Of a DNA stretch of 64,000 nt, positions 1-64,000 are shown piece by piece. How positions within the stretch are numbered: the first letter of the stretch is position 1; every line of letters begins with the position of its first letter. Below the pieces are notes generated by a model. That model was not told the DNA's origin, searched no databases, and saw nothing but the letters and a program-made list of their open reading frames with translations. The position numbers were made by a program, and so were the translations under genes. The DNA is taken from NCBI RefSeq assembly GCF_003324185.1, contig NZ_PXUP01000001.1, positions 124,001-188,000 on the forward strand, in the 5' to 3' direction. Source of the DNA: Faecalibacterium prausnitzii. GTDB taxonomy: Bacteria > Bacillota > Clostridia > Oscillospirales > Ruminococcaceae.

Positions 1-903
1 GGCATCGCAGGCAAAGACGATCTTGCGGATCTGACCGACATTTACGGCAGTAGGCTCAGGAATCTCGCCCTTAGCCTGTGCCTTCATCTCCTTCATTTCG
101 TTCTGGGCGTCGGTCAGGCTCTTGGTGTGACCGGAGGTCGCTTTCAAAATGACCGAGGACAGAACAAAGGAAACAGCACCGGCGATGACAACGCCCAGCA
201 GAACGGTGAGAATGGAATCCCGGGGAGCCATTGCCATGTAGGCGATGATGGAACCGGGAGAAGCAGGACCGGACAGACCTGCACCGGTCATAGAGTAGAA
301 CAGGATGGCGCAGAAGTTGCCCACGATGGGGGCGATGATGATCACGGGATTCATCAGGATGTAGGGGAAGTAGATCTCGTGGATGCCGCCCAGCAGGTGG
401 ATGATCACAGCACCGGGAGCGGACTGGCGGGTGGTGTCGTCCTTGCAGAAGAAGCAGTAGGCCAGCAGGACACCAAGACCGGGACCGGGGTTGGCTTCCA
501 GCATATACATGATGGAACGACCGGTCTCAGCGGCCTGGCTTGCACCGATGGGGCTGAAGATGCCGTGGTTGATGGCGTTGTTCAGGAACAATACCTTGGC
601 AGGCTCAATAAAGATGGACACCAGCGGCAGCAGGCTGTGCGCCACAAGGAAGTCCACACCGGCGGTCAGCACGGTGAGGATGGCAGTCATGAACGGGCCG
701 ATGACGTAGTAGCCGAGGATGGCCAGCAACATACCCAGAATGCCGATGGAGAAGTTGTTGATCAGCATCTCGAAACCGGCGGGGATATGGCCTTCCACCT
801 TCTTGTCGAACTGCTTGATGACCCAGCCGGCCAGAGGGCCCATGACCATGGCGCCCATCAGCATGGTGTAGTCCGAGCCGCAGATGCAGCCCACCACGGC
901 GGC
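1..903 (-). CDS. mtlA: PTS mannitol transporter EIICB, internal fragment
   Basis: The minus strand encodes the membrane IIC part of a mannitol-type PTS permease, which imports and phosphorylates mannitol. Conserved stretches include MLMGAMVMGPLAGWVIKQFD, LFLNNAINHGIFSPIGASQA, EANPGPGLGVLLAYCFF and GGIHEIYFPYILMNP. Near the window edge the frame enters the IIB domain at KIVFACDA, just before the phosphorylatable-Cys loop would be completed. The gene is cut by the window at its C-terminal side. On its N-terminal side the MtlA similarity stops at about 890-905, where plus-strand mtlR sequence begins, so the first part (roughly 90-100 residues in relatives) is missing. No start codon or ribosome binding site belonging to mtlA is present. 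The family call is secure; whether the truncation is real is not. Confidence 0.85.
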
Positions 904-2314
904 GCTGGCTGAAAGCATCGGGGTCAGCCGCCGCACCGTGCTGCGGGAGCTGCCCGCTGTGGAGCAGTGGATGCAGGCTGCCGGGGCGCATTTTGTGCGA
1001 AATCCCGGCAAGGGTCTGCTGCTGGATGAAGCGCCGGAGCGGCGAGACGCACTGCGCACCCAGCTGAACAGCGGCGACAGGAAAGAACTTTCCCGCGCAG
1101 AGCGGCGGCAGCAGCTTTTGACAAGGCTGCTCAGCGAACAGGAGCCCTGCAAAACAGCGGTACTGGCACGGGCGCTTGGCGTTTCGGAAAGCACGCTGTC
1201 TGCAGACTTGGATGAACTTGAGACTAAGCTACACCCCTACCGGGTGGAGATGTTCCGCCGCCCCGGCGTGGGGGTCTGGCTGCAGGGGGATGCTTCTTCC
1301 TACCGGAGGGTGGTGTCTGCCCTGCTGCGCAGCAGTATGCCGGAAAAGGAACTGGCAGAGGTGCTCTGCGGACGGATGCCGGAAAACGAGATCTTCTCGA
1401 CCCTGCTGGATACAAAAACGGCCGAAAAGGTCTGGGCGGTTTTGCAGCAGTTTGAACAGGAAGAGCAGCTCCATCTGCCGGATGCAGGCTTTCTGGCGCT
1501 GGCGATCCATTGCACCCTGACCATTCAGCAGCTGCGGCAGGGCGGCGACAAGGGCAGCGCCCCCAGAGGGCTGCGCCCGGCGGGCAATCATGCTGCCCGG
1601 CTGGTGGCGGCGCTGAACCGCGCCTTCGGGCTGACCCTGCCGCCTGAGGAAGCGCAGTATCTGGAACTTTATCTCGCTGCTTATCTGGGTGCGGAGGATC
1701 CTTGGGGCAGTGCGCAGGAGATGGAACTGCGGAATCTGGAAGCCGCCCTTATCCGGGAAATGGAAAAGGCGCTGCACACAGACCTTTCCGGTTACACCTC
1801 CCTGCGGGATGACCTGTACTGCCACCTGCGCCCCATGCTGCTGCGGGTGGAGCAGAACATTCGTACCGAAAACCCCCAGCTGGACACCATCCGCACCGCC
1901 TACCCCGGCCTGTGGAAAGCCACCCGCGCCGCCTGTGATGCGGTGCAGCAGCAATTCGTCCTGCCCGCCATCTCGGACGACGAAGCGGCCTACCTTGCCA
2001 TGCACTTTGGCGCAGTGCTGGAACAGAATGCCATGTTCCGGCTGCGGCTTCGGGTGGTAGTGGCCTGTCCGCTGGGCATGGGCTCCAGCCGCTTTCTGAC
2101 TTCCCGGCTGGGAAACGAGTTTCCCTCTTTGCAGGTGGAGGGGTGCTGCTCGGTGCGGGAGCTGAACGCCGCCGACCTGCGTCGGAGAAAAATCGACTTC
2201 ATTATCTCCACCGTGCCGCTGGAACTGGATTACCCGGCGGTGTGCATCAGCCCTTCCCTGCTGGAACCGGATCGCGCCGTGCTTACTACGAGGCTTCTCT
2301 GGCCGAGCCTATGA
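884..2314 (+). pseudogene. mtlR: MtlR-type PRD transcriptional activator, truncated at both ends
   Basis: This open frame encodes a mannitol-operon activator of the MtlR/BglG class. It begins inside the first helix-turn-helix (AALAESIGVSRRTVLREL) and continues with a second HTH (AVLARALGVSESTLSADLDEL). Two PRD modules follow, with candidate regulatory histidines in LALAIHC and AYLAMHFGAVLEQ. It ends in an EIIB-Gat-like domain with the P-loop CPLGMGSSRFLTSRL. MtlR proteins usually reach about 650-700 residues and end in an EIIA-Mtl domain; here similarity stops after DRAVL and eight unrelated residues lead to a stop at 2314. The N-terminal start is also missing and no Shine-Dalgarno precedes it. 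Normally mtlR lies in the same direction as mtlA; here the fragments are divergent and abut, so this is a rearranged or misassembled remnant. Confidence 0.8.
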
Positions 2315-3141
2315 GCTGCTCCATCGGTGCTTTCAACGCCGCCTACCACACCAAGATGGGTGTGTACCATCACGATATGGGCATCAAGAAGGGTGGCAAG
2401 CTGGCGATTCTGGCCGGTGCAGGCCCCATGGGTCTGGGTGCTCTGACCTACGCACTGCACCGTGATGTGCGCCCCGGCATGGTGGTGGTCACCGATATCA
2501 ACGAGGATCGTCTGGCCCGTGCGGAGTCCCTCTTCCCCCCGAAGGAGGTCAAGGAGAAGGACGGCATCGACCTGTACTTCGTCAATACCGCCAACATGGC
2601 AGACCCCGCTGCCGAGCTGCGGGAGCTGACCGGCGGTACCGGCTTTGATGATGTGTTCTGCTACGCCCCCATCGCGCCGGTGGTGGAGCTGTCCAGTGCT
2701 GTGCTGGGTCGTGACGGCTGCCTGAACTTCTTTGCAGGCCCCACCGACAAGCAGTTCAGCGCCAAGATGAACTTCTACGATGTGCACTACAATTCTACCC
2801 ATGTCATGGGCACCACCGGCGGTAATACCGCCGACATGATCGAGTCGCTGGAGCTGACCGCCGCTAAGCGCATCGATCCGGCTGTGATGGTCACCCACAT
2901 CGGCGGTCTGAACGCCGCTGCCGAGACCACCCTCAACCTGCCCAAGATCCCCGGCGGCAAAAAGCTGATCTACACCCACCTGACCATGCCCCTCATCGCC
3001 CTGACCGATCTGCGTGCCAAGGGCGAACAGGACAACGACCCCCGCTATACCGCACTGGCTGACATCGTGGATGCCCACAACGGCCTGTGGTGCCCGGAAG
3101 CAGAGGAATATCTGCTGGCAAACTTCAACCCGGAGGACTAA
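2281..3141 (+). pseudogene. SorE-like zinc-binding sugar-alcohol-phosphate dehydrogenase, 5' truncated
   Basis: The frame from 2281 encodes the C-terminal two thirds of a medium-chain dehydrogenase resembling L-sorbose-1-phosphate reductase SorE. The NAD(P)-binding glycine motif is visible in LAILAGAGPMGLGALTYAL, followed by VVVTDINEDRLARAES. Recognisable sequence starts exactly at AYYEASLAEPMSCS, the segment that normally follows the N-terminal catalytic zinc domain. Those first 120-150 residues are absent and are replaced by mtlR sequence in another frame. The 3' end is intact (YLLANFNPED, stop at 3141), and a DeoR gene follows closely. Without the zinc domain the fragment should not be enzymatically active. 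The substrate is inferred from family resemblance only. Confidence 0.75.
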
Positions 3142-3189
3142 GCAGAACGTGCCATGGGACAGGACAAACGCAGACAGGAGGAATCCCCC

Positions 3190-3942
3190 ATGGAACAACG
3201 CCGCAATCAGATCGTGGAGCTGGTGAACCGCAAAGGCAGCATTAGCTTTGCCCAGCTCAAGGAAGCTTTCCCTTCCGTTTCGGAAATGACCCTGCGCACC
3301 GACCTGAAAGCACTGGATGAAGCCCGCCGTGTGGTGCGGGTGCATGGCGGTGTCAAGTCGGTGGAGCAGGTGGTAGGCACAGACGACCTGCTGAGCCGCC
3401 GTTCCGCCCGCAATGCCGAAGCAAAGCAGATCATTGCCGAAAAAGCCGCTGCTCTGCTGCGCCCCAACACCACCCTGTTTCTGGATTCCGGCAGCACCGC
3501 CACAGCAGTGGCCCGGTGCATCCCGGATCAGCCCATGCTCATCTACACCAGCGGCCTGAGCTGCGCCATGGAGCTGGCAAAGCTGGAAAAGCCCCATGTG
3601 TCCCTGCCGGGCGGCAGCCTGAACCGGTTCAGCCTGAGCGTCTGCGGTGCACAGAGCATCCAGACGATGGAGGGCATCAACTTTGATCTGCTGCTGCTGG
3701 GCGTGACCAGTTACAGCCCGGAAACCGGTTTTACCTGCGGCGTGGAGGATGAAGCACGGCTCAAGCAGACCGTGCTTCGCCGCTGTGAGCAGAAAGCCGT
3801 GCTGCTGGATTCCTCCAAGATCGGACTGAAAAGCACATTCCATATCTGCGGGCTGTCCGATATTGATATTGTGATCTCGGACGGAAAGCTGCCCGTAGAA
3901 TTTTTACAGGCCTGCCGGAACGCAGGCGTAACAGTACTATAA
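3190..3942 (+). CDS. DeoR-family sugar-phosphate-responsive repressor
   Basis: This 250-residue protein has the standard DeoR layout. An N-terminal winged helix (EQRRNQIVELVNRKGSISFA, then SEMTLRTDLKALDE and VVRVHGGV) is followed by a DeoRC sensor domain. The sensor shows the phosphosugar-binding signature FLDSGSTATAVA, then LPGGSLNR and a C-terminal LLDSSKIG. The start at 3190 was chosen because AGGAGGAAT lies 7-13 bases upstream; an in-frame GTG/ATG further up would add a charged tail without its own ribosome binding site. nagB follows 13 bases after the stop. It probably represses the nagB and upstream sugar-alcohol genes in the absence of a sugar phosphate; the effector is not visible. 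Confidence 0.9.
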   Translation: MEQRRNQIVELVNRKGSISFAQLKEAFPSVSEMTLRTDLKALDEARRVVRVHGGVKSVEQVVGTDDLLSRRSARNAEAKQIIAEKAAALLRPNTTLFLDSGSTATAVARCIPDQPMLIYTSGLSCAMELAKLEKPHVSLPGGSLNRFSLSVCGAQSIQTMEGINFDLLLLGVTSYSPETGFTCGVEDEARLKQTVLRRCEQKAVLLDSSKIGLKSTFHICGLSDIDIVISDGKLPVEFLQACRNAGVTVL

Positions 3943-3955
3943 AAGGAGCATTATT

Positions 3956-4684
3956 ATGAAGATCATCCGCGCAAAAGATTATCAGGATATGTCCCGCAAA
4001 GCGGCCAACATCATCTCCGCACAGGTCATCATGAAGCCGGATTGTGTACTGGGTCTTGCCACCGGCGGCACCCCGGTGGGCACTTATGCCCAACTGGTGG
4101 ACTGGTACAACAAAGGCGATTTGGATTTCTCCGAGGTCACTACTGTCAATCTGGACGAGTACCGCGGCCTGCCCAAGGAGCATCCCCAGAGCTACTGGTA
4201 TTTCATGAATGAGAACCTGTTCAGCAAGGTGAATATCGACCCGGCCAAGACCAACCTGCCGGACGGCACCAATCTGGACACTGCCGCCGAGTGTGCCCGT
4301 TACAACGGTATCATCCACAAGCTGGGCGGCATCGACCTGCAGCTGCTGGGCATCGGCCCCAATGGTCATATCGGCTTCAATGAGCCGGGCGAAGCCTTTG
4401 AGCTGGAGACCCACTGCATCGACCTTGCGCCCACTACCATCGAAGCCAACAAGCGCTTCTTTGACGGCAACGAGGCCCTTGTCCCCAAACAGGCATACAC
4501 CATGGGCATCAAGACCATCATGCAGGCACGCAAGGTGCTGGTGGTAGCCAACGGTAAAGCCAAGGCACAGGCCGTCAAGGACGCCGTGACCGGCCCTGTG
4601 ACCCCTGCCTGCCCCGGCAGCATCCTGCAGCTGCATCCGGACTGCATCCTTGTGGCAGACGAGGAAGCACTGAGCCTGCTGTAA
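3956..4684 (+). CDS. nagB: Glucosamine-6-phosphate deaminase
   Basis: NagB converts glucosamine-6-phosphate to fructose-6-phosphate and ammonia, linking amino-sugar use to glycolysis. Typical motifs are present: the phosphate loop LGLATGGTPVGTY, the catalytic region NLDEYRGLPKEHPQSYWYFM, the signature GIGPNGHIGFNEPG and the C-terminal GSILQLHPDCILVADEEALS. At 242 residues it is full length for the bacterial type lacking the allosteric C-terminal extension. AAAAGGAG precedes the ATG. It is probably transcribed with the DeoR gene. A second nagB with a very similar C-terminus lies at the other end of the window (63822-64000, minus). Confidence 0.95.
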   Translation: MKIIRAKDYQDMSRKAANIISAQVIMKPDCVLGLATGGTPVGTYAQLVDWYNKGDLDFSEVTTVNLDEYRGLPKEHPQSYWYFMNENLFSKVNIDPAKTNLPDGTNLDTAAECARYNGIIHKLGGIDLQLLGIGPNGHIGFNEPGEAFELETHCIDLAPTTIEANKRFFDGNEALVPKQAYTMGIKTIMQARKVLVVANGKAKAQAVKDAVTGPVTPACPGSILQLHPDCILVADEEALSLL

Positions 4685-4740
4685 AATCCCAAAGCCAACT
4701 TCTTCATTTACCATAACTTTGCTCAAGATCCAACCAAAGC

Positions 4741-4783
4741 ACAGAAAGAGCCGGACTCGTTGCACGGGTTCGGCTCTTTCTGT
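4741..4783 (+). terminator. Hairpin after nagB
   Basis: ACAGAAAGAGCCG pairs with CGGCTCTTTCTGT across a 17-base loop. It lies 57 bases after the nagB stop. A clear T-run is missing, so it may be a weak terminator or an mRNA 3' end protector. Confidence 0.55.
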
Positions 4784-4947
4784 CAGAAATAAGATTTATC
4801 TTGCAATCTTACGCAAAGAGCAACTCCAAAAGAGCCGTCATGGAGATGGTGGGTACCGGGAGTACCGCAAAGCTCGCCCCACCCCTTACGGCAAGCTTAC
4901 CGACCCGCAGGCAGGGCTGCTGCGGGATTTACGCTGAAAATACGCTG

Positions 4948-4981
4948 AAAAGAGGTCGCCCCGATCGGTGGCCTCTTTTTT
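4948..4981 (+). terminator. Rho-independent terminator
   Basis: AAAAGAGG pairs with CCTCTTTT, followed by a T-run ending at 4981. Together with the hairpin at 4741 it closes the nagB unit. The bases between 4784 and 4947 hold no gene that I can recognise. Confidence 0.6.
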
Positions 4982-5110
4982 GCTGCCGCGAACTGTCTGG
5001 CTGCGGCAGCGGATAACAGCAATGTCCATTGCGCTTTGTTTTGCCCGGATGCGCACCCGCAGAAAGCTCTCCCTCGTCAAACTGCCCAAAATACGCCCTT
5101 AAAAGTTTAC

Positions 5111-5139
5111 TTGACGCAATTCTCAAATCAATATATAAT
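5111..5139 (+). promoter_or_regulatory. Strong sigma-A promoter for the tetR unit
   Basis: TTGACG at 5111-5116 and a perfect TATAAT at 5134-5139 are separated by 17 bases. It lies 38 bases upstream of the TetR start. Confidence 0.85.
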
Positions 5140-5155
5140 TGGGTCAGAAACCAAT
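5138..5155. promoter_or_regulatory. Candidate TetR operator
   Basis: ATTGG (5138-5142) and CCAAT (5151-5155) form an inverted repeat with an 8-base spacer. It overlaps the -10 box and presumed start site, where a bound repressor would block transcription. Autoregulation by the adjacent TetR is inferred. Confidence 0.4.
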
Positions 5156-5176
5156 CATAGAAAAGGATGATTCCCA

Positions 5177-5857
5177 ATGGCGCGCAGATACGACAGCAAG
5201 GAAGCAAAACGGCGGATATTGACCGCCTGTGTCCGGCTTTTTCTGGAAAAAGGCTACACGAACACCAAGGTGGCAGAAATTTTAAAGGAAGCAGATGTTT
5301 CCGCCGGGTCGTTCCAGAATATTTTCCGCACCAAGGACGGTGTGCTGACCGAGCTGATCGGCATGATGTTCAGCAGGCAGTTCGGCGCGGTAAGGCCGCT
5401 GGCGGCAAACGCCCCCTCGCCGGTGTACCTCTACGCGGTGGAAACGGCTTTGCAGTTGGCGCTGAGCGAGTTAAGCGAGAATCTGCGGGATATCTATGTG
5501 GAAGCGTACACCTTCCCCGCTACGGCGGAGATCATCCACCGCAGCACCACGGCGGAGCTGCAGGCGGCGTTCAGCGCGTATCTGCCCGGGTGCGCCGAGT
5601 GTGATTTCTACGAGATGGAGCTGGGCACGGCTGGCATGATGCGCGGCTACATGGCACGGCGGTGTGACCCCTACTTTACGCTGGAGCGTAAAATACGGCG
5701 GTTCCTGAGCATGAGCCTGAGTGCGCTGCAGGTCCCCGCGCAGGAGCGCGAGCAGGTCATCGCTTTTGTGGCGGAGATCGATATGCTTGCCGAGGCGCGG
5801 AAGGTGGTAGATGCCGTGCTTGCATCGCTGTCCGTGCAGTTTGATCTGAAAGGATAA
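5177..5857 (+). CDS. TetR/AcrR-family transcriptional regulator
   Basis: This 226-residue protein has an N-terminal TetR HTH (ILTACVRLFLEKGYTNTKVA, then DVSAGSFQNIFRTKDGVL) and an all-helical ligand domain of normal length. It reads from a consensus promoter at 5111 through AAAGGATGA. Its stop is 28 bases before the next gene, a secreted Cys-rich repeat protein, so the two are probably one transcript. The ligand domain gives no clue to the effector. The neighbour is not a typical efflux pump, which leaves the regulated function open. Confidence 0.85.
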   Translation: MARRYDSKEAKRRILTACVRLFLEKGYTNTKVAEILKEADVSAGSFQNIFRTKDGVLTELIGMMFSRQFGAVRPLAANAPSPVYLYAVETALQLALSELSENLRDIYVEAYTFPATAEIIHRSTTAELQAAFSAYLPGCAECDFYEMELGTAGMMRGYMARRCDPYFTLERKIRRFLSMSLSALQVPAQEREQVIAFVAEIDMLAEARKVVDAVLASLSVQFDLKG

Positions 5858-5885
5858 CAAGGTTTGATGACAAGGAGGGAGTAAC

Positions 5886-7520
5886 ATGAAAAAATGGCTG
5901 ATCCGGTGTTTGACGGTGCTGGCAATGGTGTGCCTGATACCGGGGACCGTGTTAAACGTTAAAGCGGCAGAAACAGTCCAGAGGCGCTGCGCCCGCTGTG
6001 GGAGTACGGAGACACGTGAGATCCTCGGATACAGAAAATATGATTCGAACAGTCATAGGGTTTATGTAACTGAATGCCAGAACTGCCACAACGATGGCAA
6101 TGTTTCGTATTTACAGGTACATACCGGCGGTACCGAAACGCCCACCTGCACCAAAGGCAAAACCTGCGAAAAATGCGGCGCGGAATACGGCGAAAAAGAC
6201 CCAAATAATCATGATTTGGTGCATCACGATGCAAAAGCCCCCAGCTGTACGGAAATCGGCTGGGATGCTTACGATACCTGCTCCCGCTGCAACTATACCA
6301 CCTATGCGGAACTGCCCGCGCTGAAACATGATCTGAGGCAGCGCGTGATAAAAGCCCCCACCTGTACGCAAATGGGCTGGGCTTACGAAACCTGCTCCCG
6401 CTGCGACTATTCCGCCACTCCGTTGCTGCCCGTACTGAACCATGATTTGAAGCAGCACGCAGCAAAAGCCCCTACCTGTACGGAAAAGGGCTGGGACACT
6501 TACGATACCTGCTCTCGTTGTGACTATACCACCTATGCGGAGCTGCCCGCGCTGAAACATACTCTGGAGCAGCACGAAGCGCAAGCTCCCACCTGTACGG
6601 AAATCGGCTGGGATGCTTACGAAACCTGCTCCCGCTGCGACTATACCACCCGCAAAGAGCTGCCCGCACTGAACCATGCTCTGGAGCAGCACGAAGCGCA
6701 AGCTCCCACCTGTACGGAAATCGGCTGGGATGCTTACGAAACCTGCTCCCGCTGCGACTATACCACCTATACAGAGCTACCCGCGCTGAACCATGATTTG
6801 GAGCAGCACGCAGCAAAAGCGCCCACCTGTACGGAAATCGGCTGGGATGCCTACGAAACCTGCTCCCGTTGTGACTATACCACCTACGCGGAGCTGCCCA
6901 TCTTGGGACACGACTATCAGGCTGTTACCGTAGATCCCACCTGTGAAGCAGACGGCTATACCATCTTTACTTGCAGCCGCTGCAAAGACAGCTACACCGC
7001 AGACCCGACGGATCAGCTGGGACACCAGTTCGGTGCATGGTCCCCGAACGGAACCGGCTCTCAGAGCGCCAGTTGTCTGCGGCAGGGCTGCGCGCACACT
7101 GGCAGCACTGATTGCCGGAAGTTTACTTTCCGCACTGCGGAAGGCGAAACGCTGACCTTCTGCCCCGTGTGCGGGCAGGCAGAAAACGCCGCGCAGCTGG
7201 AAAAGATCGAAGCCGCAACGGCGTGGGCTAACAGCGGCAGTCTTTCTGCGGAGGATGTGACCGCACGGACGAATGGGGAATACCTGAGTGTGGCCTTTGA
7301 GACCGCAGGCAGCCTGACGCAGCCCACCGGTCGGGTAAGACTCGCGCTGCCCGCCGGATTGCTGGAAGGCAAAACGCTTGTGCGCATTGCCCCGGACGGC
7401 ACACAGACGGAGATGCCGTTTGAAACAGAGCGCGGAACGATCATCCTTACGCTGGATTTTGCAAACAGCGCGCTGCCCGTAATGCTCTTCCGGCTGGTAC
7501 CCCAGCCCACCGCCCTCTGA
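5886..7520 (+). CDS. Secreted Cys-rich tandem-repeat protein
   Basis: This 544-residue protein starts with a Sec signal peptide (MKKWLIRCLTVLAMVCLIPG, cleavage likely near residue 28). An N-terminal Cys-rich segment has pairs CARC and CQNC. From about residue 115 to 347 there are six near-identical units of 38-39 residues containing PTCTEIGWDAYETCSRCDY and ending ELPALNHDLEQH, with more diverged units on both sides. Each unit has three cysteines (Cx11-13CxxC), suggesting metal or disulfide-stabilised knobs. The last 150 residues (from STDCRKF, including CPVCG) form a non-repetitive beta-rich tail. No LPXTG motif or membrane anchor is seen. AAGGAGGGAG precedes the ATG. Similar CxxC repeats occur in many gut Firmicute surface proteins, but I know of no assigned function. 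Confidence 0.75.
   Translation: MKKWLIRCLTVLAMVCLIPGTVLNVKAAETVQRRCARCGSTETREILGYRKYDSNSHRVYVTECQNCHNDGNVSYLQVHTGGTETPTCTKGKTCEKCGAEYGEKDPNNHDLVHHDAKAPSCTEIGWDAYDTCSRCNYTTYAELPALKHDLRQRVIKAPTCTQMGWAYETCSRCDYSATPLLPVLNHDLKQHAAKAPTCTEKGWDTYDTCSRCDYTTYAELPALKHTLEQHEAQAPTCTEIGWDAYETCSRCDYTTRKELPALNHALEQHEAQAPTCTEIGWDAYETCSRCDYTTYTELPALNHDLEQHAAKAPTCTEIGWDAYETCSRCDYTTYAELPILGHDYQAVTVDPTCEADGYTIFTCSRCKDSYTADPTDQLGHQFGAWSPNGTGSQSASCLRQGCAHTGSTDCRKFTFRTAEGETLTFCPVCGQAENAAQLEKIEAATAWANSGSLSAEDVTARTNGEYLSVAFETAGSLTQPTGRVRLALPAGLLEGKTLVRIAPDGTQTEMPFETERGTIILTLDFANSALPVMLFRLVPQPTAL
6228..6926 (+). repeat. Six tandem 114-117 bp coding repeats
   Basis: Five units are 117 bp and one is 114 bp. They encode the core Cys units of the secreted protein. 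Neighbouring units share long identical DNA runs, so unit number is likely to vary by slippage or recombination. Confidence 0.85.
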
Positions 7521-7552
7521 ACGCTTTTACAGCGGCACAAACAATAAAACGC

Positions 7553-7600
7553 AAAATGCCCGCTCACCGTGGTTTTCCACAGGTGGGCGGGCATTCTTTT
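7553..7600 (+). terminator. Rho-independent terminator
   Basis: AAAATGCCCGCTCACC pairs with GGTGGGCGGGCATT around a 13-base loop and is followed by CTTTT. It ends the tetR/Cys-repeat unit. Confidence 0.75.
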
Positions 7601-7730
7601 GTGCCTTTTGGGGCATAAAAATACCTCCGGAGGATGCAGCGTTTTTTACGCTGTCTACTCTGGGGGCAGGATAGCAAGCGCTGCGCGGCAGCTCCCGGAA
7701 GCGGACACTGTCTTGCTGAAAAAGCACTTC

Positions 7731-7931
7731 CTAGCGCTGCTCCTCCGGCGGGCAGCAGCTCTCCCGGGGGATGAGCTTGTGCGGCACGATGATCTTTGTG
7801 GCCAGAAGGTTCGGGTTCTCGATGTGGTTGATGGTCTGGCTGGCAGCCTCCATGCCCAGCTGGTAGGGGTTCACGTCCACGGTGGTCAGCTGTGGGCTGC
7901 CCTGCCCTTTGTTGCGGAGTGCCCCCTTGGC
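7731..7931 (-). pseudogene. C-terminal remnant of a LacI-family repressor
   Basis: The minus strand reads ALRNKGQGSPQLTTVDVNPY, then QLGMEAASQTINHIENPNLL, then TKIIVPHKLIPRES and a stop at 7731. This is the tail of a LacI/PurR-type sugar-responsive repressor: the LTTVDVNPYQLG segment precedes the last effector-domain helix. The part normally lying between the RNKG helix and PQLTTV is deleted and no DNA-binding domain exists upstream. The remnant is therefore dead. Its upstream edge now carries the -35/-10 of the two-component operon on the opposite strand. A GH3-linked LacI regulator may have been lost here; that is inference. Confidence 0.65.
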
Positions 7932-7956
7932 AAACCGGACGGGATTGCGCTATAAT
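7927..7956 (+). promoter_or_regulatory. Promoter of the LytTR/GHKL operon
   Basis: TTGGCA (7927-7932) and TATAAT (7951-7956) are 18 bases apart. They lie 46 bases upstream of the response-regulator start. Confidence 0.7.
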
Positions 7957-8001
7957 AGAGCCGTAACAGTTCCACAAAGGTGTGGTAAGGGAGGTGCGGT
8001 C

Positions 8002-8712
8002 ATGATCCGGGTGGCGATCGTAGAGGACGACGCGGAGGTGCAGGGGGTATTGCAGGAGTATGTCCGGCGGTATACCCGGCAGTACGGGACAGAATTTGAA
8101 GTGACGGTCTTTGCGGACGGCGTGGATATTCTGGAGGATTACCGCGCGGTCTACGACATTATTTTTCTGGATGTGGAGATGAAGCATCTGGACGGCATGA
8201 CCACGGCAGAGCGCATCCGGCAGATGGATGCAGACGTCATCCTGATCTTCATCACCAATATGGCGCAGTACGCCATCCGGGGCTACTCGGTGGGAGCGCT
8301 GGACTATGTGCTGAAGCCGGTGCCCTACTTTGCCTTTTCGCAGCAGCTGCTCAAGGCGGTTGCCCGGCTGGAAAAGCGGGCAAAGCACTACCTGACCGTG
8401 CCGGTGGAGGGCGGGCTGCGCCGGCTGGACACCGCAAGCATCTATTACTTGGAAAGCGAGGGGCACCGGGTGCACTTTTACACCGATGAGGGCGATTTTT
8501 CCGCCCCCGGCGCCCTCAAGGCCTTTGAGGAAAAGCTGGCAGACTGCCCCTTTGCCCGGTGCAACAGCGGCTACCTTGTCAATCTGGCACAGGTGCGGGA
8601 GCTGCGGCAGAGCACCGTGCAGGTGGGCCCCTGCGAGCTGCAGGTCAGCCGCCCCAAGCGCAAGGCCTTTCTTGCCGCACTGACCGACTACATCGGAGGT
8701 GAAGGCTCATGA
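8002..8712 (+). CDS. LytTR-family response regulator
   Basis: This 236-residue regulator has a receiver domain (acidic pocket VEDD, phospho-acceptor Asp in IIFLDVEM, switch Thr in FITNM, Lys in VLKPV). It is followed by a LytTR DNA-binding domain from about residue 130 (IYYLESEGHRVHFYTDEG, ARCNSGYLVNL, LQVSRPKRKAF). The start at 8002 has AAGGGAGGTG upstream and gives a complete receiver N-terminus (MIRVAIVEDD). It overlaps the kinase gene by four bases (ATGA), so the pair is translationally coupled. Target promoters are unknown; the downstream GH3 genes are candidates by position only. Confidence 0.93.
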   Translation: MIRVAIVEDDAEVQGVLQEYVRRYTRQYGTEFEVTVFADGVDILEDYRAVYDIIFLDVEMKHLDGMTTAERIRQMDADVILIFITNMAQYAIRGYSVGALDYVLKPVPYFAFSQQLLKAVARLEKRAKHYLTVPVEGGLRRLDTASIYYLESEGHRVHFYTDEGDFSAPGALKAFEEKLADCPFARCNSGYLVNLAQVRELRQSTVQVGPCELQVSRPKRKAFLAALTDYIGGEGS

Positions 8713-9983
8713 CCGCGCTGCCGGATATCCCCCGGCTGTACACCGCCCTTGCCGAGTGTCTGGCGGTGCTGCTGTTCACCCCGGCGCTTGCGCCCCGCTT
8801 TTCCAGAGCGGTCACCGGGGGTATCACCCTGCTGTGGGCGGCGGTGCTGTCGGCCTTTCTGGGGCTGACGGGCAATGTGCCCGGCGGGCTCTGGATCCCC
8901 TGCATGGTAACGGCCATCGGGCTTTCTTACTTATATTTATGGGGCGTGTGGAGCATTACTCTGCTGGAAGCCGGGTATCACTGCGCACGGGCGTTTATTC
9001 TGGCAGAGCTTGCCGCCAGCGTGGAGTGGCAGCTGCACTGCGCCCTCTGGCCCGCCCGCGGCCCATGGGAGCCGCTGTCTTTGCTGCTGCTGGCGCTGGT
9101 GTATGGGGCGCTGTTCGGCATTATGTGCTATCTGCAGCACCGCCGTCCCCAGCCCGCCGGGCACTTACAGATCGGCGGCAGCGCCGCCCTGACGGCGGTC
9201 ATGCTGGCGCTGACTGCCTTTGCGGTGAGCAATCTGGGCTTTCTGCCCGGCAGCGAGATCAACATGAGCATTTTTTCCATCCGCACCTTGGTGGATTTTT
9301 CCGGCGTGCTGATCTTATCTGTGCAGCACGAGCAGCTGCAGGAGAACGCTTTGCACAGCGAGCTTGCCGCCATGGACGAGGTACTGCACCGCCAGTACGA
9401 GCAGTACAAGCGCAGCAAGGAGGGCATCAACCTCATCAACCGGCGGTACCATGAGCTGAAGATCCAGCTTGCCCGCATCCGGGAGGAGCAGGACCAGACC
9501 AAGCAGAACGCCGCCATTGCCGCCATGGAGCAGAACATCCGCCAGTACGAGGCCGAGAACAAGACCGGCAACCCGGTGCTGGATACCCTGCTCACCGCCA
9601 AGAGCATGGAATGTCAGGAAAAGCAGATCCGCATGACCAGCGTGGCAGACGGCAGGATGCTGGGCTTTCTCACCATCCGGGAGCTGTGCACCATCGTGGG
9701 CGTGGCGCTGGACAACGCCATTGCCGCCGTGCGCGCCGAGCCGGACCCCGAAAAGCGGCTTATCAAGGTGGCGGTGTACAGTCAGGGCGGCTTTGCCATG
9801 CTGCGGTTCGAGCATTATATAGAGGCCGCCCCCGCACTGGATGCGGACGGTCTGCCGCAGCAGGGGTCGGACCTGAAAAGCGTCCGCACCACCGTCGGGC
9901 AGCACGGCGGCAGCATGACGATGCACTGGGAAAACAACTGGTGCACCCTGCGGATCTTATTTCCGCTGCCCAAAAACAAATAA
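8709..9983 (+). CDS. AgrC/LytS-like GHKL sensor histidine kinase
   Basis: This 424-residue membrane kinase has about six hydrophobic helices in residues 1-205, a coiled coil near 205-285 (AMDEVLHRQYEQYKRSKEG), and a C-terminal GHKL ATPase. The candidate phospho-acceptor is His248 in RRYHELKIQL. The N-box is recognisable as VALDNAIAAV (about 332-341). The later ATP-lid region reads QQGSDLKSVRTTVGQHGGSM and lacks the usual GxGLG glycine pattern, so ATP binding may be atypical. It is the partner of the LytTR regulator with which it overlaps by four bases. No peptide-pheromone gene was found next to it. Confidence 0.88.
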   Translation: MTALPDIPRLYTALAECLAVLLFTPALAPRFSRAVTGGITLLWAAVLSAFLGLTGNVPGGLWIPCMVTAIGLSYLYLWGVWSITLLEAGYHCARAFILAELAASVEWQLHCALWPARGPWEPLSLLLLALVYGALFGIMCYLQHRRPQPAGHLQIGGSAALTAVMLALTAFAVSNLGFLPGSEINMSIFSIRTLVDFSGVLILSVQHEQLQENALHSELAAMDEVLHRQYEQYKRSKEGINLINRRYHELKIQLARIREEQDQTKQNAAIAAMEQNIRQYEAENKTGNPVLDTLLTAKSMECQEKQIRMTSVADGRMLGFLTIRELCTIVGVALDNAIAAVRAEPDPEKRLIKVAVYSQGGFAMLRFEHYIEAAPALDADGLPQQGSDLKSVRTTVGQHGGSMTMHWENNWCTLRILFPLPKNK

Positions 9984-9988
9984 TTTTT

Positions 9989-10016
9989 ACGGCAGGTATC
10001 CCCTGCCGTTTTTTTT
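9989..10016 (+). terminator. Rho-independent terminator
   Basis: ACGGCAGG pairs with CCTGCCGT, followed by an eight-T run. It closes the two-component operon. Confidence 0.9.
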
Positions 10017-10029
10017 GTTGTCTGGCAGG

Positions 10030-10166
10030 GTGCACAAATGCAATACGGTGATATTTGTGTATGTGCACAATAAAATTTGAAACATTATTGTAACTTCTGC
10101 AAATTATGCATCCAAAACGACAGATTGTGCGGCGAACGGTTCGTTTTGCGGTTTATATGATAAAAT
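10030..10166 (+). promoter_or_regulatory. Upstream control region of the large GH3 gene
   Basis: Two inverted repeats are visible. GTGCACAAAT (10030-10039) has a partner ATTTGTG...GTGCAC ending at 10068, and CGAAC-G-GTTCG spans 10133-10143. A TATGATAAAAT-like -10 lies at 10156-10166, but no convincing -35 box is seen. An activator- or repressor-controlled promoter is likely; the regulator is unknown. Confidence 0.35.
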
Positions 10167-10248
10167 GACATCAAGCAAAGGAGTGGACGCACTCCTGAGA
10201 ACAGCCATGAACCGGGTCGTGTACACAAAAGAGAAGGAGTTAACAGTT

Positions 10249-13200
10249 ATGGCACAGAAAAAGAAGGACGGTAAGATGATGGGCAAGATCATCAAAACTG
10301 CCGTTTCGGGTGTGTTGTGTGTCGCATTGGCGGGCGGTATAGTTGCGGCCAATGTGCTGATCCCGCCCAACGCCAGCAGCGTGCAGAGCATTTTGGGCCT
10401 GAAGAGCGGAGGCATCGACAACAGCAAGGCAAAGACCGAAGGCATTAATATGGAATACGGCAAGCCCGGCTTTGACACAGAGGATGCGCTGGTTGAGGAT
10501 GAGATCGCCCTGAACAAGCAGATTGCAGCAGAGGGCATCGTCCTGCTGAAGAACGATGAAGGCAGAATGCCGTACAGCACGGATACCACCTTCAGTTTTG
10601 TCAGCCATTCGGCAGTCAGCTACATCGGCGGCAACAAAGTCGATATGAAAACGGCCTTTGAAGATGCCGGGTTCGGTGTCAACGAGGACCTCTGGAAATT
10701 CTATTCCGAAGGCAACGGCAAGGATTACGGTCTGGGCGTTGGTTCCGTTTCCTACGGTGATGACGAGGACTTTTCCATCAACGAATGCCCCTTGTCTGTT
10801 ATGAAAGCAGAGCCGGGTCTGACCGATTCCATGAAGAATACGGTTCCTGTTTTTGTGTTCAGCCGTGTGGCGGGCGAAGGCCGTGATATGCCCCGCTCCA
10901 TGTACAACCACACCGATGTGGAAGAGGACAAGACCAAGACTTATCTGGAGCCGGATTCTACGGAACTGGAGATCCTGCAGTATCTGAACGACAACTTTGA
11001 CGATGTCGTGCTGCTGCTCAACTCCAGTGCAGCGGTCGATCTGAGCTGGGTGGAGGATTATCCCAGCATCCACACGGTCATCTCGGCTCCTGCCATGGGC
11101 GACTACGGCCTGTGCTCTCTGGCTGAGATCTTCTCCGGCAAGGTCAATCCTTCCGGCCGCACCGTGGATACCTATGAAGTGGATGCCATGAACAGCCCGG
11201 CGGCGCAGAACTTCGGCGACTTTGCCTACTACGATGAGAATGGCAACCTCACCAAGTACAACTACGTCAGCTACAAAGAGGGCATCTATGTTGGCTACCG
11301 CTACTACGAGACCCGTTACGAGGATAAAGTCCTCGGTCAGGGCAATGCGGGCGATTACAACTACGACGATGCTGTGATGTACCCCTTCGGCTACGGCCTG
11401 TCCTACACCACCTTTGACTGGTCGGATTACAACACCAGCTGGGATGGCGATACCTGCACCGTGACGGTCAAGGTCACCAACACCGGTTCTGTTGCAGGCA
11501 AGGACGTTGTGGAAGTCTACGCACAGAGCCCTTACACCGATTATGACAAGGCCAACAAGGTGGAAAAGGCTGCCGTTGAACTGGTCGGTTACGCCAAGAC
11601 CTCGGAGCTGGCTCCCGGTGCAAGCGAGACCGTGACGGTCACCTTCGACCAGGAACAGCTGAAGTCCTACGACTACGTCAATGCCAAGACCTACATTCTG
11701 GACGCAGGTGATTACTATATCACTGCGGCTAAAAACGCACACGAAGCGGTCAACAACATCCTCTCTGCCAAGGGAAAGAGCGTGGCAGACGGTATGACCG
11801 CGGATGGCGACACTGCTTTTGTTGAAATCTACACCCCGGCCAACGGCACCGTGGATACCACGACCTATAAGAACGACACCACCACCGGCGTGGAGGTCAC
11901 CAACCAGCTGGATCATGCAAACGGCGGGCTGCAGTATCTCTCCCGCAGTGACTGGACTGGCACCTGGCCGACCGTTGACGGCGAGGTCAGCGACCAGATC
12001 AGCACCTGGGGCAACCCCATCAATGGTACCGATGCCAGCGGCAAGGCTGCATCCTATACCTACCGCAAGACGATCAGCAAGGAGGACCTTGCAAAGCTGG
12101 ATTCTTTTGATTCCCTGAACCCCACCGACTTCTCCACCCTGACCGATGAGATCGTTTACGGCAAGGACAACGGTCTGGGTCTGATCGATATGCGCGGTCT
12201 GGATTACGATGATGAAAAGTGGGACGCACTGCTCGACCAGCTGACCCCCAGCGATTATCAGACCCTGATCACGCAGTCCGGCTATGGCACGGCTGCCATC
12301 AAGTCGGTGGATAAGCCCTCCACGACCGACCGCGACACTGCCACCGGCCTGATCAACTACGGCTTTGATGCAAGCGGCAACCTCTACTTCAAGGGCAACA
12401 TCACGCACTGCGGCGTGATCGTTCTGGCACAGACCTACAACGATGATCTGGCCACTCACTACGGCGAGAACATTGGCGACGAGTCCTACTATCTGGATGT
12501 CGATGGCTGGTATGCACCGGCAGTCAACATGCACCGCACTGCATTCTCCGGCCGCAACAGCGAGTATTACTCCGAGGATCCGTTCATCGGCGGTCACATT
12601 GCTTCCCTCGAGTGTGAGGGTGTCGCCTCCCGCGGTATGTATGTCTTTGTCAAGCATTACGCCATCAACGATCAGGAGGACCACCGCGGCGACCGTGAAG
12701 GCCAGTACAGCATTGCGACCTTCCTGAACGAGCAGGCGGCCCGCGAGATCTACCTCAAGCCCTTTGAGATGTGCGTCAAGTCTGATAAGGTCGAGATGAA
12801 CTATGCAAAGGACAACGGCGACGGCACTTACAGCAATGCCACCACCGAGATCCCGTCCGTCACCGGCATCATGACCTCCTTCAACCGCGTTGGCTATACC
12901 TGGGCCGGCGGCAACTACAACATGATCACCGGCCTGCTGCGCAACGAGTGGGGCTTCCACGGCTTCATTATCACCGATAATGCAAATACCGGCGTGTTCA
13001 TGGATGCGGGTCAGATGATTCGGGCTGGTGCAGACGGAAAGCTGACGAACCTGCCCACCGGCGCACGGTACACCTTTAACAAGGATGACGTTGCAGACTA
13101 CCACTACGGTCGTGAAGCAATCCATAACATCCTGTACACCATTGCAAACTCCAAAACGATGAACGGCGGTATGCCGGGCAGCCGCTATCTGGCAAAGGTT

Positions 13201-13320
13201 GAGCCTTACCAGAAGGTCATCTACGCAGTGGATGGTGTCTGCGGCGGTCTGATCGCAGTTCTGGTCGTTCTGACGATCCTCCGCTTCCGTAAAAAGAAAG
13301 AGGACGTAAAAACCGTCTGA
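10249..13320 (+). CDS. Membrane-anchored GH3 glycosidase with permuted domain order
   Basis: This 1023-residue protein has a hydrophobic N-terminal segment (about 12-38) and a C-terminal one (about 985-1010, GGLIAVLVVLTIL followed by RFRKKKE). Between them GH3 parts appear in reverse order. The C-terminal alpha/beta sandwich comes first (IAAEGIVLLKNDEGRMPY, SGKVNPSGRTVDTY). A fibronectin-III-like domain follows (VTVKVTNTGSVAGKDVVEVY). The TIM barrel is last (YSEDPFIGG, FVKHYAINDQEDHRGDREGQ), with the nucleophile Asp about 910 in FIITDNAN. Permuted GH3 enzymes are known from Ruminococcus albus and Butyrivibrio, where they act on beta-glucosides. The start at 10249 has GAAGGAG upstream. Substrate is not determined; beta-glucoside or beta-xyloside is likely. 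Confidence 0.85.
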   Translation: MAQKKKDGKMMGKIIKTAVSGVLCVALAGGIVAANVLIPPNASSVQSILGLKSGGIDNSKAKTEGINMEYGKPGFDTEDALVEDEIALNKQIAAEGIVLLKNDEGRMPYSTDTTFSFVSHSAVSYIGGNKVDMKTAFEDAGFGVNEDLWKFYSEGNGKDYGLGVGSVSYGDDEDFSINECPLSVMKAEPGLTDSMKNTVPVFVFSRVAGEGRDMPRSMYNHTDVEEDKTKTYLEPDSTELEILQYLNDNFDDVVLLLNSSAAVDLSWVEDYPSIHTVISAPAMGDYGLCSLAEIFSGKVNPSGRTVDTYEVDAMNSPAAQNFGDFAYYDENGNLTKYNYVSYKEGIYVGYRYYETRYEDKVLGQGNAGDYNYDDAVMYPFGYGLSYTTFDWSDYNTSWDGDTCTVTVKVTNTGSVAGKDVVEVYAQSPYTDYDKANKVEKAAVELVGYAKTSELAPGASETVTVTFDQEQLKSYDYVNAKTYILDAGDYYITAAKNAHEAVNNILSAKGKSVADGMTADGDTAFVEIYTPANGTVDTTTYKNDTTTGVEVTNQLDHANGGLQYLSRSDWTGTWPTVDGEVSDQISTWGNPINGTDASGKAASYTYRKTISKEDLAKLDSFDSLNPTDFSTLTDEIVYGKDNGLGLIDMRGLDYDDEKWDALLDQLTPSDYQTLITQSGYGTAAIKSVDKPSTTDRDTATGLINYGFDASGNLYFKGNITHCGVIVLAQTYNDDLATHYGENIGDESYYLDVDGWYAPAVNMHRTAFSGRNSEYYSEDPFIGGHIASLECEGVASRGMYVFVKHYAINDQEDHRGDREGQYSIATFLNEQAAREIYLKPFEMCVKSDKVEMNYAKDNGDGTYSNATTEIPSVTGIMTSFNRVGYTWAGGNYNMITGLLRNEWGFHGFIITDNANTGVFMDAGQMIRAGADGKLTNLPTGARYTFNKDDVADYHYGREAIHNILYTIANSKTMNGGMPGSRYLAKVEPYQKVIYAVDGVCGGLIAVLVVLTILRFRKKKEDVKTV

Positions 13321-13339
13321 TCAACACATAGGAACAGAA

Positions 13340-13371
13340 GGGGCGGCGGGCAAACGCCCGCCCCCTTTTTT
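13340..13371 (+). terminator. GC-rich hairpin with T-run between the GH3 genes
   Basis: GGGG and GCGGGC pair with GCCCGC and CCCC, followed by six T. It lies between the two GH3 genes, so expression of the second depends on read-through unless a promoter lies inside the first. Confidence 0.75.
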
Positions 13372-13389
13372 GATTGTCAGGAGAGACCC

Positions 13390-15807
13390 ATGAAACACAC
13401 AGATATCATCAACAGCCTGGATCTGGAACAGAAATGCGCCCTGCTGAGCGGCGGCACGGTGTTCACCACCCGGGCGCTGCCGGGCAAGGGCATCCCGGCC
13501 ATTACCCTGTCGGACGGCCCCAACGGCGTGCGCAAGCAGGCCGGTGCGGCGGACCATCTGGGCCTGAACCCCAGTGTGCCCGCCACCTGCTTCCCCACCT
13601 CAGCCACCGTGGCCAACAGCTGGGACCCGGAGCTTGGCGAGGCTGTGGGCGCAGCCATGGGCGAAGAGGCAGCGGCACAGGGCGTGTCGGTGCTGCTGGG
13701 CCCCGGCCTGAACATCAAGCGCAGCCCCCTGTGCGGCCGCAACTTCGAGTATTTCTCGGAGGACCCCTACCTTGCCGGTAAGATGGCGGCGGCCTACGTC
13801 CGCGGCATCCAGAAAAACGGCATTGCCGCCTGCCCCAAGCACTTTGCCGTGAACAGTCAGGAGCTGCGCCGCATGGCCTCGGATTCCATTGTGGACGAGC
13901 GTACCCTGCGGGAAATTTACCTGACCGGCTTCGAGATGGTGGTCAAAGAAGCGCAGCCCAAGACCATCATGTCCGCCTATAACCTTGTCAACGGCACCTA
14001 CGCCAACGAGAACGCCCACCTGCTCATGGATATCCTGCGCAAGGACTGGGGCTTTGACGGCGCAGTGGTCACCGACTGGGGCGGCAGCAACGACCACGCC
14101 CTCGGCGTAAAGAACGGCTCTACGCTGGAAATGCCCGCCCCCGGCGGGGACGCCATCCGGGAGCTGATGAAAGCAGTGCAGACCGGCAAGATCACCGAAG
14201 CGGACGTGGACGCCCGGCTGGAGGAACTGCTGGAACTGGTGTTTACCACCAAGGCGGCGGTGGACGCCGCACCCAGCAAGTTCGATGCCGACGCCCACCA
14301 CGCACTGGCACGTCGGGCTGCTGCCCAGAGCATCGTGCTGCTGAAGAACGAAAACAGCCTGCTGCCCCTTGCAAAGGGGGAAAAGGTGGCGGTCATCGGC
14401 GACTTTGCCCAGACGCCCCGCTATCAGGGGGCAGGTTCCAGCGCCGTCAACTCCATCAAGGTGGATTCCTTCTTGGACTGCCTTGCCGAGAGCGGCCTGA
14501 ACAGCGTCGGCTACGCCAAGGGCTTTGACCGGCAGGGCAAGCCCGATGAGGCACTGAAGGCCGAGGCGGTGCTGCTGGCAAAGAACGCCAATGTGGTGCT
14601 GCTGTGCATGGGTCTGGACGAGATCAAGGAAAGCGAGGGCATCGACCGCGCCGACATGAAGCTGGCAGAAAACCAGCTGGAACTGCTGGCCGCTGTGGCG
14701 GCGGCGAACCCCAACGTGGTGCTGCTGCTGAGTGCAGGCTCCTCGCTGGAAAGCGATTGGGTCAAGGACTGCAAGGCGCTGGTCTACGGCTGCCTGGGCG
14801 GTCAGGCCGGTGCGGGCGCACTGGTCGAGGTGCTCACCGGCGCGCAGAACCCCTGCGGCAAGCTGGCTGAGACTTGGGCGCGCAGCTACGCCGACACCCC
14901 CGCAAAAGCGCATTTCGGCGGCGACGGCCCCACTGTGGAGTACCGCGAGGGTCTGTATGTGGGCTACCGCTACTACGACACCGCCGGTGTGCCCACCGCC
15001 TTCCCCTTCGGCTACGGCCTGAGCTACACCAGCTTTGCGTACAGTGACCTGAAAGCAGACGAAACCGGCGTGACCCTGACTGTCACCAACACCGGCAGCT
15101 GTGCAGGTGCCGAGGTGGTGCAGCTGTATGTGGCAAAGCCGGATGCAAAAGTTTTCCGCCCCGTCAAGGAGCTGAAGGGCTTTACCAAGGTGCAGCTGGA
15201 AGCCGGAGAGAGCAAGACCGTCACCATCCCGCTGGACGATAAGGCGTTCCGCTACTGGAACGTCAAGACCGACCGCTGGGAGGTGGAGGGCGGCAGCTAT
15301 CAGCTGCTGGTGGGCGCTTCCAGCGCCGACATCCGCTTGACTGCCGCTGTCACGGTGGCGGGCACCGGCGCACCCGACCCCTACGCGGGCAAAGACCTTG
15401 CACATTACCGCACTGCACAGGTGCAGAACGTGCCGGACGCGGAGTTTGAGGCGCTGCTGGGCCGTCCCATCCCGGAGAACAAGGTGCACATCGACCGCAA
15501 CATGACGCTGGGCGAGATGGGGCACGGACGCAGCCCCATCGGCTGGCTGGCGGCTGCCGTGCTGGGCACCCTGCTGCGCCGCAGCATCAAAAAGGGCAAG
15601 CCCGACCTGAACATCCTGTTCCAGTACAATATGCCTCTGCGGGCGCTGGCCAAAATGACCAACGGCGCCATCAGCATGGGCATGGTGGACGGCATCGTGA
15701 TGGAGCTGCAGGGCTTCTGGATCATCGGCCTTGTGCGGGTGATCGTGGAGGCCGTGAAGAACCTCGTGCTGAACAGCCGCATGGAAGAGCGCTTGAAAAA
15801 CAGCTGA
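13390..15807 (+). CDS. GH3 beta-glucosidase, canonical domain order
   Basis: This 805-residue, signal-less enzyme has the normal GH3 order. A TIM barrel (about 1-290) carries LSDGPNGVR, FEYFSEDPYLAGK, CPKHFAVNSQE and the nucleophile Asp229 in VVTDWGG. The alpha/beta sandwich follows (AQSIVLLKNENSLLPL), then a C-terminal fibronectin-III-like domain (LTVTNTGSCAGAEVVQLYV). A 120-residue tail after about 680 contains two hydrophobic stretches (IGWLAAAVLGTLL, FWIIGLVRVIVEAV) that could associate it with the membrane. Cytoplasmic or membrane-peripheral hydrolysis of imported beta-glucosides is expected. AGGAGAG precedes the ATG; the GtrA gene follows after 13 bases. Confidence 0.92.
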   Translation: MKHTDIINSLDLEQKCALLSGGTVFTTRALPGKGIPAITLSDGPNGVRKQAGAADHLGLNPSVPATCFPTSATVANSWDPELGEAVGAAMGEEAAAQGVSVLLGPGLNIKRSPLCGRNFEYFSEDPYLAGKMAAAYVRGIQKNGIAACPKHFAVNSQELRRMASDSIVDERTLREIYLTGFEMVVKEAQPKTIMSAYNLVNGTYANENAHLLMDILRKDWGFDGAVVTDWGGSNDHALGVKNGSTLEMPAPGGDAIRELMKAVQTGKITEADVDARLEELLELVFTTKAAVDAAPSKFDADAHHALARRAAAQSIVLLKNENSLLPLAKGEKVAVIGDFAQTPRYQGAGSSAVNSIKVDSFLDCLAESGLNSVGYAKGFDRQGKPDEALKAEAVLLAKNANVVLLCMGLDEIKESEGIDRADMKLAENQLELLAAVAAANPNVVLLLSAGSSLESDWVKDCKALVYGCLGGQAGAGALVEVLTGAQNPCGKLAETWARSYADTPAKAHFGGDGPTVEYREGLYVGYRYYDTAGVPTAFPFGYGLSYTSFAYSDLKADETGVTLTVTNTGSCAGAEVVQLYVAKPDAKVFRPVKELKGFTKVQLEAGESKTVTIPLDDKAFRYWNVKTDRWEVEGGSYQLLVGASSADIRLTAAVTVAGTGAPDPYAGKDLAHYRTAQVQNVPDAEFEALLGRPIPENKVHIDRNMTLGEMGHGRSPIGWLAAAVLGTLLRRSIKKGKPDLNILFQYNMPLRALAKMTNGAISMGMVDGIVMELQGFWIIGLVRVIVEAVKNLVLNSRMEERLKNS

Positions 15808-15820
15808 AAGGAAGCAGGCT

Positions 15821-16375
15821 ATGAATTTCTGGAATAACTTCGCGGCAAAGCACCCCGCCGCTGCCAAGTGGGTGCGCGAGGGTGGCCTGTTCGTCATCGT
15901 GTCCAACCTCATCACTGTGTTCAAGTACCTGCTGCTGCAATTTCTGCCCAAGGCCTTTGCAAGCCTGCCGATGGTGGATTTCGGCTGGCCGGGCATCGAC
16001 ATTACCCTGTTCGGCGAGACCTTCAAATGGAACATCCTCGGCTACGATGCCGCCCACGGCGGCCTGCCCTACTTCTGCGCCTACATGATCGCCATGGTCA
16101 TCGGCGAGTGCATCAACTTCCCCATCCAGCGCAATTTTGTGTTCCGCAGCAAGGGCAATCTGGCAAAGCAGATCGGCTGGTATGTGCTGGCCTTCTGCAT
16201 CATCACCTGCATCGTCAACTCCATCAACTGCATCTGGGTGGCAGTGGCAGGGCTGCTGGTACCGGACTTCATCTACAACATCGGCACCACCGTGCTCAAC
16301 GGCGGCATCTCCATGGTGATCTTCTTCTTTGTGAATAAGATCATCTTCCCGGAGGGCGAAAAAGCCGCCAAATAA
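15821..16375 (+). CDS. GtrA-like four-helix membrane protein
   Basis: This 184-residue protein has about four transmembrane helices and the GtrA pattern INFPIQRNFVFRSKG after the second helix. GtrA relatives are thought to move lipid-linked sugars across the membrane or to help polysaccharide assembly. It sits 13 bases after the second GH3 gene with AAAGGAAG before the ATG, so it is part of that operon. A role in presenting or importing a glycoside for the GH3 enzyme is inference. Confidence 0.8.
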   Translation: MNFWNNFAAKHPAAAKWVREGGLFVIVSNLITVFKYLLLQFLPKAFASLPMVDFGWPGIDITLFGETFKWNILGYDAAHGGLPYFCAYMIAMVIGECINFPIQRNFVFRSKGNLAKQIGWYVLAFCIITCIVNSINCIWVAVAGLLVPDFIYNIGTTVLNGGISMVIFFFVNKIIFPEGEKAAK

Positions 16376-16417
16376 TAAGCTATTCTCCTTCATTTTCTTC
16401 TCTTCATCATAAACCAG

Positions 16418-16450
16418 AAGGGCTGCTCCGTTCTCCGGGGCAGCCTTTTT
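16418..16450 (+). terminator. Rho-independent terminator
   Basis: AAGGGCTGC pairs with GCAGCCTT, followed by TTT. It ends the GH3-gtrA unit. Confidence 0.75.
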
Positions 16451-16464
16451 GGTTTGGGAAGAGA

Positions 16465-16543
16465 ACCCTCTCAGTCACGCCTGACGGCGTGCCAGCTCCC
16501 CCCTCGGGGAAGCTGGCATCGCGCAGCGATGACTGAGGGGGTG
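16465..16543. repeat. Short CCCTCTCAGTC-type terminal-inverted-repeat element
   Basis: ACCCTCTCAGTCA and TGACTGAGGGGGT bound a 79-bp palindromic element with an inner GCCAGCTCCCC...GGGGAAGCTGGC arm pair. It is a short relative of the elements at 33445, 35456, 49638 and 63544. The stretch 16544-16606 shows nothing else. Confidence 0.7.
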
Positions 16544-16606
16544 CCTGCCTCAGTCATCTTATTTTTGTTTTTCTGCACAAAATGTTCTGCGGGCAGGGTT
16601 TTCCTC

Positions 16607-16635
16607 TTGACAAGCGGGCAAATGTTTCGTACTAT
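16607..16635 (+). promoter_or_regulatory. Promoter of rny
   Basis: A consensus TTGACA (16607-16612) and TACTAT (16630-16635) have a 17-base spacer. The implied leader to the rny start is about 260 bases; no known riboswitch fold was recognised in it. Confidence 0.7.
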
Positions 16636-16905
16636 ATTTAGTAGTATGGAATCAAAGACGCTGTACGCAGGTTTCAGTGTGACCCTGTACCCGTTTCAGG
16701 CAAAGCGTGCCTGTTTGATATAAAATGGAACCGTAAAGAGAAAAGCCGTATGCTTTTGCCCGTGCCGCCGGTTTTGGGTGGTGCGTATGGTTTTGGTGTC
16801 ACTTTTTGCATTGAAAGCTCTTTCTATATCATTGCCCGTGTCCTGCTGCGCAGCGTCTCCTGCTTTTAATTTTGCATTGAATTGAAACAAAGGAGAGTGA
16901 ACGCA

Positions 16906-18477
16906 ATGACCGCGATCGGAGTGATCGTGGCCTTGATCGTTGCTGTTGTCGGTGTGGCTGCGGGCTATTTTATTGGTTACAACAACCGTAAAAAGACCGC
17001 CGAAGCCCAGATCGGCAGCGCCGAGGCCGAGGCTACCCGGCTGGTGAACGAGGCGATCAAGACCGCCGACCAGAAGCGCAAGGAAGCGGTTCTGGAAGCA
17101 AAGGATGAGGCTTTCCGTCTGAAAGCCGAGGTCGATGCCCAGAAGGCAGAGGCCGACAAGGAGATCAAGCAGCGCCGTGCGGAGATCAGCCGTCAGGAGA
17201 ACCGCATCGACCAGAAGGAGACAGCGCTGGACCGCAAGACCGAAGCGCTGGAAAAGAAGGAAGAAGAGCTGAAAAAGCGCGCTGCCGAGGCCGAGGAGCG
17301 TCTGGCAGAGATCGACGCTCTGCGCGCCAAGGAGATGGAGCGTCTGGAAACGCTGGCCGGTTTGAGCCAGGAGGACGCCCGCGAGGTGCTGCTGCATAAG
17401 GTGGACGAGGAGCTGACCCACGAAAAGGCCGTGCGCGTTGCCGCCTACGAGACCGACCTGAAGGAAAACTGCGATAACATCGCCCGCAACCTCATCGGGC
17501 AGGCCGTCAGCCGCTGCGCTGCCGACCATTGCAGCGAGACTACCGTCAGTGTGGTGCCGCTGCCCAGTGATGAGATGAAGGGCCGCATCATCGGCCGCGA
17601 GGGCCGCAACATCCGCGCACTGGAGACCGCTACCGGCGTGGATCTGATCATCGACGATACCCCGGAGGCCATTACCCTGTCCTCCTTCGACCAGACCCGC
17701 CGCGAGGTGGCCCGCATGACGCTGGAGCGCCTGATCGGCGATGGCCGTATCCACCCCGCCCGCATCGAGGAGACGGTGGAAAAGTGCCGCCACGATCTGG
17801 AACTGCAGATGAAGCGCGAGGGCGAGCGTGCGGTGATGGAGCTGGGCATCCACGGCCTGCACCCCGACCTGATCAAGCTGATCGGTCGGCTGAAGTACCG
17901 CACCAGCTTTGGCCAGAACGCCCTGACCCACAGCATGGAAGTGGCTTGGGTGGCCGGTCTGCTGGCAGGCGAGATGGGCGTGAACGTTACCATGGCACGC
18001 CGCGCCGGTCTGCTGCATGATATCGGCAAGGCACTGGATCACGAGATCGAGGGCAGCCACGTCCAGATCGGCGTGGACATCTGCCGCAAGTACAAGGAGA
18101 ACACCCAGATCATCCACGCCATTGAGGCACACCACGGCGACGTGGAGCCCAAGACCCCGCTGGCCTTCATCATTCAGGCTGCCGACGCCATCAGCGCCGC
18201 CCGCCCGGGTGCCCGCCGCGAGAACGTGGAAAGCTACGTCAAGCGTCTGGAAAATCTGGAGGAGATCTCCTCCAGCTTCGAGGGCGTGGAGCAGGCCTTT
18301 GCCGTACAGGCAGGCCGCGAGGTGCGCATTCTGGTCAAGCCCGACGTCATCAGCGATGATCAGGTCATCCTGCTGGCACGCTCCATTGCCAAAAAGATCG
18401 AGGATACGCTGGATTACCCCGGCCAGATCAAGGTCAACGTCATCCGCGAGAGCCGCGCTGTGGAGTACGCAAAATAA
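16906..18477 (+). CDS. rny: Ribonuclease Y
   Basis: RNase Y is a membrane-tethered endoribonuclease that starts bulk mRNA decay in Firmicutes. The 523-residue protein shows an N-terminal helix ([20 protein letters not shown]) and a long coiled coil (about 30-180). A KH domain carries [17 protein letters not shown]. The HD domain carries His-Asp in [12 protein letters not shown], preceded by [10 protein letters not shown]. The start at 16906 has AAAGGAGAG upstream and places the membrane helix at the very N-terminus. Confidence 0.97.
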
Positions 18478-18488
18478 AGCTTTTTCCG

Positions 18489-18526
18489 CAGGCTGCCGTG
18501 TTTTTTGCACGGCAGCCTGTTTTTTT
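18489..18526 (+). terminator. Rho-independent terminator after rny
   Basis: CAGGCTGCCGTG pairs perfectly with CACGGCAGCCTG and is followed by seven T. Confidence 0.92.
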
Positions 18527-18538
18527 GCGCCAAAATGA

Positions 18539-18567
18539 TTGCATTTCCTGTTAAAAAAAGGTATCAT
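18539..18567 (+). promoter_or_regulatory. Promoter of the lipoprotein gene
   Basis: TTGCAT (18539-18544) and TATCAT (18562-18567) are separated by 17 bases. Confidence 0.6.
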
Positions 18568-18591
18568 GGATGCAGAAGAAAGCAAAAAGAA

Positions 18592-18611
18592 CTGCGTCCG
18601 TGCGGACGCAG
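18592..18611 (+). other. Tight 9-bp leader hairpin
   Basis: CTGCGTCCG pairs with CGGACGCAG across only two bases. It falls about 20 bases into the predicted leader and could stabilise the mRNA 5' end or bind a regulator. Confidence 0.45.
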
Positions 18612-18649
18612 ACCCGCAACGACCCCGGAACGGAAAGGAGCATCGTTCT

Positions 18650-19210
18650 ATGAAAAACTGGAAGAAATTACTGGCCTGCCTGCTGGTCGGCTTGATGGCA
18701 CTGACCGTGTTCACCGCCTGCGATGCCAGCGTTGGCGCACCGATGAGCCCCAAGCGCTCGGACGCCGAAAGCGCAAAGGCGCTGTGCGATAAATTCAAAA
18801 TGACATACAACGTGGAAATGACTTACAACGAGGACCTGAGCGAAAAAGCTTACAGCATTGCGAACTGGATCGCCGGCACCTCGGTGTCCTGCTCGACCAA
18901 TGCTAATAAGACCGAACTTTACCGCGTCGGTAATGCAAATAATGAGGCACGAGCATTTTTGAAAGAGGAAAACTATGCCGCCGCGTTTGAAAACCTGAGC
19001 ATGGGGACTTTTGGTCTGAACGATTTTGTTCCGGGCTTCGATATCAAAACCGCCGAGTGGTCGTCGAAGGACGAGTCTATCACCTTTGTTCTGCCGAAGG
19101 ACGGCACTTACCCCGAAGCCATGACCAAAGCCGCAAAGGGCAAGACCAAACTGGGCGTTGCCTATGTGGTAAAGGACGGCGTAAGCTACGCCGTGGTGCT
19201 GTTTGGGTGA
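18650..19210 (+). CDS. Small secreted lipoprotein of unknown function
   Basis: This 186-residue protein has a lipoprotein signal peptide (MKNWKKLLACLLVGLMALTV, lipobox FTAC with Cys at about 24). The mature part is a single domain of about 160 residues with few cysteines. The segment YNEDLSEKAYSIANWIAG and the ending GVAYVVKDGVSYAVVLFG faintly recall a CAP/SCP fold, but the usual His/Glu motifs are not evident. The start at 18650 has AAAGGAG upstream. It has its own promoter and terminator, so it is a single-gene unit. I do not assign a function. Confidence 0.75.
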   Translation: MKNWKKLLACLLVGLMALTVFTACDASVGAPMSPKRSDAESAKALCDKFKMTYNVEMTYNEDLSEKAYSIANWIAGTSVSCSTNANKTELYRVGNANNEARAFLKEENYAAAFENLSMGTFGLNDFVPGFDIKTAEWSSKDESITFVLPKDGTYPEAMTKAAKGKTKLGVAYVVKDGVSYAVVLFG

Positions 19211-19216
19211 ATTTCA

Positions 19217-19278
19217 TTACAACAAACAAAGCAGCCGCTGCACTTTCTCGTGCAGCGGCTGCTTTGCTTATGTTGTAA
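19217..19278. terminator. Long bidirectional terminator between convergent genes
   Basis: AAAGCAGCCGCTGCAC pairs with GTGCAGCGGCTGCTTT, and an outer TTACAACA pairs with TGTTGTAA. The structure serves the lipoprotein gene on plus and sstT on minus. Confidence 0.88.
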
Positions 19279-19284
19279 AGGTTA

Positions 19285-20532
19285 TCAGCCCTTCAGGAAA
19301 GCCGGCAGGGGCTTGCCCTCCTTGAGCCACTGGTGATACTCGGCGGTGGCGGCAAATTCCACGTCACCGGCAGAGTTCAGCGCAGTTTCCACCGAGTCCT
19401 GCACCACGCCAATGATGAAGCCTACGCCCACCATCTGCATGGCGATGTCGTTGGAAATGCCGAACAGCGAGCAGGCCATGGGGATCAGCAGCAGGGAGCC
19501 GCCAGCCACGCCGGAAGCGCCGCAGGCGCCCAAAGCGCTCATGGCGCTCAGCACGATGGCGGCGGGCAGGGACACCTGAATGCCCAGCGTATTGGCCGCT
19601 GCCAGCGTCATGATGGTAATGGTGATGGCGGCACCGTCCATGTTGATGGTAGCGCCCAGCGGGATGGACACGGAGTACATATCCTTGTCCAGACCCAGCT
19701 TTTCACACAGGGACATATTCACAGGGATGTTGGCTGCAGAGCTGCGGGTGAAAAAGGCGGTCAGGCCGGATTCCTTCAGGCAGCGGAATACCAGCGGGTA
19801 CGGGTTGCGGCGCAGGTAAACGAACATGATAAAGGGGGAAACGATCAGCGCCATGAACAGCATGGTGCCCACCAGCAGCGCCAGCAGTTTGCCGTACTGG
19901 GTAAAGATGGCCAGACCGTTGCCGGAAACGTTGGTGTACACCAGACCCATGATGCCGAAGGGTGCCAGATTGATGATCCAGCGCACGATCTGGGAAACAG
20001 CATCGGCGGTGTTTGCCAGAAAGACCTTGGTACTCTCTGCGCCGATCTTCTTCATGGCAATGCCGAACATACAGGCCCAGAACAGGATGCCGATGTAGTT
20101 GCCGTTCATCAGGGCGCTGACGGGGTTGGCCACAAAGTTGGTCAGCAGGGTGCTCAGCACTTCGCCCAAGCCCTGCGGGATCACGTCGGACTGTGCCGCA
20201 TCGGCCAGCACCACCTTGACCGGGAACATAAAGCTGGTGATGACCGCAATGGCTGCCGCCAGAAAGGTGGTGAGCATATACAGCCAGATCACGGTGCCGA
20301 AGCGGCGGTCCAGCTTAGACGAGCCCTGTGCCAGTGCGCTTGCCACAATGACGAACACCAGCACCGGGGCAATGCCCTTCAGCGCACCGACGAACAGGCT
20401 GCCCAGCTCGCCGACCCAACCTGCGCCCGGCGCAACAAGCGCCAGCACCGAACCGACTGCCAGGCCGATCAGGATGCGCAGGATCAGGCTGGTCTGGTTG
20501 TATTTTGCTACAACCGCTTTCAAGGTTTTCAT
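19285..20532 (-). CDS. sstT: Sodium-coupled serine/threonine symporter
   Basis: This 415-residue protein belongs to the dicarboxylate/amino acid:cation symporter family and resembles SstT, which imports serine and threonine with sodium. Family signatures include the serine-rich hairpin FFTRSSAANIPVNM, the motif SIPLGATINMDGAAITIT and GASGVAGGSLLLIP. Eight transmembrane helices plus two re-entrant loops fit the length. AAGAGGAGTG precedes the ATG on the minus strand. Confidence 0.92.
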   Translation of the reverse strand: MKTLKAVVAKYNQTSLILRILIGLAVGSVLALVAPGAGWVGELGSLFVGALKGIAPVLVFVIVASALAQGSSKLDRRFGTVIWLYMLTTFLAAAIAVITSFMFPVKVVLADAAQSDVIPQGLGEVLSTLLTNFVANPVSALMNGNYIGILFWACMFGIAMKKIGAESTKVFLANTADAVSQIVRWIINLAPFGIMGLVYTNVSGNGLAIFTQYGKLLALLVGTMLFMALIVSPFIMFVYLRRNPYPLVFRCLKESGLTAFFTRSSAANIPVNMSLCEKLGLDKDMYSVSIPLGATINMDGAAITITIMTLAAANTLGIQVSLPAAIVLSAMSALGACGASGVAGGSLLLIPMACSLFGISNDIAMQMVGVGFIIGVVQDSVETALNSAGDVEFAATAEYHQWLKEGKPLPAFLKG

Positions 20533-20554
20533 ATCGTAACACTCCTCTTGAACT

Positions 20555-20609
20555 GTACGCCTATCGCGTACATTTTCCTGTTTCTTGTACGAGAACAGTT
20601 GTCATTATA
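20555..20609 (-). promoter_or_regulatory. sstT promoter -10 and leader hairpin
   Basis: On the minus strand an extended -10 TGCTATAAT lies at 20604-20612; the -35 position is a weak TTTTTC. The leader has the inverted repeat GTACGC-5-GCGTAC (20555-20571), a possible regulatory hairpin just upstream of the ribosome binding site. Confidence 0.5.
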
Positions 20610-20821
20610 GCATATACGGCAAAAAAGAAAAAGTGTTTTCAGGCATTTTACAGCCAAAACCGGCGTTTTTTGTAAGCTTTTGCAAAACTGCCCTGAAAAC
20701 TGTACTTGTAGAAAATACAGTTTTGCGGTTTTGACGAGGAACAGAACCCTCTCAGGGAAGTACCCCTTCGGTCTGCATCTCCGGCTCCCCTGCCATACCG
20801 AATTTACATATAATGCAACTT

Positions 20822-20898
20822 TTACTTGCCAAACTATTGTCTTTTACTGGAAAGTATTGTATACTTATCACGTTAGAAGCAAGTATTACTTGCCAAAA
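20822..20898 (+). promoter_or_regulatory. Promoter flanked by direct repeats
   Basis: TTGTCT (20837-20842) and TATACT (20860-20865) with a 17-base spacer form a promoter. The 12-mer TTACTTGCCAAA occurs at 20822-20833, just upstream of the -35, and again at 20887-20898. The pair is a candidate site for a dimeric regulator. The rest of 20613-20821 holds only a weak repeat fragment (20745-20790). Confidence 0.55.
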
Positions 20899-20957
20899 TG
20901 TTCGCATATTTGAAAAGAAACACTTGTCAATACAGACGAGAAAGAGAGGACACCCCT

Positions 20958-21479
20958 ATGAACGAGACCGTAACCAAGCGCTTTCTGCTTTACTTCCGCC
21001 TGATGCTGCTGGTCTGGATCCTGGTCGCAAACGCCGTCATCCACCTGACCGGCATGGAGTACAGCTGGCTGATCTTCCTGAGCAACATCATGATGTTCAC
21101 GCTGGAGGGCGATGTGAAGGATCGCCTTGTCACTGTGGAGCTGGGCGGCCTTGTGGGTCTGGTGCTCACTGTGGCGGCGCTGCTGTCCATCAGTGCCTTG
21201 ACCCCTGTTCTGGGCGATTTCCTCGGCTTTATCCTGCCGCTGGCCGTGGTGCTGTTCATCCTCATCATCCTGCACCCCTACGCACCCAAGGTGCTGAACA
21301 ACGTGGGCTTTGCCTACCTGACCGTGGCCTGCATTGATATCCCCGCCCTGACCGCCCATCTGCCGCAGTTCTTTATCATCTTCATCGTGGGCTCTGTGCT
21401 CTTTAACGGTGTCTGCGTGCTGCTGATGAAGCCCGCCAAGGCGCTGGCTGTGCGCAGCGCGGAGAAACAGAACGCATAA
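20958..21479 (+). CDS. Small five-helix integral membrane protein
   Basis: This 173-residue protein is almost entirely hydrophobic, with about five predicted membrane helices (for example LMLLVWILVANAVIHL, GGLVGLVLTVAALLSI and FFIIFIVGSVLFNGVCVLLM). The start at 20958 follows GAGAGGAC. I do not recognise the family. A short helix-only protein with small polar gaps would fit a regulator or accessory subunit as well as a small transporter. It is a single-gene unit between sstT and the T-box, with a promoter carrying direct repeats. Confidence 0.65.
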   Translation: MNETVTKRFLLYFRLMLLVWILVANAVIHLTGMEYSWLIFLSNIMMFTLEGDVKDRLVTVELGGLVGLVLTVAALLSISALTPVLGDFLGFILPLAVVLFILIILHPYAPKVLNNVGFAYLTVACIDIPALTAHLPQFFIIFIVGSVLFNGVCVLLMKPAKALAVRSAEKQNA

Positions 21480-21504
21480 AAAAGTATATTTCTGCCGCTA
21501 TCCC

Positions 21505-21533
21505 TTGATTTTTTTGCTCCGGCGTGCTACAAT
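21505..21533 (+). promoter_or_regulatory. thrS promoter
   Basis: TTGATT (21505-21510) and TACAAT (21528-21533) are 17 bases apart, just upstream of the T-box leader. Confidence 0.75.
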
Positions 21534-21540
21534 CAGCGTA

Positions 21541-21826
21541 GTTTCATCCTGTCCAAAACATTGATGCGGACAAACTGAAGCCCCGCTTTTCATGCCGCAG
21601 AGAGGGCTGCCCCGGGTTTCCGGGTGCTGCAAGCAGCCTGCCATGACCCCGGCTTCTACCACCGCAGAGTGCAGAGGCGAACCTCTGCCGGGCGTGCCCG
21701 TTACAGCACTGCGAGGGGCGCGTTTCCCCGCCGGGGAGCGCGCAATTCGGGTGGAACCGTGGAACGCAGACATTTGATCGGCGCTTCATCCCGTGAGTTT
21801 TACGGGGTGAAGCGCTTTTTATTTTT
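21541..21826 (+). ncRNA. T-box riboswitch (threonine) upstream of thrS
   Basis: The leader carries the T-box core TTCGGGTGGAACCGTGG at about 21746-21762. It is preceded by a long stem I region and followed by a terminator: GCGCTTCATCCCGT (21781-21794) pairs with ACGGGGTGAAGCGC (21802-21815), then a T-run. A likely threonine specifier ACC lies at 21658-21660 in GGCTTCTACC. Uncharged tRNA-Thr should stabilise the antiterminator and turn thrS on. Confidence 0.92.
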
Positions 21827-21859
21827 GTTCAAAACCACATTGTCAAAGGAGAATCTACT

Positions 21860-23644
21860 ATGAAGATCATCTACAAGGACGGTCATGTGGACGAGTGCCC
21901 GCAGGATCAGGAGCTGCACGTTATCCGTCACACCGCTGCTCACGTTATGGCACAGGCCATCAAGCGCCTGTATCCGCAGGCTGATTTTGCCTTCGGCCCT
22001 GCCACCGAGAACGGCTTCTACTACGATGTCGATCTGGGCGACCAGAAACTGAGCGACGAGGATCTGGCCAACATCGAAAAAGAGATGCGCAAGATCGTCA
22101 AGGAGAACCTGCCCATCAAGCCCTTCATCCTGCCCCGCGCCGAGGCCGTGAAGCTGATGGAAGAGCGCAAAGAGAACTACAAGATCGAGCACATGGCAGA
22201 TCTGGCCGACGAGACCGAGTTCAGCTTCTTCCAGCAGGGTGAGTACGTGGATATGTGCATCGGACCCCACCTGACCTACACCAAGGCACTGAAGGCTTTC
22301 AAGATCACCCAGCAGTCCGGCGCATACTGGAAGAACGACAAGGAAAACAAGATGCTGACCCGTATCAACGGCGTGGCTTTCCGCAATCAGGAGGAGCTGG
22401 ACGCATGGGAGAAGGAGCAGCAGGAGGCCCGCGAGCGCGATCACCGCAAGATCGGCAAGGAGATGGGCCTGTTCATGACCGATGATCTGGTGGGCCGCGG
22501 CCTGCCCATGTTCCTGCCCGCAGGCTACACCGTCTGGCAGGAGCTGGAGAACTATATCAAGGAGAAGGAGCGTGCACGCGGCTATCTGCACGTTATGACT
22601 CCCTGCATCGGCACTGTGAACCTGTATAAGACCTCTGGTCACTGGGATCACTACCGTGAGAACATGTTCCCCGCCATGGAGATGGAGGGCGAAAGCTATG
22701 TTCTGCGCCCGATGAACTGCCCCCACCACATGATGATCTACGCAAATCGTCCCCACTCCTACCGTGATCTGCCCATGCGCATCGGTGAGATCGCCCACGA
22801 CTTCCGTTACGAGTCCTCCGGCACCCTGAAGGGCATCGAGCGCGGCCGTCACTTCTGCCAGAACGATGCTCACCTGTTCTGCACCCCGGAGCAGATCAAG
22901 AGCGAGGTCGCAGACGTGTGCAACCTGATCTTTGAGGTGTACAAGGACTTCAACATCACCGATTACCGCTGCGTGCTGAGCCTGCGTGATCCTGCCGATA
23001 AGAAGAAGTACCACGACGATGATGCCATGTGGAACCATGCAGAGCAGGCCCTGCGCGAAGTGCTGACCGAGCTGGGCATCCACTTCACCGAGGAGATCGG
23101 CGAGGCCGCTTTCTACGGCCCGAAGCTGGACGTGAACGTGAAGCCCGCCGTGGGTGCCGAGTACACCCTGTCCACCTGCCAGCTGGACTTCTGCCTGCCC
23201 GCAAAGTTCCACCTGACCTATGTGGACAAGGACGGCTCTGAAAAGACCCCTGTGGTGCTGCACCGCGCAATTCTGGGCTCTCTGGACCGCTTCATGGCCT
23301 ACCTGATCGAGGAGACCAAGGGCAAGTTCCCCACCTGGCTGGCTCCCACGCAGGTCAAGGTGCTGCCCGTGTCCGAAAAGACGCTGGAGTACGCACAGGA
23401 CGTGACCGAGAAGCTGTCTGACGCCGGTATCCGCGTTGTGCTGGATGACGACAACCAGAAGATCGGCTACAAGATCCGTGCCGCACAGCAGGTGGACCGC
23501 GTGCCCTATATGCTGGTGCTGGGCGCCAAGGAAGCCGAGGCCGGCAACATCTCCGTGCGCGACCGCAAGGGCGAGACCACCGAGATGAGCCTTGAGGACT
23601 TCATCGCCAAGGTCACCACCGAGATCCGCACCCGCAGCCTGTAA
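21860..23644 (+). CDS. thrS: Threonyl-tRNA synthetase lacking the TGS domain
   Basis: ThrS charges tRNA-Thr. The 594-residue protein has the editing domain (VIRHTAAHVMAQAIKRLYPQ, YVDMCIGPHL) and the class II catalytic core, with motif 2 around FRYESSGTLKGIERGRHFCQ and motif 3 in LHRAILGSLDRFMAYL. The anticodon-binding domain is C-terminal (VKVLPVSEKT). Typical bacterial ThrS has about 640 residues with a ~60-residue N-terminal TGS domain; here only about 20 residues precede the editing domain, so TGS is missing. The start is fixed by AAAGGAGAA 8 bases upstream and by the T-box terminator just before it. Confidence 0.96.
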   Translation: MKIIYKDGHVDECPQDQELHVIRHTAAHVMAQAIKRLYPQADFAFGPATENGFYYDVDLGDQKLSDEDLANIEKEMRKIVKENLPIKPFILPRAEAVKLMEERKENYKIEHMADLADETEFSFFQQGEYVDMCIGPHLTYTKALKAFKITQQSGAYWKNDKENKMLTRINGVAFRNQEELDAWEKEQQEARERDHRKIGKEMGLFMTDDLVGRGLPMFLPAGYTVWQELENYIKEKERARGYLHVMTPCIGTVNLYKTSGHWDHYRENMFPAMEMEGESYVLRPMNCPHHMMIYANRPHSYRDLPMRIGEIAHDFRYESSGTLKGIERGRHFCQNDAHLFCTPEQIKSEVADVCNLIFEVYKDFNITDYRCVLSLRDPADKKKYHDDDAMWNHAEQALREVLTELGIHFTEEIGEAAFYGPKLDVNVKPAVGAEYTLSTCQLDFCLPAKFHLTYVDKDGSEKTPVVLHRAILGSLDRFMAYLIEETKGKFPTWLAPTQVKVLPVSEKTLEYAQDVTEKLSDAGIRVVLDDDNQKIGYKIRAAQQVDRVPYMLVLGAKEAEAGNISVRDRKGETTEMSLEDFIAKVTTEIRTRSL

Positions 23645-23656
23645 GGTATAAATGAT

Positions 23657-23700
23657 AAGTGCCCCGGAAACGCCGACAGGCGTTTCCGGGGTACTTTTTT
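23657..23700 (+). terminator. Rho-independent terminator after thrS
   Basis: AAGTGCCCCGGAAACGCC pairs with GGCGTTTCCGGGGTACTT, followed by T residues. Confidence 0.9.
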
Positions 23701-23706
23701 CACAGC

Positions 23707-23744
23707 AAAAGCCCCGCTCCCTTGTGCGCAAGAGCGGGGCTTTC
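23707..23744. terminator. Second hairpin, likely bidirectional
   Basis: AAAGCCCCGCTC pairs with GAGCGGGGCTTT. It is tandem to the thrS terminator and also lies downstream of the minus-strand amt gene. Confidence 0.7.
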
Positions 23745-23762
23745 GACTTACTGGTGACTCGA

Positions 23763-23800
23763 ACAAAAAAAGGAAAAAGGAAAAGGAAAAAGGAGAACGA
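23763..23800 (+). repeat. Low-complexity polypurine tract
   Basis: A run of only A and G with AAAAAGG repeats occupies about 38 bases between the thrS terminators and the end of amt. Confidence 0.6.
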
Positions 23801-23886
23801 TCTATCTGTCACGCCGGGCGGCGGGAACTGTGTCGGAGCAGCCGGGCTGCCGCCGCAGCGGGAACAGCAGAGAAACTTGTGGAGCA

Positions 23887-25626
23887 TTACTCCACATCCT
23901 GCAGCGCGGCGTAGTTCTCTTCGCCGGTGCGGATCTTGACCACGCGGGTCACGTTGTAGACAAAGATCTTGCCATCGCCGATATGGCCGGTGTACAGCGC
24001 CTTCTTGGCGGCTTCCACCACAGCGTCCACGCTGATGCGGGAGACGATGACTTCCACCTTGATCTTGGGCAGCAGGGTAGTATCCACCGGCACGCCGCGG
24101 TACTTTTCAGGGGTACCCTTCTGGATGCCGCAGCCCATGACCTGCGTCACGGTCATGCCGGTGACACCCAGATCATTCAAGGCAGTCTTGAGCTGGTCGA
24201 ACTTTGCCAGCTTTGCAATGATGGACACCTTGTGCATACCGGTGTCGTAGACGCCATCGTGGATCACAGGCTCGCGCACCACCGGCACGGCAGCATCCAT
24301 CTGCTTTGCCGAAGCCTTGGTGATGTCATCCTCGCCCAGATCAGTGTTCTCGTTGGGGGTCATGGCAGCGGAGTTTGCATCCGAGATGGCAAAGCCTGCA
24401 TAAGCGGAAGCCAGACCGTGCTCGTGGATGTCCAGACCGTCGATCTCCACCTCGGCGGGCACACGCAGGCCAAGGGTCTTATCAATGATCTTGAAGATGA
24501 TGAACATCACGATCACAACATAGACATCCACGCAGACCAGACCCAGCAGCTGGGTGCCCAGCTGTGCCAGACCGCCGCCGTAGAACAGACCGGCGTGGGC
24601 GGTGTTGGAGCCGGTGGAGAACAGACCCACCGCAATGGTGCCCCAGACGCCGTTTGCAAAGTGGACGGAAACAGCACCTACGGGGTCATCCACCTTGGCG
24701 ATCTTATCGAAGAATTCCACGCTCAGCACCACAAGGATACCGGCCACAAAGCCGATGAAGAAAGCGCCAAAGGGGGAGACAGTATCGCAGCCTGCGGTAA
24801 TAGCCACAAGGCCAGCCAGAGAGCCGTTCAGGGTCATGGAGACATCCGGCTTGCCGTAGCGCAGCCAAGTGAAGATCATGGTCACGCAGGTAGCAACGGC
24901 TGCGGCAAGGTTGGTGTTGAAGCAGACCAGACCGGTCAGGGTCATAGTGGCATCGGTGGACAGGCTCAGGGAAGAGCCGCCGTTGAAGCCGAACCAGCAG
25001 AACCACAGAATGAACACGCCCAGAGCACCGGCGGTCAGGTTGTGGCCGGGGATGGCGTGGGGGTTGCCGCTCTTGTCGTACTTGCCAATACGGGGACCCA
25101 GCATCCATGCGCCCAGCAGAGCGATGACGCCGCCCACGTTATGCACGGCTGCGGAGCCTGCAAAATCGTGGAAGCCCATGCTCTGCAGCCAGCCGCCGCC
25201 CCACATCCAGTGGCCGCAGATGGGGTACACCACCAGCGAGATGGCGGCGGAGTACACGCAGTAGGCCTTGAAGTTGGTGCGCTCGGCCATGGAGCCGGAG
25301 ACGATGGTGGCTGCCGTGGCGCAGAACACAGTCTGGAACACGATGTACACCCACAGGGGGATATCCAGACCCAGATGGCTGTAATCGCCCTGAATGAAGG
25401 GATCAAAGCCGCCGATCAGTGCGCCGGTGCCGCCGAACATCAGGCCGAAGCCGATGAGCCAGTAGCAGGGCGTGCCGATGCAGAAATCCATCATGTTTTT
25501 CATCAGGATGTTGCCGGTATTCTTTGCCCGGGTGAAGCCGGCTTCGCATAGGGCGAATCCGGCCTGCATGAAGTACACTAGAAACGCTCCTACGAGCGTC
25601 CAGCAGGTGTTGACGGAGCTAAACAT
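23887..25626 (-). CDS. Ammonium transporter fused to a PII signalling domain
   Basis: Residues 1 to about 405 form an Amt channel (FMQAGFALCEAGFTRAKN, VHNVGGVIALLGA, SVHFANGVWGTIAVGLF with the two pore histidines). A 55-residue linker follows. Residues 464-579 are a complete PII/GlnK domain (TVTQVMGCGIQKGTPEKYRG, then LLPKIKVEVIV, YTGHIGDGKIFV and RVVKIRTGEE). PII normally binds Amt as a separate trimer and plugs the channel according to ATP/ADP/2-oxoglutarate; here plug and channel are one chain. The T-loop keeps EKYRG (Tyr509) but has VPV where the uridylylated Tyr51 of enteric PII lies, so control by uridylylation is unlikely. GTAGGAGGT precedes the ATG. Confidence 0.93.
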   Translation of the reverse strand: MFSSVNTCWTLVGAFLVYFMQAGFALCEAGFTRAKNTGNILMKNMMDFCIGTPCYWLIGFGLMFGGTGALIGGFDPFIQGDYSHLGLDIPLWVYIVFQTVFCATAATIVSGSMAERTNFKAYCVYSAAISLVVYPICGHWMWGGGWLQSMGFHDFAGSAAVHNVGGVIALLGAWMLGPRIGKYDKSGNPHAIPGHNLTAGALGVFILWFCWFGFNGGSSLSLSTDATMTLTGLVCFNTNLAAAVATCVTMIFTWLRYGKPDVSMTLNGSLAGLVAITAGCDTVSPFGAFFIGFVAGILVVLSVEFFDKIAKVDDPVGAVSVHFANGVWGTIAVGLFSTGSNTAHAGLFYGGGLAQLGTQLLGLVCVDVYVVIVMFIIFKIIDKTLGLRVPAEVEIDGLDIHEHGLASAYAGFAISDANSAAMTPNENTDLGEDDITKASAKQMDAAVPVVREPVIHDGVYDTGMHKVSIIAKLAKFDQLKTALNDLGVTGMTVTQVMGCGIQKGTPEKYRGVPVDTTLLPKIKVEVIVSRISVDAVVEAAKKALYTGHIGDGKIFVYNVTRVVKIRTGEENYAALQDVE

Positions 25627-25701
25627 ACTTTCCTACCTCCTACGGTCGTTTTTTTGCACAGGGAGCCCTCTATTCTCTCCGTGCGGCAGTATCCCCGAAA
25701 A

Positions 25702-25744
25702 CACAAAAGGCGCTGGCGGAATTGCTTCCGTCAGCGCCTTTGCT
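25702..25744 (-). terminator. Leader hairpin with T-run upstream of amt
   Basis: On the minus strand AAAGGCGCTGACGGAA pairs with TTCCGCCAGCGCCTTT, and TTTTGTG follows. It lies about 20-60 bases into the predicted amt transcript and would act as a terminator or attenuator before the gene. Confidence 0.6.
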
Positions 25745-25756
25745 TTCGATGGCACG

Positions 25757-25785
25757 AGTATAGTCTCTTTGTGCAAACCTGTCAA
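25757..25785 (-). promoter_or_regulatory. amt promoter
   Basis: On the minus strand TTGACA (25780-25785) and TATACT (25757-25762) have a 17-base spacer. Confidence 0.85.
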
Positions 25786-25863
25786 GTATTCATCTCAAGG
25801 TTTTACGTTTTTCACAACACGGTGAAACTCTGCCGTGCTAAAGTTTGGCAAATGTTTTGCCTG

Positions 25864-26280
25864 TCAGCCGTTTTTGCCGTCCTTCGGGGAGCCGGACTTG
25901 TCTTTTTCCTTGGCGTTGGCCGGGCGGTGGCCGCCCTCCATCTCCCAGTGCAGCAGCATACTCATCAAAGCGCGCAGCGCAAAGGTGGCCGCCAGCGGCA
26001 CCACGGACTCCAGATTCTGCAGCAAAAAGGTCTTGGCGATCTCTGCCGACATCAGAAATTCCAGCGCGGTGGTCAGGCCGCTGCTCATTTCATGGTGGAA
26101 GTCCCGGTGGTCGTTGAAGAAGGTGGCGCGGACATAGTAAAAAGTGGCCTTGGCCAGACTGGTGATGATGATGAACAGACCCACCACCTCGGCAAGACCG
26201 GCGATCATGGGCACTGCAGTTTCCAGAAAAGCATCCAGCAGGTGGGTGAGGTTCAGGTTGAACAGGGTCAGTCCTTGCAT
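25864..26280 (-). CDS. DUF1622 membrane protein
   Basis: This 138-residue protein matches the DUF1622 type. It has an N-terminal membrane helix (VPMIAGLAEVVGLFIIITSL), a central amphipathic region with FLMSAEIAKTFL, and a charged tail rich in Lys. The function of the family is unknown. It is the last gene of the uronate operon, starting 15 bases after dhuI on the minus strand with GGAGGAGAT upstream. Confidence 0.75.
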   Translation of the reverse strand: MQGLTLFNLNLTHLLDAFLETAVPMIAGLAEVVGLFIIITSLAKATFYYVRATFFNDHRDFHHEMSSGLTTALEFLMSAEIAKTFLLQNLESVVPLAATFALRALMSMLLHWEMEGGHRPANAKEKDKSGSPKDGKNG

Positions 26281-26295
26281 GATCTCCTCCGCAGC

Positions 26296-26931
26296 TTACA
26301 GCAGGGTCTTGACGTAAGCGGCCAGCTCCTCGTCCTTGCAGGAGGCGAAGAACAGCTCAGAGAACTTGGCACCCGCCACAGCGCCCTTCAGCAGCTCCTG
26401 ATCGATGCTCTTCAGGCACTCGATGAGGGGCTTGAAGGTGGCAGCGCGCACGCCGTCCAGAATCTTCTTGTTGCGCTGCTCGGGCACAACGCGCTCCTTG
26501 GGGTAGCCCTGACCGTGGCCAAAGCCGAACAGCTTCTCGAAGCAGTACTCGAGGTTCAGCTCGCCGCCCCAGCCGAAGCCCTTGGCAAAGGGCATGGCAA
26601 CGGCGTTGCCGTCGTTGACGTGGGCAAAGGTGTAGGCATCCACGGGGTCCTCCACGTGGCCGCAGATAACGCCGGGGAAGCTGTTCAGTGCCAGCATAGC
26701 GCCCTCGCCGGTGCCGCAGCCGGTAACAACGTAGTCCGCAGCGCCGCTGTTCAGCAGGATGGCAGCCAGAATGCCGCACTGCACATAGGTCAGCTGTGCA
26801 GCATCGTCGGCGGCGTACATGCCGTAGTTGACCACCTCATGACCCATGGGCTCCACCACCTTTTTCAGGGCGGCTTCAATGATGCCGTTCTTGGCGGCCT
26901 GACTGTTCTCGTTGATAAGTGCGATCTTCAT
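26296..26931 (-). CDS. dhuI: RpiB-family isomerase resembling DhuI (5-keto-4-deoxyuronate isomerase)
   Basis: This 211-residue RpiB/LacAB-fold protein begins MKIALINENSQAAKNG and carries YVVTGCGTGEGAMLALNSFP, AKGFGWGGELNLEYCFEKLF and VVPEQRN. These match my recollection of streptococcal DhuI more closely than pentose isomerases. DhuI isomerises the 5-keto-4-deoxyuronate released from unsaturated uronates, ahead of reduction by DhuD/KduD. The presence of an SDR of that type upstream in the same operon supports this. The start at 26931 has AGAAGGAGAA upstream. The alternative is a generic sugar-phosphate isomerase. Confidence 0.72.
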   Translation of the reverse strand: MKIALINENSQAAKNGIIEAALKKVVEPMGHEVVNYGMYAADDAAQLTYVQCGILAAILLNSGAADYVVTGCGTGEGAMLALNSFPGVICGHVEDPVDAYTFAHVNDGNAVAMPFAKGFGWGGELNLEYCFEKLFGFGHGQGYPKERVVPEQRNKKILDGVRAATFKPLIECLKSIDQELLKGAVAGAKFSELFFASCKDEELAAYVKTLL

Positions 26932-26974
26932 AACAATGGTTCTCCTTCTTATTTTTCCCTGCGGTGCGCAGGGA

Positions 26975-27319
26975 TTATACAAAGTCCTCCCGCATGGGGG
27001 TAAAGAAATCCAGCATCACGCCGCCCTCCAGACAGACGCAGCCGTGCATGACGCCGTTCTGCTTGAGCAGGGTGTCGCCGGGGCCTACCTCCCGGGTCTC
27101 GTCCCCGATGGTAAAGCGGTATCGCCCGGAGACGATATAGGTGATCTGGGTGTGGGGGTGACAGTGCATGGCACCCACGCCGCCGGTCTCAAAGGTGTTT
27201 TCCACACACATGGCGTCCTTGCTGTAGGCCAGCACGCGGCGCTGCACCCCGGGGCCGCAGGGCTCCGGGGAAATCTCGGCATGGGGCACCCATGGGATAT
27301 CCTGATGTGCTTTTTCCAT
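26975..27319 (-). CDS. Small cupin-domain protein of the uronate operon
   Basis: This 114-residue single-cupin protein has the metal motif HCHPHTQITYIVSGRYRFTI (motif 1) and NGVMHGCVCLEGG (motif 2). Such cupins in uronate operons are often annotated as isomerase- or binding-related, but a direct function is not known to me. The ATG at 27319 was chosen because GGAAAGGAT lies upstream and the cupin fold is then complete; a GTG 45 bases earlier would run into the preceding hairpin. It lies between the SDR and dhuI genes. Confidence 0.75.
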   Translation of the reverse strand: MEKAHQDIPWVPHAEISPEPCGPGVQRRVLAYSKDAMCVENTFETGGVGAMHCHPHTQITYIVSGRYRFTIGDETREVGPGDTLLKQNGVMHGCVCLEGGVMLDFFTPMREDFV

Positions 27320-27345
27320 TATAGCATAACATCCTTTCCCGTACA

Positions 27346-27386
27346 AACAAAAGGGGACTGCCACACAACGCTGTGCGGCAGTCCCC
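27346..27386 (-). terminator. Intercistronic hairpin between SDR and cupin genes
   Basis: On the minus strand GGGGACTGCC and CACA pair with TGTG and GGCAGTCCCC, followed by TTTTGTTTG. It should lower expression of the cupin-dhuI-DUF1622 part relative to the SDR. Confidence 0.75.
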
Positions 27387-27416
27387 GGGTTCAGAACTGC
27401 GGAGTGCCCTCAGCGC

Positions 27417-28226
27417 TTACTGGGGCTGCTTGCCGATGTAGGCCAGAATGCCGCCGTCCACATACAGGATCAGGCCGTTGACAAAGTCAGAAGCCTCAGA
27501 TGCCAGGAACACAGCGGGTCCGCCCAGATCCTCGGCCTCGCCCCAGCGGCCTGCGGGGGTCTTGGCAACGATGAACTGGTCGAAGGGGTGACGGCTGCCG
27601 TCGGGCTGGATCTCGCGCAGCGGTGCGGTCTGCGGGGTAGCGATGTAGCCGGGTCCGATGCCGTTGCACTGGATGTTGTAAGCGCCGTACTCGGAAGCGA
27701 TGTTCTTGGTCAGCATCTTCAGGCCGCCCTTTGCTGCTGCATAAGCAGAAACGGTCTCACGGCCCAGCTCGCTCATCATGGAGCAGATGTTGATGATCTT
27801 GCCGCCGCCCTGTGCGATCATATCGGGGATGATGGCCTTTGCCACGATGAAGGGAGCGTTCAGATCAACATCGATGACCTGACGGAACTGGGCAGCGCTC
27901 ATCTCGGTCATGGGGATGCGCTTGATGATACCGGCGTTGTTGACCAGAATGTTGATGTGGCCGACTTCCTCGGTGATCTTTGCCACCATGGCGTTGACGG
28001 CGTCCTCATCGGTAACGTCGCAGACGTAGCCGTGCGCCTTGATGCCGGCCTCTGCATAGGAAGCCAGACCCTTGTCCACCAGCTCCTGCTTGATATCATT
28101 GAACACGATGGTAGCGCCGTTGGCTGCCATAGCCTTTGCAATTGCCATGCCGATGCCGTAGGATGCGCCGGTGATCAGCGCCACCTTGCCGGTCAGGTCA
28201 AAAGATTTGGGAGTGCACTGTGCCAT
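27417..28226 (-). CDS. SDR dehydrogenase of KduD/DhuD/gluconate 5-dehydrogenase type
   Basis: This 269-residue short-chain dehydrogenase has the cofactor motif ALITGASYGIGMAIA, NNAG at the fourth strand, catalytic Ser in NICSMMSEL and the YxxxK motif in VSAYAAAKGG. The N-terminal FDLTGKVALITG and IDVDLNAPFIVAKA are typical of gluconate 5-dehydrogenases and KduD. Followed by a DhuI-like isomerase, it most probably reduces 3-deoxy-D-glycero-2,5-hexodiulosonate in uronate catabolism. It is the first gene of the operon, with AGGAGGAC before the ATG. Confidence 0.87.
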   Translation of the reverse strand: MAQCTPKSFDLTGKVALITGASYGIGMAIAKAMAANGATIVFNDIKQELVDKGLASYAEAGIKAHGYVCDVTDEDAVNAMVAKITEEVGHINILVNNAGIIKRIPMTEMSAAQFRQVIDVDLNAPFIVAKAIIPDMIAQGGGKIINICSMMSELGRETVSAYAAAKGGLKMLTKNIASEYGAYNIQCNGIGPGYIATPQTAPLREIQPDGSRHPFDQFIVAKTPAGRWGEAEDLGGPAVFLASEASDFVNGLILYVDGGILAYIGKQPQ

Positions 28227-28327
28227 AATAAAGTCCTCCTGTCAAAAATCGTATTCTACACGGCGCAAATTGCAGCCGTGCTGCTTTGCAAAGCGCGTCG
28301 TATCCGGCCGTGCCGGAGTGCGCTCTT

Positions 28328-28367
28328 ACTTGTATACCAGTCTAGCATCCTTTGCAGGAAGTGTCAA
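28328..28367 (-). promoter_or_regulatory. Promoter and palindromic operator of the uronate operon
   Basis: On the minus strand TTGACA (28362-28367) and TAGACT (28339-28344) have a 17-base spacer. Immediately downstream, ACTTGTATACCAGT (28328-28341) is a palindrome with a single mismatched pair. It resembles TTGGTATACCAA-type sites of FadR-subgroup GntR regulators such as UxuR. The regulator gene is not in the window. Confidence 0.65.
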
Positions 28368-28549
28368 GGCACATTCTTGTGAAGTTTTATTGTACTTTCT
28401 TTAGATTTTCGCTTTTATGCCGAAAAACAGCACGAAAAACCGTCGCTTTTCAGCGCGATAGTTTGTGCAGGCTGACGCACCTTGTCACGGTGCACAAGAT
28501 ATCCCGGCTTAATTTGGGCTTGTTGACAAGTTTGGACGACCTTTGTCTT

Positions 28550-29323
28550 TTACCCCAGCTTTTTCTTCTGCTGGCGCGCCACGATGGGCATCAGCAGGGG
28601 GATGGGTACAAGGCGCTGGGCGCTGGTGCACAGCCGCATAAAGGCAGAGGGCACGATGATGGTCTTGCGGTGCATCATGCCCAGCAGAGCTTCCTCCACG
28701 CACAGCTCCGGGGTAATGCCCCGCAGGGCAAACACCACCCCGGCGTGGTCGTTGAACTCGGTATCCACCGGGCCGGGGCAGAGGGCGCAGACATAGACCG
28801 GGCTGTGCATCTCCCGCAGCTCCTCAGCCACGCCGCGGGTCATGCTGACCACATAGGCCTTGCTGGCGTAGTAGCCCGCCATATAAGGCCCGCCGGGCAG
28901 AAGCCCCGCAGAGGACGCCACATTCAGGATGGTGCCGCCGCCCTGTGCGTTCATCTTGCGCACCACGGCGCGGAACAGCCGCGCCATAGCGGCTACGTTC
29001 ACTTGGATCATCTCTTCTTCGCGGGCTTCCTCCGTTTCCAGAATGCTGCCGCAGACGCCGAAACCGGCGTTGTTGATAAAGATGTCGATGTGCTCGTCCG
29101 CCAGCACCTCGCACAGGCGGCTGCACTCCTCGGCGCGGGAGAGGTCGGCAGTCTCGATGCGGCATTCCGTGCCATGGGCTGCGTGCAGCTCCTCGGCGAG
29201 AGCCTGCAAACGGTCGGCGCGGCGGGCGGTCAGGATGAGCCGGCAGCCCATGGCGGCGTACCGGCGGGCGAACTCCCGGCCGATGCCGGAACTTGCGCCG
29301 GTGATCCAGATGGTCTTTTGCAT
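28550..29323 (-). CDS. Short-chain dehydrogenase (SDR)
   Basis: This 257-residue SDR has the cofactor motif IWITGASSGIGREFARRYAA, NNAGFG, Ser in NVASSAGLLPG and the catalytic YYASKAY. It resembles DltE/YqjQ-type oxidoreductases with unknown substrate; a Lys-rich C-terminus (RQQKKKLG) is present. GGAGAACC precedes the ATG at 29323. It lies downstream of trpS behind a strong terminator, so it is probably a separate unit. Confidence 0.85.
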   Translation of the reverse strand: MQKTIWITGASSGIGREFARRYAAMGCRLILTARRADRLQALAEELHAAHGTECRIETADLSRAEECSRLCEVLADEHIDIFINNAGFGVCGSILETEEAREEEMIQVNVAAMARLFRAVVRKMNAQGGGTILNVASSAGLLPGGPYMAGYYASKAYVVSMTRGVAEELREMHSPVYVCALCPGPVDTEFNDHAGVVFALRGITPELCVEEALLGMMHRKTIIVPSAFMRLCTSAQRLVPIPLLMPIVARQQKKKLG

Positions 29324-29434
29324 GGTGGTTCTCCTTTTTCTTCTCGCCCCCAGAACGGGGCTTTCTGTACCTGTTGCCGCTATTTTAGCATAGTTTGACC
29401 GCATTTTCTATGCAATTTTCGTAAACGATGCAAA

Positions 29435-29472
29435 AGAGAGCCCGAAACGCCGCAGGCGTTTCGGGCTCTCTC
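29435..29472 (-). terminator. Terminator after trpS
   Basis: GAGAGCCCGAAACGCC pairs perfectly with GGCGTTTCGGGCTCTC around a three-base loop; TTTT follows on the minus strand. Confidence 0.9.
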
Positions 29473-29479
29473 ATAAATT

Positions 29480-30541
29480 TTACTTCAGCAGGTTATCGTT
29501 CTCGAAATAGTCGATGCGCATGGCCTTGCGCACCTCGTCCAGTGTGGCGGCAGCGGTCTTTTCGGCGTAGGCGCTGCCCTCCTTGAGGATCTCCACCACC
29601 TCGGGCAGGCGCTGCTCCCACTCCTTGCGGCGGGTGCGGATGGGCTCCAGCTCAGCCTGCATGACGCTGTTCAGGAACTTTTTCACCTTCATATCACCAA
29701 GACCGCCGCGCTGATAGTGCGCCTTGACCTCGTCCAGATTCTGGTACTCCGGCCAGAACTCGGCAAAGTGCTCCGGGCGGCAGAAGGCGTCCAGATAGAT
29801 GAACACCGGGTTGCCCTCCACCTTGCCGGGGTCCTGCACGCGCAGGTGGTTGGGATCGGTAAACATGGACTTGACCTTCTTCTCGATCTCCTCCGGCTCC
29901 TCGGACAGGTAGATGCAGTTGCCAAGGCTCTTGCTCATCTTGGCCTTGCCGTCAATGCCGGGCAGACGCAGGCAGGCGGCGTTCTGGGGCAGAACGATCT
30001 GGGGCTCTACCAGCGTCTCGCCGTAGACGGAGTTGAACTTGTGCACGATCTCGCAGCACTGCTCGATCATGGGCTTCTGATCCTCACCGGCGGGCACGGT
30101 GGTAGCCTTGAAAGCGGTGATATCGGCTGCCTGACTGATGGGGTAGCAGAAGAAGCCCACCGGGATGCTGGCTTCGAAGTTGCGCATCTGGATCTCGCTC
30201 TTCACGGTGGGGTTGCGCTGCAAACGGCTGACGGTGACCAGATTCTGGTAGTAGAAGCTCAGCTCGGTCAGCTGGGGCACCATGGACTGGATAAAGATGT
30301 GCACCTTGTTGGGGTCCAGACCGCAGGCCAGATAGTCCAGCGCCACCTGCAGAATGTTCTGGCGCACCTTCTCCGGGTTGTCGGCGTTATCGGTCAGCGC
30401 CTGCGCGTCGGCGATCATGATAAAGATCTCGTCGTACTCGCCGGTATTCTGCAGCCGCACCCGCTCCTTCAAAGAGCCGACATAGTGGCCAACGTGCAGG
30501 CGGCCGGTGGGACGGTCGCCGGTCAGAATAACTTTTTTCAT
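29480..30541 (-). CDS. trpS: Tryptophanyl-tRNA synthetase
   Basis: This 353-residue class I synthetase charges tRNA-Trp. It shows the HIGH-like motif TGRLHVGHYVGSL, the Trp-pocket region PISQAADITAFKA, and KMSKS in GKAKMSKSLGN. It is slightly longer than the 330-residue norm. AAAAGGAGAA precedes the ATG. No T-box motif was found in the 200 bases upstream, in contrast to thrS. Confidence 0.96.
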   Translation of the reverse strand: MKKVILTGDRPTGRLHVGHYVGSLKERVRLQNTGEYDEIFIMIADAQALTDNADNPEKVRQNILQVALDYLACGLDPNKVHIFIQSMVPQLTELSFYYQNLVTVSRLQRNPTVKSEIQMRNFEASIPVGFFCYPISQAADITAFKATTVPAGEDQKPMIEQCCEIVHKFNSVYGETLVEPQIVLPQNAACLRLPGIDGKAKMSKSLGNCIYLSEEPEEIEKKVKSMFTDPNHLRVQDPGKVEGNPVFIYLDAFCRPEHFAEFWPEYQNLDEVKAHYQRGGLGDMKVKKFLNSVMQAELEPIRTRRKEWEQRLPEVVEILKEGSAYAEKTAAATLDEVRKAMRIDYFENDNLLK

Positions 30542-30565
30542 GATGTTCTCCTTTTGACAGGAAAC

Positions 30566-30645
30566 TCCCTCAGTCTGCTCACCTTGTTCGCAGCCAGCTC
30601 CCTCGGGGAGGGAGCCTTTGGCAGTACGGCAAGGCGTCTGACCCT
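30566..30645. repeat. Fragment of the CCCTC-type intergenic element
   Basis: CTCCCTCAGTCTGCTCACC followed by CAGCTCCCTCGGGGAGGGAG is related to the elements at 16465 and 49638. It lies between the tRNA terminator and trpS. Confidence 0.55.
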
Positions 30646-30735
30646 GCCGGAAGGAGTTTTTTCCGTTTTCTTTATTATAATGCTAAGTATAGCCCCCCGG
30701 GGCGGTGCTGTCAACAAGGCCGCCGGGAAAAAGAA

Positions 30736-30763
30736 AAAAGCGATGGAAATTTTCCATCGCTTT
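30736..30763 (-). terminator. Terminator of the tRNA operon
   Basis: On the minus strand AAAGCGATGG pairs with CCATCGCTTT, followed by TTTCTTTTT. Confidence 0.85.
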
Positions 30764-30765
30764 GC

Positions 30766-30842
30766 TGGCGCCTCTTGCCTGACTCGAACAGGCGACACCC
30801 TGATTAACAGTCAGGTGCTCTAACCGACTGAGCTAAAGAGGC
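30766..30842 (-). tRNA. tRNA-Asn (GTT)
   Basis: The minus strand folds into a full cloverleaf: acceptor GCCTCTT/AAGAGGC, D-arm AGCTCAGTCGGTTAGAGC, anticodon loop CTGTTAA, T-loop GTTCGAGTC. The CCA end is encoded (30766-30768). It is the second tRNA of a two-gene unit. Confidence 0.96.
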
Positions 30843-30883
30843 ATCTATATAAAACGGCGCGTGGCCGTTTTACTACTATAAAA

Positions 30884-30958
30884 TGGTGACCCGTACCGGA
30901 ATCGAACCGATGTTAAAGGCGTGAGAGGCCTCTGTCTTAACCGCTTGACCAACGGGCC
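30884..30958 (-). tRNA. tRNA-Glu (CTC)
   Basis: The minus strand folds as a cloverleaf: acceptor GGCCCGT/ACGGGTC, anticodon stem GAGGC/GCCTT with loop CTCTCAC (anticodon CTC), T-loop GTTCGATTC. CCA is encoded (30884-30886). A CTC isoacceptor complements the GAG-rich codon use of the genes here. Confidence 0.94.
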
Positions 30959-31000
30959 ATACGTCCATTTTCGCATCAGGTGTTCGCACCCGACTTGGCT

Positions 31001-31029
31001 ATTTTAGCATACCGAGTGCCCTTTGTCAA
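31001..31029 (-). promoter_or_regulatory. Promoter of the tRNA operon
   Basis: On the minus strand TTGACA (31024-31029) and TAAAAT (31001-31006) have a 17-base spacer, 43 bases upstream of tRNA-Glu. Confidence 0.85.
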
Positions 31030-31167
31030 CAGCAAATTTTGATTTTGTTTGAAAAAAGTAAATTTTTCCACCGCAGCCCCGGACCGGCAGCAAACACCGC
31101 GCCCACTGCCGTTCTATGCTGCCTTTTATAAAGGAACGATAAAATGGTGAAACCTGAATTCGGATAG

Positions 31168-31195
31168 TTGACAACGTGGTAAAATGTGGTACTCT
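31168..31195 (+). promoter_or_regulatory. Possible promoter of the twin-arginine lipoprotein genes
   Basis: TTGACA (31168-31173) is followed after 16 bases by TACTCT (31190-31195), a poor -10. Nothing else was recognised in 31030-31167. Confidence 0.4.
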
Positions 31196-31231
31196 TAGGG
31201 TGCAAAAATGCTTTTGAGGAGGGCTTATAAT

Positions 31232-31756
31232 ATGGCTATGAAAATAGATCGTCGTGCGTTTTTAAAGACTTCTGCCGCAATGGCAGTGGCAGTATCTATG
31301 ACCGGGCTGCTGGGCGGCTGCAGTGATGGTGATGGCAGCACCGATCTGGGTGGTTTTACGGTTGCTGTGGGTAAATGGAGCGCTGTCCCTCATGATCAGG
31401 GCATAGGTACCGGGAAATCCTGGTATGCAGATTTCGCAGTGACTGTGCGCGTTCATAATCTGGATGATTCCAATGGCTTCAGTTTCCCCGCAAAATCCGT
31501 GTTTGTGCTTAAGATCGACGGTCAGAAAGTCGCGCTGCAGGGTGGAGATCTGCTGAGCAATATCACGCTGGTCATGAAAAAGGGCGAGCGCAAAACGGGC
31601 ATTCTGACCTTCCGTCTGGATGAGAGCCAGAAAAATCTCTATCAGGCAATGGAAGCTCAAACCGCAGATATCAAGCTTAGGGTTGGCGTTGATCCCACCG
31701 AGACCTATACCGGTGTTTATGAAGGCTATATTAAGAAGGATTCCAAACTTGCATAA
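31232..31756 (+). CDS. Twin-arginine-type lipoprotein, function unknown (copy 1)
   Basis: This 174-residue protein has an N-terminal MKIDRRAFLKTSAAMAVAVS leader with a twin-arginine pattern (RRAFLK) and a lipobox (LLGGC). The mature domain is about 135 residues, probably a beta-sandwich (WYADFAVTVRVHNLDDSNGF, VFVLKIDGQKVALQG). AGGAGGG 8 bases upstream supports the ATG at 31232. It is followed after 37 bases by a related protein and then by pstS. A substrate-binding or surface role is possible but not shown. Confidence 0.7.
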   Translation: MAMKIDRRAFLKTSAAMAVAVSMTGLLGGCSDGDGSTDLGGFTVAVGKWSAVPHDQGIGTGKSWYADFAVTVRVHNLDDSNGFSFPAKSVFVLKIDGQKVALQGGDLLSNITLVMKKGERKTGILTFRLDESQKNLYQAMEAQTADIKLRVGVDPTETYTGVYEGYIKKDSKLA

Positions 31757-31793
31757 TTGAACCCAAACAGCCCAATACAGGAGGTGCATTGCT

Positions 31794-32297
31794 ATGATCG
31801 ACCGCAGAACATTTCTCAAGCTCAGCGCCGGGGCACTGGTGCTGACCGCCGCAGGGACTTTGACCGGCTGCGGGGATACCGTGATCGAAAAGACCAGCGG
31901 TGTGGCGAAGATCGGTGATGTCACCTTTATCTGCGCAATGCCGTTTCCGGGCGGCGGCTTGGGCGACGGCATAGTCAAGCAGCTGACCTACTTGACGCAG
32001 TTCACCATCCAGAACAACAGCGCCGAAAGGGTAGTTATCAAGCCGGAGGACATTACCTGCATCTTCCAGGAGGCGGACACCAAGGAAACGCTGTATTTCA
32101 AGCGGAAGGAACTGGTCGCAGAGCCGGGGCAGACGGCCGTCTACAATGGCTCGCAGGAGTTCTATCTGGAAACTAAGGAAGGTGTGCCGGAAAAGAACAG
32201 CACCGGCACTTATGAACTGCGTGTGCGCTACAATGGTCAAACCGCTGTATTCCTCTATGGAAATAACGGCAAAAATGTAACGGGCCGCGTAGAGTAA
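31794..32297 (+). CDS. Twin-arginine-type lipoprotein, function unknown (copy 2)
   Basis: This 167-residue protein has the leader MIDRRTFLKLSAGALVLTAA with lipobox TLTGC. The mature part (about 140 residues) resembles its upstream neighbour in size and predicted beta structure (TQFTIQNNSAERVVIKPEDI, GTYELRVRYNGQTAVFLYG), suggesting an old tandem duplication. CAGGAGGTG precedes the ATG. A terminator follows, so the two genes form one unit. I cannot name a family. Confidence 0.7.
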   Translation: MIDRRTFLKLSAGALVLTAAGTLTGCGDTVIEKTSGVAKIGDVTFICAMPFPGGGLGDGIVKQLTYLTQFTIQNNSAERVVIKPEDITCIFQEADTKETLYFKRKELVAEPGQTAVYNGSQEFYLETKEGVPEKNSTGTYELRVRYNGQTAVFLYGNNGKNVTGRVE

Positions 32298-32312
32298 AAC
32301 CGAATACATCCC

Positions 32313-32360
32313 GCCGCCGGGCACTTCTGGAAACAGGAGTGTCCGGCGGCTTTTTGTTTT
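32313..32360 (+). terminator. Rho-independent terminator
   Basis: GCCGCCGG and CACT pair with AGTG and CCGGCGGC, followed by TTTTTGTTTT. Confidence 0.85.
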
Positions 32361-32458
32361 GTGCCGCATTACCTGTTCTTTACATTGGGGCTGGCATTGT
32401 GCACAAAGTTTTACGCACTTTTTGCACGTCCATGGTCGCAGCAAGGGCGGCAAAGCGG

Positions 32459-32464
32459 TAGAAT
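32459..32464 (+). promoter_or_regulatory. Possible -10 box of pstS
   Basis: TAGAAT lies 75 bases upstream of pstS. No clear -35 is seen, which fits an activator-dependent (PhoB/PhoP-type) promoter, but I could not identify a Pho box with confidence. Confidence 0.3.
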
Positions 32465-32539
32465 AAGGCCGTTCCCAAGGAAAACACAAAAAGACAGTGC
32501 CGGGCGGGAGCCCGGGTTTTTAATGGAGGAAATTCTATC

Positions 32540-33433
32540 ATGAAAAAGATCTCTCGTCGTTCGTTTCTGACCGTTTGCGGTGCAGCTGCTGCGGCTGCTG
32601 CCCTGACCGCCTGCGGCGGCTCTGCTTCTTCCGCATCCAGCACCGCTGCTTCTGCTTCCGCCACCGCTTCTTCCGCTGCCGGGCAGGCAGCCGGCACCCT
32701 GAGCGGCAACGTTGCGACCGGCGGTTCTACTTCCATGAAGAACGTCATCGCTGCCCTGACCGAGGGCTTTGCCGAGGTCGAGCCGGGTGTCACCGTCAGC
32801 TACGACCCCACCGGCTCCGGCGCAGGCATCACCGGCGCTACCGACAAGACGCTGGACATCGGCCTGTCCTCCCGCGCCCTGAAGGACGATGAGAAGAACG
32901 ATGTGGACGGCACTGTCGTGGCGCTGGACGGCATCGCCATCATCGTGAACAAGGACAGCAAGGTCGCTGACCTGACTGTGGAGCAGCTCAAGAAGATGTT
33001 CACCGGCGAGATCACCAACTGGAAGGAGGTCGGCGGCGATGACGGCGAGATCGTTCTGGTGGGTCGCGAGGCCGGTTCCGGCACCCGCGATGGCTTTGAG
33101 AGCATCGTGGACGTGAAGGACAGCTGCAAGTACGCACAGGAGCTGACCGCCACCGGCGCTGTCATCAGCGCCGTGGAGGCAAACCCGCTGGCCATCGGCT
33201 ACGCTTCTCTGTCCGCTGTGGGCGACACCGTTGCCATGGTCACCGTGGAAGGTGTGGAGTGCAGCGAGGACACCGTCAAGGACGGCACTTACAAAATCCA
33301 GCGTCCCTTCGTGTTCGTCACCAACAAGAGCGCTGCCCTGTCTGAGCAGGCACAGGCCTTTGTGGACTTTGCCACCAGCAAGGACGCTGCCGACCTCATC
33401 CGCACCGCAGGCGCTGTGCCCGTGAACGAGTAA
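32540..33433 (+). CDS. pstS: Phosphate-binding lipoprotein of the Pst ABC transporter
   Basis: PstS captures phosphate outside the cell. The 297-residue protein has a lipoprotein leader (SRRSFLTVCGAAAAAAALTA, lipobox LTAC), again with a twin-arginine pattern, then a Ser/Ala-rich tether. The binding domain shows GGSTSMKNVIAALTEGFAE, YDPTGSGAGI, DIGLSSRALK and GREAGSGTRDGFE, the canonical phosphate-contact loops. TGGAGGAAA precedes the ATG. pstC follows after a 145-bp repeat element rather than a short gap. Confidence 0.96.
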   Translation: MKKISRRSFLTVCGAAAAAAALTACGGSASSASSTAASASATASSAAGQAAGTLSGNVATGGSTSMKNVIAALTEGFAEVEPGVTVSYDPTGSGAGITGATDKTLDIGLSSRALKDDEKNDVDGTVVALDGIAIIVNKDSKVADLTVEQLKKMFTGEITNWKEVGGDDGEIVLVGREAGSGTRDGFESIVDVKDSCKYAQELTATGAVISAVEANPLAIGYASLSAVGDTVAMVTVEGVECSEDTVKDGTYKIQRPFVFVTNKSAALSEQAQAFVDFATSKDAADLIRTAGAVPVNE

Positions 33434-33444
33434 CGGTTAGCGGG

Positions 33445-33589
33445 CTCGCCCTCTCCGTCATTGCTTGCGCAATGCCACCTCTCCCAAAGTGAGAGGCCTT
33501 GGCAGTCCATGCAAAGTCTCCGGTTTCGCCAGAGGCTCTCCCTTTGGGAGAGCTGTCGAGACACGAAGTGCCGAGACTGAGAGGGCGAG
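33445..33589. repeat. 145-bp terminal-inverted-repeat element, copy upstream of pstC
   Basis: CTCGCCCTCTC at the left end and GAGAGGGCGAG at the right end are perfect inverted repeats. Inside are arms CTCTCCCAAAG and CTTTGGGAGAG. The reverse complement of this element recurs at 35456-35600 with about four differences. Confidence 0.9.
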
Positions 33590-33665
33590 GCCGTTCACAA
33601 AATACCCCGCCGCGTCGGCCTGCCCTAAAAGGCTGGGCTGGTGCGGCTTTTTATAGGATCACGTT

Positions 33666-34580
33666 ATGAAAAATACAACCTCTTCTCTGCGCCGGGTGCG
33701 GCTGCCCCGCACCCCCGCCGACTGGCTGGAAGCGGTGATGAATTTCATCTTCTTCCTGTGCGGAATGCTGGCGGTGTGCTGTGTGGTGCTCATCTCGGTG
33801 TACATGGTGGTCTCCGGCGTGCCGGCTATCCATAAGATCGGCATTTTCAAATTTCTCTTCGGCACAAAATGGGCGTCTACCGCGGCAGAGCCGCTGTTCG
33901 GCATTCTGCCCTTTATCCTGTCCAGCATCTACGGCACGCTGGGCGCTACCATCCTCGGCGTGCCCATCGGCCTGCTGACGGCAGTGTTCCTCTCCAAGGC
34001 CGCAGACCCCAAGCTGCGCACCGTGGTGGTCACCGCCATCGAGCTGCTGTCCGGCATCCCCAGCGTGGTGTTCGGCCTTTTGGGTATGCAGGTGCTGGTG
34101 CCCGCCGTGGCAAAAGCTTTCGGCAAGGCTTCCGGTGCCTGCCTGCTCAGCGCCATCGTGGTGCTTTCCATCATGATCCTGCCCAGCATCGTGTCCGTGT
34201 CGGTGACGGCGCTCAACGCCGTGCCGCCGGAGTATGAGCAGGGCAGTCTGGCGCTGGGCGCTACCGACACCGAAACATGGTTCAAGATCAGCATCCCGGC
34301 GGCGAAAAGCGGCATTGCCGCAGGCGTTGTGCTGGGCATCGGCCGCGCCATCGGCGAAGCCATGGCCGTGATGATGGTGGCGGGCAACAGCCCCAATATG
34401 CCGGACAGCCTGTTCCGCAGCGTCACTTTGCTGACCACCGCCATCGCCAAGGAAATGAGCTACGCCGGCGGCTTGCAGCGGCAGGCACTGTTCAGCATCG
34501 CGCTGGTGCTGTTCGTGTTCATCATGCTCATCAACGTTGTGCTGAATGTGGTATTGAAGGGAGGAAACCGCGATGAATAA
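33666..34580 (+). CDS. pstC: Phosphate ABC transporter permease PstC
   Basis: PstC is one of two membrane subunits of the high-affinity phosphate importer. The 304-residue protein has six helices, a large first outer loop and the permease EAA-loop (ALGATDTETWFKISIPAAKS, GIGRAIGEAMAVMMVAG). The ATG at 33666 follows a weak ribosome binding site just after the repeat element. The gene overlaps pstA by 8 bases. Confidence 0.95.
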   Translation: MKNTTSSLRRVRLPRTPADWLEAVMNFIFFLCGMLAVCCVVLISVYMVVSGVPAIHKIGIFKFLFGTKWASTAAEPLFGILPFILSSIYGTLGATILGVPIGLLTAVFLSKAADPKLRTVVVTAIELLSGIPSVVFGLLGMQVLVPAVAKAFGKASGACLLSAIVVLSIMILPSIVSVSVTALNAVPPEYEQGSLALGATDTETWFKISIPAAKSGIAAGVVLGIGRAIGEAMAVMMVAGNSPNMPDSLFRSVTLLTTAIAKEMSYAGGLQRQALFSIALVLFVFIMLINVVLNVVLKGGNRDE

Positions 34581-35430
34581 CGGCTTTTCGCCCTCCCGCC
34601 GGGCATGGAACCGGGTAATGACCGTGCTGGTCTGGGCCAGCGCAGTGCTGGTGATGGTGCTGGTGGCCGGGATCATCGGCATGGTGCTGGTGCGGGGCAT
34701 CCCCCACATCAGCTGGAAATTCCTTTCCACCACCGCCAGTGTGCTGAAAAAGACCGACGGCATTCTGCCCGCCATCCTCAACACCCTGTATGTCATCCTG
34801 CTGACATTACTCATCGTATTGCCGCTGGGCGTGGGTGCGGCGGTCTACCTGACCGAATACGCTTCCAACCGGCGGCTCATCGAGATCATCGAGTTCACCA
34901 ACGAAACGCTGGCGGGTATCCCCAGCATCATCTACGGCTTGGTGGGTATGCTGGTGTTCAGTCAGGCGCTGGGCTTCCAGACCTGTCTTTTGTCCGGCAG
35001 TCTGACGCTGGTGGTGATGAACCTGCCCACCATCATCCGCACCACGCAGGAATCCCTCAAAACGGTGCCGCAGGGCTACCGTGAGGGTGCTATGGGTCTG
35101 GGTGCGGGCAAGTGGCACATCATCCGCACCATCGTGCTGCCCTGCAGCATCGATGGCGTCGTCACCGGCTGCATTCTGGCGGTAGGACGCATCGTGGGCG
35201 AAAGCGCTGCGCTGCTGTTCACCGCCGGTGCGGCAGAGGTGATCGCCAAGAGTGTGTTCAAGGCCTACACCTCCAACGGCGCTACCCTGTCGGTGCTGCT
35301 GTATCTGCGCGCCTTTGAGGACGGCGATTTCACCTCCGCATGGGGCATCGGCGCAGTGCTGCTGGTGCTGGTGCTGCTGATCAATCTGGCAGCACGTCTG
35401 GCGAAAACCAAACTGAAACAGAAGCAGTAA
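34573..35430 (+). CDS. pstA: Phosphate ABC transporter permease PstA
   Basis: PstA pairs with PstC. The 285-residue protein has six helices, VLPLGVGAAVYLTEYASNRR, GIPSIIYGLVGMLVF and the EAA-loop AMGLGAGKWHIIRTIVLPCS followed by GRIVGESAALLFTAGA. AAGGGAGGA lies within the end of pstC. pstB follows after an inverted copy of the repeat element. Confidence 0.95.
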   Translation: MNNGFSPSRRAWNRVMTVLVWASAVLVMVLVAGIIGMVLVRGIPHISWKFLSTTASVLKKTDGILPAILNTLYVILLTLLIVLPLGVGAAVYLTEYASNRRLIEIIEFTNETLAGIPSIIYGLVGMLVFSQALGFQTCLLSGSLTLVVMNLPTIIRTTQESLKTVPQGYREGAMGLGAGKWHIIRTIVLPCSIDGVVTGCILAVGRIVGESAALLFTAGAAEVIAKSVFKAYTSNGATLSVLLYLRAFEDGDFTSAWGIGAVLLVLVLLINLAARLAKTKLKQKQ

Positions 35431-35455
35431 AAGATTGCAGATATTTGATAGCGGC

Positions 35456-35600
35456 CTCGCCCTCTCAGTCTCGGCACTTCGTGTCTCGACAGCTCTCCCA
35501 AAGGGAGAGCCTCTGGCGAAACCGAAAGCTTCGCATGGACTGCCAAGGCCTCTCACTTTGGGAGAGGTGGCATTGCGCAAGCAATGACGGAGAGGGCGAG
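35456..35600. repeat. 145-bp element, inverted copy downstream of pstA
   Basis: It is the reverse complement of 33445-33589, with about four mismatches near GAAACCG[A/G]. The two copies face each other across pstC-pstA. Confidence 0.9.
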
Positions 35601-35644
35601 GATGCTGAAAAAACGCGATCGTCCTATAAAATATGAGGTACTCT

Positions 35645-36412
35645 ATGGAAAACACGAATGTGCCGGTGATATCGGCAAAGGATCTGAACCTCTGGTACGG
35701 CGACTTCAAGGCGCTGAAGAGCATTTCGCTGGACGTGGGCGAGCGGGAGATCACCGCACTCATCGGCCCCTCCGGCTGCGGCAAATCCACCTTTTTAAAG
35801 ACCCTGAACCGCATGAACGACCTTGTGCCGGGCGTGCGCATCGAGGGCGATGTGCGGCTGAAGGGCGAGGATATCTTTGCCCGCAAGATGGAACTGACCG
35901 ACCTGCGCCGCCGCGTGGGCATGGTGTTCCAGAAGGCGAACCCCTTCCCCATGAGCATCTACGACAACATCACTTACGGCCCCAAGCTGCACGGCGTGCG
36001 CAATAAGGCCGAGCTGGACGAGCTGGTGGAGACCTCGCTGCGGGGCGCAGCCCTGTGGGACGAGGTGAAGGATCGCCTGAAAAAGAGCGCCCTTGGCCTT
36101 TCCGGCGGGCAGCAGCAGCGTCTTTGCATCGCCCGCGCATTGGCGGTCAAGCCCGAGGTGCTGCTGATGGACGAGCCCACCAGCGCACTGGACCCCGGCT
36201 CTACCATGAAGGTGGAAGAGCTGATGAGCGAGCTGAAAAAGAACTACACCGTGGTCATCGTCACCCACAATATGCAGCAGGCTGCCCGCATCAGCGACCG
36301 CACCGCCTTCTTCCTGCTGGGGGAGCTGGTGGAAGTGGGCCCCACGAACCAGATCTTCAGCACACCCCGGGACAAGCGCACCGAGGACTACATCTCCGGC
36401 CGGTTCGGTTAA
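35645..36412 (+). CDS. pstB: Phosphate ABC transporter ATPase
   Basis: PstB powers phosphate import. The 255-residue protein has Walker A ([19 protein letters not shown]), Q-loop ([15 protein letters not shown]), the signature [17 protein letters not shown] and Walker B with DEPTSALDP, plus the H-loop in [13 protein letters not shown]. The start at 35645 has TGAGGT upstream and gives the usual N-terminus. phoU follows after 19 bases. Confidence 0.97.
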
Positions 36413-36431
36413 TGCAGGGAGGAACAAAGCA

Positions 36432-37100
36432 ATGAGCATTCGCAAACAATACGACAGCGATCTGGAAGCCCTCAAGACCGCACTGGTGGAGATGGGGCAG
36501 AACGCCGCCGAGGCCGTGGAGAACGCGCTGGAAGCGCTGTGCACCGCCGACACCGCAGCCGCCCAGAAGATCGTGCAGGGGGATGACCGCATCAACAACA
36601 TGGAGCGGGACATCGAGCACCGCTGCATGACCTTGCTGCTGCGCCAGCAGCCGGTGGCGGGCGATCTGCGCCACATTTCCACCGCCATGAAGGTGGTCAC
36701 CGATATCGAGCGCATGGGCGACCACGCCTCGGATATCGCCGAGATCATCCCGCATCTTGTCACCGTGCGCAAGGAGGGCGACCCCGCTGTCAGTCAGGCC
36801 ATTGCCATGGGGCGTAAGGCCTACCAGATGATCTTAGACGCCATGGACGCCCTGACCGCCGAGGATGAGATCGCCGCCCGCCGCGTCATCGCCGCAGACG
36901 ACGCCGTGGACTACGACTTCAACGCCATCAAGCACACGCTGGCACAGGAGATCGCCGCCGACCCCGCCAAGGTGGACGCCGCGCTGGATCTTTTGATGGT
37001 CATCAAGTATCTGGAGCGCATCGGCGACCACGCCGTGAACGTAGCCGAGTGGGTGCAGTTCGTGCGCACCGGGCGCTACAAGGACGAAAGCATGTTCTGA
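36432..37100 (+). CDS. phoU: Phosphate transport regulator PhoU
   Basis: PhoU damps Pst activity and Pho signalling. The 222-residue protein has two PhoU three-helix repeats, each with its metal-binding pattern (VVTDIERMGDHASDIAE and VIKYLERIGDHAVNVAEWV). GGGAGGAAC precedes the ATG. It closes the pst operon. Confidence 0.95.
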   Translation: MSIRKQYDSDLEALKTALVEMGQNAAEAVENALEALCTADTAAAQKIVQGDDRINNMERDIEHRCMTLLLRQQPVAGDLRHISTAMKVVTDIERMGDHASDIAEIIPHLVTVRKEGDPAVSQAIAMGRKAYQMILDAMDALTAEDEIAARRVIAADDAVDYDFNAIKHTLAQEIAADPAKVDAALDLLMVIKYLERIGDHAVNVAEWVQFVRTGRYKDESMF

Positions 37101-37146
37101 TACTCACTCTGCCCTTTTGGGCGCGTGTTTTCCTTATTTTCTTCTG

Positions 37147-37183
37147 GAAAAGGCTGTCTGCCGTTTGGCGGGCAGCCTTTTTC
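37147..37183 (+). terminator. Terminator of the pst operon
   Basis: AAAAGGCTG and CTGCC pair with GGCGGGCAGCCTTTTT, ending in a T-run. Confidence 0.82.
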
Positions 37184-37367
37184 TGTGGGAAAGCTCCCTC
37201 TACAACGAAAATTGACTAAAAAATTTTTATCTTTTCTGCAATGTTTGCGGCGGGTGATTCGTATTCAGGGTATAAGAGCCCGGAAGGGGCTCCGCAGTTA
37301 TCGTGCGGCGGGTGGTCCGGCTTCCCCCAGTCCCCCGCCTGCCGCACCGTTACGGAGGACAGATACA

Positions 37368-37766
37368 ATGATGGCAAAGCTTGAACGCTCCCCGCAGCAA
37401 GCCCGCATGGAGGCCGTGAGCCGCGATGCACTGGTGCAGGCGGCGCTGCAGGAGATCACCCAAAATTATCGTGAGGCCAGCCTTTCCAATGTGGCAAGGG
37501 CTTATGGTGTTTCGCTGGCGTATGTCAGCGAGTGCGTGCGCGCCCAGACTGGGCGCACCTACAAGGAGCTGCTGCAAAAGCACCGCATGGAGACCGCCGC
37601 GCGGCTGCTGCGCCGCAGCGATCTGAACATTCAGCAGATCATTGCACAGGTGGGCTACGAGAACACCAGCTACTTCTACCGCCTGTTCCACGAGCGCTAC
37701 GGCCTGAGTCCACGGGAGTACCGGCTGGTGCGCACCGGCACTGCTTCCCGCCGCCCCACCGCATGA
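37368..37766 (+). CDS. Stand-alone AraC-type HTH regulator
   Basis: This 132-residue protein consists of little more than the two AraC helix-turn-helix motifs (LSNVARAYGVSLAYVSECVR; LNIQQIIAQVGYENTSYFYR followed by LFHERYGLSPREYR). It lacks a ligand-sensing domain, so activity may be set by expression or a partner. ACGGAGGAC precedes the first of two consecutive ATGs. The 160-base leader has a GC-rich inverted repeat (GTGCGGC...GCCGCAC, 37302-37348). Targets are unknown. Confidence 0.82.
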   Translation: MMAKLERSPQQARMEAVSRDALVQAALQEITQNYREASLSNVARAYGVSLAYVSECVRAQTGRTYKELLQKHRMETAARLLRRSDLNIQQIIAQVGYENTSYFYRLFHERYGLSPREYRLVRTGTASRRPTA

Positions 37767-37932
37767 AGCCCTCTTTTGATTTGCTGCCCCGACCGTCGTG
37801 CTGCTGCCCCGCGCACGGCGGTCTGTTTTTGCCGCGAAATGGAGAAAAATCTGGTACTTTATGGAATATTGTGTTATACTAAAATAAATGTACCCCGCGC
37901 GGCAGGGCGCGGGCAAGAGAGGATGAGTGGAT

Positions 37933-38439
37933 ATGTTTCGCGGAGCGGTAAGAGCAGATATGGCACGGATTTTGGATATCTATGCCCGTGCGCGGGAATT
38001 CATGGCGAAAAACGGCAACCCCACCCAGTGGGGGGACAATTACCCAAGCCCGGAGCTGCTGGAAGAGGATATCGACACCAACCGGCTGTTCGTGTACATG
38101 GTGAACGGCCAGATGCAGGCGGTGTTTGCCTTTGTCCTTGGCGAGGACCCCACTTACAAGGTCATTGAGGACGGGCAGTGGCTCAACGACACTTTGCCCT
38201 ACGGTACGCTGCACCGGCTGGCTTCGGCGGGCGAGAGCAAGGGCATCGGCAAGGCGGTGGTGGAGTGGTGTCTGGAGCACTGCGAGAGCCTGCGCGCCGA
38301 CACCCACGCCGACAACAAGGTGATGCAGCACCTGCTGGAAAGCGAGGGCTTTACCCGCTGCGGCATCATCCATGTGGAGGACGGCACCCCGCGCATCGCC
38401 TACCAGCGGTTGTCCCTGACCCAGAGCCAGCTGGGGTGA
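37933..38439 (+). CDS. GNAT-family N-acetyltransferase
   Basis: This 168-residue acetyltransferase has the acetyl-CoA region in LHRLASAGESKGIGKAVVEW, a variant of the Q/RxxGxG/A loop, followed by RADTHADNKVMQHLLESEGF. The substrate is unknown. The ATG at 37933 is preferred over a GTG two codons earlier because AGAGGATG is then 9 bases upstream. It has its own promoter region and a terminator. Confidence 0.85.
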   Translation: MFRGAVRADMARILDIYARAREFMAKNGNPTQWGDNYPSPELLEEDIDTNRLFVYMVNGQMQAVFAFVLGEDPTYKVIEDGQWLNDTLPYGTLHRLASAGESKGIGKAVVEWCLEHCESLRADTHADNKVMQHLLESEGFTRCGIIHVEDGTPRIAYQRLSLTQSQLG

Positions 38440-38460
38440 GCGGAAAAACAGTTTGATTTG

Positions 38461-38501
38461 GGAGATCGGAAATGCCTGCGGGCGTTTCCGATCTCCTTTT
38501 T
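38461..38501 (+). terminator. Rho-independent terminator
   Basis: GGAGATCGGAAA pairs with TTTCCGATCTCC, followed by TTTTT. Confidence 0.88.
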
Positions 38502-38526
38502 CATAGATGGAGCTGCCCTGCCGCGC

Positions 38527-38634
38527 CCTCTCCCGTGAAAATGCAATGCCGGAGCGTCCGCAGACGCTCCGGCATTGCGCTATTAAAAAAGAACTTTTCC
38601 GCTGAATATGCGCAAAGCGCACGCGGCGCGCATT
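38527..38634. ncRNA. Three-copy structured intergenic element, copy A
   Basis: The element starts CTCTCCCGTGAAAAT. It contains a 16-bp perfect hairpin with loop CGCA (38543-38578). It ends in TTTTCCGCTGAATATGCGC... where CCGC pairs with GCGG and ATGCGC with GCGCAT in an interleaved order. Copies B (43356) and C (61568) have different helix sequences but the same pairing. Transcription and the sense strand are unknown; it could also be a DNA-level repeat. Confidence 0.6.
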
Positions 38635-38661
38635 TCTGATCCTCTCCCCCCCTTCTGTGCC

Positions 38662-38690
38662 TTGCCACCGGCGGCGAAGCAGTGTATAAT
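38662..38690 (+). promoter_or_regulatory. Promoter of the nucleotidyltransferase gene
   Basis: TTGCCA (38662-38667) and a perfect TATAAT (38685-38690) have a 17-base spacer. Confidence 0.8.
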
Positions 38691-38744
38691 AGCCTCAGAA
38701 CGCTACAATGCCGGAAACCCCGGCAGATACAGGAGGAATTGCAG

Positions 38745-39665
38745 ATGAATAAACCGGTACTGGTCGTCATGGCTGCCGGCATGGGCAGCCGTTACGGCGG
38801 CATGAAGCAGATCGACCCGGTGGGCCCCAACGGACAGGTCATTATGGACTATTCCCTTTACGACGCCCGCCGCGCCGGCTTTGAGACCGTGATCTTTGTC
38901 ATCAAGCACGAGATCGAGGACGCCTTCAAGGCAGCCATCGGCGACCGTGTGGCCAAGGCGATGAAGGTGAAGTATGCCTTCCAGCAGCTGGAAGAGCTGC
39001 CCGCAGGCTTTGCCGTGCCGGAGGGACGTGTAAAGCCCTGGGGCACCTGCCATGCCGTGCTGGCTGCAAAGCCCCTGATTGACGGCCCCTTTGCGGTCAT
39101 CAATGCGGACGACTACTACGGCCCGGAGGCGTTTCAGGTGATGTACGATTACCTGTCCACCCACGCCGATGATGATTTCTACCGCTACTGCATGGTCAGC
39201 TATCTGCTGAAGAACACCCTGTCCGAGAACGGCAGCGTGGCACGCGGCGTGTGCATCAAGAACGAGGACGGCACCCTGCAAAGCGTGACCGAGCGCACCC
39301 GCATCGAGCCCTGCGACGGCGGCGCACATTACACCGAGGACGGCGGCGAGAGTTGGGTGGACCTGCCCGGCGACACCCCTGTGAGCATGAACCTGTGGGG
39401 CTTCGGCAAGAGCTTTCTGGACGAGGCCGAGCAGCGCTTTGCAGGCTGGCTGACCGAGAATCTGCCGGTGAACCCCCTGAAGTGCGAGTATTTCCTGCCG
39501 CTGGTGGTGACCGAGCTGATCGAGGAGAACAAGGCAAAAATTCAGGTGCTGCGCAGCACGGATAAGTGGTTCGGCGTCACCTACCGGGAGGATAAGCCTT
39601 TGGTGGTGGAGGCCATTGCCCGCAAGACCGCCGAGGGCCAGTACCCCGAAAAACTGTGGGAGTAA
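38745..39665 (+). CDS. Sugar nucleotidyltransferase-like protein
   Basis: This 306-residue protein has the nucleotidyltransferase N-terminus (VLVVMAAGMGSRYGGMKQID), the base/sugar-phosphate contact GTCHAVLAAKPLIDGPFAVI and the metal site NADDYYGPEAF. It resembles the single-domain NTP transferases often found in gut Firmicutes; the exact sugar phosphate is not evident. A long insertion around residues 140-210 (TEDGGESWVDLPGD) precedes the MNLWGF strand. CAGGAGGAAT precedes the ATG. It is a single-gene unit. Confidence 0.85.
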   Translation: MNKPVLVVMAAGMGSRYGGMKQIDPVGPNGQVIMDYSLYDARRAGFETVIFVIKHEIEDAFKAAIGDRVAKAMKVKYAFQQLEELPAGFAVPEGRVKPWGTCHAVLAAKPLIDGPFAVINADDYYGPEAFQVMYDYLSTHADDDFYRYCMVSYLLKNTLSENGSVARGVCIKNEDGTLQSVTERTRIEPCDGGAHYTEDGGESWVDLPGDTPVSMNLWGFGKSFLDEAEQRFAGWLTENLPVNPLKCEYFLPLVVTELIEENKAKIQVLRSTDKWFGVTYREDKPLVVEAIARKTAEGQYPEKLWE

Positions 39666-39700
39666 ATGCTTCGAAATAGCGGAAAAATATTTAGATCATA

Positions 39701-39742
39701 GCAAAGTCGGGCAGCCTGCGGGCTGCCCGACTTTGTGTTTTT
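39701..39742 (+). terminator. Rho-independent terminator
   Basis: CAAAGTCGGGCAGCC pairs with GGCTGCCCGACTTTG around TGCG, followed by TGTTTTT. Confidence 0.92.
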
Positions 39743-39758
39743 ATGGGGTGGAACGTAT

Positions 39759-40199
39759 TCACAAAAACCGTTCCAGCTGGATGCGGTTATCCTCTTCAAA
39801 ATCCTGCAGCCGCTGGGCAAGGCGCTTTGCGCCCGGGGCGGCGTTGGGGTAGTCCTTGCAGCTTTTTACGCAGTCCACCACCCCCATGCCGCTGCCCTGT
39901 GTGAGCATTTCGGCCAGATTGCGGGTGGATTTGTCCGTAAGGGTCTTGAGCCCGATACCCATTTTCGTGTTCAGCTTTGCCATGGTGCTCTGCCCCTGCG
40001 CGCTGCCGCCGCAGGCTTCTATGGCGGTGTGCGCCTCCTGATTCAGCTGGTGATAAATATTGCGCTGGCGCAGCAGTTCGGCCTTGAACTGCACATCGCT
40101 GGTCATGGGTAAGATCTGCTCCAAGGTGTTCTTACCCATCTCGGTGTTCTGCACCACCGCCTCCAGCAGGTTGAGGTTATCGTTTTTCTGGTTTTCCAT
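39759..40199 (-). CDS. Small all-helical protein, ferritin-like/DUF2383-like
   Basis: This 146-residue protein (MENQKNDNLNLLEAVVQNTE...) is predicted to be four helices (AELLRQRNIYHQLNQEAHTA, MAKLNTKMGIGLKTL, RNLAEMLTQGSGMGVVDCVK). The helix lengths and NxxLNL start recall ferritin-like stress proteins, but the metal-binding Glu/His pattern is not convincing. Its Shine-Dalgarno (AAAGGGGG) lies inside the 3' arm of the hairpin at 40205-40248. Function is unknown. Confidence 0.6.
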   Translation of the reverse strand: MENQKNDNLNLLEAVVQNTEMGKNTLEQILPMTSDVQFKAELLRQRNIYHQLNQEAHTAIEACGGSAQGQSTMAKLNTKMGIGLKTLTDKSTRNLAEMLTQGSGMGVVDCVKSCKDYPNAAPGAKRLAQRLQDFEEDNRIQLERFL

Positions 40200-40204
40200 A
40201 CAAA

Positions 40205-40248
40205 AAAATCCCCCTTTGGCACCTAGTATGTGCCCGAAGGGGGATTTT
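40205..40248 (-). terminator. Hairpin that also contains the next gene's ribosome binding site
   Basis: On the minus strand AAAATCCCCCTT pairs with AAGGGGGATTTT, followed by TTTGT and the ATG of the helical protein. It is a terminator for the GGDEF gene and at the same time sequesters the downstream Shine-Dalgarno. Confidence 0.75.
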
Positions 40249-40260
40249 ATACGTTGTTTC

Positions 40261-41067
40261 TCAGCAGATCTTATTGCCGCCGGAGATCTGGATGCCGCGC
40301 AGCCGCTCGTCACAGATGGCGTACAGGCGCTGCCAGCAGTTGGCGGCGCTGTCCAGCTCGTCCAGCCCTGCCACTGCGACGCTCAGGGTAAAGGGCACCC
40401 GCTTCATCATGCCCATGGAGGTGATGCACTCGTGGGGCATTTCGGCGTAGATGTTCCGCATCTGCTCGGCCAGCTGGCCGCCGTCCAAGTCCAGACAGCC
40501 TACCACAAAGGTGGTGCCGGTCAGGCGGCAGACGATCTGACTGCCCGGGATATCGAAATATTTTTTCCACTGGTTTGCCACAAAGCAGATCAGCTGATCC
40601 ATCACCGGCTGACCGTAGGTGTCCCGCAGCTGTGCGCCGTGATCCAGCGATATCAGCGCCACAGCGGCCTTGCGCCCCTGCTCTGCCCAGCGATCCAGCT
40701 CGGCGGCGATCACGGTCTCAAGGTAGCGGCGGTTGTACACGCCGGAAAGAAAATCGTGGTTCAGGTCCTCGCGGCACAGTTCCCGCTCGCGGGCGCTCAT
40801 GCGCTCCTCCGGCAGCAGGTTGCCTGCCAGCGGGGCAGACATGGTGATCCGCCACAGCTTGCCGTCTGCCCGCACCGTGCGGTGCAGCACGCAGCTTACC
40901 CGGCCGTTGCACAGGCTATAACTCACCTGCAGGCCTTCGTCCTGCCAGCCGGTGTCCTGTGGCAGCTCGTCCAGCAATACCGTTTCAAACGCAGCCTGTG
41001 CGCCCTCGGCAAAGGTACGCAGATCCTGCTCTGTCCATTCTCTGTCCATCTGTAATTTCCCCATCAT
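40261..41067 (-). CDS. Degenerate GGDEF-domain protein
   Basis: The C-terminal half of this 268-residue protein starts with the GGDEF entry motif HDFLSGVYNRRYLE and keeps the fold, but the catalytic loop reads RLTGTTFVVGC instead of RxGGDEF. It is therefore unlikely to make c-di-GMP. The N-terminal 120 residues (DREWTEQDLRTFAEGAQAAF, VSCVLHRTVRADGKLWRITM) may be a small sensor domain. No membrane segment is present. The start is uncertain: 41067 (MMGK) or 41049 (MDREW), which has GGGGAAA upstream. A TATAAT lies on the minus strand at 41134-41139. Confidence 0.75.
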   Translation of the reverse strand: MMGKLQMDREWTEQDLRTFAEGAQAAFETVLLDELPQDTGWQDEGLQVSYSLCNGRVSCVLHRTVRADGKLWRITMSAPLAGNLLPEERMSARERELCREDLNHDFLSGVYNRRYLETVIAAELDRWAEQGRKAAVALISLDHGAQLRDTYGQPVMDQLICFVANQWKKYFDIPGSQIVCRLTGTTFVVGCLDLDGGQLAEQMRNIYAEMPHECITSMGMMKRVPFTLSVAVAGLDELDSAANCWQRLYAICDERLRGIQISGGNKIC

Positions 41068-41133
41068 CCGTACGCGCCGCCGCTTCCGACGGGCGAAATT
41101 CCAATTTTCCCACAAATCCGGGAACTTACGGCT

Positions 41134-41139
41134 ATTATA
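41134..41139 (-). promoter_or_regulatory. -10 box upstream of the degenerate GGDEF gene
   Basis: A perfect TATAAT is present on the minus strand, 67 bases upstream of the start. No good -35 is visible. Confidence 0.45.
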
Positions 41140-41202
41140 CCATTGGAATACAGATTTTTCCAGCAAAACGCACAAATTTTTACGGCAGTTTTTACAATTC
41201 TG

Positions 41203-42780
41203 TCAAATTGCTAATTCTTTCACGTTTTGAACGTCTGCATTGCAGCGGCAGTACACGGCGCACTCGGCTTTGATCTGTGCGGCAAGGGCTTTGGAGTCAA
41301 AACCGGTCTTGGCACGCCATGCCCAGTTGCCGCCCAGCTTGCCCGGGGTGTTCAGGTGCGCCTCGGCACCCAGCCCCAGCCAGTCGTACATGGGAATGAT
41401 GGCTCTGTCGGCCACCGAGCCCAGCGCCGCCCGCAGCAGCGCGGTGCGCGCAGCGGCAGTCTTTACCGCGGCCACTTCCTTGGCGGTGGGCTTGCAGGAG
41501 GTCAGGTGCAGATAGGCTGCGGCGGTGGCCTTTTCCTTTTTGGAAGCGCCGTTCTCCCACCAGTCGGTCAGGGTGGTGTTGTCGTGAGTGCCGGGGTAGA
41601 CCACGCCGTTTTTGACGTGGTTATGGGGCAGATACTCGTTGTCCCCGCCGCCGAAGGCAAACTGCAGCACCTTCATGCCCGGGAAGGTGCTGTCGGCCAG
41701 CAGCTTGCGCACGCTGGGGAACAGCTCGCCCAAGTCCTCGGCAATGATGGGCAGCTTGCCCAGTGCGGCCTCCAGTGCATCGAACAGCTCCATGCCGGGG
41801 CCGTTCTCCCACTTGCCGGTGCGGGCGGTGGTGCTGGTGGCCGGGATGGCCCAATAGGTGTCGAAGCCGCGGAAGTGGTCGATGCGCAGCAGATCGTAGA
41901 TGCCCAGTGCGTGGCGCACCCGCTGGATCCACCATGCGTAGCCGGTCTTTTTGTGGTACGCCCAGTCGTACAGGGGGTTGCCCCACAGCTGGCCGTCTGC
42001 GGAGAAGTAGTCCGGCGGACAGCCCGCCACCCGGGCAAAGCGGCCGTCGGCATCCAGCTCAAACAACTTGCCGCCCACCCATGCGTCCACCGAGTCCGCA
42101 GAGACGTAGATGGGGATATCACCCAGGATCTGCACACCCTTCTTGTTGGCATAGGTTTTGACTGCCTGCCACTGGACGCTGAACTTGTACTGCACAAACT
42201 TCCAGAAGCCAATCTCCTCTTCGTTTGCGGCGGCAAAGGCAGCCAGTACGGCCTTGTCGCGGCGGCGGTAGGGGGCGTCCCACTCCACCCAGTTCTTCAT
42301 CTTGTTGGCTACCTTCAGCGCCATGTACAGGGCATAGTCCTCCAGCCAGTCCTCGTTGGCAAGGGTGAAGGCGTAGTAGTCGTCGGGGTAGTAGTAGCTA
42401 CAGCCGTGCAGCCCGGCGCACTGGCTGCGCCATGCGGCGTAGGCCTTGCGCAGCACCGCAAAGCGGCTGACGTACAAGGTGCCGTAGTCCACCTCCAGCG
42501 GGTCTTTGCCCCAGCTTTCCGCCTTGAGGTCTGCGGCGGTCAGCAGGCCCTCTTTTTCCAGCGCTTCCAAGTCCACAAAATAGGGGTTGCCCGCAAAGGC
42601 AGAGCAGCTCTGGTAGGGGCTGTCGCCGTAGCCGGTGGGGCTGAGCGGCAGCAGCTGCCAGATCGTTTGCCCTGCCGCAGACAGGAAATCCACAAATTGA
42701 AATGCCGCCTTGCCAAAGCAGCCGATCCCGTAAGGGCCGGGCAGACTGGATACCGGCATCAGAATACCACTTTCACGCAT
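41203..42780 (-). CDS. malQ: 4-alpha-glucanotransferase (amylomaltase)
   Basis: MalQ disproportionates maltodextrins in the cytoplasm. The 525-residue GH77 enzyme starts MRESGILMPVSSLPGPYGIG and shows LLPLSPTGYGDSPYQSCSAF, GDIPIYVSADSVDAW, LRIDHFRGFDTYWAIP (nucleophile Asp), IAEDLGELF (acid/base) and GTHDNTTLTDWWEN (transition-state Asp). GAGGAAGG precedes the ATG. With the pullulanase at 59436 it indicates use of starch- or glycogen-derived glucans. Confidence 0.96.
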   Translation of the reverse strand: MRESGILMPVSSLPGPYGIGCFGKAAFQFVDFLSAAGQTIWQLLPLSPTGYGDSPYQSCSAFAGNPYFVDLEALEKEGLLTAADLKAESWGKDPLEVDYGTLYVSRFAVLRKAYAAWRSQCAGLHGCSYYYPDDYYAFTLANEDWLEDYALYMALKVANKMKNWVEWDAPYRRRDKAVLAAFAAANEEEIGFWKFVQYKFSVQWQAVKTYANKKGVQILGDIPIYVSADSVDAWVGGKLFELDADGRFARVAGCPPDYFSADGQLWGNPLYDWAYHKKTGYAWWIQRVRHALGIYDLLRIDHFRGFDTYWAIPATSTTARTGKWENGPGMELFDALEAALGKLPIIAEDLGELFPSVRKLLADSTFPGMKVLQFAFGGGDNEYLPHNHVKNGVVYPGTHDNTTLTDWWENGASKKEKATAAAYLHLTSCKPTAKEVAAVKTAAARTALLRAALGSVADRAIIPMYDWLGLGAEAHLNTPGKLGGNWAWRAKTGFDSKALAAQIKAECAVYCRCNADVQNVKELAI

Positions 42781-42890
42781 GATCCGTTACCTTCCTCGCT
42801 GTCAATTTTCGGGAATATTCGTTGTTTCCTATCATAACATAACTGTAAACTATTTTCCACAGGCAAAAATCGTGGTATACTGGTTTTTAT

Positions 42891-42955
42891 GGGATACCCC
42901 CTCAGCTTCGCTGCGCTCAGCAGCTCCCCCAAGGGGGCGCCTTTGGCATGGTTGG
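42891..42955. repeat. Fragment of the CCCCTCAG-type intergenic element
   Basis: ACCCCCTCAGCTTCGCTGCG and CAGCTCCCCCAAGGGGG match the left part of the larger elements. It opens a 716-base gene-free stretch (42781-43496) that consists mostly of repeats. Confidence 0.55.
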
Positions 42956-43018
42956 AAAGTTTGTGGTTTGACCGGAAAGTTCCTGCCTGCTTTCAGCGTG
43001 CAAAGACGCTCCGCTGGG

Positions 43019-43064
43019 CCAGAGGTAGGGAGGGGGGTTCCGACTCCCCCCTCCCTACCTCTGG
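43019..43064. repeat. Perfect 19-bp inverted repeat
   Basis: CCAGAGGTAGGGAGGGGGG and its exact reverse complement flank the 8-base loop TTCCGACT. There is no T-run, so it is not a standard terminator. Confidence 0.85.
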
Positions 43065-43088
43065 ACTCCACCCACCCCGCAACGGGTC

Positions 43089-43188
43089 AAGGGCTACACG
43101 CCCTTAACAATCCTAAAGAAGAAGTCGAAGCACAAAAAAGCTAGCGCTGCGCCAGTCGGCGCTATCGCTTTAACGCTTTTTTCGCTTC
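43089..43188. repeat. Two-hairpin intergenic element, copy 1
   Basis: A first hairpin AAGGG-7-CCCTT is followed by CCTAAAGAAG and a second composite hairpin. GAAGC and AAAAAAGC pair with GCTTTTTT and GCTTC, with inner AGCGC/GCGCT. Copy 2 at 59241-59346 has the same layout with different stem sequences. Confidence 0.55.
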
Positions 43189-43198
43189 TCCATTAAAA

Positions 43199-43290
43199 GC
43201 CCCTCAGTCGCTGCGCGACAGATTCCCCTTTTTGTCACCTGCGGTGACATCTTCCCCCGGCCGGGGGAAGTCGGCCCTCTCGGGGGAGCA
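43199..43290. repeat. CCCCTCAGTCGCTGCGCGACAG element fragment
   Basis: CCCCTCAGTCGCTGCGCGAC is shared with 59363; the inner CTTCCCCCGGCCGGGGGAAG palindrome is shared in part with 63544-63736. Confidence 0.6.
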
Positions 43291-43355
43291 AGCGCTCGCC
43301 CGCAGCGCCGCGCTTTCGTAGAAAGCGGCGCTGCAAATGCAGTTTGGGGTTACGA

Positions 43356-43462
43356 CCCCTCTCCGTGAAAATAGCGTTTGGAGCGCTCCGCAGAGCGCGA
43401 CAAACGCGAAATAAAAAATAATTTTCCGCTGAATATGCCCAGAGCGCAAGCGGAGGGCATTT
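43356..43462. ncRNA. Three-copy structured intergenic element, copy B
   Basis: The conserved start CCCTCTCCGTGAAAAT is followed by a hairpin 43374-43407 (GCGTTTG/CAAACGC, tandem GA/GA mismatch, GCGCTC/GAGCGC, loop CGCA). After an A/T-rich spacer, TCCGCT (43425-43430) pairs with AGCGGA (43449-43454) and ATGCCC (43435-43440) with GGGCAT (43455-43460). It ends 34 bases before alaX. Confidence 0.65.
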
Positions 43463-43496
43463 TCAATCGTTCTATTTTACAGGAGGTACTCGCGCG

Positions 43497-44687
43497 ATGC
43501 AGCGCACAGAAAAATATTTTGAGCAGGACGCTTTCCGCACCGAATGCGAAGGCGTCATCCTTGCCGCAGAGCCGGACGAAAAGACCGGCGGCGGGCGCAT
43601 TGCGCTGGACGGCACGGTGTTCTACCCGGAGGGCGGCGGTCAGCCCGCCGACCGGGGCACTCTGACCCTGCCGGACGGCACGGTGCTGCGGGTGCTGGAC
43701 GTCCACGAGCAGGCGGGCGTCATCTGGCATACGGTGGATGCCCTGCCCGCTGCCGCCGCGCCCGGCGCAGCCGTTGCCGGCTGCATCGACTGGGACTGGC
43801 GGTTCGATAAGATGCAGCAGCACACCGGCGAGCATATCCTCTCCGGCATCCTGCACCAGATGTTCGGGGCGGAGAATGTGGGCTTCCATGTGGGCACCGA
43901 GGCCGTGCGCATGGACACCAGTGTGCCCATCAGCCCCGAGGGGCTGCGGCAGGCAGAGCTTGCCGCCAACCGCATCGTGTGGCAGGATGTGCCGGTGCTC
44001 ATCAGCTACCCCACCCGGGAGGAGCTTGCCGCCCTTGTTTACCGCTCTAAAAAAGAGATCGAGGGGCAGGTGCGCATCGTGACCATCCCGGGCGCGGACG
44101 TCTGCGCCTGCTGCGGTACCCACACCCGCACCACCGGTCAGGTGGGGCAGATCAAGATCCTTGCCAGCGAGAACTACAAGGGCGGTGTGCGGCTGAGCGT
44201 GGTGTGCGGTGCCCGTGCGCTGGCGGCGGCGCAGGCCATGCGCGCCCGGCAGGCGGAGATCGGCGCGCTGCTTTCTGCCAAGGCCGACCAGACCGCTGTG
44301 GCGGTGCACCGGGTCTACGACGAGTATACTGCACTCAAGTTTACACACTTCGGACTGTGCAGCCAGCTGTTTGACGCCCTTGCGCAGCTGACCGCGCCCG
44401 ATGCGGACGCCATCCGCACCCTGCCGGGACTGGACCCGGACGGGCTGCATCGGCTGGCTGTCCGTCTGACCGAGGCCACCACCGGCCTGTGCGCCGCTCT
44501 GACCCCCACCGAAAAGGGCACCGGTTACTGCCTTGCCCGGCGGGACGGCGATGTGCGCGCCCTGACCAAAGCACTGAATGCCGCCCTGAACGGACGCGGC
44601 GGCGGCAAGCCCGGCATCTGTCAGGGCAGCTGTGCCGCCACCCCGGAGCAGGTGGAGAGATTTTTGAAGGAGAACAACAAACTATGA
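43497..44687 (+). CDS. alaX: Alanyl-tRNA editing protein AlaX, long form
   Basis: AlaX hydrolyses Ser or Gly mischarged on tRNA-Ala. The 396-residue protein has the AlaRS-like second/editing domain (FYPEGGGQPADRG, zinc motif HTGEH at 109-113, CACCGTHTRTTGQ as second zinc half). A C-terminal DHHA1-like region follows from about 270 (GGGKPGICQGS). AGGAGGTACTC precedes the ATG. The stop overlaps trmB (ATGA), so the two are coupled. Confidence 0.92.
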   Translation: MQRTEKYFEQDAFRTECEGVILAAEPDEKTGGGRIALDGTVFYPEGGGQPADRGTLTLPDGTVLRVLDVHEQAGVIWHTVDALPAAAAPGAAVAGCIDWDWRFDKMQQHTGEHILSGILHQMFGAENVGFHVGTEAVRMDTSVPISPEGLRQAELAANRIVWQDVPVLISYPTREELAALVYRSKKEIEGQVRIVTIPGADVCACCGTHTRTTGQVGQIKILASENYKGGVRLSVVCGARALAAAQAMRARQAEIGALLSAKADQTAVAVHRVYDEYTALKFTHFGLCSQLFDALAQLTAPDADAIRTLPGLDPDGLHRLAVRLTEATTGLCAALTPTEKGTGYCLARRDGDVRALTKALNAALNGRGGGKPGICQGSCAATPEQVERFLKENNKL

Positions 44688-45451
44688 GAATGCGTTTCAA
44701 ACCCTATGCCCACGACGAACTGATGGCCGCGGATTTCCATGTGCACGAACCCCTCATCTGGGGCGGCAAGTGGCACGGCCAGTATGCCCGCCCGGAGCAG
44801 CCCTTTATTCTGGAGTTGGGCTGCGGCAAGGGCGGCTTCATCTCTCAGCTGGCCTGTGCCCACCCGGAAAACAACTATCTGGGCATCGACATCACTGACA
44901 AGGTGCTTATCCTTGCCAAGCGCAAGATCGAAGCCGCCTATCAGGCAGCGGGGCGCCCCATCGACAACGTGAAGATCATGAGCACCGATATCGAGCGCAT
45001 CAAGGGCGTCATCACCCCGGAGGATGAGGTCAGCCGCATCTATATCAACTTCTGCAACCCGTGGAGCAAGAACGACTCCTCCCACAAGCACCGCCTTACC
45101 TACCCGCGCCAGCTGATCGCCTACCGCGAGTTTCTGAAGGACGGCGGTGAGATCTACTTCAAGACCGACGACGATGATCTGTTCCGGGACAGCGTGGAGT
45201 ACTTCCCCGCTTCCGGCTACGACATCGAGTGGATCACCTACGACCTCCACGAGAACGAGCCGGAATGGAACATCCGCACCGAGCACGAGGGCATGTTCAC
45301 CGAAATGGGCATCAAGATCAAAGCGCTCATTGCCCGCAAAAAGCCCGGTGCCGACAGCGTGACATGGGTAGACCCCAAGGTGCTCAAGCGGATGGCACGC
45401 GAAGCTGCCGCTGCCGAAGCCGCCGCACAGGAAGGCGAAGAAAATGTCTGA
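44684..45451 (+). CDS. trmB: tRNA (guanine-N7-)-methyltransferase
   Basis: TrmB makes m7G46 in tRNA variable loops. The 255-residue protein has the SAM motif LELGCGKGGFISQLA, NYLGIDITDKVLILAKRKI and the tRNA-binding NFCNPWSKNDSSHKHRLTYP, with FKTDDDDLF near the end. Start at 44684 overlaps the alaX stop; AAGGAG lies 11 bases upstream. Together with alaX it suggests a tRNA-quality theme. It overlaps the next small gene by eight bases. Confidence 0.95.
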   Translation: MRMRFKPYAHDELMAADFHVHEPLIWGGKWHGQYARPEQPFILELGCGKGGFISQLACAHPENNYLGIDITDKVLILAKRKIEAAYQAAGRPIDNVKIMSTDIERIKGVITPEDEVSRIYINFCNPWSKNDSSHKHRLTYPRQLIAYREFLKDGGEIYFKTDDDDLFRDSVEYFPASGYDIEWITYDLHENEPEWNIRTEHEGMFTEMGIKIKALIARKKPGADSVTWVDPKVLKRMAREAAAAEAAAQEGEENV

Positions 45452-45623
45452 CCCCTGTGAGCTGTGCCTGAATAATGTTCAGGACGAATACGGCAGCTAC
45501 TACTGTGCGCAGGGCGCTGCGCTGGACGAGGACGAGATGGCACGCTATCTTGCGCATAATACCGCTGCCTGTCCCTTTTTTGAGCCGGGGGACGAATATA
45601 AGATCGTATCCAAACAGAACTGA
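45444..45623 (+). CDS. Small four-cysteine protein (DUF6472-like)
   Basis: This 59-residue protein reads MSDPCELCLNNVQDEYGSYY, then CAQGAALDEDEMARYLAHNT and AACPFFEPGDEYKIVSKQN. CELC, a central Cys and a Cys-Pro-Phe-Phe form a probable zinc- or iron-binding knuckle. I recognise it as the small DUF6472 type common in Clostridia, without a known function. It starts inside the end of trmB (8-base overlap), so it is translated by coupling. Confidence 0.75.
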   Translation: MSDPCELCLNNVQDEYGSYYCAQGAALDEDEMARYLAHNTAACPFFEPGDEYKIVSKQN

Positions 45624-45638
45624 AGAACGGAGGTGCCT

Positions 45639-46724
45639 ATGGTAAGCTTTCTTACCGATACCGTGGTATGCGGCTTTTCGCTGTACCATATTCTGGCCTA
45701 TTTCCTGATCTATTCCTGCATAGGCTGGTGTCTGGAGGTCATCTATGCCGCCGCCACCACCGGTCAGCTGGTGAACCGGGGCTTCCTCAACGGCCCGGTC
45801 TGCCCCATCTACGGCTTTGGCATGATCATCGTGCTGTTTGCCCTTACGCCCTTGCAGCACAGCATCCTGCTGCTGTATATAGGCGGCGTCATCCTGCCCA
45901 GTGCGCTGGAACTGGTGGGCGGCTGGGCACTGTATAAGATCTACCACACCCGCTGGTGGGATTACAGCGATTTTCCCTTTAATATCGGGGGCTATATCTG
46001 TCTGGAATTCTGCCTGCTGTGGGGCGTGGGCACGCTGGTGGTCATGCGTATCGTGCACCCGGTGGTGGCTGACCTTGTAGACCTGATCCCGCCCTTTGTG
46101 GGGGTTATCCTCATGTGCTTTTTGTACGCCGTGTACGCGGCGGACGTGGTGGCTACCGCCATTGCTGCTTCTGCGCTGGCCGATACGCTGGACACCATGG
46201 AGCAGCTGGGCGACAGTATCCACGCCGTCAGCGATGCCATGACCCAGCTGCTGGGCACCACCACTCTGAACGCCGACAAGAAGCTGGACGAGGGACGGCT
46301 GCAATTCAAGCTTGCCGCCGCCGAAGCGCGGGATGCTGCCGGAAAGCGCCCCTCTGCCCGTGAGACCATGGCTGCCATCCGCGCCAAGGCCGCTGAGGCT
46401 ACCGAGGCTGCCCGCCGCGCCAGCGAGGACGCCCGCCTGAACGCTGCCGAAGCTGCCAACGCCGCCCGCCTTGCTGCCAAGGGCACTGCCGAGCGCGCCG
46501 CCGAGCTGCTGCAATTGGAACAGCTGGCCGCAGAGCTGCAAGCCCGCAGCGAGGAAATGCAGGCGCAGCTGCTGCGCACCCCCCGCATCGTGGGCCCGCG
46601 CCGTATGCTGCGTGCCTACCCGAAGCTCCGGCACGGCAGCAAGCTGCGCAGTCTGCCCACATTGCGGGAGATGCTGCACCGCGCCGAACAGGAAAACAAG
46701 GACGACAACAAGAATACCAAATGA
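45639..46724 (+). CDS. CmpB-type (putative ABC-transporter type IV) membrane protein with coiled-coil tail
   Basis: Residues 1-180 form about five or six helices with the family pattern YSCIGWCLEVIYAA and NRGFLNGPVCPIYGFG (PF06541-like). Residues 190-330 are an Ala/Glu-rich coiled coil (AEATEAARRASEDARLNAAE), and the C-terminus is basic. The coupled ATPase usually implied by the name is not adjacent, and the function is unproven. GGAGGTG precedes the ATG at 45639. It is the last gene of the alaX-trmB cluster. Confidence 0.8.
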   Translation: MVSFLTDTVVCGFSLYHILAYFLIYSCIGWCLEVIYAAATTGQLVNRGFLNGPVCPIYGFGMIIVLFALTPLQHSILLLYIGGVILPSALELVGGWALYKIYHTRWWDYSDFPFNIGGYICLEFCLLWGVGTLVVMRIVHPVVADLVDLIPPFVGVILMCFLYAVYAADVVATAIAASALADTLDTMEQLGDSIHAVSDAMTQLLGTTTLNADKKLDEGRLQFKLAAAEARDAAGKRPSARETMAAIRAKAAEATEAARRASEDARLNAAEAANAARLAAKGTAERAAELLQLEQLAAELQARSEEMQAQLLRTPRIVGPRRMLRAYPKLRHGSKLRSLPTLREMLHRAEQENKDDNKNTK

Positions 46725-46729
46725 CCCCG

Positions 46730-46766
46730 AATGCCACACCGGCGCTGCTGTGTGTGGCATTTTTGT
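46730..46766 (+). terminator. Rho-independent terminator
   Basis: AATGCCACAC pairs with GTGTGGCATT, followed by TTTGTT. Confidence 0.85.
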
Positions 46767-46810
46767 TGCACTTCGCTCGAATAATGTTGTTAAAAAGTGT
46801 GAAAAAACTA

Positions 46811-46839
46811 TTTCAAAACGACTTAAACCGTGTTATACT
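46811..46839 (+). promoter_or_regulatory. Promoter of the GGDEF-EAL gene
   Basis: TATACT (46834-46839) is preceded at 17 bases by a weak TTTCAA (46811-46816). Confidence 0.45.
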
Positions 46840-46911
46840 GATTATAAAGTATACAAACCGACCGCAATCGGCTTATCCGTATTGAAACTATCCAAATTGT
46901 GAGGAATCGTT

Positions 46912-49578
46912 ATGTCAGAGGAACGAAAGACCAAAACAGATGCCGCCGCACCGGCATCTGCTGCGTTGGAGCGGATCGACCGCAAGGACGCATTTTTACA
47001 GGCCCTGCATACATTCCTGACCGCGCATCAGGGAACAGAATGGGCTGTTGCCGCTGTGGATATCCAGCACTTCAAACTTTATAACGAGCTTTACGGCACC
47101 GAAAAGGGCGATGCTCTGCTGGAAACTGTGGCAAACTGTCTGCTGGGTTACAGCAGGCAGACCGGCTATCCTGTGGGCTATTTTGGAAACGATGACTTTT
47201 TCCTGTGCCTGCCGGACGAAAAGGCCGAGCAGACTGCTGTGCTTGCTACGCTGCAGGCCTGCATGGCTGCCGGAAGGCAGGATGTCACCTTCTTTATGGT
47301 AATGGGCGTGTGCCCTGTGCAGGCAAACCCCGGTGCAGATGCCGCCACCCTGTGCAACTACGCGCAGATCGCCGGTGTGACGACCGACAGCGGCTACCTG
47401 CACCGCTTTGAGCCCACCATGCTCAACGAGCTGAAAGAACAGCAGCAGCTGCTGGGCGAGCTGGAGCACGCACTGGACAACCACGAATTCTGCTTCTTTT
47501 TGCAGCCCAAGTGTAACAGCATCACCCGCGCCATCGTGGGCATGGAGGCACTGGTGCGCTGGAACCATCCCACCCGGGGCTGTGTTCCCCCTGCCGAGTT
47601 CATGCCGCTGCTGGAGCGCACCGGCCTTGTGACAAGGTTGGACCAGTACATCTGGGAATCCGTCTGCCAGACCCTGCAGAAGTGGCAGGAGAGCGGCAGC
47701 AACCTTGTGCCGGTGTCGGTGAACGTTTCGGTGCAGGATATCCTCAATCTGGATGTGCCGCAGATCTTTGCAGATCTGGTGGAAAAATATAAGCTGGAGC
47801 CCAAACTCCTGCTGGCTGAGATCACCGAGACCATGGTGGCCGAGGACACCCAGATGGTGGAAAACGCCATTCAGGGCCTGCACCGCAAGGGCTTTGCGGT
47901 GATGATGGACGACTTCGGCAGCGGGTATTCCTCGCTGAATATGCTCAAGGATACCAACGTCGATGCCATCAAGCTGGACATGAAGCTCATCGACATGAAT
48001 CAGGAGAACCGCAGCAAGGGCGTGCAGATCGTGGAGTCGGTGGTGGATATGGCACACCGGCTGAACCTGCCCATCATCGCCGAGGGTGTGGAGACCCCGG
48101 AGCAGGTGTCCATGCTGCAGGCGGCAGACTGCCTGTACTCGCAGGGCTACTACTTCTTCAAGCCCATGCCGGTGGAAAACGCCGAAAAACTGCTGGCAGA
48201 TCCCACCAATCAGGATTACTGGGATCTGCGCCGCGACCTGATGCGCCGTGACCGCCGGGTGGAGAACCCGGGCACCGAAAAGACTGCGCTGGCCTTGCAG
48301 GCCTACCAGATCTTTACCGATAACGTGCTGGTGATCGCGCTGCTGAACCTTGCCACCGGTGCGTACCGGGTGATCAAGCGGGACGCCCGCCTGCTGGATC
48401 CGGATCTGGAAAAAGAAGAAGATTTTGTCAACTACTGCGACCGTCTGGTGAACGAGAAGATCGTGCACGAGGAGGACGCAGACCTGTTCTTGGAGCAGAC
48501 CGATCTGGAGGCCTTGCGCTCTGTGCTGTACCACGCCACTGCGCCGGAGTTCTACCGCTACCGCGAGAACGTGTCCGGCCAGTATATCTGGGTCACCACA
48601 GAGGTGCTGCCCTGCCGGGGCTGCTGCGCCCAGAACCCGTGGGCGACCGTGCTGGTGCGCAACGACGCACAGGCCGACCAGCTCAGCGAGGAGCTGGACT
48701 TCTCTTACAGCCACGATACCCTGACCGGCCTTGCCAACCGCAGCCGGTACGAAGCCGACCTGCGGGAGCTGCCCAACAGCGGGTACGAATCCGTGGTGTG
48801 CACCTACATTGATGTGGTGGGGATGCACGAGGTAAACGAGCATCTGGGTCACCGCAGCGGCGACACCCTGCTGTGCTGTCTGGCAAATGCCGCCCGCAAG
48901 TTCTTTGCCACCAGCCGGGTGTACCGCATCGGCAGCGATGAATTTGTCATCCTGACCCCCAACGAGCCGCCTTACAGCGTGTGGAGCACTGCGGACCGGA
49001 TGCGCGCCTTTTTGAAGGAAAAGGACTATGTTATTTCCGTAGGCATCCAGCAGACCGCCGACCTGCGCCATCTGGACGAAGCTGTGGCCAAGGCTGAGGC
49101 TGCCATGCGGCAGGACCGGCAGGCTTACTACGACCACAACGGCCGCGCCCGCCAGCTGGAAGGCCTGAACGAAAAGATGGAGCGCACCCTGCAGGAAAAG
49201 CGGGATGCCGAACACTTTTTAAAGGTGCTTGCCCCCAAATACAAGACAGTAATCGTGGTGGACTTGCAGGAGGACACCGTGCGCCCCGTTATTGTGCCGG
49301 ACGACTTCCAGTCCGTTCTGGACACCTGCGGCGGCTCTTTCCGCGCTGCGTTGACCAACTACCGCGACAAGCTGGTAGCGCCCGAGGACAGAGAAAACTT
49401 TGCAAAGTTGTTCGATTTCGGCCTTGTGCGCAGCACCGTGTTCAGCAGCAACCTGCTGGAGCATCGCTACCGCAAGACGGATGGCCGCAGCTTCTGCATC
49501 CGTGTGACCCCCTACTCCCGCAGCGGCTCCCACATCAACGAGGTGCTGTGGATCTTCGCGGATGAAGAGGTAGAGTAA
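46912..49578 (+). CDS. GGDEF-EAL-GGDEF cyclic-di-GMP protein
   Basis: This 888-residue soluble protein has an N-terminal GGDEF-like domain (about 20-165) with the loop GYFGNDDFF, probably inactive. An EAL phosphodiesterase domain (about 172-420) keeps the metal/catalytic set: GMEALVRW, PVSVNVSVQD, EITET, MMDDFGSGYSSL, KLDMKL, IAEGVETPEQ and QGYYFFKPMP. A sensor-like linker follows, then a second GGDEF domain (about 585-740, HDTLTGLANRSRYE, YRIGSDEFVIL) and a PAS-like C-terminus. The EAL domain looks active, so net c-di-GMP breakdown is likely; the GSDEF loop is of uncertain activity. No membrane helices. Nothing good resembles a ribosome binding site except GAGGAAT. Confidence 0.92.
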   Translation: MSEERKTKTDAAAPASAALERIDRKDAFLQALHTFLTAHQGTEWAVAAVDIQHFKLYNELYGTEKGDALLETVANCLLGYSRQTGYPVGYFGNDDFFLCLPDEKAEQTAVLATLQACMAAGRQDVTFFMVMGVCPVQANPGADAATLCNYAQIAGVTTDSGYLHRFEPTMLNELKEQQQLLGELEHALDNHEFCFFLQPKCNSITRAIVGMEALVRWNHPTRGCVPPAEFMPLLERTGLVTRLDQYIWESVCQTLQKWQESGSNLVPVSVNVSVQDILNLDVPQIFADLVEKYKLEPKLLLAEITETMVAEDTQMVENAIQGLHRKGFAVMMDDFGSGYSSLNMLKDTNVDAIKLDMKLIDMNQENRSKGVQIVESVVDMAHRLNLPIIAEGVETPEQVSMLQAADCLYSQGYYFFKPMPVENAEKLLADPTNQDYWDLRRDLMRRDRRVENPGTEKTALALQAYQIFTDNVLVIALLNLATGAYRVIKRDARLLDPDLEKEEDFVNYCDRLVNEKIVHEEDADLFLEQTDLEALRSVLYHATAPEFYRYRENVSGQYIWVTTEVLPCRGCCAQNPWATVLVRNDAQADQLSEELDFSYSHDTLTGLANRSRYEADLRELPNSGYESVVCTYIDVVGMHEVNEHLGHRSGDTLLCCLANAARKFFATSRVYRIGSDEFVILTPNEPPYSVWSTADRMRAFLKEKDYVISVGIQQTADLRHLDEAVAKAEAAMRQDRQAYYDHNGRARQLEGLNEKMERTLQEKRDAEHFLKVLAPKYKTVIVVDLQEDTVRPVIVPDDFQSVLDTCGGSFRAALTNYRDKLVAPEDRENFAKLFDFGLVRSTVFSSNLLEHRYRKTDGRSFCIRVTPYSRSGSHINEVLWIFADEEVE

Positions 49579-49594
49579 AATATTTTTATAAGCA

Positions 49595-49632
49595 GAAAAG
49601 CAGCCAGACCGCCCGGTCTGGCTGCTTTTCTT
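49595..49632 (+). terminator. Rho-independent terminator
   Basis: AAAAGCAGCCAGACCG pairs with CGGTCTGGCTGCTTTT, followed by CTTT. Confidence 0.9.
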
Positions 49633-49637
49633 TAGCG

Positions 49638-49799
49638 TGCGCCCTCTCAGGCGCTCCCGCGCCAGCTCCCCCGAAGGGGGAGCCAAGCCATCACGTTCGT
49701 TGCTAAAGTATTAGGTGAAATGAGAAAGCTTCCGGCAGTGCTCTTGGCTCTCCCTTTGGGAGAGCTGGCAAAGCCGTAGGCTTTGACTGAGAGGGCGCA
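49638..49799. repeat. 162-bp terminal-inverted-repeat element
   Basis: TGCGCCCTCTCAG and CTGAGAGGGCGCA are perfect terminal inverted repeats. Inside are CAGCTCCCC...GGGGGAG and GGCTCTCCCTTTGGGAGAG arms like those of the 145-bp elements, but the middle differs. Confidence 0.85.
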
Positions 49800-49809
49800 G
49801 TCCGCCGTC

Positions 49810-49837
49810 TTGCAAATGCGCAGGGATGTGCTATAAT
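49810..49837 (+). promoter_or_regulatory. Promoter of azlCD
   Basis: TTGCAA (49810-49815) and TATAAT (49832-49837) have a 16-base spacer. Confidence 0.7.
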
Positions 49838-49915
49838 AGAAATTACTTATTCCATACAATCTATGTGGGTATATGGGCGGCCGCCCGCTGTTCCCGCAAA
49901 GCAAGGAGCTTTTTT

Positions 49916-50659
49916 ATGCAGCATCTGTCCCGAACCGTTTCCCCCACCCTGCCGCACCCCTGCCTGCGGGCGCTGCGGGCGGCTTTTCCGCAGACCATCC
50001 CGGTGCTGGCAGGTTATTTTGTGCTGGGGCTGGGCTACGGCATCTATGTGCAGTCCTTGGGGCTGCCGGTGTGGATGCCCATGCTCATGGGCACTGTCGT
50101 GTACGGCGGCTCGCTGGAATTCGTGCTGGCAAGCCTGCTGCTGGGCGCGTTCTCGCCGCTGTCGGCCTTTCTGATGGCGCTGATGATCCAGGCGCGGCAC
50201 CTGTTCTACGGCCTTGCCATGCTGGAGCGCTACAAGGGCTACGGCTGGCGCAGCTTTTACATGATCTTTGCCATGAGCGACGAGACCTTTTCCATCACCT
50301 GCTCGGCAACGCCGCCGGAAGGGGTGGACAAGGGCTGGTTCATGTTCTTCATCACCCTGCTGGATCAGCTTTACTGGGTGGGCAGCGCCGGGCTTGGGGC
50401 TGCGCTGGGCACGGTGCTGCCCTTCAGCACCGAGGGCGTGGATTTTGTCATGACCGCAATGTTCACGGTCATCTTCCTGAACCAGTGGGAAAAAGATCAG
50501 CAGCACGGCAGTGCCCTGATCGGGCTTGCCGTGCCGCTGGTGTGCTTGATGGTATTTGGCTCCGGCAGCTTTCTGCTGCCGTCCATGGGCGGCATTCTGG
50601 TGCTGCTGCTGGCCTTGCGCCGTCCGATGGAAAAAGCAGCCGGGGAGGTAGAGGAATGA
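49916..50659 (+). CDS. azlC: Branched-chain amino acid exporter, large subunit
   Basis: AzlC works with AzlD to export branched-chain amino acids. The 247-residue protein has about eight helices with the family stretches FPQTIPVLAGYFVLGLGYGI, GTVVYGGSLEFVLASLLLG and MIQARHLFYGLAMLERYKG and the SDETFSI motif. AAGGAG precedes the ATG at 49916. It overlaps azlD by four bases. Confidence 0.93.
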   Translation: MQHLSRTVSPTLPHPCLRALRAAFPQTIPVLAGYFVLGLGYGIYVQSLGLPVWMPMLMGTVVYGGSLEFVLASLLLGAFSPLSAFLMALMIQARHLFYGLAMLERYKGYGWRSFYMIFAMSDETFSITCSATPPEGVDKGWFMFFITLLDQLYWVGSAGLGAALGTVLPFSTEGVDFVMTAMFTVIFLNQWEKDQQHGSALIGLAVPLVCLMVFGSGSFLLPSMGGILVLLLALRRPMEKAAGEVEE

Positions 50660-50985
50660 CGGCAGTTCAGATGGGGCTTACCATTGCGGTGTGCACCGCC
50701 GCCACCATGCTTACCCGTTTTTTGCCGTTTCTGATCTTTTCCAGCAAGGAGCAGCAGCCGCCGGAGGTGGTGCGGTATCTGGGGCGGGTGCTGCCCGCCG
50801 CCATCTTCGGGATGCTCATCGTCTATTGCCTGAAGGGGGTCACCCCGTTCTCCGGCAGTCACGGCATCCCGGAAGCGCTTGCGCTGCTGGCCACCATTGC
50901 GCTGCACAAGTGGAAGCACCAGACCCTGCTCAGCGTGGCCGGGGGCACGTTATGTTATGTACTGCTGGTGCAGCTGGTGTTCTGA
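50656..50985 (+). CDS. azlD: Branched-chain amino acid exporter, small subunit
   Basis: This 109-residue AzlD protein has about four helices and the family signature TMLTRFLPFLIF, YLGRVLPAAIFGMLIVYCLK and TIALHKWKHQTLLS. It starts at the ATGA overlap with azlC. Only eight bases separate it from the convergent asparaginase gene, with no visible terminator. Confidence 0.92.
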   Translation: MTAVQMGLTIAVCTAATMLTRFLPFLIFSSKEQQPPEVVRYLGRVLPAAIFGMLIVYCLKGVTPFSGSHGIPEALALLATIALHKWKHQTLLSVAGGTLCYVLLVQLVF

Positions 50986-50993
50986 AAAATGGC

Positions 50994-52001
50994 TCAGTGA
51001 TAGAAGGTGTCAAAGTTCACCTGACGGTAGAACCGCTGCTGCAGCTGGTCAAAGCTTTCACAGTTCTGCGCCAGCAGCCACATACTTTTGGTCACCACCG
51101 CCTCGATGGTCATATCGTGGGCCTCTAAAAAGCGGAAACGGTTGCGCACCCGCTTGCCCACTTCGTACACGCCCACGTCGCTGCCCTCGTAGGTGACCTG
51201 CGTGGTCATGATGAGCACTTTGTGGGTGGTCTCGTAATCGCCCAGCCCGGCGGCAAAGGCGTCCATCAGCTGCTGCGGGATGCCGCCCACGCCGAAACTT
51301 TCCACGATGACGCAGTCGTACAGGTGGAAGATCTCCGGGATGAGTGCCGGGGACATGCCCGGGGTCAGCTTGAGCAGGAACACCCGGCTGTCCAGCGTGC
51401 GGCTGAACTCCACCGGGCCGGTGGGCCACGGCGAGGGGATGTACCGCACCAGCCGGTCGCCCTGCACCAGCGCCAGCTCCGGGAAGTTGACCGAGGCAAA
51501 GGCGTCGTAGCTGATGGTCTTGTTCTTCTTGGCGCGGGTGCCCGCGATGACGTGCCCGCCAAACACCACCATCACGCCCCGGCTGCCCGGGTCGATGGCG
51601 CAGACCACACTGTCCCGCAGGTTTTTCTTGGCATCCGTGATCTCGTTGGAGATGGGCTGCTGCGCGCCGGTGAGGATGATGGGCTTATCCGCGTTCTGGA
51701 TGAGATAAGAGAGCGCCGCCGCAGAGTACGCCAGCGTATCCGTGCCGTGGCAGATGATAAAGCCATCGTACAGGGCGTAGTTTTCCTGAATGGCGCGTGC
51801 CATCATGAGCCAGTGCTCCTGTCCGAGGTCGGTACTGTCGATGCTGCACAGCGCCAGCGTTTCCGGGCAGCACAGCTCCTTCAATTCCGGCAGATGCGCA
51901 AGCAGCTCCTCGCTGGAAAGCACGGGCTTCAGCCCCTGCTGGGTGCGCACGCTGGCAATGGTGCCGCCGGTGGTGATGAAAAGCAGACGTTGTTTGGACA
52001 T
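50994..52001 (-). CDS. ansA: L-asparaginase, cytoplasmic type I-like
   Basis: Asparaginase hydrolyses Asn to Asp and ammonia. The 335-residue protein has both catalytic Thr loops (LFITTGGTIASVRTQQGLKP and GFIICHGTDTLAYSAAALSY) and GAQQPISNEITDAKKNLRDS. No signal peptide is present, which fits the low-affinity cytoplasmic type. AGGGGGC lies upstream of the ATG at 52001. Confidence 0.92.
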   Translation of the reverse strand: MSKQRLLFITTGGTIASVRTQQGLKPVLSSEELLAHLPELKELCCPETLALCSIDSTDLGQEHWLMMARAIQENYALYDGFIICHGTDTLAYSAAALSYLIQNADKPIILTGAQQPISNEITDAKKNLRDSVVCAIDPGSRGVMVVFGGHVIAGTRAKKNKTISYDAFASVNFPELALVQGDRLVRYIPSPWPTGPVEFSRTLDSRVFLLKLTPGMSPALIPEIFHLYDCVIVESFGVGGIPQQLMDAFAAGLGDYETTHKVLIMTTQVTYEGSDVGVYEVGKRVRNRFRFLEAHDMTIEAVVTKSMWLLAQNCESFDQLQQRFYRQVNFDTFYH

Positions 52002-52042
52002 AAAGCAAAAGCCCCCTGTGGCAGAAATTTTAACATGACAAC

Positions 52043-52069
52043 AGTATAGCACACGCCCCGGAGCTTGAA
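52043..52069 (-). promoter_or_regulatory. Extended -10 promoter of the asparaginase gene
   Basis: On the minus strand TGCTATACT gives an extended -10 at 52043-52051, with TTCAAG 15 bases upstream. Confidence 0.45.
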
Positions 52070-52130
52070 CAGTGCCCGCCGCCCAAAAAGTTTTTGCGAC
52101 CCGGTCACAGAAATCTGCGCGGCTTTGGTG

Positions 52131-52136
52131 TATAAT
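52131..52136 (+). promoter_or_regulatory. -10 box of the thioredoxin-reductase-like/Crp unit
   Basis: A perfect TATAAT lies 33 bases upstream of the start. A good -35 is lacking, suggesting activator dependence; the Crp/Fnr protein of the same operon is a candidate activator. Confidence 0.5.
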
Positions 52137-52169
52137 AAGGGCAAAAGAACCATGCAAAGGAGCAACACC

Positions 52170-53027
52170 ATGTCCAACATCGTCATCGTAGGTTCCGGTC
52201 CGGCGGGGGTGTCCGCTGCCCTGTATGCCGTGCGCGCCGGGGTGCAGACCACCGTGCTGACCAAGGGCTCCGGGGCGCTGGCACGCGCCGAAAAAATCGA
52301 AAATTATTATGGCTTCGCCCAGCCGGTCTCCGGGCCGGAGCTGGAACGCCGCAGCATCGAGAACGCCCGGCGGCTGGGGGTGCAATTCGTGCAGACCGAG
52401 GCCGTGGGGCTGACATGGACCGACCGTCTGACCGTGGAAACGCTGGCGGGCGCGTACCCGGCAGACGCGGTCATTCTGGCCACCGGCGCTTCCCGCGCGG
52501 TGCCCCGCATCCCGGGGCTGACCGGGCTGGAAGGCCACGGCGTAAGCTGGTGCGCCGCCTGCGATGCCTTTTTCTACCGCGGCAAGGATGTGGCGGTGCT
52601 GGGCAGCGGCGAGTACGCCCTGCATGAGGTGCAGGCGCTTTTGCCGGTGGTAAAAAGCGTCACCCTGCTGACGAACGGCGCAGCCCTGACCGCAGACTTC
52701 CCGCCCGAGGTGAGCGTCTGCACCCAAAAGGTGGAGGCCATTCTGGGCGAGCAGACCGTCACCGGCGTGCAGCTGGCGGACGGCGCGGTGCGGGCAGTAT
52801 CCGGCGTATTTGTGGCGCTGGGCGTGGCGGGCAGCACCGCACTGGCCCGGAAGCTGGGCGCTGCCGTAGAGGGCAGCCGCATCGTGGTGGACGACAAAAT
52901 GCAGACTACCGTGCCCGGCCTGTACGCCGCCGGAGACTGCACCGGCGGGCTGTTGCAGGTGGCAAAGGCCGTTTACGAGGGCGCACTGGCGGGTACGGAA
53001 GCCGCCAAGGCGCTGCGAAAGGGGTGA
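52170..53027 (+). CDS. Thioredoxin-reductase-like FAD/NAD(P)H oxidoreductase
   Basis: This 285-residue flavoprotein has the FAD motif VIVGSGPAGVSAALYAVRAG and the redox-active Cys pair in GVSWCAACDAFFYRGKDVAV (CxxC as in TrxB). The NAD(P) motif is VLGSGEYALHEVQAL, with LYAAGDCTGGLLQVAKAVYE at the C-terminus. It is shorter than TrxB (about 310-320). Its position next to a Crp/Fnr regulator suggests a redox role rather than housekeeping. CAAAGGAGCA precedes the ATG. Confidence 0.85.
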   Translation: MSNIVIVGSGPAGVSAALYAVRAGVQTTVLTKGSGALARAEKIENYYGFAQPVSGPELERRSIENARRLGVQFVQTEAVGLTWTDRLTVETLAGAYPADAVILATGASRAVPRIPGLTGLEGHGVSWCAACDAFFYRGKDVAVLGSGEYALHEVQALLPVVKSVTLLTNGAALTADFPPEVSVCTQKVEAILGEQTVTGVQLADGAVRAVSGVFVALGVAGSTALARKLGAAVEGSRIVVDDKMQTTVPGLYAAGDCTGGLLQVAKAVYEGALAGTEAAKALRKG

Positions 53028-53032
53028 ACCGT

Positions 53033-53719
53033 ATGGCAGAAGCATCTCCGCACGCCCGGTGCTTGGCCTGTGCGTTTCCGTTCTGGGAGCAGCTGACCCC
53101 GGAAGAACAGGAGCGGCTGTGCCGCTTTACCCGCCCGGTGCACTACGCCAAGGGCGCCCGGGTGCACAGCCCGCTGGAAAGCTGTGTGGGCATCCTTTTG
53201 CTGCGCAGCGGGCAATTGCGCTCCTATCTGCTGTCCGAGGACGGCAGGGACGTGACGCTGTACCGCCTGTTCGGCGGGGAGGTGTGCATCCTGTCTGCCT
53301 CCTGCGTGATGGACGCGGTGAACATCGACCTCTACATCGACGCGGAGGAGGACACCGAAGCGCTGTGCATCAGCGCGGGCATCTTCCGGCAGCTGATGCA
53401 GGAAAACGTCTATGTGCGCTGCTACGCCTACCAGATGACGGCAGAGCGCTTTTCCGATACCATGTGGACGATGCAGCAGATTCTGTTCATGAGTGCCGAC
53501 CGGCGGCTGGCGATCTTTCTGACCGACGAGCTTGCCAAGACCGGCGGCGCGGACCTCCGCATGACCCATGACCAGATGGCAAAGTACATGGGCTCTGCCC
53601 GCGAGGTAGTGAGCCGGATGCTCAAATATTTTGCGCAGGAGGGCTGGGTGCGGCTGTATCGCGGCGGCGTGCAGGTGCTGGATAAGAAAAAACTGCAAGC
53701 GCTGGCAAGAGGAGAATAA
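53033..53719 (+). CDS. Crp/Fnr-family transcriptional regulator
   Basis: This 228-residue regulator has an N-terminal Cys pair (CLACAFPFWEQL), a cyclic-nucleotide-type beta-roll (VGILLLRSGQLRSYLLSEDG followed by RDVTLYRLFGGEVCIL), a long dimer helix and a C-terminal winged helix (MTHDQMAKYMGSAREVVSRM). Residues for cAMP binding are not evident; redox or metal sensing through Cys is possible. The ATG at 53033 follows GAAAGGGGTGA, which is inside the end of the upstream gene, so the two are coupled. Confidence 0.9.
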   Translation: MAEASPHARCLACAFPFWEQLTPEEQERLCRFTRPVHYAKGARVHSPLESCVGILLLRSGQLRSYLLSEDGRDVTLYRLFGGEVCILSASCVMDAVNIDLYIDAEEDTEALCISAGIFRQLMQENVYVRCYAYQMTAERFSDTMWTMQQILFMSADRRLAIFLTDELAKTGGADLRMTHDQMAKYMGSAREVVSRMLKYFAQEGWVRLYRGGVQVLDKKKLQALARGE

Positions 53720-53728
53720 GAGATAAAA

Positions 53729-53769
53729 AACAACACCGGAGCGTCCGAAGATGCTCCGGTGTTGTTTGG
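53729..53769. terminator. Bidirectional terminator
   Basis: AAACAACACCGGAGC pairs with GCTCCGGTGTTGTTT. It serves the Crp/Fnr gene and the convergent aldo/keto reductase. Confidence 0.85.
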
Positions 53770-53776
53770 TTTATCC

Positions 53777-54760
53777 TCAGGAGATCGCGTCCACGTCCCA
53801 CTTCATGCGGACGGCGTCGGCGCCGTCCAGCTTGATGTGCAGCGCACCGGCGTTGTCCAGTACCTGCTCCGGCTTGCGGGCACCGCACAGAACGTGCAGC
53901 CCCGGGATCATGCGGGCGGTCATGGCAATGACCAGCTGCGCCATGGTGCAGTCGTACTTCTCGGTCAGATCGTCCCACTTTGCCAGCAGTTCCAGCGCCT
54001 GTGCCCGGCGGGTGGGCTGGAAGCAGGGGTTCGTGTTGCGGGTGCTGCCCTCCGGGTAGGTGGTGTCCATGGTCACCTTGCCGGTCAGAAGCCCCTGTTC
54101 CAGCGGGGAATACGCCTGTACCGAAACGCCCAGCTCCTTGCAGGTGGGCAGCAGCTGCTTTTCAATGCGGCGGGTCAGCAGGCTGTACTTTTCCTGAATG
54201 ACGTCCAGCTGGCCGTAGCGGCAGTAGCCCCGGATGATGTCGGAAGTGACGTTGGAAGCACCGATGGCGCGGATCTTGCCCTGCTCCTTCAGCTTCATCA
54301 TGGCTTCCATGGTCTCTTCCAGCGGGTACACGCCGAAGTCCGGGCTCTGCCAGTGGGTGTACAGCACGTCCAGATGGTCGGTGTGCAGACGGCGCAGGCT
54401 GTCCTCCACGTCCTCGATGATGCTCTTGGCGGAGAGGTCGCGGTACACCTGCACTCCGTCCACTACCTTGTGCAGGATGGGGGTCTCGTGCCGCCACTCC
54501 AGGCCGCACTTGGTGGAAAGCACCACCTTGTCGCGGTCGATGTGCTTCATGGCCTCGCCCACCACTTCCTCGCTGTGGTACAGCCCGTAGATGGGTGCAG
54601 TGTCGATCCACTGGATGCCCTGCTCCACGGCGGTCTGGATGGCCTTTACGGACAGTGCGTCGTCGTTATCGCCCCACCATGCACCGCCGCCGATGGCCCA
54701 TGTACCCATGCCCAGAAACGGCACGGCGATGCCGCTTTTGCCAATGTTGATATTCTGCAT
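53777..54760 (-). CDS. Aldo/keto reductase
   Basis: This 327-residue NADPH-dependent reductase of the YdjG/IolS type has FLGMGTWAIGGGAWWGDND, the catalytic Asp/Tyr in WIDTAPIYGLYHSEE, Lys in VVLSTKCGLEW, His in LYTHWQSP, and the cofactor region IPGLHVLCGARKPEQV. The substrate is an unidentified aldehyde or keto sugar. GGAGGGT precedes the ATG at 54760. Confidence 0.9.
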   Translation of the reverse strand: MQNINIGKSGIAVPFLGMGTWAIGGGAWWGDNDDALSVKAIQTAVEQGIQWIDTAPIYGLYHSEEVVGEAMKHIDRDKVVLSTKCGLEWRHETPILHKVVDGVQVYRDLSAKSIIEDVEDSLRRLHTDHLDVLYTHWQSPDFGVYPLEETMEAMMKLKEQGKIRAIGASNVTSDIIRGYCRYGQLDVIQEKYSLLTRRIEKQLLPTCKELGVSVQAYSPLEQGLLTGKVTMDTTYPEGSTRNTNPCFQPTRRAQALELLAKWDDLTEKYDCTMAQLVIAMTARMIPGLHVLCGARKPEQVLDNAGALHIKLDGADAVRMKWDVDAIS

Positions 54761-54851
54761 ATACTTTACCCTCCGTGCCAGCAGTGTTCCCCGCAATGGG
54801 AACCCTCATTCTGATGTCTGGCATTCTATGTTGTATTCTTGGTTGCTATAT

Positions 54852-54893
54852 AAAAAAGGCTGCGGAGCGCAGATGCACTCCGCAGCGCTCTTT
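54852..54893 (-). terminator. Terminator of prfC
   Basis: On the minus strand GCTGCGGAG pairs with CTCCGCAGC, followed by CTTTTTTATA. Confidence 0.8.
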
Positions 54894-54895
54894 TA

Positions 54896-56500
54896 TCAGA
54901 TGTTGCCGAACTCGCTCAGCTGCAAGCTCTCGTTGTGGGTCTCGGCCCAGCGCACCGCCCAGTCGGAGGTGAACAGCAGCAGACGGTTGCCCTTCATGTC
55001 CTCCACAGCCTTGGTGTCGCTGGTCAGGTCCAGATCCCGCAGATTGTAGGTGTCGGGGTCGTTCTGCACCCAGCGCAGCTGCTCAAAGGGCAGCTGCTGC
55101 ATGCGGATCTCCACGTTGTACTCGGTGTTCAGGCGGTACTCCAGCACTTCCAGCTGCAGCACGCCGACCACGCCGACCACCACTTCTTCCATGCCGCCGC
55201 CCACTTCGCGGAAGATCTGGATGGCGCCTTCCTGCGCGATCTGCTCCATACCCTTCACGAACTGCTTGCGCTTCATGGTGTCCTTCTGCTCAATGCGGGC
55301 AAAGTGCTCCGGGGAGAAGGTGGGGATGCCCGCGAACTGGACCTTCTTTTTGCCGGTGCACAGGGTGTCGCCGATGGAGAAGATGCCCGGGTCGAACAGG
55401 CCGATGATGTCGCCGGCGTAGGCCTCGTCCACGATGGCGCGGTCCTGCGCCATCAGCTGGGTGCCGGTGGCCAGCTTGATGTTCTTGCCCTCCTGCACAT
55501 GGTAGGCTTCCATGCCGCGCTCGAACTTGCCGGAGCAGATGCGCATAAAGGCAATACGGTCGCGGTGGGCCTTGTTCATGTTGGCCTGAATTTTAAAGAT
55601 GAAAGCGGAGAACTCGTCCCGGCAGGGGTCCACCGGCTCGCCGGTCAGGCTGTCCACGCGGGCCAGCGGGGCAGAGGTGAGCCGCAGGAAGTTTTCAAGG
55701 AAGGGCTCCACGCCGAAGTTGGTCAATGCAGAGCCGAAGAACACGGGGCTCAGCTCACCGCGCAGCACCTTGTCCAGATCAAACTCCTCGGCAGCGCCGT
55801 CCAGCAGCTCGATCTCGTCCACCAGCTGCTGGTGCAGGTAGGGGGTCAGCAGCTCGTCCAGTGCGGGGTCGCCCAGCTCGGCCTCGGTCTCGCTGACCTT
55901 CTTCACGCCGTTGGCGCGGCCATCGCTGGAAAAAGCCAGCACCTTGCGCGCGTTGCGGTCGAACACGCCCTTGAACTCCTTGCCGCAGCCGATGGGCCAG
56001 TTCATGGGGTAGGTCTTGATGCCCAGAATTTCCTCGATGTTCTCCATCAGCTCAAAGGGGTCGCGGGCTTCGCGGTCCATCTTGTTGATGAAGGTAAAAA
56101 TGGGGATATGGCGCAGGGTGCACACCTTGAACAGCTTGATGGTCTGCGCCTCAACGCCCTTTGCGGCGTCGATGACCATGACGGCAGAGTCTGCCGCCAT
56201 CAGGGTGCGGTAGGTATCCTCCGAGAAGTCCTGATGGCCGGGGGTATCCAGAATGTTCACGCACTTGCCGGCATAGTTGAACTGCAGCACCGAAGAGGTG
56301 ACCGAGATACCACGCTGCTTTTCAATGTCCATCCAGTCGGACACGGCGTGCTTGGCGCTCTGCTTGCCCTTGACGGAACCAGCCTGATTGATGGCTCCAC
56401 CGTACAGCAGCAGCTTTTCGGTAAGGGTGGTCTTACCTGCGTCGGGGTGGCTGATGATGGCGAACGTCCTGCGGCGTTCGATCTCTTCACGATTTGTCAT
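54896..56500 (-). CDS. prfC: Peptide chain release factor 3
   Basis: RF3 is a translational GTPase that recycles RF1/RF2. The 534-residue protein has G1 SHPDAGKTTLTEKLL, G2/switch with QRGISVTSSVLQF, G3 DTPGHQDFSEDTYR and G4 INKMDREARDP, followed by RF3-type domains II and III. The start at 56500 (MTNREEIERRRTFAII) matches the family; an upstream in-frame ATG would add 14 unrelated residues overlapping a hairpin. GGAGAAA lies 11 bases upstream. Confidence 0.96.
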   Translation of the reverse strand: MTNREEIERRRTFAIISHPDAGKTTLTEKLLLYGGAINQAGSVKGKQSAKHAVSDWMDIEKQRGISVTSSVLQFNYAGKCVNILDTPGHQDFSEDTYRTLMAADSAVMVIDAAKGVEAQTIKLFKVCTLRHIPIFTFINKMDREARDPFELMENIEEILGIKTYPMNWPIGCGKEFKGVFDRNARKVLAFSSDGRANGVKKVSETEAELGDPALDELLTPYLHQQLVDEIELLDGAAEEFDLDKVLRGELSPVFFGSALTNFGVEPFLENFLRLTSAPLARVDSLTGEPVDPCRDEFSAFIFKIQANMNKAHRDRIAFMRICSGKFERGMEAYHVQEGKNIKLATGTQLMAQDRAIVDEAYAGDIIGLFDPGIFSIGDTLCTGKKKVQFAGIPTFSPEHFARIEQKDTMKRKQFVKGMEQIAQEGAIQIFREVGGGMEEVVVGVVGVLQLEVLEYRLNTEYNVEIRMQQLPFEQLRWVQNDPDTYNLRDLDLTSDTKAVEDMKGNRLLLFTSDWAVRWAETHNESLQLSEFGNI

Positions 56501-56529
56501 AGATGATATTTCTCCTGAAATGGATAGAA

Positions 56530-56564
56530 CTTCTTCCGGCATCGCTGCGCGATGCCGGAAGAAG
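56530..56564. terminator. Perfect 16-bp hairpin between MnmM fusion gene and prfC
   Basis: CTTCTTCCGGCATCGC pairs with GCGATGCCGGAAGAAG around three bases. The T-run (CATTTTTAC) is on the plus-strand side; on the minus strand it is followed only by TTCTAT, so it may be a terminator or a prfC leader structure. Confidence 0.65.
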
Positions 56565-56624
56565 CATTTTTACACATACGCACCTTATTCTATACGAAAA
56601 CGCGTGATAATGCAAGGGTTTTCG

Positions 56625-57491
56625 TTATTTTTTCAGGATCAGGCAGGGCAGAGGGGCAGTTTCGGCCCAATTGGCAAAATCACACACCAGAACGGTGAAA
56701 CTTTTCAGTGGAAGTGCGCGCAGAAAACGCAGCACCGCCTGTTTTTCGTCCGAGCCGATGACCGCCCCGCTGTACAGGATGGCGCTCACGATGCCGCCGG
56801 GGCGCACCGCCTGCAGCGCCGCCTGCAAGGCGGGGATGCTGCTCTGCGCGGTGGAGAATACCCCGTGGTCCGCCCCCGGCAGCCAGCCAAAGTTGAACAT
56901 GACTGCATCGGCAGTGCCGGGCTGCACATACTGTAATAAGTCGGCGTGGCTGCCGCAGATGAGCTCGTACCGCTCGGCGGGCACATTTGCCTGTTCCAGC
57001 CGGGTGCGGGTGGAGCGGATGGCTTCGGGCTGCACGTCAAAGGCCAGCACCCGCCCGGCGGGGGCGGTCAGCCCGCACAGAAAGGCGGTGTCGCCGCCGT
57101 TGCCGCAGGTGGCGTCCACACACAGCTGCGGGTGCACCAGCCGGGCGGCTAAAAAGTCCTGCACAAATTTTACTGCCGTCAGGTCCGGGGTGCGGCGGCG
57201 CACCAGCTGCCCGCCCTCGGCGGCAAAGCCGAATTTGCCCCAGAAGGCAAGCTCGGCGGCGTTTTCCGGCAGCGGGGCGGTAAAAACCGTGGCAGCTTCC
57301 CGGTCATAGCCGCCAAAGCTGCGCAATACTTCTTTTAACAGGTAGGAGCCGTAGCCCTTGCGCCGCCACTGGGGCAGGATGCACAGGGCGGCAAGCCGTG
57401 CGCCCTTGGGGGCGGCAGAGAGGGTGCACTCTCCGATGCAGTCCTTTTCTTTATACAGGGCAAACCCCTGCTCAGTGCGGTGCAGTTCCAT
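56625..57491 (-). CDS. Fusion of GNAT acetyltransferase and MnmM/YtqB-type tRNA methyltransferase
   Basis: This 288-residue protein has two domains. Residues 1 to about 100 are a compact GNAT with the acetyl-CoA loop LPQWRRKGYGSYLLKEVLRS. Residues about 105-288 match MnmM (YtqB), which methylates nm5s2U34 to mnm5s2U34 in tRNA: CVDATCGNGGDTAFLCGL, RVLAFDVQPEAIRSTRTRLE, ADAVMFNFGWLPGADHGVFS and GGIVSAILYSGAVIGSDEKQ. MnmM is normally about 190 residues alone. AAGGAGGAGC precedes the ATG at 57491; extension upstream has no ribosome binding site. Confidence 0.87.
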   Translation of the reverse strand: MELHRTEQGFALYKEKDCIGECTLSAAPKGARLAALCILPQWRRKGYGSYLLKEVLRSFGGYDREAATVFTAPLPENAAELAFWGKFGFAAEGGQLVRRRTPDLTAVKFVQDFLAARLVHPQLCVDATCGNGGDTAFLCGLTAPAGRVLAFDVQPEAIRSTRTRLEQANVPAERYELICGSHADLLQYVQPGTADAVMFNFGWLPGADHGVFSTAQSSIPALQAALQAVRPGGIVSAILYSGAVIGSDEKQAVLRFLRALPLKSFTVLVCDFANWAETAPLPCLILKK

Positions 57492-57528
57492 AAAAAGCTC
57501 CTCCTTGACGGGCCAATGTTCTTCCCTT

Positions 57529-57557
57529 ACAATAGCAAGCGGAAACGCTGCTGTCAA
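57529..57557 (-). promoter_or_regulatory. Promoter of the GNAT-MnmM gene
   Basis: On the minus strand TTGACA (57552-57557) and TATTGT (57529-57534) have a 17-base spacer. Confidence 0.7.
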
Positions 57558-57695
57558 GGGCGGAAAAACAGGACCGCATTTCACATATTCTTCACGGCGC
57601 AAGCGATTCATTTTCACATTTGACAGTTACAATAGGGACAGTTCAAAGGAACAGATGTCCCTGCGGACCGGCCTTTGAGGGAAGGATGTAGTAAC

Positions 57696-59078
57696 ATGGA
57701 AAACGAGAACAAGTGGGAATACGATTATTCCGCTTCCAATAACGAGACCGGCTACCCCAACGTGGGCAGCAGCGGCATGAATACGGCAAACCAGTATAAC
57801 GAGCCGGAAGCACAGCCTGTGCGTCCGGCCGATACCGCCCCGGCAGATGGCGGCAGCGTGCCGCCCACCCCGCCGGAGCAGCCGCAGTACAGCGCCCCGG
57901 CGCAGCCGGAAAAGCCCCGCCGCAAGAAGAAGTTCAACGGCGGAAAACTGGCACGCAGCGCCGTGGCGCTGGTGCTGGCAGCAGCTATGGGCTTTGCAGG
58001 CGGCTTTGTGGGTGCAAAATACGGCGGCGGCAGCAAGGTGGTCATCCAGCAGGTGGAGCGCCCGGCCAGCTCTGACAGCAGCACCGACAGCACCGGCAAT
58101 TCCATCAGTGCCACCAGCGGCACCGGCCTGAGCACCGCACAGGTAGCCGAGATGGTCAGCCCCAGCGTGGTGGTCATCACCACCGAGCAGGTGGTCTACT
58201 CTCAGTGGTCGTGGTACGGCCAGAGTCAGGTGGAGAGCGGCGCGGGCAGCGGCGTCATCATCAGCTCGGACGGCTATATCCTCACCTGCGCCCATGTGGT
58301 GAGCGGCGCTTCCAACATCACCGTGAGCATCGGCGACAAGGATTACCCCGCTACGCTGGTGGGCGAGGATACCACCAGTGATATCGCCGTGGTGAAGGTC
58401 GATGCTACCGGCCTGACCCCCGCCACCGTGGGTGACAGCGACAACCTGAAGGTGGGCGAGAGCGTCATGGCTGTTGGCAACCCCTTGGGTGAGCTGGGCG
58501 GCACCGTGACCAGCGGCATCGTCAGCGCCCTGAACCGCAGCGTCAGCATTCAGGGTTCCAGCTCTGTCAACACCATGTCCCTGATCCAGATGGATGCCTC
58601 CGTCAGCCCCGGCAACTCCGGCGGCGGCCTGTTCAACATGAACGGTGAGCTGGTGGGCATCGTCAATGCAAAGTCCTCCGACAGCGATGCCGAGGGTCTG
58701 GGCTTTGCCATCCCGGTAAATGACGCCGTCAAGGTGGCGCAGGAGCTGCTGGAAAACGGCTATGTGACCGGGCGTCCCTATCTGGGCATCAGCTACTATG
58801 CTGTGACCGACGCCCAGACCGCTGCCCAGCTGGGCGTGAACGCCTATGGTGTCTACATCGTGGAAGTGGTCAAGGGCGGCCCCGCCGACAAGGCGGGCTT
58901 GCAGGCCGGTGACCGCATCGTGAGCGTAGACGGCAGCGAGGTGGCCACCCAGAGCGACCTTGGCACCCTGATGCAGAACCACAAGGCCGGTGACACCATC
59001 GAGATCACCGTCGCACGCGGCGGCCAGATGCAGACCGTTAACGTCACCCTTGGCGAAAAGGGCGCAGAGAATAACTGA
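57696..59078 (+). CDS. HtrA/DegP-type membrane-anchored serine protease
   Basis: This 460-residue protease has a cytoplasmic, Pro/Gln-rich disordered N-terminus (about 1-80) and one membrane helix (SAVALVLAAAMGFAGGFVGA). A trypsin-like domain carries the triad His in LTCAHVVSGASN, Asp in TSDIAVVKVD and Ser in SPGNSGGGLFNM, followed by a C-terminal PDZ domain (GGPADKAGLQAGDRIVSVDG). It degrades or refolds damaged exported proteins. GAGGGAAGGATG precedes the ATG at 57696. Confidence 0.94.
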   Translation: MENENKWEYDYSASNNETGYPNVGSSGMNTANQYNEPEAQPVRPADTAPADGGSVPPTPPEQPQYSAPAQPEKPRRKKKFNGGKLARSAVALVLAAAMGFAGGFVGAKYGGGSKVVIQQVERPASSDSSTDSTGNSISATSGTGLSTAQVAEMVSPSVVVITTEQVVYSQWSWYGQSQVESGAGSGVIISSDGYILTCAHVVSGASNITVSIGDKDYPATLVGEDTTSDIAVVKVDATGLTPATVGDSDNLKVGESVMAVGNPLGELGGTVTSGIVSALNRSVSIQGSSSVNTMSLIQMDASVSPGNSGGGLFNMNGELVGIVNAKSSDSDAEGLGFAIPVNDAVKVAQELLENGYVTGRPYLGISYYAVTDAQTAAQLGVNAYGVYIVEVVKGGPADKAGLQAGDRIVSVDGSEVATQSDLGTLMQNHKAGDTIEITVARGGQMQTVNVTLGEKGAENN

Positions 59079-59086
59079 AAATAGTA

Positions 59087-59131
59087 AAAAGGCGAGAGTC
59101 CTCCGTTTTTTCGGAAGGCTCTCGCTTTTTT
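59087..59131 (+). terminator. Rho-independent terminator
   Basis: GCGAGAG and CTCCG pair with CGGAAG and CTCTCGC, followed by TTTTTTG. Confidence 0.82.
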
Positions 59132-59240
59132 GTTTGTACCGCGCTCCGCGGGGGCAGAGGCTGTTGCCGAGGGATGTTCTCTTTTGACACCAAAAGAGAA
59201 CCAGAAAAGTGCCAGCGATTTCGACGCGCTGGAGCCACGA

Positions 59241-59346
59241 AAAAGGGGCTGCTCGCCCCTTTTAACCCCAAAGAAGTGGGCTACACCGGAAAAAACTGAA
59301 GATTCACGCCTGTTCGGCGTGAAGATCTTTTAACCGTTTTTTCCGG
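59241..59346. repeat. Two-hairpin intergenic element, copy 2
   Basis: AAAAGGGG-7-CCCCTTTT is followed by AACCCCAAAGAAG and a composite hairpin in which CCGGAAAAAAC pairs with GTTTTTTCCGG and TTCACGCC with GGCGTGAA. It has the same plan as 43089-43188. The upstream part 59132-59240 has a GTTCTCTTTTG/CAAAAGAGAAC hairpin and no gene. Confidence 0.55.
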
Positions 59347-59362
59347 CTCCGCCGATTTGAAT

Positions 59363-59412
59363 CCCCTCAGTCGCTGCGCGACAGCTCCCCCAAGGGGGAG
59401 CGGGCACACCCA
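59363..59412. repeat. CCCCTCAGTCGCTGCGCGACAG element fragment
   Basis: CCCCTCAGTCGCTGCGCGAC followed by AGCTCCCCCAAGGGGGAGC. The first 20 bases are identical to 43202-43221. Confidence 0.65.
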
Positions 59413-59435
59413 CAGCGCCGCGCATTCAAATCGTC

Positions 59436-61403
59436 TTACACCGCACCAAAAATAGTGGTGCTGTACGGCGCAAGGGCGGCTTTGCCGGTAAAAATGCGGC
59501 TTTGGCCGCGCCACAGGCTGGAAGAAGTGCCGTCGCTCAGCAGCTTCCACTGCCCGGCGGGCAGGGAGACGGTGCAGGCGGTATCGGTGGGGTTATAAAA
59601 GACGCACAAAGCGCTCCACGCTGCGCCGTCGCCCCAGACGGCGGGCAGCGTCCAGCCCACCAGCGGCTGCTCCAACGCAAAGAACTGCAAAGCCTCCGGG
59701 GCGTGACGGTCGGTGCTGCCCAGCCGGGGAAAGGCTGCCCGCAGCGCCAGAAGCCCCCGGTAGTAGTCCACGAGGGCGTGGTACTGCTCGGCGCGGTTCC
59801 AGTCCAGCCGGTTCAGGGCGGGAGAAGAACGGTAGCTGTTGCTCACGCCCTTTTTGGTGCGGGCGAACTCCTCGCCCGCCTGCATGAAGGGCAGGCCGAA
59901 GCTGGTCAGGTAGATGCCCGCCGCCAGCCGGTTCTGTGCCAGCGCCACAGTGTCCCGGGCGGTGAACTCCGGCTTTTCGTACCGGACGCAGAGCAGCTTG
60001 TCCCACAGGGTGAAGTTGTCGTGGGCGGAAACATAGCTCACGATCTGGCTGGGCGCGTGGGGCGGCAGATGGTCGCTGCGGCACCATGCCGCCACCGCCC
60101 CGCCGATATCCCAGAAGCTGCCGGGCTTGCCCTCCACATAGCCCGGCTCCCGGGCATCGAAGCAGCCGCCCTTGATGGCGTCCCGGGTGTCATCGCAGAA
60201 GATGCCCACCCGCTCGTTGAGCATGGCAAGGTTCGCCTTGTTGGCCTCGTACCGGTGCAGCTGGCTGGCACCGCCCTGCCACGGCTCGCCGTACAGCAGG
60301 ATGTCCCGCCCGCCGGGCAGGCTGTCCAGCGCAGTGCGCACCGCGTTGATGCTCTCGGCATCGTACAGGCCCATCAGGTCGAACCGGAAGCCGTCGATGT
60401 GGTACTCCTTTGCCCAGTAGAGGATGGAGTCGATGAGGTACCGCCGCGCCATGGGGCGCTCACTGGCAAACTCGTTGCCGCAGCCGCTGCCGTTGGAAAA
60501 GCTGCCGTCCGGGTTTTGCCGGAAAAAGTAGTACGGCACGGTGCTGTTCAGAGGATTTTCGGTGCGGTAGGTGTGGTTATACACCACGTCCATCACCACC
60601 CCGATGCCCGCCGCATGGAGGGCGGCGATCATCTCCCGGCACTCCCGGATGCGCACCTCGCCCCGGGTGGGGTCGGTGGAGTAGCTGCCCTCCGGTACGT
60701 TGAAGTTGGTGGGGTCGTAGCCCCAGTTATACTGCCGCAGCAGGGGTTTTGCCTCGTCCACGCTGCCAAAATCAAAAATGGGCATCAGCTGGACGTATTT
60801 TACCCCCAACCGCTTGAGGTAGTTCAGGCAGGTGGGGTGGATGCCATCGCCGTGCAGGGTAGTGCCCTGCTGGGTAAAGGCCATATATTTGCCCCGCCAC
60901 GCCGGGCGCACCCCGCTGGCGGCATCCTGTGAGAAGTCCCGCACGCTCACCTCCCACACGGCGCGCTGCGCCGGGGGGATATTGGGGCGCACATCCCGCT
61001 CCCACCCGGAGGGCGCGGTGCGGGCAAGGTCTACGATCATGCTGCGGACGCCGTTCACCCCCGCCGCCCGGGCGTAGGGGTCGCCGGTCTCGCGGGTGAC
61101 GCCGTCCACGGTGACGGCAAAGGTGTAGTAGCGGCCGTGCTGCTCCCCGGGCAGCCAGACGCTCCACACCCCCTGCGCTCCGCGCACAAGGGGCTTTGTG
61201 TCCAGCACGGCACCGCCGTCTCCCTTGTGGTATAAGGTCACGGTGACTGCTTCGGCGGTGGGGGCCCACAGCCGCAGACAGGTGCCGCCGGGGGTGTAGT
61301 CCGGGCCGAGGGGGCCGGTATAATAGTTTTCGCGGTGGAAGGGCTCGTTTTCAAACAGTGTTTTCCACTGGGCAGGCGTTTTTGCAGCCATGGTCAGCTT
61401 CAT
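59436..61403 (-). CDS. pulA: Type I pullulanase
   Basis: PulA removes alpha-1,6 branches from glycogen- or amylopectin-derived dextrins. The 655-residue enzyme has an N-terminal CBM48 (TCLRLWAPTAEAVTVTLYHK), the pullulanase motif YNWGYDPTNFNVPEGSYST, GH13 conserved regions DVVYNHTYRTE, GFRFDLMGLYD (nucleophile), LLYGEPWQGG (acid/base) and VSAHDNFTLWDKL, and a C-terminal beta domain. There is no signal peptide, so it acts in the cytoplasm with malQ. The start is 61403 or 61391 (MAAKT); AAGAAGGA suits the second slightly better. Confidence 0.95.
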   Translation of the reverse strand: MKLTMAAKTPAQWKTLFENEPFHRENYYTGPLGPDYTPGGTCLRLWAPTAEAVTVTLYHKGDGGAVLDTKPLVRGAQGVWSVWLPGEQHGRYYTFAVTVDGVTRETGDPYARAAGVNGVRSMIVDLARTAPSGWERDVRPNIPPAQRAVWEVSVRDFSQDAASGVRPAWRGKYMAFTQQGTTLHGDGIHPTCLNYLKRLGVKYVQLMPIFDFGSVDEAKPLLRQYNWGYDPTNFNVPEGSYSTDPTRGEVRIRECREMIAALHAAGIGVVMDVVYNHTYRTENPLNSTVPYYFFRQNPDGSFSNGSGCGNEFASERPMARRYLIDSILYWAKEYHIDGFRFDLMGLYDAESINAVRTALDSLPGGRDILLYGEPWQGGASQLHRYEANKANLAMLNERVGIFCDDTRDAIKGGCFDAREPGYVEGKPGSFWDIGGAVAAWCRSDHLPPHAPSQIVSYVSAHDNFTLWDKLLCVRYEKPEFTARDTVALAQNRLAAGIYLTSFGLPFMQAGEEFARTKKGVSNSYRSSPALNRLDWNRAEQYHALVDYYRGLLALRAAFPRLGSTDRHAPEALQFFALEQPLVGWTLPAVWGDGAAWSALCVFYNPTDTACTVSLPAGQWKLLSDGTSSSLWRGQSRIFTGKAALAPYSTTIFGAV

Positions 61404-61429
61404 TCCTTCTTAAAAGATTCGTTATATTC

Positions 61430-61458
61430 AGTGTATCGGACAACAGGCTCTTTTTCAA
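61430..61458 (-). promoter_or_regulatory. pulA promoter
   Basis: On the minus strand TTGAAA (61453-61458) and TACACT (61430-61435) have a 17-base spacer. The remaining bases up to 61567 hold an inverted repeat (GCTGTTTCCGCAGGAAACCAGC region) only. Confidence 0.6.
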
Positions 61459-61567
61459 GAGGAAATCGACGTTTACCACGGAAATCAATTTTCCGCATGA
61501 AGGCTTCCCCCGCCGCGCGGCTGTTTCCGCAGGAAACCAGCGCGGCAGCTGCCGTTTGCCGTCACGA

Positions 61568-61674
61568 CCCCTCCCCGTGAAAATGGGGTTCAGAAACGCC
61601 CGCAGGCGTTTCTGAACCCCGAAATTTAAAATTATTTTTCCGCTGAACATGGCCAGAGCGCAAGCGGAGGCCAT
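61568..61674. ncRNA. Three-copy structured intergenic element, copy C
   Basis: CCCTCCCCGTGAAAAT is followed by a perfect 16-bp hairpin with loop CGCA (61585-61620), then an A/T-rich spacer. TCCGCT (61639-61644) pairs with AGCGGA (61663-61668), and ATGGCC (61649-61654) with GGCCAT (61669-61674), in interleaved order. It lies between the LysR-phosphatase gene and pulA, both on the minus strand. Confidence 0.65.
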
Positions 61675-61685
61675 TCAAAATCGGC

Positions 61686-63443
61686 TCACTCCAGATACAT
61701 CCGCCGCAGCCGCATCAGGCGGGCGGGGGTCAGGCCGTATTCGGCTTCCAGATAGCTCTCGGCGCTGCCGTAGTCCTGCCGGATGGTGCGCAGCACAAAG
61801 GGCGCAATCTCCGGGTCTACCCCGGCGGAAGTCTGCCAGCGCAGCTTTTGCGCCGGGTCGGCGGCGATCTCCGCCGCATGGTCAGCCATGGCCTTTTCGA
61901 TCTCGGCGGCGCGGCAGAGGTTGGTGCGGGCATAATCCGCGCAGATGGTCTCGTCCGAAGCACCCAGCGCCAGCAGGATCAGCATGGCGGCTACGCCGGT
62001 GCGGTCCTTGCCCGCCGTGCAGTGGAACAGGATGGGCGTCTCGCCGGCTTCCAGCGCCCGGAACAGCTCTTTGAACGCCTTGTTGCCGGTGAGCATCTGC
62101 CGGTACATCAGCTGGGTGAGGCTCATCCCGGCGGGGGCGCTCTGCACCAGCCGCTGGATGTCGTTGGGAGAAAAATCGATCTCCTGCCCGGTGGCGTCCC
62201 GCAGGCCGCAGATCTGCACCAGTCGCGCGCCGTCCGGCACATAGTCCGGCAGCTTTGCGGCTTCCGCGCCGCTGCGCAGGTCAAGGATGAGCCGCAGCCC
62301 CAGCCCGTCCAGCCGGGCGCGGTCGGCTTCGGTGGTCAGCCGCCCGGTGGGAAAACCCCGGTAGATCTGTCCCCACTTTACGGTTTTGCCTTCGTCGGCA
62401 TGGTAGCCGCCCAGCTCCCGGAAGTTGTTGCCGCCCGCAAAGGGCAGCTGGGTGCCCGGGACGGGATGCTCCGGGGCAGCCTTGGCGGCGGCGCTGGAAA
62501 GCACCGGCGCGGTGTAGAAGGGCTTTGCGGGCCGTCCCCGGCGGGGCGGCAGGCTGGCGGTGCTGCCCAGAACCTCTAACAGGTAGCTGCGCAGCAGGTC
62601 GATATAGGCAGAGCTGGTATCCCGCCGCTGCACCAGCGAGACGCACAGCGGGGGCATATCCTCCAGCAGCACGTCCCGCACCCGGTCCAGCTCCCGGCGG
62701 GCGCCGGGCTCGTAGCGGGTCAGGCAGGTGCACAGCTGCTCCTGCACCAGATAGTAGGCCTGATAAAAGCTGGGGCCGATCTCGGCGTTGGGTGCAAAGC
62801 CCGCCCGGGCGCAGGCCGCCCACAGCGGGCTGAACAGATCCTGCCGCAGGCTGGGCAGCAGCACCCGCTGCCCGCGCAGCTCCGCCAGCGGGATGCGCTC
62901 TTTTTCCCAGAAGGGGTGTCCCCGGGGCACCAGCAGGCAGGCGGGGTCTGCCCGCAGGGTGGTGCGCGCCAGCACCGGCGCGGCACAACCAAGGTCGATG
63001 ACCAGACCCGCGTCCAGCTCGCCCTGCTCTACCCCATCGGCCACGGCGTCGTTGTCCAGCAGACGGAACCGCATCTCCACATGGGGGTACTGCTGCCGGA
63101 ACTTGTCCAGCTGGGTCTCCAGCCCGGGCAGATAGTCCGGTACCAGCGCCACGCTGATGCCGATGCGTACCGGCTGGGCAGACTGGATCTCCGCCCGCAG
63201 CGCGGCCTGCATCTGCTGGAACTGCTCCACTACCGGGGCGGCATGGCGCTGCAGGCTCATGCCCCGGTCGGTGAGCGCCAGCTTGTGGTGGGCACTGATA
63301 AACAGCGGCCCGCACATCTCGGCTTCCAGCGCAGAGATGCTTTGGCGCAGCGCCTGCCGCGACAGGAACAGCCGCTGTGCGGCGCGGGTATAATTCATTT
63401 CTTCGCACAGGGTCAAAAAGTAGTGCAGCTGGCGGATATCCAT
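61686..63443 (-). CDS. LysR-type regulator fused to a tyrosine/lipid phosphatase domain
   Basis: A single uninterrupted frame of 585 residues joins two families. Residues 1-62 are a LysR winged helix (MDIRQLHYFLTLCEEMNYTR, AAQRLFLSRQALRQSISALE). Residues about 90-300 are the LysR effector-binding domain (VRIGISVALVPDYLPGLETQ). After a Pro/Ala-rich linker (about 303-333), residues 336-585 form a phosphatase of the Y_phosphatase3/MptpB-LipA type: NNFRELGGY, VKWGQIYRGFPTGRLT, LRLILDLRSGAEA and the CX5R loop HCTAGKDRTG with Cys475 and Arg481. All expected catalytic residues are kept. GGGAGGAG precedes the ATG at 63443. The second nagB lies upstream on the same strand behind a terminator; no established role is known to me. 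Confidence 0.93.
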   Translation of the reverse strand: MDIRQLHYFLTLCEEMNYTRAAQRLFLSRQALRQSISALEAEMCGPLFISAHHKLALTDRGMSLQRHAAPVVEQFQQMQAALRAEIQSAQPVRIGISVALVPDYLPGLETQLDKFRQQYPHVEMRFRLLDNDAVADGVEQGELDAGLVIDLGCAAPVLARTTLRADPACLLVPRGHPFWEKERIPLAELRGQRVLLPSLRQDLFSPLWAACARAGFAPNAEIGPSFYQAYYLVQEQLCTCLTRYEPGARRELDRVRDVLLEDMPPLCVSLVQRRDTSSAYIDLLRSYLLEVLGSTASLPPRRGRPAKPFYTAPVLSSAAAKAAPEHPVPGTQLPFAGGNNFRELGGYHADEGKTVKWGQIYRGFPTGRLTTEADRARLDGLGLRLILDLRSGAEAAKLPDYVPDGARLVQICGLRDATGQEIDFSPNDIQRLVQSAPAGMSLTQLMYRQMLTGNKAFKELFRALEAGETPILFHCTAGKDRTGVAAMLILLALGASDETICADYARTNLCRAAEIEKAMADHAAEIAADPAQKLRWQTSAGVDPEIAPFVLRTIRQDYGSAESYLEAEYGLTPARLMRLRRMYLE

Positions 63444-63476
63444 GGTCTCCTCCCGGGAAAGTTTGTTCTTGAAAAA

Positions 63477-63505
63477 AGAATACCGCTTTTTCGGCGGAAT
63501 GTAAA
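63477..63505 (-). promoter_or_regulatory. Promoter of the LysR-phosphatase gene
   Basis: On the minus strand TTTACA (63500-63505) and TATTCT (63477-63482) have a 17-base spacer, 34 bases upstream of the start. Confidence 0.6.
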
Positions 63506-63543
63506 GAGAAGGGCAGCGTATTTTTGTTATTGCCTTTAGCGGG

Positions 63544-63736
63544 CTCGCCCTCTCAGGCAAAGCCTGTCGGCTTTGCCAGATTCCCCCTTTTGTCGCTGCG
63601 CGACATCTTCCCCCGGCGCGGGGGAAGTCTTTCCTCAAAGGGAGAGCCTTTGGCAGTCCACGCAAACTTCATCTCCTTGCCAAGGCCTCTCCCTTTGGGA
63701 GAGGTGGATTTGCGAAGCAAAGACGGAGAGGGCGAG
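63544..63736. repeat. 193-bp composite terminal-inverted-repeat element
   Basis: It has the same CTCGCCCTCTC / GAGAGGGCGAG ends as the pst copies. Its interior is a mosaic: the right half resembles 35456-35600 and the left half the TCGCTGCGCGACATCTTCCC module of 43199-43290. Confidence 0.85.
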
Positions 63737-63759
63737 GATGCTATCCGTTGTGCTCCTTC

Positions 63760-63803
63760 AAAAAAAGGAACACCGGAACGCCCGCAGGTGTTCCGGTGCT
63801 CCA
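63760..63803 (-). terminator. Terminator of the second nagB
   Basis: On the minus strand GGAGCACCGGAAC pairs with GTTCCGGTGTTCC, followed by TTTTTTT. Confidence 0.88.
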
Positions 63804-63821
63804 AAGTTTAAATAGGGAAGA

Positions 63822-64000
63822 TCAGATCAGGCTCAGAGCTTCTTCATCGCCCACCAGAATGAAGTCCGGGTGCAGCTGCAGAATGCTTGCGGGCACCTCG
63901 GGGGTGACGGGGCCGAAGAAAGCCTTCTTGACGATCTCGGCTTTGCCAGCGCCGTTGACCACCATCAGCACCTTGCGTGCCTGCATGATGGTGCGGATGC
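63822..64000 (-). CDS. nagB: Second glucosamine-6-phosphate deaminase, C-terminal part
   Basis: The minus strand encodes the last 58 residues of a NagB: IRTIMQARKVLMVVNGAGKA, then FFGPVTPEVPASILQLHPDF and ILVGDEEALSLI. It is cut by the window end. Compared with nagB at 3956 the segment is clearly homologous but differs in many positions, so it is a paralogue and not a duplicate end of the same gene. Confidence 0.92.
   Translation of the reverse strand, partial: IRTIMQARKVLMVVNGAGKAEIVKKAFFGPVTPEVPASILQLHPDFILVGDEEALSLI

Follow-up and report, generated by a model that had tools for sequence, protein, structure and literature searches.

Two inverted palindromic elements in the pst operon of Faecalibacterium prausnitzii are members of a dispersed repeat family

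The two near-identical elements that face each other across pstC and pstA in Faecalibacterium prausnitzii, here termed E1 and E2, are ordinary members of a dispersed family of REPIN- or MITE-like palindromic repeats. We analyzed them in a window of 64,000 nucleotides (the whole stretch of DNA under study) and in other Faecalibacterium genomes, designated by G numbers. With a probability of roughly 70%, we favor the reading that E1 and E2 are resident copies of a non-coding family that spreads and is maintained at the level of DNA, that they arrived in the operon separately, and that they do not form a switch.

The pst elements and their repeat family

A repeat search placed the inverted pair first among the repeats of the window, with arms at 33445-33601 and 35444-35600 (157 nt, 96% complementary). 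Gapped alignment narrowed these arms to 145-nt cores that are identical at 141 of 145 positions, with all four differences in the central spacer, in keeping with the original prediction of two facing copies of about 145 bp that differ at about four positions; 1,866 nt (~1.87 kb) lie between them. The 11-bp terminal inverted repeats proposed at the same time, CTCGCCCTCTC, are perfect in both elements, and in other copies of the family the terminal repeat appeared by eye to extend outward in degenerate form, approximately as TTAGCNNNCTCGCCCTCTC. Five gene calls above the NCBIfam cut-offs confirmed that the elements split pstS from pstCA and pstCA from pstB (Table 1). Two adjoining lipoprotein-like reading frames were noted by eye upstream of pstS (31208-31756 and 31794-32297), the second of which had no NCBIfam match at 1e-10.

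Table 1. Features of the pst operon and its elements, in window coordinates
Feature	Position	Strand	Basis
pstS	32540..33433	+	TIGR02136 above cut-off
E1, 145-nt palindromic element in the pstS/pstC gap, CCGTC half first	33445..33589	+	Repeat search and alignment; 145/145 identical at the same site in G030
E1 half-unit, type C (CCGTC ... CCACCTC)	33446..33496	+	Model R1, 65 bits
E1 half-unit, type A (CAGTC ... GCTC)	33535..33588	-	Model R1, 47.4 bits
Hairpin resembling an intrinsic terminator, with TTTTT after it, in the interval from E1 to pstC	within 33593..33665	+	Fold of -27.7 kcal/mol
pstC	33666..34580	+	TIGR02138 above cut-off
pstA	34573..35430	+	TIGR00974 above cut-off
E2 left flank, common to G027	35431..35455	+	Sequence comparison
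E2, 145-nt element in the pstA/pstB gap, inverted	35456..35600	-	Repeat search and alignment; same site and flanks in G027
E2 half-unit, type A	35457..35510	+	Model R1, 47.4 bits
E2 half-unit, type C	35549..35599	-	Model R1, 65 bits
E2 right flank, common to G027 (one difference)	35601..35627	+	Sequence comparison
pstB	35645..36412	+	TIGR00972 above cut-off
phoU	36432..37100	+	TIGR02135 above cut-off

A full copy consists of two half-units of ~51 nt, arranged head to head around a spacer. Each half-unit runs from a pyrimidine end (CCCTCTC, ACCTCTC or CTCCCTC) through a tag (CCGTC or CAGTC), a variable hairpin and a CCA to a second hairpin. Among 92 half-units, the base preceding GTC in the tag is either C (40) or A (52), and in 89 of them it tracks the second hairpin, C occurring with CCTC and A with GCTC. 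Terminal stems comprise 5-6 contiguous Watson-Crick pairs in 37 of 53 distinct loops and are shorter in the other 16. The CCA tail is present in the half-units, but CCA was built into the search pattern, which makes this observation circular. Head-to-head dimers predominate: among the best 150 of 178 half-units, 98 formed 49 such pairs less than 200 nt apart, alongside four same-strand pairs and one outward-facing pair.

Searching its own genome with E1 returned 25 matching rows at E ≤ 0.001, a count that takes in E1 itself and readings of both strands and indicates that the element recurs far beyond chance; matches were also found in 19 of 31 Faecalibacterium genomes. With 150 of 1814 candidates scored, model R1 identified no fewer than 90 half-units in the own genome; in 1.235 Mb from 14 Faecalibacterium genomes it found 178 (E ≤ 0.01). 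Under stricter filters, its matches extended to 30 of 148 genomes, representing 28 of 123 genera of the bacterial family. The pattern used for covariation analysis matched 92 times, against once in reversed sequence.

Several further features of the family were recorded. Model R1 located additional members within the window at 16463-16544, 30562-30615, 49639-49798, 59359-59401 and 63545-63735, the last of which contains a nested hairpin module of ~50 nt. By eye, the second hairpin of copies from several subfamilies encloses a nested module (AAAGACTTCCCCCGG...CCGGGGGAAG together with a small hairpin), which looks as if it were itself mobile (the L049 pstA/pstB gap, G028 269976, G009 18966, G012 46540, G030 152455 and G015 249810). 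Copies with ACCTCTC/CTCCCTC ends are, again by eye, bracketed by the two arms of a stem that resembles a terminator (for example GGGCTGTTGC...GCAACAGCCC, then a T run), as if inserted into its loop or carrying the stem with them (G002 219992 and 266338, G013 13875, G008 117719 and G030 174538). Contig C13 of the own genome (287 kb, 9.5% of the genome) holds 31 of the at least 90 half-units (binomial P = 8.7e-11, with 150 of 1814 candidates scored).

No plasmid match for the element was obtained among 72,556 plasmid records, and plasmid carriage was therefore rejected. E1 matches 34 records named 'Bacteriophage sp.' (for example MT835756.1, 17039-17189); the 20 phage matches listed are unannotated and derive from human faeces, the one record inspected is marked UNVERIFIED, and phage carriage is uncertain. 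Assignment to an Rfam family was likewise rejected, as the window contains only two tRNAs at gathering score; the best sub-threshold match over an element was whalefall-1, at 14.7 bits against a threshold of 37.

REPINs, which are associated with RAYT transposases, consist of two palindromic units in inverted orientation and are dispersed in many copies. The present family shares this layout and dispersal. Unlike REPINs, it carries CGTC/AGTC tags, with GTAG absent from both elements and from the 10 nt on each side of them, and, unlike the REPIN/RAYT pairing, it occurs in a genus in which Y1_Tnp is absent from 20 of 31 genomes. A likeness also exists to the CGTC-tagged REPs, for which the portions of the description drawn on here give a CGTC tag, a hairpin, a CCA tail, predominantly head-to-head dimers and no known dedicated transposase (PMC3733652). 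The family differs from these in its mixed tags (40 CGTC and 52 AGTC among 92 half-units), its extra second hairpin, its pyrimidine ends and its stem length, which is 8-9 bp in CGTC-REPs and mostly 5-6 bp here. Firmicutes, Clostridia and Faecalibacterium are not mentioned in the main text of that article (Di Nocera et al. 2013). Correia/NEMIS, RUP, ERIC and CIR elements, as summarized in part of PMC2229807, are ~100-170 nt long, palindromic and largely intergenic; Correia elements come in a short and a long form, set apart by an internal piece of 50 bp, and CIR consists of two arms joined by a linker. As described, these elements are like our family in size, palindromic form and intergenic placement; our family is unlike them in that no TA duplication was found in 35 elements and the terminal hairpins are widely variable.

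The family is apparently undescribed. No description of it in Faecalibacterium was found among the literature matches listed, whose coverage leaves out most subscription journals, and the table of RepRanger (PMC12306157) includes three Bacillota species, Faecalibacterium not among them. The family may be one of the 250 palindromic candidates reported in the consulted part of a microbiome structured-RNA survey (PMC8040213).

Separate histories of E1 and E2

A PstA search yielded 18 loci, 16 of them from Faecalibacterium and the other two distant partial matches at 50%. It had been proposed that E1 and E2 could support inversion of pstCA and that comparing the operon between strains with and without the elements would bear on this. 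The comparison did reveal that each element is absent from some relatives, but not the proposed inversion: pstS, pstC, pstA, pstB and phoU kept the same order and orientation in 14 of 14 genomes, and only the window's genome carried both elements.

E1 occurs without E2 in G030, at the same site and identical over all 145 nt, where the right flank is common to both genomes and the left flank is not; the coding blocks adjoining it are 95.5% and 88.4% identical to the window (4.5% and 11.6% differences). E2 occurs without E1 in G027, at the same site and with the same flanks; there, 54 nt (the nested module) replace 4 nt, the other 141 nt are identical, and the adjoining coding blocks are 86.4% and 92.7% identical (13.6% and 7.3% differences). 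Across the 214-nt window gap, only four mismatches to G027 were counted, two at the replacement junction and two in the flanks. Block by block, the pst genes of the window are 93-99.5% identical to those of G009, G029 and G017, all of which lack both elements.

Because E1 and E2 are each present alone elsewhere, the pair is neither a joint switch nor a composite mobile unit. At the four diagnostic central bases, E1 in G030 and E2 in G027 each read as in the window, so there is no sign of recombination between them. Near-identical inverted repeats 1.87 kb apart could serve RecA-type inversion, yet a switch in which they flip pstC-pstA is highly improbable, though a rare inversion may occur, given the separate occurrences, the preserved diagnostic bases, the lack of an inverted pstCA among 14 genomes of which one carries both elements, and the fact that no recombinase was noticed by eye among the reading frames of window positions 29000-40000. 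The opposite orientation of E1 and E2 around pstCA would also suit a composite unit, with both copies moving together and carrying the two genes, but each element occurs at its own site without the other, and the pstCA of the window is closest to G009, G029 and G017 rather than to the element-sharing genomes. These two observations contradict the composite unit and leave its probability next to nil.

The chance of finding no difference in 145 nt is 5.6e-6 at 8% divergence and 2.3e-7 at 10%. Relative to coding divergence, gaps with elements in both genomes deviated by a mean of +0.004 (35 comparisons), against -0.021 for gaps without elements (160); on the former value, we rejected a slow pace of change common to element gaps as the source of the identity of E1 and E2. 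Unchanged elements amid diverged coding blocks thus make short-tract exchange between species the better reading, in preference to special constraint. The lineage of the window would then have acquired E1 and E2 separately, on short tracts common to two other species.

The pstS/pstC gap of G009, G029 and G017 (L045-L047) holds a different palindromic insert of ~80-90 nt, which by eye has opposite orientations in the close relatives G029 and G017.

Hairpin pairing and mobility

We assessed pairing in the terminal hairpins using a pattern without a stem requirement. All five outer pairs were formed, with G-T allowed, in 39 of 50 distinct loops, after exclusion of 3 of 53 for a length below 12 nt; 200 shuffles of the arms reached this in 4.5 loops on average and in 11 at most. 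In alignment A1, comprising 43 of 45 distinct-loop half-units that fell within length limits and had been chosen from 69, 91.6% of cells were paired, compared with 55.1% after shuffling and 29-38% after sliding; 75 cells had changed on both sides, compared with 22 in shuffles, and none on one side. Only the terminal hairpin provides an unbiased test in this alignment, since selection of the half-units required pairing of the second hairpin.

A second alignment, A2, held 150 model-aligned matches and was fitted to the structure, with related and hence non-independent rows. Its terminal helix displayed 199 double-change cells and 2 G-T among 556 paired cells; a further 68 cells were unpaired. 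In the second hairpin, one-sided change affected 21 cells, and a single position accounts for 17 of these. As a control, tRNA acceptor stems from the genus had 16 G-U in 226, with 19 further cells unpaired, which raises the possibility of a wrong register in some control stems. In an initial control, comprising 10 tRNAs, 1 of 68 was G-U. The loop G-T counts themselves shift with register, to 3 of 254 or 13 of 256.

Variation of the terminal hairpins is thus nearly confined to Watson-Crick pairs, which fits upkeep of a DNA palindrome better than selection on RNA. We regard this as moderate evidence that the pairing is maintained at the DNA level; the pattern would also fit RNA selection with fast compensation. 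Template switching can introduce compensatory changes in a single step, according to the relevant part of PMC8794818. Copies of the family may spread and be refreshed in DNA by way of hairpin or cruciform DNA and template switching, and conversion between copies may swap their interiors while the site stays. Orthologous copies provide examples suggestive of the replacement of modules: G030 184461 and G009 13052 have both boundaries in common and different interiors, and G030 186909 and G012 46538 have a common left boundary and different interiors. Tentatively, hairpins and spacers could be swapped as whole DNA modules, by conversion or template switching, in copies long resident at their operon gaps, with element-sized tracts crossing species into the corresponding gap without the neighboring genes, a possibility that we consider doubtful.

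Presence and absence between close genomes were clear, although many empty sites were not clean. One filled/empty pair displayed a 5-bp TAAGG duplication. No fixed-length target duplication emerged from 35 elements, the set left after removing duplicates and elements shorter than 105 nt, whose partner end was misidentified; words of 3-6 occurred at chance level. The best 2-mer duplication, in 11 of the 35 and reached in 2% of shuffles, falls within the CTCG...CGAG ends, which explain it. The same elements gave no support to a TA target duplication that had been suspected by eye.

These data bear on whether the family is a classic MITE, in which the DDE transposase of an intact element recognizes the ends and generates a target duplication. 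The terminal inverted repeats, size and dispersion of the copies agree with this, as does the TAAGG pair, and RUP in pneumococcus is a precedent (PMC2229807, in the part consulted). Set against them, the lack of a constant-length duplication and the unclean empty sites make a classic MITE unlikely, as does the finding that no transposase and no transposase-bearing relative was recognized by eye between inward-facing half-units (best 150 of 178, in 1.24 Mb).

Y1_Tnp genes (PF01797) were detected in 11 of the 31 genus genomes, and genomes that lack them (G028, G017, G003, G014, G008, G013 and G015) contain 28-52 E1 matches each. Mobilization by RAYT was rejected as a general explanation on these grounds. 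The own genome has three Y1_Tnp matches, which may be of the RAYT or the IS200 kind.

Occupied gaps and the pst mRNA

Using a simple codon-usage gene caller, we found a BLAST match to the family in 101 of 1051 called gaps (at least one of the 101 being a different repeat), distributed over 61 of 780 tandem, 22 of 136 convergent and 18 of 135 divergent gaps; 10 of 98 half-units lay inside called genes. About half of the gaps comparable in at least eight genomes were occupied in none of them (5/10, 8/15, 9/19 and 8/16, according to the reference genome). Occupancy is uneven, with the pstA/pstB gap at 7 of 13 and another gap at 7 of 10; the automated pst count includes G012, which by eye has an unrelated repeat, and leaves out G028, in which pstB is split. 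By hand, members were assigned to the pstA/pstB gap in 7 of 14 genomes (the window's, G030, G028, G027, G014, G003 and G002). They represent several subfamilies, and those of G030 have another arrangement and are not E2. In 6 of the 14, including the three nearest the window (G009, G029 and G017), this gap measures 10-40 nt. Since a second gap is equally hot, pst is a hot gap and not the sole one; the gaps of a histidine-biosynthesis gene run (genes named by eye from translations) behave alike. Copies would lodge mainly where insertion is cheapest, in intergenic DNA that includes tight operon gaps.

Two observations concern G028. At 321337 (L075), an element takes the place of an 11-nt spacer that precedes the next gene in G027, and its GAGAGGG end occupies the expected position of the ribosome-binding site. 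The G028 pstB frame (L048) is split in two, by a frameshift or a sequence error.

At the RNA level, each element could fold in the mRNA as had been proposed, with predicted energies of -72.5 and -78.2 kcal/mol for the two alone. Pairing of E1 with E2, envisaged over 145 bases, was recovered in the minimum-free-energy fold of 33431-35660 at a predicted -319 kcal/mol, with a length of 141 bp. This pairing is predicted for equilibrium and would face competition from local hairpins and from the terminator-like hairpin that precedes pstC. That hairpin is not listed by a simple terminator scan; its stem is bulged, which may be why. Similar hairpins were seen by eye in the pstS/pstC gaps of G030, G009, G029, G017, G028, G027 and G012, of which G030 alone has E1. 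E1 and E2 themselves do not resemble intrinsic terminators, as no T run was seen by eye at their ends and the scan lists no terminator there. The predicted unpaired probability of the pstB ribosome-binding region was 0.45 with E2 and 0.39 in the empty allele, and that of the pstC region was 0.58 with and without E1.

The predicted 141-bp equilibrium pairing leaves room for an effect of RNase III on the mRNA, and the E1:E2 duplex might be a substrate of this enzyme by analogy with NEMIS. In one account, the stem-loops or the duplex would set the PstS/PstCA/PstB ratio, through RNase III cutting or a block to exonucleases, and occupancy of the pstA/pstB gap would be selected. The choice of the duplex in the fold of the 2.2-kb stretch is consistent with such a role, as are the occupation of this gap in half of the genomes by several subfamilies, against 61 of 780 tandem gaps, and the proposal, in the part of PMC2229807 drawn on here, that NEMIS/Correia transcripts are RNase III substrates. 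We nevertheless consider this account distinctly unlikely, because another gap is just as hot, about half of the comparable gaps are unoccupied, the pstA/pstB gap is short in 6 of 14 genomes, the terminal hairpins vary nearly without G-T cells, and predicted ribosome-site accessibility is hardly altered. The hairpin before pstC, co-transcriptional local folding and the fact that the nearest relatives have empty gaps also argue against an essential role. As resident copies of a DNA-level family, E1 and E2 would act in pst mRNA as structured spacers that may attract RNase III, and not as a switch.

For the pst operon alone, the finding is ordinary. Its wider interest lies in a family that fills a noticeable share of the gaps (101 of 1051 by BLAST) in a major human gut commensal. 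It bears on the means by which palindromes become dispersed when no transposase is evident, and on whether strong intergenic covariation in bacteria always denotes a functional RNA, and such a family could yield false structured-RNA families in automated RNA discovery. If module swapping is true, the family would be a natural system for the making and keeping of palindromes without selection on RNA.
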